A stretch of DNA of 37,303 bases from an uncultured Muribaculaceae bacterium (GTDB taxonomy: Bacteria; Bacteroidota; Bacteroidia; Bacteroidales; Muribaculaceae). This document shows positions 1 through 37,303 of this stretch, one piece after another. Each line of letters opens with the position of its first letter. Position 1 is the stretch's first letter. The position numbers and the translations under genes are program-made. Under the pieces are notes generated by a model. It had not been told where the DNA came from, searched no databases, and worked only from the letters and a program-made list of their open reading frames with translations. The DNA lies in contig CAMWLY010000012.1 in the NCBI GenBank assembly GCA_947175145.1, forward strand, positions 1 to 37,303, given 5' to 3'.

Positions 1-325
1 ATATAGAATTACATGTTGAGATATTAGTGAATATTTGTATCTTTTATATACTTTTTAATTTTCTTGATTATCTATTTCTTAAAATACATTTTAATGAACA
101 ATAATTTAATTACCTTTTCTTCTTGCTTTACTTCTTCTAGCCAATTGATGTTGCCCTCTCTCTAACCACTCCCTACTGACTCTCATGTTGATAGTTTCAT
201 TTTCTTTGGTTATTATTACATTATTGTTATATATCAAAAATATTTCGATAGAAATTTATTACATTTATGTTATAATGTAGTTGTCAATTAGTAATTTTCA
301 TGCTGAAAAATCGAGGGGTTATTTC
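1..325. other. AT-rich stretch without a convincing gene
   Basis: The stretch is very AT-rich and has no ORF above 60 codons. On the minus strand there is a 26-codon ORF at 106-186 encoding a very basic peptide that starts MRVSREWLERG. It may be a small phage gene, but nothing else supports it. No terminator or promoter was recognised here. Confidence 0.4.
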
Positions 326-637
326 TCATTCAGCGTTTTCTATAATATCAGCGTATTTGTTAAGTTCAGTTGCGAGGTCTCTTAGGGAAGATGATATTCT
401 TGAGTAATCCTCAGTGGAAAATTCTGCCTTTTTGTGATTAACATCATATCCATTAACACGCTGAGCAAACCAAGACTGAGATTTATTAAAATACCTTTTG
501 GCGAATTTTGATACATTAATAATCCCATCAAGTTCCAGAAAAGTAAGCCAAACCGCCTCAGACTTAACTTTCATCTGTTCTTTACGTCTGAACTCAGGGT
601 TGCAAATATCTTCAAAACTAATTTTATCTTCTTTCAT
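326..637 (-). CDS. DUF5053 family protein
   Basis: A 103-residue protein of the DUF5053 family, known from Bacteroidetes phages and mobile elements and of unknown function. The family signature is seen as FAKRYFNKSQSWFAQRVNGYD (roughly residues 45-65) followed by a predicted helix rich in Leu and Ile (SSLRDLATELNKYADII). The pattern 'FxKSxSWxxQRxNGYD' looks like a short DNA-binding helical motif, but that role is inference. A GC-rich hairpin (653-672) sits just before its start. A second, shorter family member lies at 1009-1233. The stop codon is TGA. Confidence 0.75.
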   Translation of the reverse strand: MKEDKISFEDICNPEFRRKEQMKVKSEAVWLTFLELDGIINVSKFAKRYFNKSQSWFAQRVNGYDVNHKKAEFSTEDYSRISSSLRDLATELNKYADIIENAE

Positions 638-652
638 AGTTTTATTAAATTC

Positions 653-672
653 CCCCCGTCCTTCAGCGGGGG
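653..672. terminator. GC-rich hairpin before the DUF5053 gene
   Basis: A 6-bp stem, CCCCCG with CGGGGG, around an 8-base loop lies between a possible 29-codon gene and the DUF5053 start. It may end the upstream leftward transcript or control entry into DUF5053. There is no strong T run on the minus strand. Confidence 0.4.
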
Positions 673-713
673 CTTTGATTAATTTATATGAAGCAGTTCG
701 TAGAGAAGTCCTT

Positions 714-803
714 TTATCTGTAGGACATTGGTTGATTTTGTTGAGTCTCGATAAGGGAAAGTAAGTCGAGTATTCGATAAATCAACCATTTTTTTCTAAT
801 CAT
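714..803 (-). CDS. Possible 29-residue small protein
   Basis: A short ORF starting MIRKKWLIYRILDLLSLIE, preceded by a very strong Shine-Dalgarno sequence, AAGGAGGTG. That is unusual in Bacteroidetes, which mostly lack such sites. The best-spaced ATG (806-808) opens only a two-codon frame, ATG AAA TGA, whose stop overlaps the ATG used here, so reinitiation is possible. A TATCTTTG -7 box lies upstream at 837-844. The peptide is basic and then hydrophobic. Nothing identifies its function. Confidence 0.3.
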   Translation of the reverse strand: MIRKKWLIYRILDLLSLIETQQNQPMSYR

Positions 804-836
804 TTCATATCACACCTCCTTTCTTGTTTCGATGTA

Positions 837-865
837 CAAAGATAATAAATTTATTATTATCCAAA
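837..865 (-). promoter_or_regulatory. Bacteroidetes-type promoter, leftward
   Basis: On the minus strand a TTTG (862-865) and a -7 box TATCTTTG (837-844) are separated by 17 bp, slightly short of the usual 19-21. It would drive the small ORF at 714-803 and the DUF5053 gene at 326-637. Confidence 0.45.
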
Positions 866-913
866 TTATCAGCACCTTTTTTCAAAATATACTACAAAAA
901 ATAAATACCGGCA

Positions 914-943
914 CAAAGAAAGCCCGACTGACTTTGTAGGTCA
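914..943 (-). terminator. Rho-independent terminator after the second DUF5053 gene
   Basis: On the minus strand a hairpin with arms GCCCGA and TCGGGC, plus an inner 4-bp helix, is followed by TTTCTTTG. It lies about 65 bp downstream of the stop codon at 1009. A second dyad, GAACACG with CGTGTTC (about 960-984), lies between them. Confidence 0.65.
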
Positions 944-987
944 ATCGGGCCGGGTGTGTGAACACGCAGCTCTTGAACGTGTTCGGC

Positions 988-1004
988 TGTAGTTAATTCA
1001 CTAA
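988..1004 (+). repeat. 17-bp inverted repeat, left arm
   Basis: The left arm is TGTAGTTAATTCACTAA. Its exact reverse complement lies at 1444-1460. Together they bracket a two-gene unit of about 470 bp (DUF5053 and a 49-residue ORF). The left arm is just past the DUF5053 stop codon. Confidence 0.7.
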
Positions 1005-1008
1005 AGAG

Positions 1009-1233
1009 CTAAATCTCGTCTGCAACCGTGTTTATCTTATTTGCAATGTCGCGTAATGCTGCTCGCAATGTATCTTTTTGGGACTCGGTAAACTCGCAAG
1101 AATTGCCGTTTCCATCATAGCCATTGAGTCGTTGATATATCCAACCTCTTGAAAATCCGAAGTAGTCTTTTGAGATATTACCCCATTTAAGCAGGGTGAT
1201 TATGTCTTTGATCTTGTTTGTTATCGCAGCCAT
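1009..1233 (-). CDS. Short DUF5053 family protein
   Basis: A 74-residue protein with the same core as the protein at 326-637: YFGFSRGWIYQRLNGYDGNG, then LRAALRDIANKINTVAD near the C-terminus. It lacks the N-terminal extension of the other copy. Function is unknown. It ends in TAG, with a terminator hairpin downstream. It lies in a leftward pair with the 49-residue ORF at 1281-1430, separated by a hairpin at about 1251-1276. Confidence 0.75.
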   Translation of the reverse strand: MAAITNKIKDIITLLKWGNISKDYFGFSRGWIYQRLNGYDGNGNSCEFTESQKDTLRAALRDIANKINTVADEI

Positions 1234-1250
1234 ATATGATAAGTTTTAGG

Positions 1251-1276
1251 AACCCCCTCCTCAAGAAGAGGGGGTT
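1251..1276. terminator. Bidirectional terminator-like hairpin
   Basis: AACCCCCTC and GAGGGGGTT form a 9-bp stem with an 8-base loop. On the plus strand it is followed by TGTTTT. It separates the 49-residue ORF from the DUF5053 gene, so it may attenuate the leftward transcript. Confidence 0.5.
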
Positions 1277-1280
1277 TGTT

Positions 1281-1430
1281 TTACTTAGGTTCTTCGTCTA
1301 TTTCTTTGAGTTCATCTACTATTTGATCTATCCAAAGTTCGAGTTCCAAAGATGGATTGTGTTTAGACTTTCGGAAGTTTCTTAGAGCTTGAATCAACTC
1401 CCATTCTTTTTCTGTGATTTGTTCTTTCAT
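1281..1430 (-). CDS. Small acidic hypothetical protein (49 aa)
   Basis: The peptide starts MKEQITEKEWELIQALRN and continues with a second acidic amphipathic helix ending in DELKEIDEEPK. It is too short for standard ORF cut-offs, but a good promoter (1464-1494) lies just upstream and its composition is like a folded helical phage protein. It is the first gene of the unit bounded by the 17-bp inverted repeats. Function is unknown. Confidence 0.55.
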   Translation of the reverse strand: MKEQITEKEWELIQALRNFRKSKHNPSLELELWIDQIVDELKEIDEEPK

Positions 1431-1443
1431 TTATCATTTTGTA

Positions 1444-1460
1444 TTAGTGAATTAACTACA
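1444..1460 (-). repeat. 17-bp inverted repeat, right arm at a transcription start
   Basis: An exact reverse complement of 988-1004. It begins about 4 bp downstream of the -7 box at 1464-1471, where transcription of the 49-residue ORF should start. It is therefore placed like an operator or a structured 5' end. Confidence 0.7.
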
Positions 1461-1463
1461 TTG

Positions 1464-1494
1464 CAAATATAGTAATATTTTTCTTACTACCCAA
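1464..1494 (-). promoter_or_regulatory. Bacteroidetes-type promoter
   Basis: On the minus strand the -7 box TATATTTG (1464-1471) and a TTTG (1492-1495) are separated by 20 bp, a near-ideal match to the Bacteroidetes consensus. It would drive the leftward genes at 1281-1430 and 1009-1233. Confidence 0.7.
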
Positions 1495-1526
1495 ATTTTC
1501 AGCGATTATTTTAGTTTTTTTGTTTT

Positions 1527-1841
1527 CTATTTCTCATTTAGGATTGAGCAAAGTCCCAATGCTTCGCGGTAGTTAAATTTCTCATCTTCATCATCAAATA
1601 CCTTGATAAGCACAGCTGAATTTTCGCAGCCCTTGGCATATCTCCACACAGCCCAGGAGTTACCACGTAATCTTCTTGGCAAGTATATGGGAGATTCATA
1701 ACATGAGGAATGAACAAACTCGCAAAGTTGCTTGCGGAGATCTTCGTTTTTATAGCGTAGCTTAAGCGCTATGTAAGACGCTACAAGAAATGTTACACCA
1801 AATACAATGCTGATTACACAGCCTACAACTTCATTTTCCAT
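1527..1841 (-). CDS. Hypothetical single-span membrane protein
   Basis: A 104-residue protein with one N-terminal hydrophobic segment (about residues 5-27, VGCVISIVFGVTFLVASYIA), then a charged soluble part ending FNYREALGLCSILNEK. There is no lipobox. It overlaps the upstream gene by about 11 bp, which suggests translational coupling in the leftward phage operon. No family was recognised. The local sequence is AT-rich like the rest of the element's left side. Confidence 0.6.
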   Translation of the reverse strand: MENEVVGCVISIVFGVTFLVASYIALKLRYKNEDLRKQLCEFVHSSCYESPIYLPRRLRGNSWAVWRYAKGCENSAVLIKVFDDEDEKFNYREALGLCSILNEK

Positions 1842-2067
1842 TTGAGTTGATTTTGTCGGTTAATTCTTGGGAGAAGCGGAAGTATGGAAATGAATCTTCT
1901 CTTTGTTTCGGGTCATCAACCACCTTTACAAAGTCATTGCAGAAATCATGTGCATGGTCGTAGCATATTTCATTCAGATGACATTGGTGGCAGTCGAATG
2001 ACCTCTCAGTAGTCCAAACTGCTTCATATATCTTGCCCGATATGATTATTCCATTGAGTCCGTTCAT
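1831..2067 (-). CDS. Hypothetical Cys/His-rich phage protein
   Basis: The start at 2067 (MNGLNGIIISGKIYEAV) is preferred over the longer frame from 2094. Its ATG overlaps the upstream gene's TGA as ATGA, and a GGGAGGTGGGAG tract lies directly before it. The 78-residue product has a cluster CHQCHLNEIC (about residues 26-35) followed by HAHDFC, which could bind a metal ion or iron-sulfur cluster. That is inference. It belongs to the run of coupled small genes reading leftward from the replication module. Confidence 0.6.
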   Translation of the reverse strand: MNGLNGIIISGKIYEAVWTTERSFDCHQCHLNEICYDHAHDFCNDFVKVVDDPKQREDSFPYFRFSQELTDKINSNGK

Positions 2068-2318
2068 CTCCCACCTCCCTTTCCGCACTTGCAATCGGGG
2101 TCATGCACGATGGACGCACCGCCGTAGCCGTATTGATAGCGATAAAAAGTCTCTTTCCCGACGGAATAGAACCGATAGCACACATAGGAGTGGCCGTTGA
2201 AATGCAGAATTTCCATCTGCTGACCGTCAGAGGGTATTTCGCTACCCTCGCGATTTGAATATTTAAAACCGCACGACATCAGTATGGCGGCGAGGGCAAA
2301 TAGGTATTTTCTTTTCAT
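2064..2318 (-). CDS. Small phage lipoprotein
   Basis: The 84-residue product has a clear lipoprotein signal: MKRK, a hydrophobic stretch, then lipobox LMSC-G with Cys16. The mature part is rich in Tyr and Gly and ends CKCGKGGGR. Prophage lipoproteins of this size often act in lysogenic conversion or superinfection exclusion at the envelope, but no such role can be shown here. It overlaps the upstream ASCH gene by 4 bp (ATGA) and the downstream gene by 4 bp. Confidence 0.65.
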   Translation of the reverse strand: MKRKYLFALAAILMSCGFKYSNREGSEIPSDGQQMEILHFNGHSYVCYRFYSVGKETFYRYQYGYGGASIVHDPDCKCGKGGGR

Positions 2319-2683
2319 ATCCTCTTACCTAATTTGATTATGAAAACTTCCTTGTCAGTTGGTGCGCCCCAATCGGGGTTGCCGTAGCCGATTGACGTGC
2401 CCTTGAACTCATAGAGCATAGTGACGTTGGTGTAGCCTCGGTGGAAACATACGGCATCGTAATGTTGCCAACGTAATTGAGATTTACCAGCATACTTCTT
2501 GACGACACGCATTATCTCATCTACATCATACCCAATATAGGTTTGCTTTAGATAAATCCAATCGCCTTTTACAAGCAATCGAGAGCAATACAACGATGTT
2601 ATATCTCGGTATTCATCCGTCTTTTCTCCACTCTCAATCATGTCCCACCACTTGCGTTTGAGGACTAAGTGTAGTGTTTTCAT
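2315..2683 (-). CDS. ASCH domain protein (PUA-like fold)
   Basis: A 122-residue protein resembling ASCH/PUA-like phage proteins. It opens with MKTLHLVLKRKWWDMIESGEKTDEYR (within residues 1-26), whose 'KxxWxxMIxSGxKTxEYR' pattern is the usual ASCH start. It later shows YDAVCFHRGYT and ends with a GYG..WGAP block and FIIKLGKRI. The ASCH fold binds nucleic acid, and some members are amidohydrolases acting on modified nucleosides. The substrate here is not known. It lies immediately downstream of the 2680-3006 gene, overlapping by 4 bp. Confidence 0.75.
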   Translation of the reverse strand: MKTLHLVLKRKWWDMIESGEKTDEYRDITSLYCSRLLVKGDWIYLKQTYIGYDVDEIMRVVKKYAGKSQLRWQHYDAVCFHRGYTNVTMLYEFKGTSIGYGNPDWGAPTDKEVFIIKLGKRI

Positions 2684-3006
2684 TTCTTCTCAGTCTTTAT
2701 GTGATTATTCTCCAAGCAATAAATAGCCAACTGATTGAGCGCGTCTATGAGTTCGGGTCTTTCTGTTGCGCCCATAAAGTGATATGCTTCATCACCGCAG
2801 TCCCAAAGCATGTAAGAAACTTCATAGCCTTGCGATGTTGCTTCTATGCTCAGATGATAGCCGTCAATCTCTTTCGGCAGGATTGAGAGAATGTCGGTGA
2901 GAGTAAATACTTTATCTAAGATGAATGTTTCTTCACTCGCCATCTTCGGGTTAACGCCGAGGGAGATGAGGCGGGCGGATTCTTCTATTGTTAAAGTTGT
3001 TTTCAT
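2680..3006 (-). CDS. Phage hypothetical protein, paralog of 3872-4249
   Basis: A 108-residue protein that starts MKTTLTIEESARLISLG and contains TLTDILSILPKEI in the middle and PELIDALNQLAIYCLE near the end. The same blocks occur in the protein at 3872-4249. This type is common in Bacteroidetes phages and has no assigned role. Its ATG overlaps the stop of the small protein at 3003-3137 (ATGA). The paralog is preceded in the same way by a related small protein, which points to duplication of a two-gene unit. Confidence 0.7.
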   Translation of the reverse strand: MKTTLTIEESARLISLGVNPKMASEETFILDKVFTLTDILSILPKEIDGYHLSIEATSQGYEVSYMLWDCGDEAYHFMGATERPELIDALNQLAIYCLENNHIKTEKK

Positions 3007-3137
3007 ATTCCCTTCATTGTTCCTTCATAAAACTTCATTTCCTCGATGCAGTCAACGCAAACTTCCTGTCCGTTCTCTGGCAGCTCTTCCTCGGCTTTGC
3101 GCCACGCGCTCGGCCGTCTCTCTTTCTCTTTTCCCAT
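3003..3137 (-). CDS. Small protein, degenerate zinc-ribbon copy (44 aa)
   Basis: The ORF starts MGKEKERRPSAWRKAEEEL and ends with a block (GQEVCVDCIEEMKFYEGTM) that is identical to the end of the 54-residue protein at 4246-4410. One CxxC is present (CVDC), while the first CxxC of the paralog is missing and replaced by unrelated sequence. It starts 3 bp after the stop of the 3140-3505 gene and its TGA overlaps the next ATG. Metal binding may be lost or may need a partner. Confidence 0.6.
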   Translation of the reverse strand: MGKEKERRPSAWRKAEEELPENGQEVCVDCIEEMKFYEGTMKGI

Positions 3138-3139
3138 CT

Positions 3140-3505
3140 TTATTCGTTGTTGTCGGTTTCGTTCATTATTGCCGTGGCGTCCTCGTCGCTTATCTCCAGA
3201 GCCTCGAACAGAAGCATGATATTGTGGCCCGTACAGTGGTTGTTATACCAGTTCTCGATTATGGCGGCCCGTTTGGCGAAGTCCTCCCCGTCGGTTATCG
3301 GGCGGTGCGTCAGAACCTCCTCGGGCGTGCGCAGCCGGATAAAAATGCGTTTGTACACCTCCCGTCCGTTTATCTTCGCCGAGGGCGAGGCTTTGTCGCC
3401 GGTATAGCCGAGTCCCTCGGCTATCGCGTCTATCTTCTCCCCGGCGGCGAGGTCGTATCTGCGCCCGGTCACCGGGCCGATGTATTCTTTCTTGTTGCTT
3501 CCCAT
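3140..3505 (-). CDS. Hypothetical phage protein
   Basis: A 121-residue soluble protein beginning MGSNKKEYIGPVTGRRYDL and ending with an acidic tail (EISDEDATAIMNETDNNE). The region is markedly GC-richer than its neighbours, which gives long shadow frames on both strands. This frame is chosen because it fits the tight leftward gene spacing: 3 bp after the upstream stop and 2 bp before the next start. No family was recognised. The composition hints at a separate origin from the AT-rich genes to its left. Confidence 0.6.
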   Translation of the reverse strand: MGSNKKEYIGPVTGRRYDLAAGEKIDAIAEGLGYTGDKASPSAKINGREVYKRIFIRLRTPEEVLTHRPITDGEDFAKRAAIIENWYNNHCTGHNIMLLFEALEISDEDATAIMNETDNNE

Positions 3506-3508
3506 CGT

Positions 3509-3688
3509 TCAATTCATTGCAGGATCTTGCGTTCCCAGATCTATCAGGTAATATTTCTCGGTCCTTTGTGTGACCGGCGACGCTGCTTCGGCTGCTCTCT
3601 TTTTAGCCGCCTCTTTGGTTGGCATTTCGCATCCGCAAAGGATTACGACGGCTATGATAGCCAATAGCTATTTTAGGTTATTCTTCAT
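3509..3688 (-). pseudogene. Small lipoprotein with in-frame amber codon
   Basis: Reading from ATG at 3688 gives MKNNLK, then TAG (3668-3670), then LLAIIAVVILCGC, a hydrophobic core and lipobox, and a 40-residue mature part ending in TGA. Basic N-terminus, hydrophobic core and lipobox together form a normal lipoprotein signal apart from the amber codon. Other genes in the element end in TAG (1009, 4460), so TAG is not generally recoded. The gene is either broken by a point change, started weakly at an internal TTG (3662-3664), or read through. Confidence 0.5.
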
Positions 3689-3802
3689 TGCTATTTGCTT
3701 ATCTACCCATTCAGTATCTATCTCGAAAGCGGCTGCCTTGCCAACACACGCAAAAAGCTCATCGCTCAATCGTTCTACAAGTTCAATCGCATCATTAAAC
3801 AT
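3668..3802 (-). CDS. Small hypothetical protein (44 aa)
   Basis: The peptide starts MFNDAIELVERLSDELFA, a helical acidic segment, and ends EWVDKQIAMKNNLK. It shares its reading frame with the lipoprotein frame downstream, so its TAG stop is the amber codon inside that frame. Its start overlaps the end of the 3795-3881 ORF in another frame. Function is unknown. Confidence 0.45.
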   Translation of the reverse strand: MFNDAIELVERLSDELFACVGKAAAFEIDTEWVDKQIAMKNNLK

Positions 3803-3881
3803 AAATTTGTCTTTCAAGTTGAGCTTGAATTTCTTCTACTTGTCTATATATGGCATAAACCTCTTTAGATGTTATTTCCAT
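3795..3881 (-). CDS. Small hypothetical protein (28 aa)
   Basis: The short ORF starts MEITSKEVYAIYRQVEEIQ and forms one predicted amphipathic helix. Its ATG lies inside the last codons of the 3872-4249 gene. This fits the overlapping style of the operon, but the ORF is too short to be sure. Confidence 0.4.
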   Translation of the reverse strand: MEITSKEVYAIYRQVEEIQAQLERQIYV

Positions 3882-4249
3882 TGCTTCTTCTGATTTAAGT
3901 TAATATTTCCGCTCTCCAAGCAATAAATAGCCAACTGATTAAGCGCGTCTATGAGTTCGGGAGCAACCTTTGTATGGTCGCAATATTCAGCGCAGTTGGT
4001 ATATCCTACACGCCATTGACCGCAATGATATATCATTGAAAGGGTGTCGCCGTCACGATGAATTTTAATCTCTTTCGGCAGGATTGAGAGCAAATCTGTG
4101 ATGGTGAACCGAGGCAGTTCCTCAATCTCTAAAAATTGATTGGAATTTTCTTCTGTCTTGTCAACAAATTCTCGACAGCTCGCCAACTTCGCATCAACGC
4201 CAAGTTCGATTAGACGGGCGGATTCTTCAACTTTTAGGGTTGTTTTCAT
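3872..4249 (-). CDS. Phage hypothetical protein, paralog of 2680-3006
   Basis: A 125-residue protein from MKTTLKVEESARLIELG. It contains ITDLLSILPKEIKIHRDGD and APELIDALNQLAIYCLESG, matching the paralog at 2680-3006, and carries an insertion of about 20 residues after the N-terminal block. The start at 4249 is chosen over an upstream frame beginning at 4357, because the sequence before it codes for the zinc-ribbon protein in another frame and because the paralog starts at the same point. The function of the family is unknown. Confidence 0.7.
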   Translation of the reverse strand: MKTTLKVEESARLIELGVDAKLASCREFVDKTEENSNQFLEIEELPRFTITDLLSILPKEIKIHRDGDTLSMIYHCGQWRVGYTNCAEYCDHTKVAPELIDALNQLAIYCLESGNINLNQKKQWK

Positions 4250-4410
4250 ATTCCTTTCATTGTTCCTTCGTAAAACTTCATTTCTTCGATGCAGTCTACA
4301 CAAACTTCCTGTCCGTCCTCGGTATAGATAAGCTCGTCTGACTTTTCTCCGCACCATTCACATTCTCCGCTGTGGAGATCAGAGGAATTGTAGATAGTTT
4401 CTGTTTTCAT
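4246..4410 (-). CDS. Small zinc-ribbon protein (54 aa)
   Basis: The protein starts MKTETIYNSSDLHSGE and carries two CxxC knuckles, CEWC (residues 17-20) and CVDC (37-40), separated by 16 residues. This is the layout of a small treble-clef or zinc-ribbon domain. It probably binds one zinc ion and may bind nucleic acid or protein; the partner is unknown. Its TGA overlaps the next start (ATGA). It is the intact member of a duplicated pair; the copy at 3003-3137 has lost the first CxxC. Confidence 0.65.
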   Translation of the reverse strand: MKTETIYNSSDLHSGECEWCGEKSDELIYTEDGQEVCVDCIEEMKFYEGTMKGI

Positions 4411-4459
4411 TGCTTTTCGGTTTTAGGGTTTGTAAACCGATAACAGTTTGTTACCATTT

Positions 4460-4819
4460 CTAACTTGTGGCTACAAGTTGTTTTTTGGTCTCATCGTACC
4501 TTGCGCGCATCTCGGCTAATGCCGACTCCATTATCTCAAGCTGGCTCTCGATGCGTGCATTATGCTCCCTAATCTTATCCTTGCAATCCGGATCAATACC
4601 ATGCAAGTGGTCACACAGCTGGGCGTGGAAATCATACTCCACCTGCCAGCGGCTTCGCTTGGCCGGCTTCATAATCGGATTTTCAAGCGCAACAGCCGCT
4701 GCGTCCATGCGCTTCAGGTTCCAATCGCGAATTTTGTTAAGCTCAAACCGTGTCAGCTTCACATCGATAAGCTCATCAAGAAAGCCGGGGTTATGTGCAA
4801 TTTTTAAGCAGTCATTCAT
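4460..4819 (-). CDS. Hypothetical phage protein with C-terminal coiled coil
   Basis: A 119-residue charged protein. The N-terminal half is helical (ELIDVKLTRFELNKIRDWNLKR). The C-terminal part from about residue 80 (KIREHNARIESQLEIMESAL) shows heptad-like spacing typical of a coiled coil. It has one Cys-His stretch, FHAQLCDHLHG. It overlaps the end of the preceding gene by 8 bp. No family was recognised; the place beside the helicase loader suggests an early function. The stop is TAG. Confidence 0.6.
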   Translation of the reverse strand: MNDCLKIAHNPGFLDELIDVKLTRFELNKIRDWNLKRMDAAAVALENPIMKPAKRSRWQVEYDFHAQLCDHLHGIDPDCKDKIREHNARIESQLEIMESALAEMRARYDETKKQLVATS

Positions 4820-4970
4820 ACTCGTTTTTACTCGTTTTTATAATTTCCAATTGGCCCGGTGCGTAAATGGCGCGCCTGTCATCGCAGACGTACACATATT
4901 GCCCTGACTCCAAAAGATTGATAAATACTTCCACCTCTTCACCGGTGGCTTTGATTCTCGCTTTCATCAT
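4812..4970 (-). CDS. Small phage beta-barrel-like protein (52 aa)
   Basis: The start is taken at MMKARIKATGEEVEV (4970), 13 bp after the loader's stop, rather than at 5003 inside the loader gene. Short proteins beginning MKARIKATGE are frequent in Bacteroidetes phages and look like a small SH3-like barrel, which is inference from alternating hydrophobic residues. It ends in TGA overlapping the next gene. Confidence 0.6.
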   Translation of the reverse strand: MMKARIKATGEEVEVFINLLESGQYVYVCDDRRAIYAPGQLEIIKTSKNEYE

Positions 4971-4983
4971 GGCTTGTTTTGGT

Positions 4984-5664
4984 CTATTGGCGGTATGATT
5001 CACCGGTGAAGATTATCGGCTGCATCATTTCGCGCAGCCTGTCGGCAATCCGGGTGCCATATTTCTCAGAAATCTCCTTGGGCGTTAGGTTGGTGGTGAT
5101 GATGGTAAGCCGCTGCCGGTCGTATCGATACGCAAGCAAATCAATCATCGGAGTAAACACCATGCCATAGTAGATTATCTCCGCCGGTTCTTCGCCGAGG
5201 TCATCAATGCACAGGGCTTTCAAATCTTGCAGCTTCCGGTAATCTTTGCGTGTCTCCTGGTCCAGACAAAGCATCGCGATACTCTTGGCCGTATGCTCCG
5301 GCACTGACCACCGCTCATCGTATCCCCAGAGATACTCGGTAAGCTTGGCGATCACCTCCGACACCGCGCGCATCATGGTGGTCTTGCCATTGCCACACCG
5401 GCCCATCAGGAGCAATCCCGGTTTGCCGCCGGCATCTGACAGCCATCTGGCAATTTCGGGTATCACGCGCTTCACTTCATCGCGTATTTCAGCCTGATGA
5501 CCGCGCGATTCCACTTCAATCTGCATCGCTGCCAGTATCGCGTTCGATAGATGATCTACCGGCAGATTCAAGCTAAAACGATTGCGCATAATCTTCTGCT
5601 GTGCGAGCAGCTGTTTCAGTTCCGCGACGCTCTGAAAATCTATCTTTTTTTTCGCTGGTGCCAT
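4984..5664 (-). CDS. DnaC-like helicase loader (AAA+ ATPase)
   Basis: A 226-residue protein with Walker A GRCGNGKTT (about residues 88-96), Walker B LCIDDLGEE (151-159) and a sensor-type segment LTIITTNLTP, ending with RIADRLREM. This is the DnaC/phage loader class of AAA+ proteins, which places replicative helicase on phage DNA. It directly follows the DnaD-like initiator, the usual pairing in Bacteroidetes phages. The frame from 5664 overlaps the initiator by 92 bp. A start at Met26 (5589) would leave only a 17-bp overlap and keeps the whole ATPase domain. Confidence 0.85.
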   Translation of the reverse strand: MAPAKKKIDFQSVAELKQLLAQQKIMRNRFSLNLPVDHLSNAILAAMQIEVESRGHQAEIRDEVKRVIPEIARWLSDAGGKPGLLLMGRCGNGKTTMMRAVSEVIAKLTEYLWGYDERWSVPEHTAKSIAMLCLDQETRKDYRKLQDLKALCIDDLGEEPAEIIYYGMVFTPMIDLLAYRYDRQRLTIITTNLTPKEISEKYGTRIADRLREMMQPIIFTGESYRQ

Positions 5665-6334
5665 TTGGTTTTAGTTTTTGGGTAAATCTTTCTGACTTAA
5701 GGCGGCTTCTGATGGTAGCTATCAAGTGCTGCGAGGCATCTGAGAAATCCCGGTGTGGACGCCGGGCTGTCAGCTCCCATTCGTTGATCACATCGGCGGC
5801 CATGGTTTTTAATTTTTCATACTCAATTCCCAGATTTTTGCAAAGAGCCTCCAGAGAAGCTTCCCGGCTTTTTTCAAAAAATTGATTGAAAAATTCTTCA
5901 CGCGCGCACGCGCGCGGTGTGAGAGTTATATTATTTCTATATTCTATATAACTGGTCGTTTGCCGGTCACTTGTTGGTCGTTCGTTGGTCGTTGGCTGGT
6001 CGCTTCCAAAATTTTCGCCTTGATAACGCTCATAGTTATTGAGAGTTATCACACTTCCTTGCTTGGTCGTTTTTAGCGAAATCTCAAAAGTTACTTTCAT
6101 TCGTGATAAGCATGTTCTGATTGTGCGCTCCGATAGTCCTGTCTCTTTGCTTAATTCCTCTCTCGATGTAATGACCACACCGCGCCCATAGACCGCACCC
6201 TTATACTTGAATGGCTTGTAACTCGCTTTGAGCAGCAGGTGCACAAACACCACTAGCATATTCGGTTCTCTGAACCACTCCCAGTCCTGAAGCTTATGGT
6301 AAAGCTTCACCCAGCTGCCTTTATTCTCCATCAT
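5573..6334 (-). CDS. DnaD-like replication initiator
   Basis: The start is taken at MMENKGSWVKLYHKL (6334), because AAGGAGG lies just before it and the ATG overlaps the upstream TGA. Further-upstream frame sequence lies inside the zinc-finger gene. The N-terminal 110 residues form a winged-helix domain (EELSKETGLSERTIRTCLSR), as in phage replication initiators. A low-complexity Thr/Arg/Ser linker follows, then a helical C-terminal region (ALCKNLGIEYEKLKTMAAD) of DnaD type. It probably binds the phage origin and recruits the DnaC-like loader encoded next. Confidence 0.75.
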   Translation of the reverse strand: MMENKGSWVKLYHKLQDWEWFREPNMLVVFVHLLLKASYKPFKYKGAVYGRGVVITSREELSKETGLSERTIRTCLSRMKVTFEISLKTTKQGSVITLNNYERYQGENFGSDQPTTNERPTSDRQTTSYIEYRNNITLTPRACAREEFFNQFFEKSREASLEALCKNLGIEYEKLKTMAADVINEWELTARRPHRDFSDASQHLIATIRSRLKSERFTQKLKPNGTSEKKDRFSERRGTETAARTAEDYAQSF

Positions 6335-6573
6335 TGCGCCTCCTTTCTGCGGCTTCTGCCATGTAATTTTGGACCCGGGCATTTGGTGCACCATAGCCAC
6401 CCTTCTAGCGATTTGAATCCATATTCATGATATAGCCGGATTCTCTCTTCATTCATCTTCTCTCCTTTAATCCTGGCTATATCCTTGGTCGCTATCTCGG
6501 TTCTGCGGTCGCACCAGTGGCACCTGAATACATAAACCTTCGGGCGTCTCAATCTTCGCGCTAACTGTCCCAT
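6331..6573 (-). CDS. Small zinc-finger phage protein
   Basis: An 80-residue basic protein with two Cys pairs, CHWC (about residues 18-21) and CTKC (62-65), separated by a helical linker. The N-terminus is rich in Arg (RRLRRPK) and so is the C-terminus (HGRSRRKEAQ). The layout suggests a zinc-bound nucleic-acid-binding domain; the exact role is unknown. It starts 1 bp after the DUF1064 stop and overlaps the initiator's start. Confidence 0.65.
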   Translation of the reverse strand: MGQLARRLRRPKVYVFRCHWCDRRTEIATKDIARIKGEKMNEERIRLYHEYGFKSLEGWLWCTKCPGPKLHGRSRRKEAQ

Positions 6574-6574
6574 C

Positions 6575-6958
6575 TCAAGTTTCCTTTATGATGATTCCAT
6601 AGATATGGCGCATCAACTTGCGCTTTATCTTGTAGACCTCGGTTTTCATGCCCTTTACATCTTCGACTATCAATTTCCCGGTATCGGCAAGATGATATAC
6701 AAAATCGGCTATATAGCTGACTCCATGCTCCTGGATTTTGCCATTCTTATCCAGCATCGGAGGCACCAGTTCAAACCTAACCTGTCGCTGCAGGTCGTAA
6801 ATCCGGCCGGCTCGCTCCTGAACCATCAGCGCCAGCCCGCGCCGCTTCTCCTTGAGCGAATCGTAGCCATCAACACGGCAATTGCCATATTTTGAGCGTT
6901 TGGTCGGTTGGCGCGTCCGTAGTTGCTTAACCGCGGCATTAAATTGCGCTGCTGTCAT
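6575..6958 (-). CDS. DUF1064 phage endonuclease-like protein
   Basis: The preferred start is MTAAQFNAAVKQLRTRQ (6958), 1 bp after the integrase stop, giving 127 residues. A longer frame would run into the integrase. The family pattern is seen as KYGNCRVDGYDSLKEKRR near residue 22, then an acidic-hydrophobic block YIADFVYHL, then IVEDVKGMKTEVYKIKRKL. This matches DUF1064 proteins, predicted restriction-endonuclease-fold or Holliday-junction-resolvase-like phage enzymes, with D, E and the following V-K as likely active-site residues. It probably acts in phage recombination or replication. Confidence 0.8.
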   Translation of the reverse strand: MTAAQFNAAVKQLRTRQPTKRSKYGNCRVDGYDSLKEKRRGLALMVQERAGRIYDLQRQVRFELVPPMLDKNGKIQEHGVSYIADFVYHLADTGKLIVEDVKGMKTEVYKIKRKLMRHIYGIIIKET

Positions 6959-6959
6959 T

Positions 6960-7919
6960 TTATTTCTCTCCATACGATTGAAATTTAATCTTGCTAAGTG
7001 TTTCAAATGCTTTCTTCATAGACTTTCGCTTCTGGTCCTCGCTCGGGTGCACATACATATCCATGGTTATTGTCACACTGGAGTGTCCGAGCATACGGCT
7101 GGCAGCCGTGATCTCACACCCTGAGCCGACCAGAATTGTCGCGAATGTATGGCGCAAGCCGTGAAATGAAACCTTATCCTTTACCTTTATTGCCGAGATA
7201 TACCGGTTAAATGCCTTTCGCACACCCTCGGCGGTCACCGGCATAGAGCCACCTCCGATCACATAGACAGCCTCCGGGTGCTTCAGCCGATAGGCCCGAA
7301 GTGCATCGCGCACCTGGGGCAGTAGCGGCACCGTGCGATAAGCATTGTTAGTTTTCGGTTCGGTGGTCAATATCCGCTTGCCACCGATATAGTGATAGCG
7401 TGCTTGCCGGCGCACCGTGATGCTCGGTGAGCTGCCTCGCAGCTTCAGATCCTCCCAGTGCAGCCCGCAAACCTCCGAGATGCGTAACCCGGTGGTCATG
7501 CTGATCAGAGCCGGCAGCATCTCCCAGTGACCTCCGCCCATATCGGCAAGTATCGAGGCAAACAGCAGCCGGTGATCTTCCAAACTAAGCACCTCCTTCT
7601 CCCGGCAGCGGGCTTCCGACCACCGCAACCGCAAATTCAGCGGCCTTACCGTGTCCTGAATCGTAGATGCAAATTTTATGATGTCGAGCATACGCTGCAC
7701 CCGCTGTTTTACCGTTGATACCTTATGACCGGCTTCAATCAGATCCTCCTTCATGGCATACACATCGCGCGCGCTGATGGCTTCAACCGGAGTGTCACCA
7801 AATCGCTTCTCAAGCTGTCGGGCATGACTGCCATACATTCTCCAGGTCGAAAGGCTGCAAGTCAGATGTATGTCATCAAGCCATTCACGACAGGCTTCTC
7901 TTACGGTCATATTTTTCAT
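6960..7919 (-). CDS. int: Tyrosine recombinase, phage integrase
   Basis: A 319-residue integrase with an N-terminal SAM-like core-binding domain (about 1-100) and a catalytic domain. Catalytic residues are visible: Arg146 in TGLRISEV, Lys189 in EPKT, His253 and Arg256 in HGLRHTF, His279 in LGHSS and Tyr289 in MDMYVH. It should integrate and excise the element. It is first in the leftward early operon and about 3.2 kb from the host junction, so it is not directly beside the attachment site. A strong dyad (7954-7980) and repeats of ATTATCAG lie upstream, a probable operator. Confidence 0.95.
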   Translation of the reverse strand: MKNMTVREACREWLDDIHLTCSLSTWRMYGSHARQLEKRFGDTPVEAISARDVYAMKEDLIEAGHKVSTVKQRVQRMLDIIKFASTIQDTVRPLNLRLRWSEARCREKEVLSLEDHRLLFASILADMGGGHWEMLPALISMTTGLRISEVCGLHWEDLKLRGSSPSITVRRQARYHYIGGKRILTTEPKTNNAYRTVPLLPQVRDALRAYRLKHPEAVYVIGGGSMPVTAEGVRKAFNRYISAIKVKDKVSFHGLRHTFATILVGSGCEITAASRMLGHSSVTITMDMYVHPSEDQKRKSMKKAFETLSKIKFQSYGEK

Positions 7920-7953
7920 GCAATTTTCAGAATCAATTATCAGCGAGTTACGC

Positions 7954-7980
7954 GTTCTGATAATATAGAATTATCAGAAC
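7954..7980. promoter_or_regulatory. Perfect 11-bp dyad upstream of the integrase
   Basis: GTTCTGATAAT and ATTATCAGAAC flank a 5-bp centre, ATAGA. A further half-site, ATTATCAG, lies at 7936-7943. The site is 35-61 bp before the integrase start, so it is placed to control int and the early operon, or to serve as an integrase or excisionase arm site. Confidence 0.65.
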
Positions 7981-8002
7981 CGATAAACCTCTCTCTGTCA
8001 GC

Positions 8003-8042
8003 GAAAAGAGGGGGTGCGGTTTTTGGCACTTTTTGCACCCAT
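8003..8042 (-). terminator. Possible terminator after the small membrane protein
   Basis: Just past the stop at 8043, on the minus strand, GGGTGC and GCACCC flank a 17-base A-rich loop, followed by CCCTCTTTTC. It is weak but well placed. Confidence 0.4.
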
Positions 8043-8222
8043 TCAGATTCTGCCTTTTTTGAGCAGTTTTGAGCCCAGTTCAAGCACTCCGATTATCCCC
8101 CCCAGGGCGCATACTTTTGCTACCATAAAAGCACTCAGCGAGTAGTCTTCCATCTCAGCGCCGGCTATGGCGAGCATAAGCACCAGCGCGCCCGCAAGCA
8201 GGCTTCTGATTATAGTTTTCAT
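8043..8222 (-). CDS. Small membrane protein (59 aa)
   Basis: The start at 8222 (MKTIIRSLLAGALVLMLAIAG) is chosen because the longer frame runs through the GC-rich RNA-like hairpin. There are two hydrophobic segments, about residues 5-22 and 33-50, and the C-terminus is basic (KLLKKGRI). Size and topology resemble small phage holin-like or exclusion proteins, but the position next to the integrase rather than a lysis module argues against a holin. Its function is unknown. It begins about 20 bp after the tRNA-like hairpin. Confidence 0.55.
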   Translation of the reverse strand: MKTIIRSLLAGALVLMLAIAGAEMEDYSLSAFMVAKVCALGGIIGVLELGSKLLKKGRI

Positions 8223-8243
8223 AATGCAAAATAATTTAGTATA

Positions 8244-8370
8244 GGTGCCCCGCCGGGGAGTCGAACCCCGGCGTCTCGATGGCCACACTTATAAACCAAT
8301 AGCAGCAGCTTGAAAAATCAACAATAACAATTTACCCAATTACCATCGAGACCCCACCTGTCGGGGCGTT
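8244..8370 (-). ncRNA. Candidate tRNA-like structured RNA
   Basis: On the minus strand a T-arm look-alike (5-bp stem 8266-8270 with 8254-8258, 7-base loop TTCGACT) is followed by seven bases, an A and CC, exactly the 3' geometry of a tRNA. Six of these seven bases (8247-8252) can pair with 8362-8367. Between them, 8343-8352 and 8273-8282 form a perfect 10-bp helix closing a 60-base loop. A normal D-arm and anticodon arm are absent, and the tmRNA 5' consensus is not seen. It may be a tRNA mimic, a tRNA remnant used in integration, or a regulatory RNA. Confidence 0.4.
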
Positions 8371-8526
8371 TCGGGGTCTGATGCCTCCCGGCAGCTCGCC
8401 CCATACTAATGAAGATTGTCGTAAAACTTACATCTGAAAAAAACACTATATGCTTATAAAAGCAGAAATCAGTTGTGCAAAATAGATTGATTTCGGAGCT
8501 CTCTTGCTCCGGGTGTCTGTCGCAGA
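8371..8526. other. Non-coding stretch with hairpins
   Basis: No ORF is convincing here. A 6-bp hairpin, CGGAGC with GCTCCG (8494-8511), lies just past the stop of the excisionase-like gene and may terminate it on the minus strand. A second dyad, AGACCCC with GGGGTCT (8372-8378 with 8349-8355), is an alternative fold to part of the RNA-like structure. Confidence 0.45.
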
Positions 8527-8886
8527 TTAACCCATATCGTTTTTCGGTCTTCGCTTGCCGTAATAGCCCAGGCCATTCACTCCGGCATTCTTGAAAGCGA
8601 AATTCAGGTCGTTTTTGCAGAATATCCACTTTTCGCCCACCTTGCGGCCTGCAAGCTGAGGGGCGTGATCGCGCACCCATTCCTTGCTGAAGCCATATCG
8701 CTCGCTCACCTGCTCCACATTCAGAATTTCATCTGTAGCGAAGCCGATACCCTCGAGCACCTTATCCACAATCTTATCGGCCACCTTGCTCAGGATCTTC
8801 TCGCCGAGCTTTCTGGTGATAGCCTCCGTGAGCTTGTTCATATCGGTTTGTGCCAACCGATAGGTCTGAATGGATTGTACTGCCAT
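8527..8886 (-). CDS. Excisionase-like helix-turn-helix protein
   Basis: A 119-residue protein. The N-terminal half is helical (ITRKLGEKILSKVADKIVDK). The C-terminal part, from about residue 54, reads ILNVEQVSERYGFSKEWVRD and then KVGEKWIF, a typical excisionase/MerR-type winged helix (helix-turn-helix, then the wing 'K-V-G-x-x-W'). It lies between the Cro-like gene and the integrase, where excisionases and directionality factors are usually found. It may bend attachment-site DNA or regulate int; which of these cannot be told from the sequence. Confidence 0.7.
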   Translation of the reverse strand: MAVQSIQTYRLAQTDMNKLTEAITRKLGEKILSKVADKIVDKVLEGIGFATDEILNVEQVSERYGFSKEWVRDHAPQLAGRKVGEKWIFCKNDLNFAFKNAGVNGLGYYGKRRPKNDMG

Positions 8887-8904
8887 AATGCTGATTTTTG
8901 ATGG

Positions 8905-9123
8905 TTATCGAACTCGTGGGAATAATTCTTCGGGGGTTGTGCCGAAATGCTCGGCAAGCACACTTTGAGTCAGAGCATCCGGCTCAGTGGCCCCTGACAG
9001 CCATCGGCGGACTGCCGGTTCGCTTTTCTTGGTCACCTCTATCACTTCGAGGATAAAAGCAGTGGCCGGGGCTACCGGCTTCTGCTGCTTCTTGGCATTC
9101 TGATATAGTTCTATCAGTGTCAT
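8905..9123 (-). CDS. Cro-like regulator
   Basis: A 72-residue protein with a predicted helix-turn-helix (FILEVIEVTKKSEPAVRRWL, then a turn, then LTQSVLAEHFGTTPEELF). It is divergent from the CI-like repressor across a 125-bp switch region and is first in the leftward transcript, so it occupies the Cro position of a lambdoid-type switch. The small size and lack of any second domain fit. The role is inferred from context. Confidence 0.65.
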   Translation of the reverse strand: MTLIELYQNAKKQQKPVAPATAFILEVIEVTKKSEPAVRRWLSGATEPDALTQSVLAEHFGTTPEELFPRVR

Positions 9124-9129
9124 ATTCTA

Positions 9130-9160
9130 TTGTTTTATTTGTAGTTTGCGATTATATTTG
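9130..9160 (+). promoter_or_regulatory. Repressor promoter, rightward
   Basis: TTG (9130-9132) and -7 box TATATTTG (9153-9160) are separated by exactly 20 bp. Transcription would start near 9167 and run to the CI-like gene at 9249. Confidence 0.65.
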
Positions 9161-9184
9161 CGATAGGTTTTTGCTATCGTGCTG

Positions 9185-9215
9185 CAAATATAAATACGAT
9201 ATTCAATATGTGCAA
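9185..9215 (-). promoter_or_regulatory. Cro/early promoter, leftward
   Basis: On the minus strand TTG (9213-9215) and TATATTTG (9185-9192) are separated by 20 bp. Transcription would start near 9178 and run left into the Cro-like gene. It faces the rightward promoter, with the dyad CGATAG...CTATCG (9161-9179) between the two -7 boxes. Confidence 0.65.
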
Positions 9216-9228
9216 TATCATATTGAAT
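9201..9228. promoter_or_regulatory. 10-bp operator dyad
   Basis: ATTCAATATG and CATATTGAAT are perfect inverted repeats around 8 bp. The site overlaps the -33 element of the leftward promoter and ends 20 bp before the repressor start. This fits a repressor site that shuts off the early transcript. Confidence 0.65.
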
Positions 9229-9248
9229 AATTAACATCTATTAACACT

Positions 9249-9710
9249 ATGGAATTAAAAGAACGTATTGCTGCACTATTGAAATATTCTCAAAAGAATA
9301 TTTCTGAATTTTCTCGCTTTGTTGGATTTAGAACTCCTCAAGCAGTGCGCGAATTAATTAAAGGGAATACTAAATCTCTTTCAGAAATTGCATATAGCAA
9401 GATCATCTCAGCATTCCCCGAAATAAACCAAGATTGGCTATTGACCGGTGAAGGCGAAATGCTGCGCAGCAATGGAGCGGACATAGAAAATTATACTGCC
9501 AGCGGCTCGCAAGCCGTGGCAGCACGAAATGTGGAAACCATAAACCAAACTCAAACCGGCGATGCAGCCCTCATCGAGCAGATGAAGCAGCGTATCGCCA
9601 CACTCGAAAACCAACTCCGGGATAAGGAAACTATAATTGATCTTCTGAAAAAAATATCATCGACCGCGCAACCCAACCACGCCGCCGATGACTCCGACCC
9701 AACCCACTAA
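9249..9710 (+). CDS. CI-like phage repressor without peptidase domain
   Basis: A 153-residue protein. Residues 1-75 form a helix-turn-helix domain of Bacteroidetes phage repressor type, with FSRFVGFRTPQAVRELIKG and the usual ending INQDWLLTGEGEML. The C-terminal third is a coiled coil (ALIEQMKQRIATLENQLRDK). The S24/LexA-type peptidase domain found in many CI repressors is absent, so release by RecA-driven self-cleavage is not expected. The last 36 bases plus the stop lie within the first 45-bp direct repeat. The cargo gene starts 13 bp downstream and is probably cotranscribed. Confidence 0.8.
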   Translation: MELKERIAALLKYSQKNISEFSRFVGFRTPQAVRELIKGNTKSLSEIAYSKIISAFPEINQDWLLTGEGEMLRSNGADIENYTASGSQAVAARNVETINQTQTGDAALIEQMKQRIATLENQLRDKETIIDLLKKISSTAQPNHAADDSDPTH

Positions 9711-9717
9711 TTAACCC
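9673..9717 (+). repeat. 45-bp perfect direct repeat, copy 1
   Basis: This copy covers the last 12 codons and stop of the CI-like repressor and 7 bases beyond. It is identical to 11030-11074. The two copies are 1357 bp apart and enclose the STAS-GHKL and STAS-like genes. Confidence 0.95.
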
Positions 9718-9723
9718 GGCAAA

Positions 9724-10650
9724 GTGACCCATAATCATGTACAACACATACTAATTCCTCACGCGGTTGCTGATGATAGAATCGGAAGCATCTTTAACCA
9801 TGTGTTTCAGATTCTGGCCAAAACAGAAGAGGTTTTGGCCGATGGGAATGCGTCTGTAGTTTGGGACTTCGAGCGCTGCGAATTTCTTCACCCTTTTTAT
9901 GTGGCGGCTCTCGGTGTACTCAAATCTCGGTATCCGAACATGATTTATGTGGAAGGTTGTAACCCAATTCTGGGCGGATATTTAGAAGCTGTTCATTTCC
10001 ACGAACCTCTAAAATTAGGCTTGCTTTCGGGTCAAAATTTATGGAATCTTTACAATGATCGTTCCTATCTCCCTATTTGTGCGTTTGATCCGAGAAATGA
10101 AAATATATCGCTCAACGCTCAGACTATGATTCAGAATGTCCTGAAAAGCCAAATTGGCAGGCATCCGCTGATACATCAAGTAATTTCCTTGCTAATGGCC
10201 GAATTGATAGACAACATAACCGACCACTCAAAAAGTCCGTTAGGATACATATTTTGTCAGAGATTGAAACAAAGGCAAGCGTTATATCTATACATAGGTG
10301 ATGCCGGACAATCGGTGTATTCATCTTATGCTACCGATGCAAGATATAGTCACCTGCTTTCAAATCTCGAATCGTCTGCACTTAAACTTGCTATGAGTGG
10401 CAAATCAACCAAAAATCGCCCGGAAGCTGAGAATCGAGGGTATGGCATATCGAAATCGAGAAGCCTGATAGTCGATGGTCTTGGCGGGGCTTTCTTTATG
10501 CTTTCGGGGAATGCTTTTTTCAGGCATGATGCTAATTCTGAAATAATAGTAGATTTACCTGAAAGTATACGTTGGGACGGTACTGTCATTCTTATGGAAA
10601 TCCCTCTTAACAAGGTTGATAACCTGAATATATATGATTATATTAGCTGA
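9724..10650 (+). CDS. STAS-like / GHKL ATPase fusion protein
   Basis: A 308-residue protein starting at GTG; no ATG fits upstream of the conserved part. Residues about 40-90 resemble a STAS fold (SVVWDFERCEFLHPFYVAAL). Residues about 145-300 are a GHKL ATPase. The N box has Glu160, Asp163, Asn164 and His168 (AELIDNITDHS), the G1 box is GDAGQS (Asp193, Gly195) and the G2 box is RGYGIS (238-243). There is no phosphoacceptor His domain or membrane span, so it resembles an anti-sigma-type kinase more than a sensor kinase. It pairs with the STAS-like gene next door and sits between 45-bp direct repeats as phage cargo. Defence or lysogenic conversion are possible roles, not shown. Confidence 0.75.
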   Translation: MTHNHVQHILIPHAVADDRIGSIFNHVFQILAKTEEVLADGNASVVWDFERCEFLHPFYVAALGVLKSRYPNMIYVEGCNPILGGYLEAVHFHEPLKLGLLSGQNLWNLYNDRSYLPICAFDPRNENISLNAQTMIQNVLKSQIGRHPLIHQVISLLMAELIDNITDHSKSPLGYIFCQRLKQRQALYLYIGDAGQSVYSSYATDARYSHLLSNLESSALKLAMSGKSTKNRPEAENRGYGISKSRSLIVDGLGGAFFMLSGNAFFRHDANSEIIVDLPESIRWDGTVILMEIPLNKVDNLNIYDYIS

Positions 10651-10670
10651 TAACACTTAGACTTAAAGCT

Positions 10671-11015
10671 ATGAATACAATTAGAGTAACATCTGTAATA
10701 GGACCCGATATAAGAACGAGATTATTCTTCAGGAAGCATATTGATGATATTATGTCAAGGAATAATCCTTATGTGATATTTGATTTCAGCGGAGTTGAAT
10801 TTATCTCACGCTCGGTGGCAGATGAAATATTCAACATTCAGTTGGATTATAACCGCATTAAGATTATGGGTCTTGAGGGCGATGTGAAGAAAATGTATGA
10901 GGTGGTTCGCCAAGGTCGCATATCTCCTCGCAGATATCCGGATTCAAATATCACCACCATTCGTCTGCACAACATGGAGGAATTAAATAACTATTTTGGA
11001 AATGCAACATGGTGA
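10671..11015 (+). CDS. STAS-like (DUF4325-type) protein
   Basis: A 114-residue protein with the core YVIFDFSGVEFISRSVADEI (about residues 34-53), which matches the beta-strand, loop, helix of STAS-like DUF4325 proteins. The Ser after the Ile in 'EFIS' is at the place where anti-anti-sigma factors are phosphorylated. It lies 20 bp after the STAS-GHKL gene. By analogy with SpoIIAA/SpoIIAB or RsbV/RsbW it may be bound and phosphorylated by that ATPase. The partner that the pair controls is not visible. The second 45-bp repeat begins 15 bp after its stop. Confidence 0.7.
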   Translation: MNTIRVTSVIGPDIRTRLFFRKHIDDIMSRNNPYVIFDFSGVEFISRSVADEIFNIQLDYNRIKIMGLEGDVKKMYEVVRQGRISPRRYPDSNITTIRLHNMEELNNYFGNATW

Positions 11016-11029
11016 AAATATCAGGGGAA

Positions 11030-11074
11030 CCAACCACGCCGCCGATGACTCCGACCCAACCCACTAATTAACCC
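11030..11074 (+). repeat. 45-bp perfect direct repeat, copy 2
   Basis: Identical to 9673-9717. In the same frame it would again read ...HAADDSDPTH and stop, so it looks like the original 3' end of the repressor gene, moved away when the cargo entered. It ends about 126 bp before the host junction. Confidence 0.95.
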
Positions 11075-11173
11075 CCGGGATACCCCTGAATAACCCCGAA
11101 AAAGATAGAAAAGTATTACATATTTGCAACACCTCCAATTCTGAAATTAGTCTAACAAATTGAGAACCTGAAA
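11075..11173. other. Terminal non-coding part of the element
   Basis: No ORF or clear terminator is seen. The stretch lies between the second 45-bp repeat and the truncated ABC-F gene and should contain integrase arm sites. Short repeats of the type CTGAAATTA (11141-11149 and 11168-11176) and AATTCTGAAATTAGT are candidates. Confidence 0.4.
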
Positions 11174-12520
11174 TTACTCTAATCCTATGATATTCCCAAC
11201 CAGATCATTGGTCGGTTCATCGAGCACAAGAAAATTCGGGTTACGCATCAGCACGGTAGCAAGATAGAGTCTTCGACGCTCACCCCCGCTGAGTTTGGAG
11301 ATATATTTCTGTTGTGTTTCGGGAGTAAACAGGAAGCGAGAGAGGAAAGCCGAAGCTGAAATCCGGGTCTTATCATCGATTCTGACATCTTCGGAGATCT
11401 CGCGCACGGCATCGATCACTTTCTTTGTTTCATCGAAATCGGTCATGCCCTGCTGGCTGTAATAACCCCAGCGCACGGTCTGACCCACATCGAAGCTGCC
11501 GAAATCAGGCTGAATCTCACCGAGAAGCATCTTAATAAAGGTGGATTTACCAACACCGTTGCCACCTACTATTCCCACCTTCTCATATCGGGCGAAATTG
11601 TAGGACCAATCGTTGATAATCTTCTTATCACCGAACGCTTTGGTCACATGTTTCGCCTCGAAAATCTTGGAGCCAACATAACCGGCCTTAACCTCGAGCT
11701 GCACATTGGCACGGCTGAGATTAGTATGGGACTTTTCTTCAAGCTGATGGAAATTATCTATCCTGTATTTTGCTTTTGAACCCCGGGCCTGAGGCTGTCG
11801 GCGCATCCACTCGGTTTCAGTGCGCAGGAGATTGCGCACGCGCGCGAGTTCGGCATCCATAGCTTCATAGCGCTCCGCACGCCGACGCAGATAATACTCA
11901 TAGTCACCATCGTAGGTAAACATTCGCCCACGGTCAATCTCCATGATGCGGCTGCAGACTTTATCCAGGAAGTAGCGGTCATGTGTCACCATAAGCAGAG
12001 TCACACGCTGCCGCTGCAGATAATTCTCAAGCCATTCCACCATTTCGATATCGAGGTGGTTGGTAGGCTCATCGAGTATCAGCATATCCGGCTGAGTCAA
12101 TAGCACTTTGGCGAGTGCCACGCGCTTAGTCTGGCCACCCGACATCTCACCCAGAGTCTGGTCGGGGTTATCTATGCCAAACTGGGTGAGCATACGCCGT
12201 GTGCGTTCGGGGCCATCCCAATCCGCAGCATCATCAGTCCCCTCAGGCGCAGGGGCCGCCCACTCCACAGCCGGCATATCGGCCGGCATATCGGGCTGCT
12301 GCTCAAGATAGCCTACACGCAAACCATTGCGATAAACCACACGACCGGAATCATAATCCTCCTTGCCGGCAAGTATATTGAGAAGTGTGGTCTTGCCATC
12401 TCCATTGCGGGCCACTATCCCTATCTTATCTCCCTCATAGACTCCGAAAGTCATGTCGGAGAATAGAAGTCTGTCGCCAAACGACTTGGCGAGACCTTCG
12501 ACCTGCAGGTTACTTATCAT
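11174..12520 (-). pseudogene. uup: Uup-type ABC-F ATPase, truncated by the prophage
   Basis: A 448-residue reading frame with the first ATPase domain complete: ARNGDGKTT, MSGGQTKRVALAKVLL, LILDEPTNHLD and THDRYF. The linker follows, then the second domain up to GGNGVGKST, LSGGERRRL and Walker [11 protein letters not shown]. It then ends abruptly in VGNIIGLE and a stop. Family members continue for about 180 more residues, with the second H-switch and a coiled-coil tail. ABC-F proteins act on ribosomes or DNA repair; loss of the second site should impair this one. It is last in the operon after the CapA-like gene (11-bp overlap). Confidence 0.85.
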
Positions 12521-13601
12521 GGCGGCGAGGCACTTTCACATTATGTTTGTCGAAAATATTTTCAGCCCCTCTGTCGAATATCTCCCAATGGGAGCGTTGA
12601 GCAGGGGGTATCATATCGGTGCGCCAGGAGGGAATGATTTGAAAATTGCGTAATGCGCCACCCGGCTTCGCGCTCAGGAATGTGTCGTAATCGGCTTTCA
12701 CGAATCTGGCTTTACCATCGGTGCCACGCTCTACTCTGGCGCGAACCAGAGCGCCACCGCGCGTATCCGCGGTCTTCATATTGGAAATAAAGTTACCCAG
12801 CGAGTAGACCACCAGCACATCTTTATTCTCCTTCTCATTGCGCACCACCCGTAGCGGCTGAATCACATGCGGGTGACCGCCTATAATCATATCCACGCCC
12901 TGATTTACAAGAAAGTCAGCCAGATCTTTCTGACTCTTATTGGGAAGCAGAACATACTCTATACCCCAATGCACCGCCACGACCACAATTTCGGCACCGG
13001 CATCGCGTGTGGCCTTGATTTCACGAGCCATTGCATCGCGATCTATCAGGGAAACTTCCACACCCTCGCGCGGGGGGATTCCGTTGGTGCCGTAGGTATA
13101 ATTCAGAAAACCGACTCTGATACCATTGATATTTTTTATGAAGGGTACTTTAGCCCTGCGGTCGGCGGCGTCATGATAGGTGCCCACATGATCGATGCCG
13201 AGGGAATCAAGAGCGGCTATGGTGCGTCGGGCTGCGCGGTCACGCCTGTCGAGACAGTGATTGTTGGCAGTGAGAAACATATCGAAGCCGGCATCTTTGA
13301 GCGCCACAGCATAGGAATCGGGAGCGGAAAAACATGGATAACCGGTATAGTCGGGGCCGCCTCCGAGCGGCACCTCGAGATTGCACACGGCATAATCGGC
13401 TGCCGTGATTTCAGGGGCTATAAGCGTGAAGCAATCCGAATAATCATATCCGTGGCCGCCGGCAGCCGCCTTGGCGGCATCGAGTTGAGCCTGATGCTGC
13501 ATGGCATCACCTGCAAAGAGGAGTTCGGCACTCTGCGGCTCACCGGGAGATGCCGCCCCGGTGATAAAGGAGAGAAGACTGAAGAGCAGAAGTTTCATCA
13601 C
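12510..13601 (-). CDS. CapA family secreted phosphoesterase-like protein
   Basis: A 363-residue protein with an N-terminal signal peptide (MMKLLLFSLLSFITGAAS). CapA/PGA-synthesis motifs are in order: LLFAGDAMQH (about 27-36), CNLEVPLGG, FLTANNHCLDR and, in the C-terminal half, VHWGIEY and IGGHPHVIQPL, ending with VVYSLGNFIS. This calcineurin-like fold occurs in poly-glutamate capsule proteins and unassigned periplasmic phosphoesterases. No capBC genes are nearby, so a capsule role is not supported. Its start overlaps the DUF4270 stop by 4 bp and its end overlaps the ABC-F start. Confidence 0.85.
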   Translation of the reverse strand: MMKLLLFSLLSFITGAASPGEPQSAELLFAGDAMQHQAQLDAAKAAAGGHGYDYSDCFTLIAPEITAADYAVCNLEVPLGGGPDYTGYPCFSAPDSYAVALKDAGFDMFLTANNHCLDRRDRAARRTIAALDSLGIDHVGTYHDAADRRAKVPFIKNINGIRVGFLNYTYGTNGIPPREGVEVSLIDRDAMAREIKATRDAGAEIVVVAVHWGIEYVLLPNKSQKDLADFLVNQGVDMIIGGHPHVIQPLRVVRNEKENKDVLVVYSLGNFISNMKTADTRGGALVRARVERGTDGKARFVKADYDTFLSAKPGGALRNFQIIPSWRTDMIPPAQRSHWEIFDRGAENIFDKHNVKVPRRHDK

Positions 13602-15052
13602 TCCACCTCCTGCCTGGAGTATATAAAGACTATCGATGCACCGTCAGTGTCAAGCTTTGTCATGGTCGGCTTGGTGAGATAGGGCTGACAGCGGGTCACA
13701 TATACCTGCGATGAATTATACTGCTCGGAGACTTCGGTAACTATAGTCACCGGTACCAAGCTGAATTCCGTATCGGCATCGGTCAGTTCCTCTCCGGCCT
13801 GATATTTGGCGAGCATATCCATAAAATACTCACGCAGGGTTGTGAAGCTATAGCAGCCGTCGGTATTGTTGTAAGCCGCATAGAAGGAGCTTTTGCCATC
13901 GGGAACCTTATTGTTGGCGAAGAATTCCTCGCGCTTGGCGGCAGGCACCATGAGCAGCCAGGGAGCCACGCCAAGGCCATGCTCATTGCTGATTTCCTCC
14001 GCCGGAAGAATCAGGCGCAATGCCGAAGGCATGGAGATTGACTTGTCATTATCAAGATAAATCTCGATAAGGTGCTTCACCGGGAAATTGATTTTCACCT
14101 CATATCCACCCGGTGTGGTAATAACCGATTTGCCTGCAGCTGCCATGCCATCAATCAGATCTGAAGTCTCGTAATTGATGATATTGCTTGATATAACCTC
14201 GGGCTGCGAAGCCATAAGGCAGATAGAGTCGCGGTGCAGCCGCAGAGCCGGTGCGTAGGTGCCATCCGACTGTAACTGCTGATATTGCTCCATGCGGTGC
14301 CAGTAAGTGAACACCTCGGCCTTGGAGATATTGGCTATGCAGCCGTTGCCGAAACTCGGCTCCACATAAATACCCTTGAAGAAATCATTGAAAGTAGCAG
14401 GCCATTGAAACACCGGGTCATCATTGCGATACATATTGAATATCTTACGCCCGAAAGCCAAATCGAGCATAACCGGTATTCTGACCGATGAGAGTGCCTT
14501 CATGGCCGAGTCACCCTTTGCGATATTGGAGAGGGTAAAGGTGGTTTCACCCATCGGCTGAGAATAATACTTGCCGGCAGGGTCATATTCGGAGGTGATA
14601 CCCTTGTTGAGTCCTTCGGAGAGTTCATAGACCTTGACCTGCTGGGGCGCGAGGGAATCACCGGTCAGGTTGCCGCGCGGCACTGTGAAAATCAATCTGA
14701 CGGAATCCACTTCGGTTTCGGTGATTGAATCCGGGATATTCATTGTGGCAGCCGACAGCATCTGGCTTACGAATGAGCATTTCAGGTTACCATATTCCGG
14801 CACATTGATTCTTCCGAGGAGTTTGGTTACATTTCTGCCGTCGATAGCCTGCAGCTTGACACTTGAGGCCTGCAGAGAGAGCTCCGGGGTGTTGCAAAGC
14901 AGGGAGTCGGAATAAATGGTTACTTCGCCACCGGTCAGATCGCCACCTATCTGGCTGATTTCTTTTTCGCAGGCAGTGAGAAGAATAGTAATCACTGCGA
15001 GCAATAACGCCGAGGTGTTGCGAACGGCCTTGGTCAGAGCCTTGATTCCCAT
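13598..15052 (-). CDS. DUF4270 lipoprotein
   Basis: A 484-residue surface or periplasmic lipoprotein with a signal ending in lipobox LLTAC (about residue 28). The early pattern CEKEISQIGGDLTGG and the later regular beta-rich segments match DUF4270, a Bacteroidetes family of unknown function. It regularly lies between the glycogen-synthase-like gene and downstream genes near panC, as here. It starts 23 bp after the end of that gene. No enzymatic motif was seen. Confidence 0.85.
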   Translation of the reverse strand: MGIKALTKAVRNTSALLLAVITILLTACEKEISQIGGDLTGGEVTIYSDSLLCNTPELSLQASSVKLQAIDGRNVTKLLGRINVPEYGNLKCSFVSQMLSAATMNIPDSITETEVDSVRLIFTVPRGNLTGDSLAPQQVKVYELSEGLNKGITSEYDPAGKYYSQPMGETTFTLSNIAKGDSAMKALSSVRIPVMLDLAFGRKIFNMYRNDDPVFQWPATFNDFFKGIYVEPSFGNGCIANISKAEVFTYWHRMEQYQQLQSDGTYAPALRLHRDSICLMASQPEVISSNIINYETSDLIDGMAAAGKSVITTPGGYEVKINFPVKHLIEIYLDNDKSISMPSALRLILPAEEISNEHGLGVAPWLLMVPAAKREEFFANNKVPDGKSSFYAAYNNTDGCYSFTTLREYFMDMLAKYQAGEELTDADTEFSLVPVTIVTEVSEQYNSSQVYVTRCQPYLTKPTMTKLDTDGASIVFIYSRQEVE

Positions 15053-15075
15053 AGCAGGTATTTTTGAAGTGGTGA

Positions 15076-15891
15076 TTAGTCGTGGATTAATGATTGATAA
15101 AGGAGATCATACTGAGCGGCGTCATCGCCTTCACCTTTGGCAGCTTGCCAAGGTTTCCCCTGTGTCTCACACCATTCCACCAATTCGGGGTCCGGGGTCT
15201 CGGTGTGGAACACTACAGCATCGGCATAGCTGATAGCCATTTTCTCAAGCATCTTGCGGTCGCGGGTCATATCGCGCCAGGGGGCCAAATCCTCTTCTGC
15301 CACACCCTCAGCCGCGAGTTTTTCAAAAAATTCCACAGGCAGCTCGGCAACTTCGGACTCAGGGAGCACGGAGTAAACTATCTTGGTCTGCGGGAAACCG
15401 GGGGTATCGGCAAAAAGGCGACGCACATACATCGGCACCAGAGCGGTCATCCAGCCTGACACATGAATTATTTCGGGCACCCACTGAAGTTTGCGAGCGG
15501 TCTCGACCATGCCGCGTGCAAAAAATATAATGCGCTCATCATTGTCGGCACGGTTCGACCCAAACGAATCACTGTCAGTATCGGCCTTTATGAAATAATC
15601 ATCATTATCTATAAAATAGACCTGGATTCTCGAAGGCTGCATTGAAGCTACCTTCACCACCAGCGGGTGGTCATTATCAGAGATGGGTATATTCATGCCA
15701 CTCAGGCGAATCACCTCATGAAGCTGGTTTCGGCGCTCGTTGATATCCCCGAAATCGGGCATAAATGTTCTGACCTCATATTTGAGGGATTTCATGCTCT
15801 GCGGAATCGAGCGACCCCATTTTGAGTTATCGCTCACCGACAGATACGGAGCTATCTCCTGCGAAACGAATATAATTTTCTGCTTTGCCAT
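15076..15891 (-). CDS. Glycogen/starch synthase, N-terminal (GT5-like) domain protein
   Basis: The start is placed at MAKQKIIFVSQEIAPYLS (15891), the family start. The earlier frame from 15936 runs into the promoter region. The 271-residue product has the starch-synthase N-terminal Rossmann domain: the usual K-x-G-G-L loop is replaced by SKWGRSIPQSMKSLKYEVR, then VYFIDNDDYF, PEIIHVSGWMTALVPMYVR and a final YADAVVFHTE. The C-terminal nucleotide-binding half of full GT5 enzymes is absent, but this short form is the usual Bacteroidetes protein at this locus. Whether it is catalytic is uncertain. It begins an operon divergent from panC. Confidence 0.8.
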   Translation of the reverse strand: MAKQKIIFVSQEIAPYLSVSDNSKWGRSIPQSMKSLKYEVRTFMPDFGDINERRNQLHEVIRLSGMNIPISDNDHPLVVKVASMQPSRIQVYFIDNDDYFIKADTDSDSFGSNRADNDERIIFFARGMVETARKLQWVPEIIHVSGWMTALVPMYVRRLFADTPGFPQTKIVYSVLPESEVAELPVEFFEKLAAEGVAEEDLAPWRDMTRDRKMLEKMAISYADAVVFHTETPDPELVEWCETQGKPWQAAKGEGDDAAQYDLLYQSLIHD

Positions 15892-16086
15892 TAACTGCGG
15901 TTTATGGAGGACCACGATTTGCAGTCTTCCTTTCAAACTGCAAAATTAATAAAAAATTCGCAAATCGGGGCGATTCTCTATTCTTTTGACGTTCGTTAAC
16001 GAGATAATTATGATTGTATTTTTTAATGAAATATTATATGATTTGGTGATTTTTGCGTAATTTTGCGCCACAAATTTGTAGACAGC
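15892..16086. promoter_or_regulatory. Divergent promoter region, glycogen synthase / panC
   Basis: -7 boxes TAATTTTG are seen on both strands, at 15941-15948 (leftward) and 16058-16065 (rightward). Clear TTTG partners at the usual distance were not found, so start sites are only approximate. The rightward box gives a leader of about 15 bases before panC. Confidence 0.5.
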
Positions 16087-16950
16087 ATGCTGATAATTCG
16101 TTCGGCCGCCGAGCTGGAGACCCAAATCTCAAGGGAGCTCGCCAACGGCCGCTCCATCGGGTTTGTGCCCACGATGGGGGCTCTACACGCAGGCCACATA
16201 TCGCTTGTGGACCGCGCGGTGGCCGAAAATGACCTCTGTGTGGTAAGCGTCTTCGTGAACCCCACCCAATTCAATAATCCTGACGATCTGGCCACTTATC
16301 CACGCGATGAGGAGTCGGATTTCAAGCTTCTTGCCAAAGCGGGCGCCGACATAGTATTCGCGCCGACAGTCGAGGAGGTCTATCCCGCAGGTCTTGAAAA
16401 TCGCGAGCGACATGAATTCGCGCTTGGCGCCGCCGCCGAAGTTATGGAAGGGAAGCACCGGCCCGGGCATTTCCAGGGGGTAGCCGAAGTGGTTAGCCGC
16501 CTTTTCGCGCTTGTGCGCCCCACAAGAGCCTATTTCGGTGAAAAAGATTTCCAGCAGATAGCCGTAATCCGCAACATGGTGAAATCGGAGGGAATCAATG
16601 TGGATATAGTGGCCTGCCCCATAAAACGCGCCGACGATGGTCTGGCGCTTTCAAGCCGCAACGCGCTCCTCACTCCCGAGCAGCGGCGCATAGCACCTGA
16701 AATTCACCGTACACTCCGCGAAAGCCTGCGGTATATGGAAACCCACTCGCTCGAGGAAACGCGCGATTGGGTCTGCCGCACTATCGATGCAATCGCCGGT
16801 CTTCGCACCGAATATTATGAGATAGTCGATGCCCGCACCCTGCAACCTGTGACCAACTGGGCGGAATCGCCCTGGATTGTAGGCTGCATCACAGTCTACT
16901 GTGGCAAAGTGCGACTAATAGACAATATAGCTTATAAGAAACCTAACTGA
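16087..16950 (+). CDS. panC: Pantothenate synthetase (pantoate-beta-alanine ligase)
   Basis: A 287-residue enzyme that joins pantoate and beta-alanine with ATP in the cytoplasm, the last step of pantothenate synthesis. Motifs: PTMGALHAGH (about 28-37, ATP site), FVNPTQFNNPDDLATYPR, GHFQGVAEVV, FGEKDFQQ and the KMSK-like loop ALSSRN. The start at MLIIRSAAEL is chosen because it matches the family and lies just after the -7 box; an upstream in-frame extension is in the promoter. panD, which makes beta-alanine, follows after 18 bp. Confidence 0.95.
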   Translation: MLIIRSAAELETQISRELANGRSIGFVPTMGALHAGHISLVDRAVAENDLCVVSVFVNPTQFNNPDDLATYPRDEESDFKLLAKAGADIVFAPTVEEVYPAGLENRERHEFALGAAAEVMEGKHRPGHFQGVAEVVSRLFALVRPTRAYFGEKDFQQIAVIRNMVKSEGINVDIVACPIKRADDGLALSSRNALLTPEQRRIAPEIHRTLRESLRYMETHSLEETRDWVCRTIDAIAGLRTEYYEIVDARTLQPVTNWAESPWIVGCITVYCGKVRLIDNIAYKKPN

Positions 16951-16968
16951 CACTCCAATACAGCCATC

Positions 16969-17316
16969 ATGCTAATAGAAATGATGAAATCGAAGATTCA
17001 CCGCGTCACAGTGACCGAGGCGAATCTCAACTATGTGGGAAGCATCACCATAGACTCCGACCTGCTGAAAGCTGCCGAGATTCTCCCCGGCCAGCGCGTG
17101 TGGATAGTCAACAACAACAATGGAGAGCGTTTCGACACATACGTGATAGAGGGGGAAGCAGGTTCGGGAGTCATCTGCCTCAACGGCGCGGCTGCGCGCA
17201 AGGCCCAGCCGGGCGATGTGGTCATCATCATGACCTACGCACTGGTAACTCCCGAAGAGGCCCGCGACATCAAACCTGTAGTAATATTCCCCGATACGCT
17301 CACCAATAAACTCTGA
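16969..17316 (+). CDS. panD: Aspartate 1-decarboxylase
   Basis: A 115-residue proenzyme that makes beta-alanine from aspartate. The self-cleavage site is visible as NYVGSIT, with the Gly-Ser bond near residues 25-26; the Ser becomes the pyruvoyl group. Further family features are the basic SKIHR before it and [20 protein letters not shown] near the C-terminus. Length is normal. The product feeds PanC, encoded just upstream. A start at Met5 or Met6 is also possible. Confidence 0.95.
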
Positions 17317-17321
17317 ACCTG

Positions 17322-20281
<2,960 letters not shown>

Positions 20282-20494
20282 ATAGAGAAATTTGATTCAT
20301 ATAAATAGCCTGCTTTTATGGGATACAGCCGCAGATTGAAACTCCCGTGGTAGAAAAATCGGGGCGGTATTATTAAAACAGGCAATAAGTATGAATTAAT
20401 TAAAAAAGTGTTATATTTGCGAAACTGCGGTGGGTTACCGCACGGCAAACCTTGAAAAACAACTAAAACAAAATAACAATTTACTTATTAATCT
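20282..20494 (+). promoter_or_regulatory. sdh/frd promoter and leader
   Basis: A -7 box TATATTTG lies at 20412-20419; a TTG partner at 20 bp is not evident. The predicted leader of about 70 bases contains a small dyad, TGCGGT with ACCGCA (20425-20441). No ORF is present in this stretch. Confidence 0.55.
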
Positions 20495-21526
20495 ATGTGG
20501 TTATCAAACTCTTCTGTAGGGCGTAAGCTGGTCATGGCCGTAACAGGCGCCGTGCTCGTCCTATTCGTTACCTTTCACTGTTTGATGAACGCTGTGGCAA
20601 TATGCTGGCCTGCTGCCTACAACTCGGTATGTGAGTTTTTGGGCGCCAACTGGTATGCACTGATTGCTTCTGCCGGACTGGCACTGTTCATCTTAATCCA
20701 CATCATTTATGCCGTGCTGCTCACAGTGCAGAATCGCCGTGCGCGCGGTCACGAGCGCTATAGTGTGAACCATCGCCCCAACGGAGTGGAATGGTCATCA
20801 CAGAATATGCTTGTGCTCGGTATTGTGGTTCTGGCATTCCTGGTGGTTCACCTTATTCAGTTCTGGGCCAAGATGCAGCTTCAGGAGATTCGCGGCGCCG
20901 AGGAGACACTTCCCCCCGCAGCCGGCACACTCTTCCTGCAGGTAGCCTTCGAACAGCCCTGGACTCTTATCGTCTATGGCATCGGCTTTGTGGCTCTCTG
21001 GTTCCACCTCAATCATGGCATGTGGTCTATGTTCCAGTCAGTGGGTTGGAATAATCAGATCTGGATGCCCCGCCTCAAGAAAGTGGCTCTCTGGTGGACT
21101 ACTATCGTGATCGCCATCTTCTTCGCCGAGGGTATTGTGTTTACAGTCAAGGCTCACGAGAAATACTATCTGACCAATGAAACTCTGCGCGAACAGTATA
21201 AGGATATGATTATCCCGATGATTGAGAAGGATTTCGGTCCTGATGCCGCTCAGATTTCACAGTCAGTCAAGATGATGCCCTATGCTAATGTATCGATGGG
21301 TATGCGTCAGATGAAGACTCAGCTCGAACAGCAGATCGAGCGCATGAACTCACCCGAGGGTCAGGCGTATCTGCAGGGCAACCCCGAAGCTGCCGAACAG
21401 ATCAATGATATGAAGAATCAGGCCAAAGCCGTGGGCAATGTAGTCAACCTCTTCGATTATCTTGAATCGGCCGACAATAAACCCGAAGTATCAATTCCCG
21501 GCATGATGCAGGGCCAGGTAAACTGA
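20495..21526 (+). CDS. sdhC: Succinate dehydrogenase/fumarate reductase cytochrome b subunit, extended
   Basis: A 343-residue membrane anchor. Five hydrophobic segments are seen at about 10-32, 50-75, 103-125, 150-170 and 195-218, with His residues typical of the di-haem type ([27 protein letters not shown]). It carries electrons between quinone and SdhAB. Unusually, about 115 residues follow the last span, a Gln/Met-rich helical tail ([18 protein letters not shown], then a repeated [14 protein letters not shown] type sequence). Homologues in related genera end near residue 230, from memory. With five spans and a cytoplasmic N-terminus the tail would be periplasmic. First gene of the operon. 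Confidence 0.9.
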
Positions 21527-21534
21527 TCAGTTAT

Positions 21535-23562
21535 ATGGAAAATATGAAAGAAACCGTAAGAGTTATGAGTCCTGCGGACTCAAAGATTCCCGAAGGCCCT
21601 GTTGCTGAGAAGTGGACCAATTATAAGAATCACCAGAAGCTCGTGAACCCGGCCAACAAGCGTCGTCTCGACGTGATTGTTGTGGGCACCGGTCTTGCCG
21701 GTGCATCGGCAGCCTCTACACTTGCCGAGCTTGGTTTCAATGTGCTCAATTTCTGCATTCAGGACTCACCCCGCCGCGCACACTCCATCGCCGCACAGGG
21801 TGGTATCAACGCTGCGAAGAACTATCAGAACGATGGTGACTCGGTATATCGTCTTTTCTACGACACAGTGAAGGGTGGTGACTACCGCGCACGCGAAGCC
21901 AATGTGTATCGCCTGGCAGAAGTTTCCAACAATATCATCGACCAGTGTGTGGCACAGGGTGTTCCCTTTGCACGCGAATATGGCGGTCTTCTGGCTAACC
22001 GTTCATTTGGCGGTGCGCAGGTAAGCCGCACATTCTACGCCAAGGGTCAGACCGGTCAGCAGCTGCTGCTCGGTGCATACTCTTCACTCAACCGCCAGAT
22101 CGAGGCCGGCAAAGTCAAGAGTTACAACCGCTATGAGATGCATGAGCTTGTGCTCATCAAGGATAAAGATGGTGTGGAACGCGCTCGCGGTATCATAGCC
22201 AAGAACCTGGTGACCGGCAAGTTCGAGCGTTTTGCCGCTCATGCAGTGGTAATCGCCACCGGTGGTTACGGCAACACCTACTTCCTATCGACCAATGCTA
22301 TGGGATGCAACTGCTCGGCAGCAATGGCCTGCTATCGCAAAGGTGCATATTTCGCAAATCCGGCATATGTGCAGATCCACCCGACCTGTATCCCGGTGCA
22401 TGGCGACAAGCAGTCGAAACTCACCCTGATGTCAGAGTCTCTTCGTAACGACGGCCGCATCTGGGTTCCCAAAAATATCGAAGACGCCAAGAAGCTTCAG
22501 TCAGGTGAAATCAAGGGAAGCGACATTCCCGAGGATCAGCGCGACTACTATCTGGAGCGCCGCTATCCGGCATTCGGTAACCTGGTGCCCCGCGACGTGG
22601 CATCACGCGCTGCCAAGGAGCGTTGCGACGCCGGCTTCGGTGTAAACAACACCGGTCTCGCAGTATTCCTGGATTTCTCGGAAGCTATCAACCGCCTCGG
22701 CATCGATGTGGTGCGCCAGCGCTATGGCAACCTCTTCGACATGTATGAGGAAATCACCGACGTGAACCCCGGCGAACTCGCCAAAGAAGTCGACGGTGTG
22801 AACTATTACAACCCGATGATGATCTTCCCCGCTATCCACTACACTATGGGTGGTATCTGGGTAGACTATGAACTCCAGACTTCGGTCAAGGGTCTCTTCG
22901 CTATCGGTGAGTGCAATTTCTCGGATCATGGTGCAAACCGTCTGGGTGCTTCTGCTCTTATGCAGGGTCTTGCCGACGGATATTTTGTGCTCCCCTATAC
23001 TATCCAGAACTATCTGAGCGACCAGATCACAGTGCCCCACTTCAAGACAGACACTCCCGAGTTCGACGCTGCCGAAGCAAAGTGTCAGGCTGAAGAGAAG
23101 CGCCTGATGGATATCAAGGGCAAGCGCTCTGTAGACTCTATTCATAAGGAGCTGGGTCACATCATGTGGGAATATGTAGGTATGGCACGCGACAAAGAGG
23201 GTCTTGAACACGCCATCAAGGCACTCGGCGACCTGCGCAAGGAGTTCGACTCCAACCTGTATATCCCGGGCACTGTAGGAGAAGGCATGAATGTGGAGCT
23301 TGACAAGGCATTCCGTCTGAACGACTTCATCACCATGGGTGAGCTTATCGCCTACGATGCTCTGAACCGCAACGAATCATGCGGCGGTCACTTCCGCACA
23401 GAGTATCAGACCGAGGAGGGTGAGGCAAAACGCGACGACGCCAATTATTTCTATGTGGCATGCTGGGAATACAACGGCAGCGACTCCAAGGCTCCCGAAT
23501 TGATCAAGGAACCCCTCGAATATGAGGCAATCAAGGTACAGACACGTAACTATAAGTCATAA
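21535..23562 (+). CDS. sdhA: Succinate dehydrogenase/fumarate reductase flavoprotein subunit
   Basis: A 675-residue flavoprotein. The FAD-binding GTGLAGAS (51-58) is followed by [11 protein letters not shown], in which His83 is the expected covalent FAD attachment site. Substrate-site blocks are visible: [27 protein letters not shown] and [11 protein letters not shown]-terminal helical and capping domains are present ([11 protein letters not shown]). It interconverts succinate and fumarate at the inner face of the cytoplasmic membrane; Bacteroidetes mostly run the reaction as fumarate reduction during fermentation. It lies 8 bp after sdhC and 11 bp before sdhB. Confidence 0.97.
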
Positions 23563-23573
23563 GCTACTCAACA

Positions 23574-24332
23574 ATGGAAGAAAATGTAATGAAAGTCAAC
23601 CTGAAGGTTTGGCGTCAGGCAGGCCCGAAGGCAAAGGGTGAGTTTGTGACTTACTCTGATGTCGAGACAACACCCGACACATCATTTCTCGAGACACTCG
23701 ATATTCTGAACGAAAGACTCGTTGAGAACGGCGAGGAGCCAATCGTATTTGACCATGACTGTCGCGAAGGCATCTGCGGCATGTGCTCGCTCTATATCAA
23801 CGGACACCCCCACGGCCCGGCAGTAGGCGCCACAACCTGCCAGCTCTATATGCGCAGATTCGCCAATGGCGAGACAATCACCGTTGAGCCCTGGCGCTCG
23901 GCAGCATTCCCTGTTATCAAGGACTTGATGGTGGACCGCAATGCGTTCGACAAAATCCAGCAAGCCGGCGGTTATGTATCATTCAACTGCGGTGGTGCTC
24001 AGGATGCAAATGACCTTCCGATTTCCAAGGTTCAGGCCGATGAAGCCATGGACTCTGCGAGCTGCATAGGCTGCGGAGCCTGCGTGGCTGCCTGCAAAAA
24101 CGGTTCGGCCATGCTCTTCGTATCAGCAAAAATCAGCCAGCTCTCACGCCTGCCCCAGGGCGCTGTGGAGCGCGACCGCCGCGCTCTGGCTATGGTGCGC
24201 CGCATGGACGAACTCGGATTCGGTAACTGCACCAACACCGGTGCCTGCTCGGCTGAATGCCCCAAGAGCATCAAGATGGCCAACATAGCGCGTATGAACC
24301 GTGAGTTCATCGCAGCTAAGGGGCGCAATTGA
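23574..24332 (+). CDS. sdhB: Succinate dehydrogenase/fumarate reductase iron-sulfur subunit
   Basis: A 252-residue electron-transfer subunit. The [2Fe-2S] ligands are Cys63, Cys68, Cys71 and Cys89 ([10 protein letters not shown], then ATTCQL). The [4Fe-4S] and [3Fe-4S] ligands lie in [14 protein letters not shown] and in [15 protein letters not shown]. It connects FAD in SdhA with haem in SdhC. It is last in the operon, and a strong terminator follows within 25 bp. Confidence 0.97.
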
Positions 24333-24352
24333 TATACTCTAAACCCGATATT

Positions 24353-24391
24353 GAAGGCCGCCCGATTTATTCAGGCGGCCTTCCTGATTTT
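24353..24391 (+). terminator. Rho-independent terminator of the sdh operon
   Basis: A 10-bp stem, GAAGGCCGCC with GGCGGCCTTC, around an 11-base loop is followed by CTGATTTTAT. It lies 20 bp past the sdhB stop codon. Confidence 0.85.
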
Positions 24392-24604
24392 ATCACAACC
24401 GATACTATCAGAACACTACCGGCACTTGGAGTATATTCTACAATAAATGTTAATCACAACCTTGAAATTTGCGCACATCGAAAAAATACTTAAGATTTCT
24501 TACAAAATTATATCGTATTTCAAGTTTTTGATTACTTTTGCATTTAAGTCGCTAAATGCGCACAGAACGCTGAAATAATATTAACTAACCTATAAACACT
24601 GCTT
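24392..24604 (+). promoter_or_regulatory. Promoter region of the secreted-protein operon
   Basis: An AT-rich intergenic stretch with a -7 box TACTTTTG at 24533-24540, about 65 bp before the first start codon. No clear TTG lies at 20 bp. No ORF is present. Confidence 0.4.
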
Positions 24605-27600
24605 ATGAAACATTTCACCAAGCTTTGGGGTGCCATTCTGACACTGGCAGCCATTGGTGGAGGTATTGCAGAGGCGGAGAATATCTCCAATTACACGGTA
24701 GATTTCGACACCCAGATCGATACCAACACCCATGACTTCATTGTGGCACAGAAATGGAAACATGTGGTAGACAGTTACACCGATGAGTATGGTGATACCT
24801 ACTACATGAGTTATTCCTGGAAACAGGAAAACGGCAACGGGTTCCTGTATTGCCCCGAACAGCGTGTTGGAGATGGATACTCCTACGGCCAGGCTGTCTA
24901 TGACCTGCTCGTGACTCCTGTGATTTCCGGTCAGGTTTCTATCGACCTGAAAGCTTATTCATCGACCGGCACTGCCAACTATATCGAGGTGTATGAGTTA
25001 GATGAGACTCTGAGCCACACCCGCACCAAGATATTTGAAGCGGGAACCGGAAAGAACGGCAATGAGTTCAACCTCGGTTCTATGAATTACACTACGGTGA
25101 CATTCAATGTAGAGACTCCCAAGCGTGTAGCTCTGCGTTGCAGCCGAATGTATCTCGACAACTTTGTGGCAGAAACCGCAGTCATCGAACCGGAAGCAGC
25201 GATGCAGATTGTGTCGACCGACCCTCCGACCACTACTTCAGGTCCTTATTACGCTCTGCAGCAGCCTGATGGCAGCGCCAAATTCACATTCAAGGTTAAG
25301 GTTAAAAATACCGGTGACCTCGAACTGACTCCCGGCATGCAAAATTACTCTGTATCAGTAACAGAGAAAAACACCGCCTCAAGCGGCAAAGTATTTGCGA
25401 CAGTAAATGTGCCGCAAACACTACAGCCCGGTGAAACATCTGATGAATTTGAAGTTGTGGCTACTTTCCCGGCTGAAGATGTAGCTTCAATCTGGAAGTA
25501 TTCCTATACCTCGGCTTATCTGTATGTTGTGGAAAATATTTCACACTCTCAGCTAACCCGCAGTAATGTTCAGATGAAGGCATGGGAACCCAAGTTTGTG
25601 TTCCGCAAATCAGGCACTTCTTCAACTTCAAGCCTTGCTACCACCAGCCCGATCAACTACTCTGCAGTTAGCGGAGAAAAGAGCTATGGTTTTGAAATAT
25701 TAAATAATGGTACCGCACCTCTGACCATTCAGTCTATCACACTGCCTGAAGGTTATGCAGCTGAATTACCGGAGACAGTACCCTTCCAGATCGCACCTGA
25801 TTCTACTCTCCCCCTCGATATCGCAATCAGCGCGACTCCCGGTCACTATAATGGCAACCTGGTAATCGTTTATCTCGACAAGAGCAATGCCGAGCAGACT
25901 TATTCTATGCCGCTGACCGGTCACAAGATTACCGAAGGCACATGGGCCGCTACTTTCGACAGCGATAACAATACACCGGTCTATCCGGAGGGTGTGGTTG
26001 TGGAAAGCGCTTATCAGACTTCTTCTACCTCCAACTCGATTTCCGGCTATAACCACTGGCTGAGAACATACACCAACAGCAGCTATGTCGATAAAGACAA
26101 TCGCTTCATCACACCCAAGCTTCACGCTCAGGCAGGTGATGTGATTTATTTCGAGACATCGCCCAATGAGAGTGTGATCAAGCCTGAGCATGGCCTGAAA
26201 GTCTACGTTTCCACCGACCGCCTGAATTGGGGCGAGCCTGTGAAAACAGTTATGGCTTCAGAGTGTGCCAACAATGATCTGACCGGTTATACAATCACAT
26301 TCGACACCGAGGGTGATTACTATCTGGCCTTTGCCGACTTCTGCATGAAGCTTGACAACATAATCGGTCTGACACTCGGTCAAGGCGCAGCCCACGATCT
26401 GGTGCTCCGAGAACTCACAGTGCCCGAAACAGCACAGGCCGGCGAGGAATTCTCTGTCAGCGCTTCATTCTGGCGCTCGGTTTCAGCCGCTGCCGATGAT
26501 TATGCAGTGAAGGTCTATGCCAATGATGAAGAAGTAGCTACTATAAATTCGGTAGCCATCACAGCTGATCCGAAGAACTCTACAACCTTCTCAACCAAAC
26601 TTACACTCACTCCCGAGGTTACCACCGACTATGCTATCCGCATTGATCTGGAATTTACCGACGGCACCGTGGTATCCAGCGGAAGCAAGACTATCAGTGT
26701 GACCTACGCTCCCGAATTCGGCTTCTATAAGAAGGATAATCATGGCAGCAAGTGGTATCATGACTCTGAAAGTGCAGCTATAGCATTTGGTAAGACCAAT
26801 AATCCTCTCGTGAAGGAGTATGAAATCTACAACTGGGGTTCAGCTCCTCTGCAGGTCAAGAGCTTCAATCTCCCCGCAGGTTTCAGCACCGAGGCAAGCG
26901 CCACAACCGTACAGCCCAAGACAGCTTATCCTATAGTTATCAACTTCTCGGCTACCGAAGCCGGCGAATACTCCGGCAATCTCGAGGTGACCTACGTAAA
27001 TGCCGAGGGTGAAGATGCAGTTTACACACTCGCCATCAGCGGTACAATGCTTGATCCCAACAAGTGGTACGCTACATTTGACAATGGCACCACCACCGGA
27101 CAATTCCCCGCAGGCTCCATGCATAAGGAAGGCGCAGGTCTCTCCAATTTGGGAACAGGAACTGCCCCCAACCTGGCACTTTATGCTACCGCAGCTCTTC
27201 CGAAAGAGAATATGTTTATAACTCCGAAGCTTCATGCCGAAGAGGGTGAAACCCTGAATTTCGACGCCAAGATATACAGCACAGGCTGGAAAGAGGGTGC
27301 GATCACTATCTTTGTGGCTCCGACCCGCGAAGAATTGTTGAACTATGATCTTAAAGATGAATGGACTCAGATTGCAATGTTCTCCGGTCAGAATGAGGAA
27401 GAGGATTTCCTGCTTACCACTGACTTCGCCACTTACTCGGTAGCAATACCGGCCGGTGACTGGTATATCGGAATTCAGCCCCAGAGTCGCGCATACGTTG
27501 ATGAGATTTATGGTCTCAAGCCTGTGGCTGTAGACCATGACCTTCTGATCAGCGGAACTACACTCCCCACCGGAGCTATGCAAAACAATATGAGCGAGGC

Positions 27601-29368
27601 TAAAGTTAAGATCACTAACCTCGGTTTCACTCCGGAAGCAGCAGAAGACTATAAGGTGAGCATGGTTATCAATGGTGAGAAGATCACATCTGTGGGCACA
27701 ACAGAAATTCCGATGCATTCCACTTGGATCGGCAGCACCGCAACTGCGACATCTTCTTCGAACACTCTGAAAGCCTTCACCGAAATTTCAGTGCCCTTCC
27801 GCTATCCGAAGGCCGGCACATTCCCGGTATATGCAGAGGTAACCATCGGTGATTACAGCGTGCAGTCAGAACCCGGTGAGATCACAATTGCCGAAGAAAC
27901 CCTGAGCGGTGAGAAGACAGTCGGTACCCGCAAGGAATGGAGTAGCACTGCATATCTCAACATTAACTATAGAAATTCTGAGGTACTCTCTATTTACACT
28001 CCTGAGCAACTGGGTCTCACAGCCGGCGATAAGATTGGTAAGATCAGAATTCTTGGATATAACACAAATTCATGGGAGAGCAACCTGACTCTTGCTTACG
28101 CTTGGACAGACGCAAAAACCATTGAGAAACCGTCTACCTCGGATGCTTATGATTACTCTAACATGATAGAGTGTTATAATGGTCCCAAGACATGGGAGTT
28201 AGCCGGCAGTGCATCTGCACCCATCGACAATATCGTATTTGATTTCTCAGATCAGCCGCTGGTTTATGAAGCCGGAAAATCGCTTGTGATTCTGGCAAGA
28301 TCCACAAGCAGCGCTTATAAATCAACTTTCAACTTTGAGATGAGCACCATCAGCGGACAAAGCTATCGTCACCAAAACGATGGCACTGAGGCTGTCTTTA
28401 CCGGTTCTTGGAGCTCAAACGTCAATCCGGTGCTTCACCTTGATATGGTAGTGGATCCCGCAAGCCTTTCAGGCACAGTGACCGACCGCGAAGGTGTTCC
28501 TGTGGAGGGTGCCGAGGTGCTGATGGTATCTACCGACGGTGATAATGTGCAATATGGCGCTACAACCGCAGCCGACGGCACATACGCATTCAATGTGATT
28601 CAGAATAACCGCAGCTATGACCTCTCCGTTAAGGCCGAAGGTCTTGAGGAAGCCGAGTTTGATACTCAGGTGACTTCAACTGAGGTTCGCGATTACACTC
28701 TGCGCCCGGTATTCCGCATCAGCGACGATGCCACACACACCGGCGGTGAATCAGAAGCGGTGGTATATCTGGATCGCGCATACGCCCCGGGCTTCACTGC
28801 AGTGACACTCCCGATCAGCCTTGATGCCGAAGAGATGACAGAACTCTTCGGAGAGGATGCAATTGTGCTCGAATATGCCAATGATGAGAAATCAGGCGCA
28901 ATCGGAAACGTATACTTCGAAGCTGTGGCCGAAATGGAAGCCGGCACACCCTATCTGATTTATCTGAATCAGCCGGCAGCTGCCAAGCGTTTCCACTCTA
29001 AGAATGTGATTTCAGACCTGAATACTACTATGGGTAATGATATCCACTTTGTGCCGACATCACAGCCCACTATCCCCGATGGTAATGTGTATCTGATTAC
29101 CGATGCCGACGGCTTCCAGCCTGCAGCTCAGGTTGCAGCCCGCAAGCGCGCTCAACTGACTATCCCGGCTTATTCGGCTTATCTCAAAGCTGCTGAAGGC
29201 ATCAATGCCCTCAACTTCTATGCCGATGCAGATGTACCGACCGAAGTCGAGGTAATCGAAGCGGAAACCGAAGGTGCTGACCAAGTATATACTATCGACG
29301 GTCTGCGCGTGAAGAATCCTCAGAAGGGTCTTTATATCATCAACGGTAAAGCCGTATTGGTGAAATAA
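24605..29368 (+). CDS. Very large secreted surface protein with repeated Ig-like modules
   Basis: A 1587-residue protein with a signal peptide (first ~24 residues, ending GGGIAEA). It has alternating beta-rich modules. CARDB/Ig-like stretches have endings such as NNGTAPLTIQSITLPEG. Two long related segments each contain FITPKLHA (near residues 501 and 871), an internal duplication with a period of about 370 residues. A carboxypeptidase-regulatory-like domain near 1287-1355 starts LSGTVTDREGVPVEGAEVLM. The last ~30 residues (VYTIDGLRVKNPQKGLYIIN and GKAVLVK) resemble a short type IX-type sorting tail. It is first of four such genes. Adhesion or glycan binding is possible; no enzyme motif was seen. 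Confidence 0.8.
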   Translation: MKHFTKLWGAILTLAAIGGGIAEAENISNYTVDFDTQIDTNTHDFIVAQKWKHVVDSYTDEYGDTYYMSYSWKQENGNGFLYCPEQRVGDGYSYGQAVYDLLVTPVISGQVSIDLKAYSSTGTANYIEVYELDETLSHTRTKIFEAGTGKNGNEFNLGSMNYTTVTFNVETPKRVALRCSRMYLDNFVAETAVIEPEAAMQIVSTDPPTTTSGPYYALQQPDGSAKFTFKVKVKNTGDLELTPGMQNYSVSVTEKNTASSGKVFATVNVPQTLQPGETSDEFEVVATFPAEDVASIWKYSYTSAYLYVVENISHSQLTRSNVQMKAWEPKFVFRKSGTSSTSSLATTSPINYSAVSGEKSYGFEILNNGTAPLTIQSITLPEGYAAELPETVPFQIAPDSTLPLDIAISATPGHYNGNLVIVYLDKSNAEQTYSMPLTGHKITEGTWAATFDSDNNTPVYPEGVVVESAYQTSSTSNSISGYNHWLRTYTNSSYVDKDNRFITPKLHAQAGDVIYFETSPNESVIKPEHGLKVYVSTDRLNWGEPVKTVMASECANNDLTGYTITFDTEGDYYLAFADFCMKLDNIIGLTLGQGAAHDLVLRELTVPETAQAGEEFSVSASFWRSVSAAADDYAVKVYANDEEVATINSVAITADPKNSTTFSTKLTLTPEVTTDYAIRIDLEFTDGTVVSSGSKTISVTYAPEFGFYKKDNHGSKWYHDSESAAIAFGKTNNPLVKEYEIYNWGSAPLQVKSFNLPAGFSTEASATTVQPKTAYPIVINFSATEAGEYSGNLEVTYVNAEGEDAVYTLAISGTMLDPNKWYATFDNGTTTGQFPAGSMHKEGAGLSNLGTGTAPNLALYATAALPKENMFITPKLHAEEGETLNFDAKIYSTGWKEGAITIFVAPTREELLNYDLKDEWTQIAMFSGQNEEEDFLLTTDFATYSVAIPAGDWYIGIQPQSRAYVDEIYGLKPVAVDHDLLISGTTLPTGAMQNNMSEAKVKITNLGFTPEAAEDYKVSMVINGEKITSVGTTEIPMHSTWIGSTATATSSSNTLKAFTEISVPFRYPKAGTFPVYAEVTIGDYSVQSEPGEITIAEETLSGEKTVGTRKEWSSTAYLNINYRNSEVLSIYTPEQLGLTAGDKIGKIRILGYNTNSWESNLTLAYAWTDAKTIEKPSTSDAYDYSNMIECYNGPKTWELAGSASAPIDNIVFDFSDQPLVYEAGKSLVILARSTSSAYKSTFNFEMSTISGQSYRHQNDGTEAVFTGSWSSNVNPVLHLDMVVDPASLSGTVTDREGVPVEGAEVLMVSTDGDNVQYGATTAADGTYAFNVIQNNRSYDLSVKAEGLEEAEFDTQVTSTEVRDYTLRPVFRISDDATHTGGESEAVVYLDRAYAPGFTAVTLPISLDAEEMTELFGEDAIVLEYANDEKSGAIGNVYFEAVAEMEAGTPYLIYLNQPAAAKRFHSKNVISDLNTTMGNDIHFVPTSQPTIPDGNVYLITDADGFQPAAQVAARKRAQLTIPAYSAYLKAAEGINALNFYADADVPTEVEVIEAETEGADQVYTIDGLRVKNPQKGLYIINGKAVLVK

Positions 29369-29393
29369 TCACTCCGCAAGATAAGTAATTCAG

Positions 29394-29421
29394 TCCGGGC
29401 CGGCTTTGCGGCCGACCCGGA
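29394..29421 (+). terminator. GC-rich hairpin between the first two secreted-protein genes
   Basis: TCCGGG and CCCGGA, with an inner CGGC/GCCG helix, form a strong hairpin 25 bp past the stop. It is followed by TACCAAATC, not a T run, so it may stabilise or attenuate the transcript. Confidence 0.5.
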
Positions 29422-29476
29422 TACCAAATCAGAGATTAATTAACATTATCCATTTACCTACTTGAACCACGGAATC

Positions 29477-32400
29477 ATGAAGAGATTTACTACTCTGCTT
29501 CTCGCTATGGCGGCCACTGCCGGCAGCATGATGGCACAGACCATTCTGAGCGAGGATTTTGAGACCGGCAACACCGGCAATGCACTTCGGCCGGTAGCCG
29601 CTGGCCCGGGGTGGACCGTGATTGACGGTTACTCAGGCTCCAAGGCCACTTATAACTGGCATAACTATTATGCAAATTCCGAAAGTGATGCGGGCGCAAC
29701 CATCTCAGGCAATGGCTGCGCATCAGTCGATGCACCATTTGTGTATGGTGACGGCGACGGTGTCGGCCCTCGCGAGGAGATATTGCTCTCGCCCGAACTC
29801 GACCTCAATGACAATTACACTCTGAAATTCACATTCAGGGTTTCTCCGGTCAACGCTTACGAAAACTCACGCTATGATATACAGGTGCGTGTGGTTGAAA
29901 ATGACAACCTGGCCGGCGCAGAGACCATCTTCAGCATTCAGAATGAAAAGATGCTCCGCGAATCGGGAATTACGGTGTTCCCCATCACCAACTGGAACCC
30001 CTATACAGCCAATGTTGATCTGAGCGACTTCAAAGGCTCAAAGGTAAAACTGGCGTTTGTTTACAAGATGATGGGCGAGACTGCCAATGTGGTATGGCTC
30101 GATGATATCACAGTAAGCAAATCAGCTCCCATCACCGGTCCGGTCGCTTCCGCAAGCCTTGACCGCTATGATTATGGCGAGCTTTATATAGGCGAGAAGC
30201 TCTACACCGAGCCTATCGTGCTGACCAATACCGGTAAGGATGGTCTGAAGATCACCGGTCTCGATCTGCCTCAGGGTGTGGCTATCAATATCGATCCCAC
30301 CAAGGTTAATCTGGATCGTTACCGCTCGACAACTTTCCAGCTGAGCTACACGGCTTCGCTGACTTCTCCCGCCAAGGGCACCGCAATAATTCACACCAAT
30401 GGTGGTGACCTGAGCGTGGAGCTTTCAGCTACCAAGCAGTTTGTGCCCGCCGGTCAGACTCTCGAGAGCTTCGAGGGATATTTCCCGCCTGCAGGCTGGA
30501 CCAACAAGGGTTGGAGCGGCACAACTCAGGCATTCGAGGGTGACCAGTCAGCATATTGCGACGGTGACTTCTCCAACTGCACACTTCGCTCACCGCGCCT
30601 TGACCTGACAGATGGCGGCACTCTTACATTTACATACTACAACCTGTTTGACGATGAAGATGTGCCCTATTTCGACATTGAACTGCAACTTTCTACCGAT
30701 GGCGGCGACAGCTGGGTAACCAAGTGGGTATCCGACTTTCAGAATGGCCTGAACCAGAAACTCACACAAACCATCGACCTCGGTCTCGGCACCGACGATT
30801 CATACGTGCGCTGGGTTTACCCCGCAGTTGAATCAGACGATGAAGGCGCTCTCCCTCACTCCTCATTCTATCTGGACCGTGTGCTTCTGCCGACTATCTA
30901 TGGTGCCGGCGGTGTGCCCGCACAGGTTAAACCCACAGCCCCGGCCAACGGCACAGAGGGTGTATATCCCAAAGATGTGGAACTCAGCTGGACTCCGGCT
31001 CAGTTTGCCGACGGTTACAAACTCTATGTCGGTGCAAATGCAGAAGCTAATGACCTGATCAATGGTCTCGACCTCGGCAAAGGACTCAGCTACATTATTC
31101 CCGAAGTGGCTTGCGAAACAACTTATCGCTGGAAAGTCGTGGCTTATAACGATAAGGGTAACGCCAACGCAACTACCTGGCGCTTCACTACTCAGCCCGA
31201 TGCCTCTGTGAAGAACTACCCCTACGAAGAGAACTTCACTTCCAAGGAGCTTCCCAACGGCTGGCATTCTACACCCTCGGCTCAGTATAACCGCACATGG
31301 AGTGTCAATGACCTCTATCCCTACAAGAACGATGGCAAGACTTATGGCGCGATGATGACTATCTGGCTCAATGCCGGCAACTGGAACTCTCTGGAGACTC
31401 CCGAGTTTATTCTCCCCGATGACCGCCCGATGGCTATCTCTTATATCTGGGGCGACGGTCACCCCTCTGACCTCGTGGTAGACCCCTCAGGTGCAGCCAA
31501 GAAGAATAATGTAGACCCCCACAATGGTGTGGCTCTCAACACATTTGAAATCTATGCCAACGGCGAATGGACAGTGCTTTCTTCACTCTCTGAGCCTAAG
31601 GCCGACAAGAAATACTGGATCAACGAGAAAATAGACCTTTCTCCCTGGAAAGGCCAGAAGGTACAGTTCCGCTGGAAACATGAAAGCTTCAGCGGCTCCG
31701 ATAACGGTGCCTCACTGACTCATGTGACACTCGATGTGAACAATGAACTTGACGGGTGCCTCAACAAGTCATCTTGGGCTGCCGGTAAAGTTAACTACAA
31801 CAAGAGTGCCGATTCAGGCAATATGTTTACTGTAATTAACCTCGGTTCGAAACCGATGACAGTAAATTCCGCCGAGTTCGCCACTTCGAACTTCACAACC
31901 TCACTCAAAGCCGGTGATGTGGTAGCTCCCGGTGAAGTGCTTCCCTTCTCGGTGCGCTTCGATGCTCTCGACAACCCCGGTGAGAAAGAGGACAATCTGA
32001 TCGTGACCTTCGACGGCGGTCTCGAACTGACCATGGCTGTGAGCGGTGAAGCTCTGCCCGAAGATGTGCTCTACTACTCATTTGAGCCGAATACACTCGA
32101 CCACCAGTGGACCGAGGACTTCACAATGATTGATAAGGACCGCGCCAACGGCTATTCATTCTCTACTTACTGGATTCACTACTCGGCCGATGGCAGCAAG
32201 TGCGCCTTCAGCTGCGAAAGCGACTCTAAGGAAGATGGTATGTATGGCATGATGAAACCTGTGTCAGGCATGCACTGTCTGGTTGCTTCTTCAGGTCAGT
32301 CCACAAATGCCGACAACTGGATTATCTCCAAGAAATTCCGCGCCGGTGCCAATACTAACTTCGAGTTCTACGGTCGTAACTGGGAAACTCTGAACTCCGT

Positions 32401-32815
32401 ATTGCCCGATCCGAAGCACAATGTGGAGGTTCTGGTATCAACCGGTTCAAATAGCGACACATCGGAATTCACTTCCGTGATGCGCGGTGCCGAGATGCCT
32501 TTCCTCGGTGATGGCGAATGGAACCACTACACTGTGGATCTTTCGAAATATGCCGGCCAGGATATACATGTAGCTCTGCGTCACTACACTGTAAGCCCCT
32601 CTAATCTGGCATTCTTCGATGACTTCCGCATCAACGGTATCGATACAGACCAATCGGCAGTCGACACTGTAATAGCTGCAACAGACAATGTCGAGGTTTA
32701 CACTATCGCAGGTGTGAAGGTGACCGAAGGTCCCGCCTCCGATGTTATCGCTTCTCTTGCCAAGGGCCTTTATATAGTTCGCGCCAACGGCAAAGCTATG
32801 CGAATCATGAAGTAA
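29477..32815 (+). CDS. Secreted protein with choice-of-anchor J domains
   Basis: The start at MKRFTTLLLAMAATAGSMMA (29477) gives a clean signal peptide; an upstream TTG adds five residues without support. The 1112-residue product has several choice-of-anchor J (MAM/jelly-roll-like) domains: the first after FETGNTG, later ESFEGYFPPAGWTNKGWSG and a C-terminal one ending ALRHYTVSPSNLAFFDDFRI. A fibronectin type III-like module (ELSWTPAQFADGYKLYVGAN) lies between them. The tail ends in a VYTIAGVKV...GLYIVRANGKAMRIMK type motif, like the neighbouring genes. It is probably surface-bound; the ligand is unknown. The next gene is 31 bp away. Confidence 0.8.
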   Translation: MKRFTTLLLAMAATAGSMMAQTILSEDFETGNTGNALRPVAAGPGWTVIDGYSGSKATYNWHNYYANSESDAGATISGNGCASVDAPFVYGDGDGVGPREEILLSPELDLNDNYTLKFTFRVSPVNAYENSRYDIQVRVVENDNLAGAETIFSIQNEKMLRESGITVFPITNWNPYTANVDLSDFKGSKVKLAFVYKMMGETANVVWLDDITVSKSAPITGPVASASLDRYDYGELYIGEKLYTEPIVLTNTGKDGLKITGLDLPQGVAINIDPTKVNLDRYRSTTFQLSYTASLTSPAKGTAIIHTNGGDLSVELSATKQFVPAGQTLESFEGYFPPAGWTNKGWSGTTQAFEGDQSAYCDGDFSNCTLRSPRLDLTDGGTLTFTYYNLFDDEDVPYFDIELQLSTDGGDSWVTKWVSDFQNGLNQKLTQTIDLGLGTDDSYVRWVYPAVESDDEGALPHSSFYLDRVLLPTIYGAGGVPAQVKPTAPANGTEGVYPKDVELSWTPAQFADGYKLYVGANAEANDLINGLDLGKGLSYIIPEVACETTYRWKVVAYNDKGNANATTWRFTTQPDASVKNYPYEENFTSKELPNGWHSTPSAQYNRTWSVNDLYPYKNDGKTYGAMMTIWLNAGNWNSLETPEFILPDDRPMAISYIWGDGHPSDLVVDPSGAAKKNNVDPHNGVALNTFEIYANGEWTVLSSLSEPKADKKYWINEKIDLSPWKGQKVQFRWKHESFSGSDNGASLTHVTLDVNNELDGCLNKSSWAAGKVNYNKSADSGNMFTVINLGSKPMTVNSAEFATSNFTTSLKAGDVVAPGEVLPFSVRFDALDNPGEKEDNLIVTFDGGLELTMAVSGEALPEDVLYYSFEPNTLDHQWTEDFTMIDKDRANGYSFSTYWIHYSADGSKCAFSCESDSKEDGMYGMMKPVSGMHCLVASSGQSTNADNWIISKKFRAGANTNFEFYGRNWETLNSVLPDPKHNVEVLVSTGSNSDTSEFTSVMRGAEMPFLGDGEWNHYTVDLSKYAGQDIHVALRHYTVSPSNLAFFDDFRINGIDTDQSAVDTVIAATDNVEVYTIAGVKVTEGPASDVIASLAKGLYIVRANGKAMRIMK

Positions 32816-32846
32816 AGGATTTATTCTTTGTGACCAATACTCAAAT

Positions 32847-35276
32847 ATGAGAAAATTTATAGCTGCGCTGCTGGCATTTATGCCGGCAGCGCTCCTTGCC
32901 CAGACACAATCGGCACAACTCACGGTGAGTGTGAGCAGTGTGGAGGGTGACGTATTGACCGGACAGCCGGTAAGTGTGACCCAGACAGACTATGAGGTAG
33001 GCTACGGCAACCTCAAGCTCAATGCCGAGGGTAAGGTATCACTCAAAGTATACCCCGGAAATCACCGGGTGGAGATTGACAGGCCCGGCTTTATTCCGGT
33101 AAGTTCTGATTTTGTGGTGGCTGAATCGGAGACTGAGAAATTGATTGAAATTCAGCTTCAGGAAAAGGTGCGCACACCGTTTGCCCTGCAGGCCGTGACG
33201 ACTCATGACCCTTACAGCGGTAAAGATGCCATCGATCTGAGCTGGAATGTGACCCCTCCGGTCTTTTTCGATGATTTCGAAAGCTACTCTCCCTTTGCCA
33301 TAGAGTTCGGCGATTGGAGCGGTATTGATGGCGACAGTGAGGCTACCGCAGCCCTGATGGGTGTTTATCCCAACCGCGGAGTGATGCAATATGCACAGAT
33401 TATCAACCCTCTGACAGTGCAGCCTACATGGTGGTATGATTATCCGGTGCTCCGACCCTATGCCGGTCAACAGTATGTGGGCTTTATCCGCACCAGCTCG
33501 GGCAATGCCAACGATGACTGGCTTATCTCACCGGTGATAACTCCCGGTCAGGAAAATGAACTCTCCTTTATGGCCAAGGCTGCCGACAGATGGCCTGAGC
33601 GCTTTATGGTTTATGTGACCGAAAAGACAGATAACCCGACTGTGGCAGATTTTATGCGCATCGACACTGGCAATCATGAAAGTGTGGATTATAAGCAGTG
33701 GCAGAAGTTCTCTTACAACCTCGATGCATACGCCGGCAAACCGATTCGATTCGCTATCAGATATGTAGCCGACACTAACCGCTATGGCGCATATATGCTG
33801 ATGATTGATGATGTATATGTGGGTCAACGCATCGCCACCCCGGCTGCCGCAAAGAGTCAGAGAGTAGCCCGCTCGGCTGATAACCCCAACGAATCTTTCC
33901 TGATTTTCATAGATGGCAAAGAGGTGGGAACTACCGAGCAGTATGAATTCACCATCAGCGATGTAACACCCGGTGAACACACTATCGGTGTGCAAGCCAA
34001 ATATCGCGCGGCTCTGAGTGAGAAGTCCGAGATTGATGTCACTGTTCCGGTGATTAATTATGCCAAACTCGACATCGAGCTGAGAGCGAACAGTATCCTG
34101 GAGCCGTCGGAGGTAGCTCTGACACTTCTTGATAAGGAGAATGCTCGTCAGATTTCACTGACTACATCAGAGGGTAAAGCATCAGTGGCCTCACTTTGGC
34201 CCGGTGAATATACTCTCCGCATCGAAGAGGGGGCTTACGAGCTGACCGAACAGCAGGTAACCGTAGACAGCGACAAGCGCATTGAACTTCTGCTTGAGGA
34301 TAATGTGATTGACCCATTCAATCTGACTGCCTATAATTCGGAAGATGGTGTCAACATGACATGGAACCTTGAAAACGTATTCAACGACAGTTTCGAGGAT
34401 TATCCCGATTTTGCTACCGGAGAATTTGGCGATGGCTGGAAGACTATTGATGCCGATGGTCTGCCTGTATATCCGATAGGTCTCGGCAGCACCACCAATA
34501 TCGTTAGCTTCCCCGGCTCAGGCTCGGGCACTAACCCCATGCCGGTGGCACCTATGGTGTTTAACCCATGGGAAACCACACCTCCGATGCTTCCGACTGA
34601 TGAGGCTATCAAAGCTCCGACCGGCGATAAAACCGTGATATTCTTCTCGCCGCAGAATGGTAAAGCCAATAAATGGCTCATCTCACCGCTCCTGAATATC
34701 CGCTCCGATTTTGAATTCTCGGTATCTGCCAAAGGATATTCGATATATCCTGAATGCATCGAGCTTTGTATATCTGACGGCGGCACAAATCCGAGCGATT
34801 TCACACCTTTAGCCACTGTGGACCAACTTACCTACACCAATTGGTCTCGCTATTCGACTCCGCTTGCCGACTATGCCGGTCAGGGGAAACGTCTGGCGGT
34901 GCACTACACCTCTTACGATGCCTTCCTGGCGCAGGTTGATGATTTCAGAGTCGGACCTGCCGAAGATGAGCTGAAAGTTGAGGATTATGGCAATGTGGTA
35001 AGCTATGAACTGTTTGTAGATGGAAAATCAGTAGATACCACCGCCGAACATTCATATACATTTACCGATCTTGAACCCGGCACACACCGTCTGGGCGTTA
35101 AAGCAAAATATAAGACCCGCGAATCCGGAGTGTCTGAGATCGAGATTACTACCAGCGGAATCTCCGGGATTGAAGCTGATGAGACAAATCAACTCCGCTT
35201 CGATCTGCTCGGCAGAAAAGCGGGAGGAGATGCCAAGGGTATAATTATAACTAACCGTAAAAAAATCCTCAAATGA
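32847..35276 (+). CDS. Secreted protein with two choice-of-anchor J domains
   Basis: An 809-residue protein with signal peptide MRKFIAALLAFMPAALLAQ. Two carboxypeptidase-regulatory-like modules (around residues 22-110 and 405-490) alternate with two choice-of-anchor J domains that start FFDDFESYSPFA and FNDSFEDYPDFA. Each contains a block like NDDWLISPVITPG or ANKWLISPLLNI, and each is followed by a small FN3-like part (EQYEFTISDVTPGEHTIGV and EHSYTFTDLEPGTHRLGV). The gene is thus an internal duplication of a ~380-residue unit. The tail resembles a sorting signal (LRFDLLGRKAGG). Its stop overlaps the next start (ATGA). Confidence 0.8.
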   Translation: MRKFIAALLAFMPAALLAQTQSAQLTVSVSSVEGDVLTGQPVSVTQTDYEVGYGNLKLNAEGKVSLKVYPGNHRVEIDRPGFIPVSSDFVVAESETEKLIEIQLQEKVRTPFALQAVTTHDPYSGKDAIDLSWNVTPPVFFDDFESYSPFAIEFGDWSGIDGDSEATAALMGVYPNRGVMQYAQIINPLTVQPTWWYDYPVLRPYAGQQYVGFIRTSSGNANDDWLISPVITPGQENELSFMAKAADRWPERFMVYVTEKTDNPTVADFMRIDTGNHESVDYKQWQKFSYNLDAYAGKPIRFAIRYVADTNRYGAYMLMIDDVYVGQRIATPAAAKSQRVARSADNPNESFLIFIDGKEVGTTEQYEFTISDVTPGEHTIGVQAKYRAALSEKSEIDVTVPVINYAKLDIELRANSILEPSEVALTLLDKENARQISLTTSEGKASVASLWPGEYTLRIEEGAYELTEQQVTVDSDKRIELLLEDNVIDPFNLTAYNSEDGVNMTWNLENVFNDSFEDYPDFATGEFGDGWKTIDADGLPVYPIGLGSTTNIVSFPGSGSGTNPMPVAPMVFNPWETTPPMLPTDEAIKAPTGDKTVIFFSPQNGKANKWLISPLLNIRSDFEFSVSAKGYSIYPECIELCISDGGTNPSDFTPLATVDQLTYTNWSRYSTPLADYAGQGKRLAVHYTSYDAFLAQVDDFRVGPAEDELKVEDYGNVVSYELFVDGKSVDTTAEHSYTFTDLEPGTHRLGVKAKYKTRESGVSEIEITTSGISGIEADETNQLRFDLLGRKAGGDAKGIIITNRKKILK

Positions 35277-37078
35277 AACTGAATATCAATATATTGTTGC
35301 TTTTGCTCGCTTCCTGTCTGCCGGCAGCGGCCCAGACCGGGCTTAGCGACAATCAGCGCCCTGTGGGTTACACGGTGACTGACCGCATCGATGTGGAGGG
35401 CGCATATTTCGGGCAGGCCGCTACCTATCAGATAGGTGCGCTTATGGATGCCGATATGCTGAAGCCATACACCGGCTGCAAGGTTGTGGGTGTGCGCGTG
35501 GCGGCTGCCTGCGACCTCGGTCGCTCACCGGTCTTTCTGACCGCCGAGCGCAATGGTGAACTCGTGAACCTTCACTCTCAGAATCAGAAACTCTTTCAGG
35601 GCTGGAATAATGTGTTTTTTAACGGTGACGGATTCGATATCACCGGCGAAGAAGGCTTGTTTTTCGGATTTGCATACACTGAAACCGCCGACATGGTTAC
35701 CAATGAAACCGGAGGTATCTGCACTGTGGGCGATGACCAGAACGACTCTTTCAAGTTATTGATGTCTAATTCTCTCTATGAGGTGACCGGTGTCGGTAAA
35801 CTCTGCGTGCAGCTGATAGTCGATGTGACTAACCTCCCCTCTCACTCAATTGCGCTGCCGATGTTCGATTATGGCTTCCGCTTCAAGAACATCAAGGAGG
35901 ATATGGAAATATTCACAATGGTGCAGAATACCGGACGCGCAGCTGTAAACAATCTGCGCATGGGTGTGCAGTTCGATAATCTCGACCCGAATTATTATGA
36001 TGTAAACATGAAGTTGGGTTCGGGGGAAAGTGACTCATGGCAGCAGATCATCAGCATGAGCGGCCTCGCTGTCGGACGACACAAGATGACTGTATGGGCC
36101 GAGCAAGCCGATGGTGAAAACATCGCTGCCGACCGACGCGGCACCAAGACCGTATGGTTCGGCCTTTATGATGAGACTATGCCCCGCAATATGGTATATC
36201 TTGAACAATACGCATCTCCGCAATATCCGGCAAGCGCAATGTTCAACGATGTCTATGATCAGCTTTATGATGAGCGTTTCGGTGATATATGTCGAGTGAC
36301 CATGCACATACCGGGCAGCCCTCTATATGTGGAAGGCTCTGACTATTTTCAGAATCTTTATGCCTACACATATCCTTGCTTCACGGTGAACCGCGCATAT
36401 TTCCCCGGTGAAGCCCACACGGCCTATGATTTCAATGATTATTTCGGGGTTCTTCCCACCGATTTTCTGGCATTGATCATGCATGATATAATAGATCAGG
36501 ATGTGAGTTCGCCTACATTTGCGAGTGTTGACGTAGAGGGTGAATATGACGCAGCTTCAGGCAAACTGCGCGTGACAGCCACAGGATCCGCTCTTGAAGA
36601 TGCGGAGGCAATCTGCGGCCCGCTTGCAGTAACTCTCATGGTGACTGAAGATGATGTGGTTTCACCCCAGACTGTGGTTACTTCAACCGGCGGTACACGC
36701 AAGGATTCATCATACAAGCATCGAGACACACTGCGCGGATTCATAACCGATGCCAAGGGTGACGGAATCACATTAGACGATGATAAGAATTTTGAACTTA
36801 TCCGCGAGTTTACTGTACCGGCGGACTGGAATAAATCAAATCTTAAGGTCACTGCTCTGATTCATTCGGCCAACACGGCCCCCGGTCAGGGATTCGAAGA
36901 TGTGCTCAACTGCGCGCGCGCCGATGTGAGGGATGCGAGCGGCGTACCCGAAATCTCCGACGACAGCGAAATGACTCCGGAGTATTTCAGCCTTGACGGC
37001 CTGCGCCTGAAAGAGGCTCCGAGAAGCGGTATTTATGTAGAGCGTCGCGGTGAACGCGCCAAACTTATGACCCGCTGA
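35273..37078 (+). CDS. Omp28-like secreted protein lacking the usual cysteines
   Basis: A 601-residue protein with signal peptide MKLNINILLLLLASCLPAAA. Residues about 20-300 form beta-rich domains. From about residue 305 the sequence MVYLEQYASPQYPASAMFND, then YPCFTVNRAYFPG, fits the Omp28 pattern. In most Omp28 proteins the corresponding point has a C-x-x-C-P-type motif (FTGxxCxxCP), here SPQYP, so the thioredoxin-like redox site appears lost. The end (FSLDGLRLKEAPRSGIYVER) again resembles the short sorting tail. It is the last gene of the four-gene operon, overlapping its predecessor by 4 bp. Confidence 0.7.
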   Translation: MKLNINILLLLLASCLPAAAQTGLSDNQRPVGYTVTDRIDVEGAYFGQAATYQIGALMDADMLKPYTGCKVVGVRVAAACDLGRSPVFLTAERNGELVNLHSQNQKLFQGWNNVFFNGDGFDITGEEGLFFGFAYTETADMVTNETGGICTVGDDQNDSFKLLMSNSLYEVTGVGKLCVQLIVDVTNLPSHSIALPMFDYGFRFKNIKEDMEIFTMVQNTGRAAVNNLRMGVQFDNLDPNYYDVNMKLGSGESDSWQQIISMSGLAVGRHKMTVWAEQADGENIAADRRGTKTVWFGLYDETMPRNMVYLEQYASPQYPASAMFNDVYDQLYDERFGDICRVTMHIPGSPLYVEGSDYFQNLYAYTYPCFTVNRAYFPGEAHTAYDFNDYFGVLPTDFLALIMHDIIDQDVSSPTFASVDVEGEYDAASGKLRVTATGSALEDAEAICGPLAVTLMVTEDDVVSPQTVVTSTGGTRKDSSYKHRDTLRGFITDAKGDGITLDDDKNFELIREFTVPADWNKSNLKVTALIHSANTAPGQGFEDVLNCARADVRDASGVPEISDDSEMTPEYFSLDGLRLKEAPRSGIYVERRGERAKLMTR

Positions 37079-37266
37079 GTTAGCAGAAAATCAAATAAAA
37101 CTGCCATTTTTGCAATAGGTTCAAAAAAAAGAGGTATATTTGCAAGCTGAAAGATTCCACCGCCACGGGCGGTGGAACTTGACGCGCTTTTAAACATCAG
37201 CGTATAACCCTCGCTGACAAACAGTTAACCTCGAAAATAAATAAATAAAATAACAACAAAACAAAA
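37079..37266 (+). promoter_or_regulatory. secDF promoter and structured leader
   Basis: TTG (37110-37112) and -7 box TATATTTG (37135-37142) are separated by 22 bp. Transcription near 37149 would give a leader of about 118 bases. The leader starts with a perfect 10-bp hairpin (37155-37164 with 37168-37177, loop ACG) and has a second one (37197-37202 with 37212-37217). No T run follows either hairpin. Confidence 0.6.
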
Positions 37267-37303
37267 ATGCAGAACAAAGGGTTTATCAGCACCATTGCGA
37301 TTC
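37267..37303 (+). CDS. secDF: Protein translocase SecDF, start only
   Basis: Only the first 12 codons are in the window: MQNKGFISTIAI. Bacteroidetes SecD-SecF fusion proteins begin MQNKGF followed by the first membrane segment, so this is a good match although very short. The full product would use the proton gradient to assist Sec export. The identification rests on this N-terminus alone. Confidence 0.7.
   Translation, partial: MQNKGFISTIAI

Follow-up and report, generated by a model that had tools for sequence, protein, structure and literature searches.

The described systems closest to the gene pair treated here are CapK/CapS and VapK/VapS, whose mechanism was set out in a recent report (EMBO J 2026, PMC13373217). 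According to the accessible sections of that report, activation by ssDNA is demonstrated for CapK and proposed for VapK; the gene of the CapK GHKL kinase is followed by that of its STAS substrate, the kinase carries an HTH, the substrate a winged-helix domain, and both genes lie upstream of an immune operon. Gene pairs next to phage repressors are also on record: the lambda rex genes adjoin cI and are read from PRM (PMC11077077), and genes 43 and 44 of CarolAnn are coexpressed with the repressor (PMC6426606), as the available parts of these two papers describe. For restriction-modification genes, insertion accompanied by long, variable target duplications has been proposed (PMC3031569, PMC3154945, citing Nobusato 2000; partial texts).

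We analysed a window of 37,303 nucleotides, the whole stretch of DNA under study, from an uncultured Muribaculaceae bacterium, in which a kinase-STAS pair lies between a phage CI-like repressor gene and the end of the prophage. Like CapK/CapS, the pair consists of a GHKL kinase gene followed by a STAS gene; unlike CapK/CapS as portrayed in those sections, it has neither the HTH on the kinase nor the winged helix on the STAS protein, and it sits behind a repressor instead of upstream of an immune operon. The arrangement described there for VapK/VapS of VapKSC, a STAS-GHKL kinase free of an N-terminal HTH and then a short STAS protein with a conserved Ser/Thr, is also the one found here. The reading that we favour, with moderate confidence, is that the two genes form a mobile partner-switch cassette of kinase and STAS protein, that their insertion behind CI duplicated the 3' end of the repressor gene, and that they would act through a stress-triggered switch at Ser48 of the STAS protein.

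The gene pair and its repeats in a split prophage

The first gene of the pair (9724..10650, + strand, GTG start) encodes a protein of 308 aa in which an N-terminal STAS domain precedes a GHKL kinase domain of predicted SpoIIAB-like fold. The STAS match, of the RsbS type, covers residues 3-97, and this start at residue 3 leaves no room for an HTH ahead of it; none was found. The second gene (10671..11015, + strand) encodes a DUF4325 STAS protein of 114 aa (Pfam PF14213, 4.9e-5, just over the cut-off), which in its structural model (pLDDT 90.9) shows the STAS elements, one C-terminal helix (residues 102-111) after them and no winged-helix domain. Ser48 is invariant in 19 of 19 aligned sequences of this protein and stands at the start of a helix (47-59) in the model. 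We regard the STAS protein as the likely substrate of the kinase, and infer that together they function as a two-gene partner-switch module. Foldseek searches with both models returned nothing at E 0.001 or better, the best matches being SpoIIAB (1.4e-3) and STAS domains (from 3.3e-2), and comparison of both sequences with solved structures gave chance-level matches only. Two PADLOC candidates, DrmA (3e-4) and PDC-M14B (1.3e-3), were weak partial matches and were not accepted. The original prediction had called this a two-gene STAS/GHKL cassette; both genes are there, but the GHKL protein comes from the first ORF and the lone STAS protein from the second, so the order in its title is reversed.

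These two + strand ORFs are enclosed by direct repeats at 9673-9717 and 11030-11074, both on the + strand. As had been predicted, the repeats are 100% identical over 45 nt, at a spacing of 1357 (repeat search of the window, string equality rechecked), and for a perfect 45-bp repeat within 37 kb chance is excluded. The sequence occurs in only these 2 places in the genome (2.07 Mb, 139 contigs, 93.76% complete). Copy 1 comprises the final 38 nt of the CI ORF (9249-9710), stop included, and 7 further nt, and is thus the 3' end of the CI-like gene that it had been taken for; copy 2, which starts 14 nt past the STAS stop, at present lies inside no ORF of at least 60 aa in the window's ORF list. That the cassette lacks a recombinase also holds, with neither ORF matching one in Pfam and PHROG scans. 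Its GC content (0.40) is near that of CI (0.425) and so gives no independent sign of foreign origin.

The kinase start lies 13 nt past the CI stop on the same strand, a gap that leaves no intergenic room for a promoter, and the pair is therefore probably read together with CI in the lysogen, though a promoter inside CI is also possible. Before CI itself we found no strict Bacteroidetes-type promoter pattern, and sigma-70-like promoter matches were no more frequent than in shuffles.

The CI-like repressor (9249..9710, + strand, 153 aa; PHROG 8 at 5.7e-7, PHROG 4 at 2e-5) shows no S24 autoprotease match in Pfam. Divergent from it runs the gene of a small protein with a weak likeness to HTH regulators (8905..9123, - strand; Pfam HTH_3 at 0.012, below the cut-off, and PHROG 19579 at 0.009), and the - strand also carries an excisionase-like HTH protein (8527..8886; PHROG 1840, 2.1e-6) and, in the early operon, a second tyrosine recombinase resembling XerC/D (6960..7919; Pfam PF00589 at 2.5e-23, PHROG 1 at 3.4e-56). 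The integrase next to the attachment site is another gene, a 376-aa tyrosine integrase on contig C8 (L084:3665-4795). The attR core, TGATCTGG (11200..11207, - strand), is common to the attL side on C8 and lies 125 bp past repeat copy 2, inside a host ABC-F ATPase gene (11174..12520, - strand) that the prophage interrupts about 440 residues into a protein of about 600. Of the 24 same-genus relatives searched, 21 carry a 595-687-aa open frame in which the match stops at residue 440-441, and the other 3 gave weaker matches only; the integration point is a DEPTND motif, and about the last quarter of the protein is severed. The missing part (G000:C8:35964-36431) adjoins the 376-aa integrase, and a protein further inward on C8 has a weak tape-measure likeness (9e-4). 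The shared TGATCTGG and the split ABC-F gene show that a prophage carrying tailed-phage genes, spread over at least two contigs, has its right end here. The cassette is located within this prophage, between CI and attR, and no ORF of at least 60 aa lies wholly between the STAS stop at 11015 and attR at 11200.

In keeping with the core at 11200-11207, common to C8, the 45-bp repeat was rejected as the attachment site of the prophage. We also rejected a Mu-like transposable phage: the scanned proteins of the window and of C8, a part of all ORFs, included no accepted transposase, DnaD- and DnaC-like loaders are present, and a tyrosine integrase adjoins attL. In IMG/VR or phage records, from which those very near the source genome are possibly absent, the exact 45-bp repeat had 0 matches and the early recombinase no confirmed relative; with the same reservation, the DNA of 8500-11300 matched no phage. 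CI has one relative in these collections (64% over residues 1-72). Elsewhere in the window (2680-4357), repeats of 142, 49 and 42 nt, 83-98% identical, are common to two stretches of phage genes that lie about 1.2 kb from each other.

Distribution of the pair and its linkage to CI genes

Pairs of this kind are present both in phages and in genomes of Bacteroidales. With its own genome counted, the kinase occurs in 3 of 111 genomes at genus level, in 12 of 397 at family level (E 1e-30) and in 20 of 393 at order level (E 1e-15). Among the matches listed, a STAS match stands beside the kinase at 46 of 48 loci scanned, the exceptions being L101 and L104, and likewise in 14 of 14 additional stretches, which in part show the same loci at greater length. 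Relatives of the kinase reside on genome contigs, in Bacteroides phage BF1-TP2, in a faecal phage record and on IMG/VR contigs; against IMG/VR or phage records the kinase found no match as a single sequence and 11 loci as an alignment, and its plasmid relatives come to one distant archaeal match. Many pair loci lie on genome contigs with no phage context noticed. A tree of 37 kinases does not separate phage copies from genome copies: L105, on a viral contig, pairs with L152 (on a 1.6-Mb contig, beside a nicotinate phosphoribosyltransferase gene) and L109, also viral, with L160 (beside pheT). The window locus, L153 and L105 belong to a supported clade (100/99), inside which L053, L054 and L152 also fall. 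At L047:5986-6893, of which L158 is a second view, a stop interrupts the kinase gene of a pair flanked by perfect 68-bp repeats, and some copies of the pair thus seem to decay.

We surveyed the neighbours of the pair (ORFs of at least 60 aa, up to three per side within 1.2 kb, blastp 1e-6) at 47 loci, among the matches listed, and found no conserved third gene beyond near relatives, downstream genes being common only to L004/L111 and to L162/L163. In the same survey the largest recurring neighbour family is CI: a CI-like gene lies directly upstream, in the same direction, at the window locus, L105, L108 and L153, with the gap at the last three at most 50 nt. The next family is a gene of 140-151 aa upstream at L003, L107 and L109. 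The linked CI proteins are diverse. Pfam finds S24 in that of L105 only; the CI of L153 (233 aa) shows HTH families only in Pfam and aligns with PHROG 4 along most of its length, and the short ones, of the window (153 aa) and of L108 (137 aa), do not show S24. The CI-linked pairs sit in two clades, with L108 apart from the window locus, L105 and L153, which implies two or more origins of the linkage, or its transfer.

No repeats flank the pair at L105, L108 or L153, and the linkage to CI therefore does not need a repeat. The original prediction would have been undone if related phages all carried the two genes in this place and the second repeat were part of a conserved functional site. The first half is seen in these three loci, which do carry the pair behind CI; the second is not, since pairs that are CI-linked and repeat-free speak against a conserved functional role of the second repeat.

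The same three loci bear on a different history, in which the CI-pair order is an old phage operon and illegitimate recombination of related phages added a second CI 3' end, leaving the repeat as the scar of a mosaic joint. Their repeat-free CI-pair order is what such a history would predict, as is the clade that unites the window locus with L153 and L105 and that L053, L054 and L152 share. Against it, eight of the nine repeat-flanked loci described below are not CI-linked, and in the CI relatives L052, L038 and L055 the stretches examined show no pair following the CI gene. We regard this history as possible but hold it only tentatively. As a separate observation, L052:1-3100 (G016:C64) contains two tandem CI-like genes with a 167-aa ORF between them, the second adjoining a non-phage-like gene; they share segments of 154 bp (93%) and 128 bp (91%) round differing N-terminal parts, possibly a repressor duplication.

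Direct repeats around related pairs

To return to the mobile cassette that we favour, it finds support in repeats at other pair loci. We listed 48 independent loci, of which four (L050, L095, L110, L115) have too little flank, leaving 44 for testing; dropped beforehand were L101 and L104 (no STAS), L051 (like L049), L112-L114 (like L111) and second views (L085 and L161 of L046, L158 of L047), and short loci were replaced by longer stretches. The loci are a similarity-ranked set, among the matches listed, as opposed to a random sample, and the controls come from the same contigs. Counting direct repeats within 350 bp on both sides (blastn 1e-4), we find them at 9 of the 44 independent pair loci among the matches listed, at lengths of 45-475 bp, and at 0 of 215 gene-bounded control units of 1.0-1.8 kb (Fisher 5.6e-8). 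Wider controls of 0.6-2.6 kb gave 4 of 445 (p 9e-8), or 1 of 96 (p 1e-4) for the units with gaps of 80 bp or more on both sides. A scan for 18-nt exact matches found 9 of 46 pairs, duplicates included, compared with 12 of 4207 sliding units, every one of which fell in L049; with no distance limit, direct repeats flank 11 of 46 pairs and 8 of 210 control units, L110 alone accounting for 5 of the latter.

The nine repeats are those of the window (45 bp, 100%), L044 (94 bp, 97%), L045 (475 bp, 92%), L046 (66 bp, 100%), L047 (68 bp, 100%), L049 (119 bp, 76%), L160 (60 bp, 95%), L162 (100 bp, 96%) and L156 (53 bp, 100%); L042, with 38 bp at 95%, falls outside the 350-bp limit and was left out. No similarity among the nine is found at E 0.01. 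That repeat-flanked relatives are unusually common suggests movement of the two genes together, as a small unit that lacks its own recombinase.

What the repeats consist of differs from locus to locus. In the window and in L160, a native gene 3' end, stop included, makes up one of the copies: that of CI in the former, that of pheT (final 20 codons) in the latter. The L156 repeat is a hairpin after the upstream OmpA-like gene, and the first 33 of its 53 nt are present at the end of the same gene in G646, whose contig stops 67 nt later and for which the family search lists no kinase match. The L044 repeat also holds a hairpin, and that of L046 is what we take to be a promoter-like segment just before a DUF3791 gene. 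These hairpins and the putative promoter-like segment would fit repeats that arose by chance or serve a regulatory role, as duplicated terminators or operators might, and have no connection with movement of the pair. Inverted repeats are in excess too (3 of 44 pairs against 0 of 215 controls within 350 bp; 3 of 46 against 5 of 210 with no distance limit), so that some flanks are repeat-rich; but copy 1 of the window is coding sequence, the repeats are mutually unrelated, and the controls stand at 0/215 and 4/445, and we consider such an origin very unlikely.

Empty sites offer a further comparison. In a pair-less relative of G376 (L162), G443, the outer flanks are almost contiguous and the repeat is absent, so the L162 repeat is no simple target duplication and came with or after the insert. 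Between these sister species (L162, L164) the difference is an insert of about 3.9 kb, which takes in most of a 628-aa ORF as well as segments duplicated in a complex way. For L085/L046, each flank occurs in relatives, never both in one place, and no clean empty site was found for the window prophage. Target duplication is thus plausible for some of the repeat-flanked loci, not for all.

Proposed origin of the cassette and comparison with known systems

Entry of a cassette is supported because the pair occurs in many unrelated contexts and is flanked by repeats far more often than the control units, and because one repeat copy is native sequence in the window, L160 and L156. The predicted insertion at the repressor's 3' end, with the gene kept intact, gains support in this way, in part when the reading is taken as a whole. 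We propose that the pair would have arrived as a unit, in an event that duplicated the final 45 bp of the CI region, and that this duplication would have kept CI intact and placed the pair under the repressor's promoter. The kinase would be quiet in the lysogen until it senses a stress signal, perhaps ssDNA by analogy with CapK, and would then phosphorylate Ser48, by which the STAS protein would be freed from, or recruited to, a partner. The outcome could be superinfection exclusion or a bias in the lysis-lysogeny switch. Since no third gene recurs, the effect would have to come from the STAS protein itself or from a partner of host or phage origin, CI for example; and with two of the four linked CI proteins short and free of an autoprotease domain, there would be room for a stress input supplied by the pair.

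The other part of the original prediction, a satellite mobilised in trans, finds no support: in the 12 kb round the attL side no stretch of the 45-bp repeat of at least 11 nt occurs (one 10-nt match), the nine repeats are unrelated, and many pair loci lie on genome contigs with no phage context noticed. Many integrase sites are gene 3' ends that include the stop, and the repeat has this character both in the window and at pheT in L160, with a second tyrosine recombinase (6960-7919) close by; yet site-specific integration, in which the 45 bp would be an att core and a satellite would be moved in trans by such an enzyme, is the least probable of the readings, given nine unrelated repeats of 45 to 475 bp, no copy on the attL side, a prophage core at another site and no third copy in the genome. 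A long target duplication, as for restriction-modification genes, would explain a cassette that has no recombinase acting in trans. The full extension of the favoured reading, in which the recombinase-free pair spreads through Bacteroidales genomes and phages by long target duplication, repeatedly settles behind repressors and equips short CI proteins that show no autoprotease domain, like those of this prophage and L108, with their own stress input, which would decide whether rivals are excluded or the prophage is induced, is in our judgement unlikely as a whole.

Compared with SpoIIAB/SpoIIAA and RsbW/RsbV, the window kinase has an additional N-terminal STAS domain, and no sigma factor gene was noticed nearby. 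Ser48 matches the Ser/Thr phospho-acceptor of VapKSC by position in the fold; VapKSC includes the PIN nuclease VapC, whereas here neither VapC nor any other gene lies between the STAS gene and attR. Lambda rexAB and CarolAnn 43/44 are likewise two genes beside a repressor, the window pair being colinear with CI and directly behind it; no Rex or DUF4747 match was found in Pfam and PHROG scans. Three themes, stress-sensing kinase/STAS immunity pairs, repressor-linked cargo and target-duplication mobility, meet here in one gene family, and we found no paper joining them in the open-access literature. If the proposal is true, the pair offers a small, testable system for the movement of a defence-like module without its own recombinase and for its capture by the promoter of a phage repressor. 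The insertion of restriction-modification genes, as the available texts describe it, likewise concerns a small recombinase-free module between long, variable direct repeats, with the difference that the pair in the window is no restriction-modification system.
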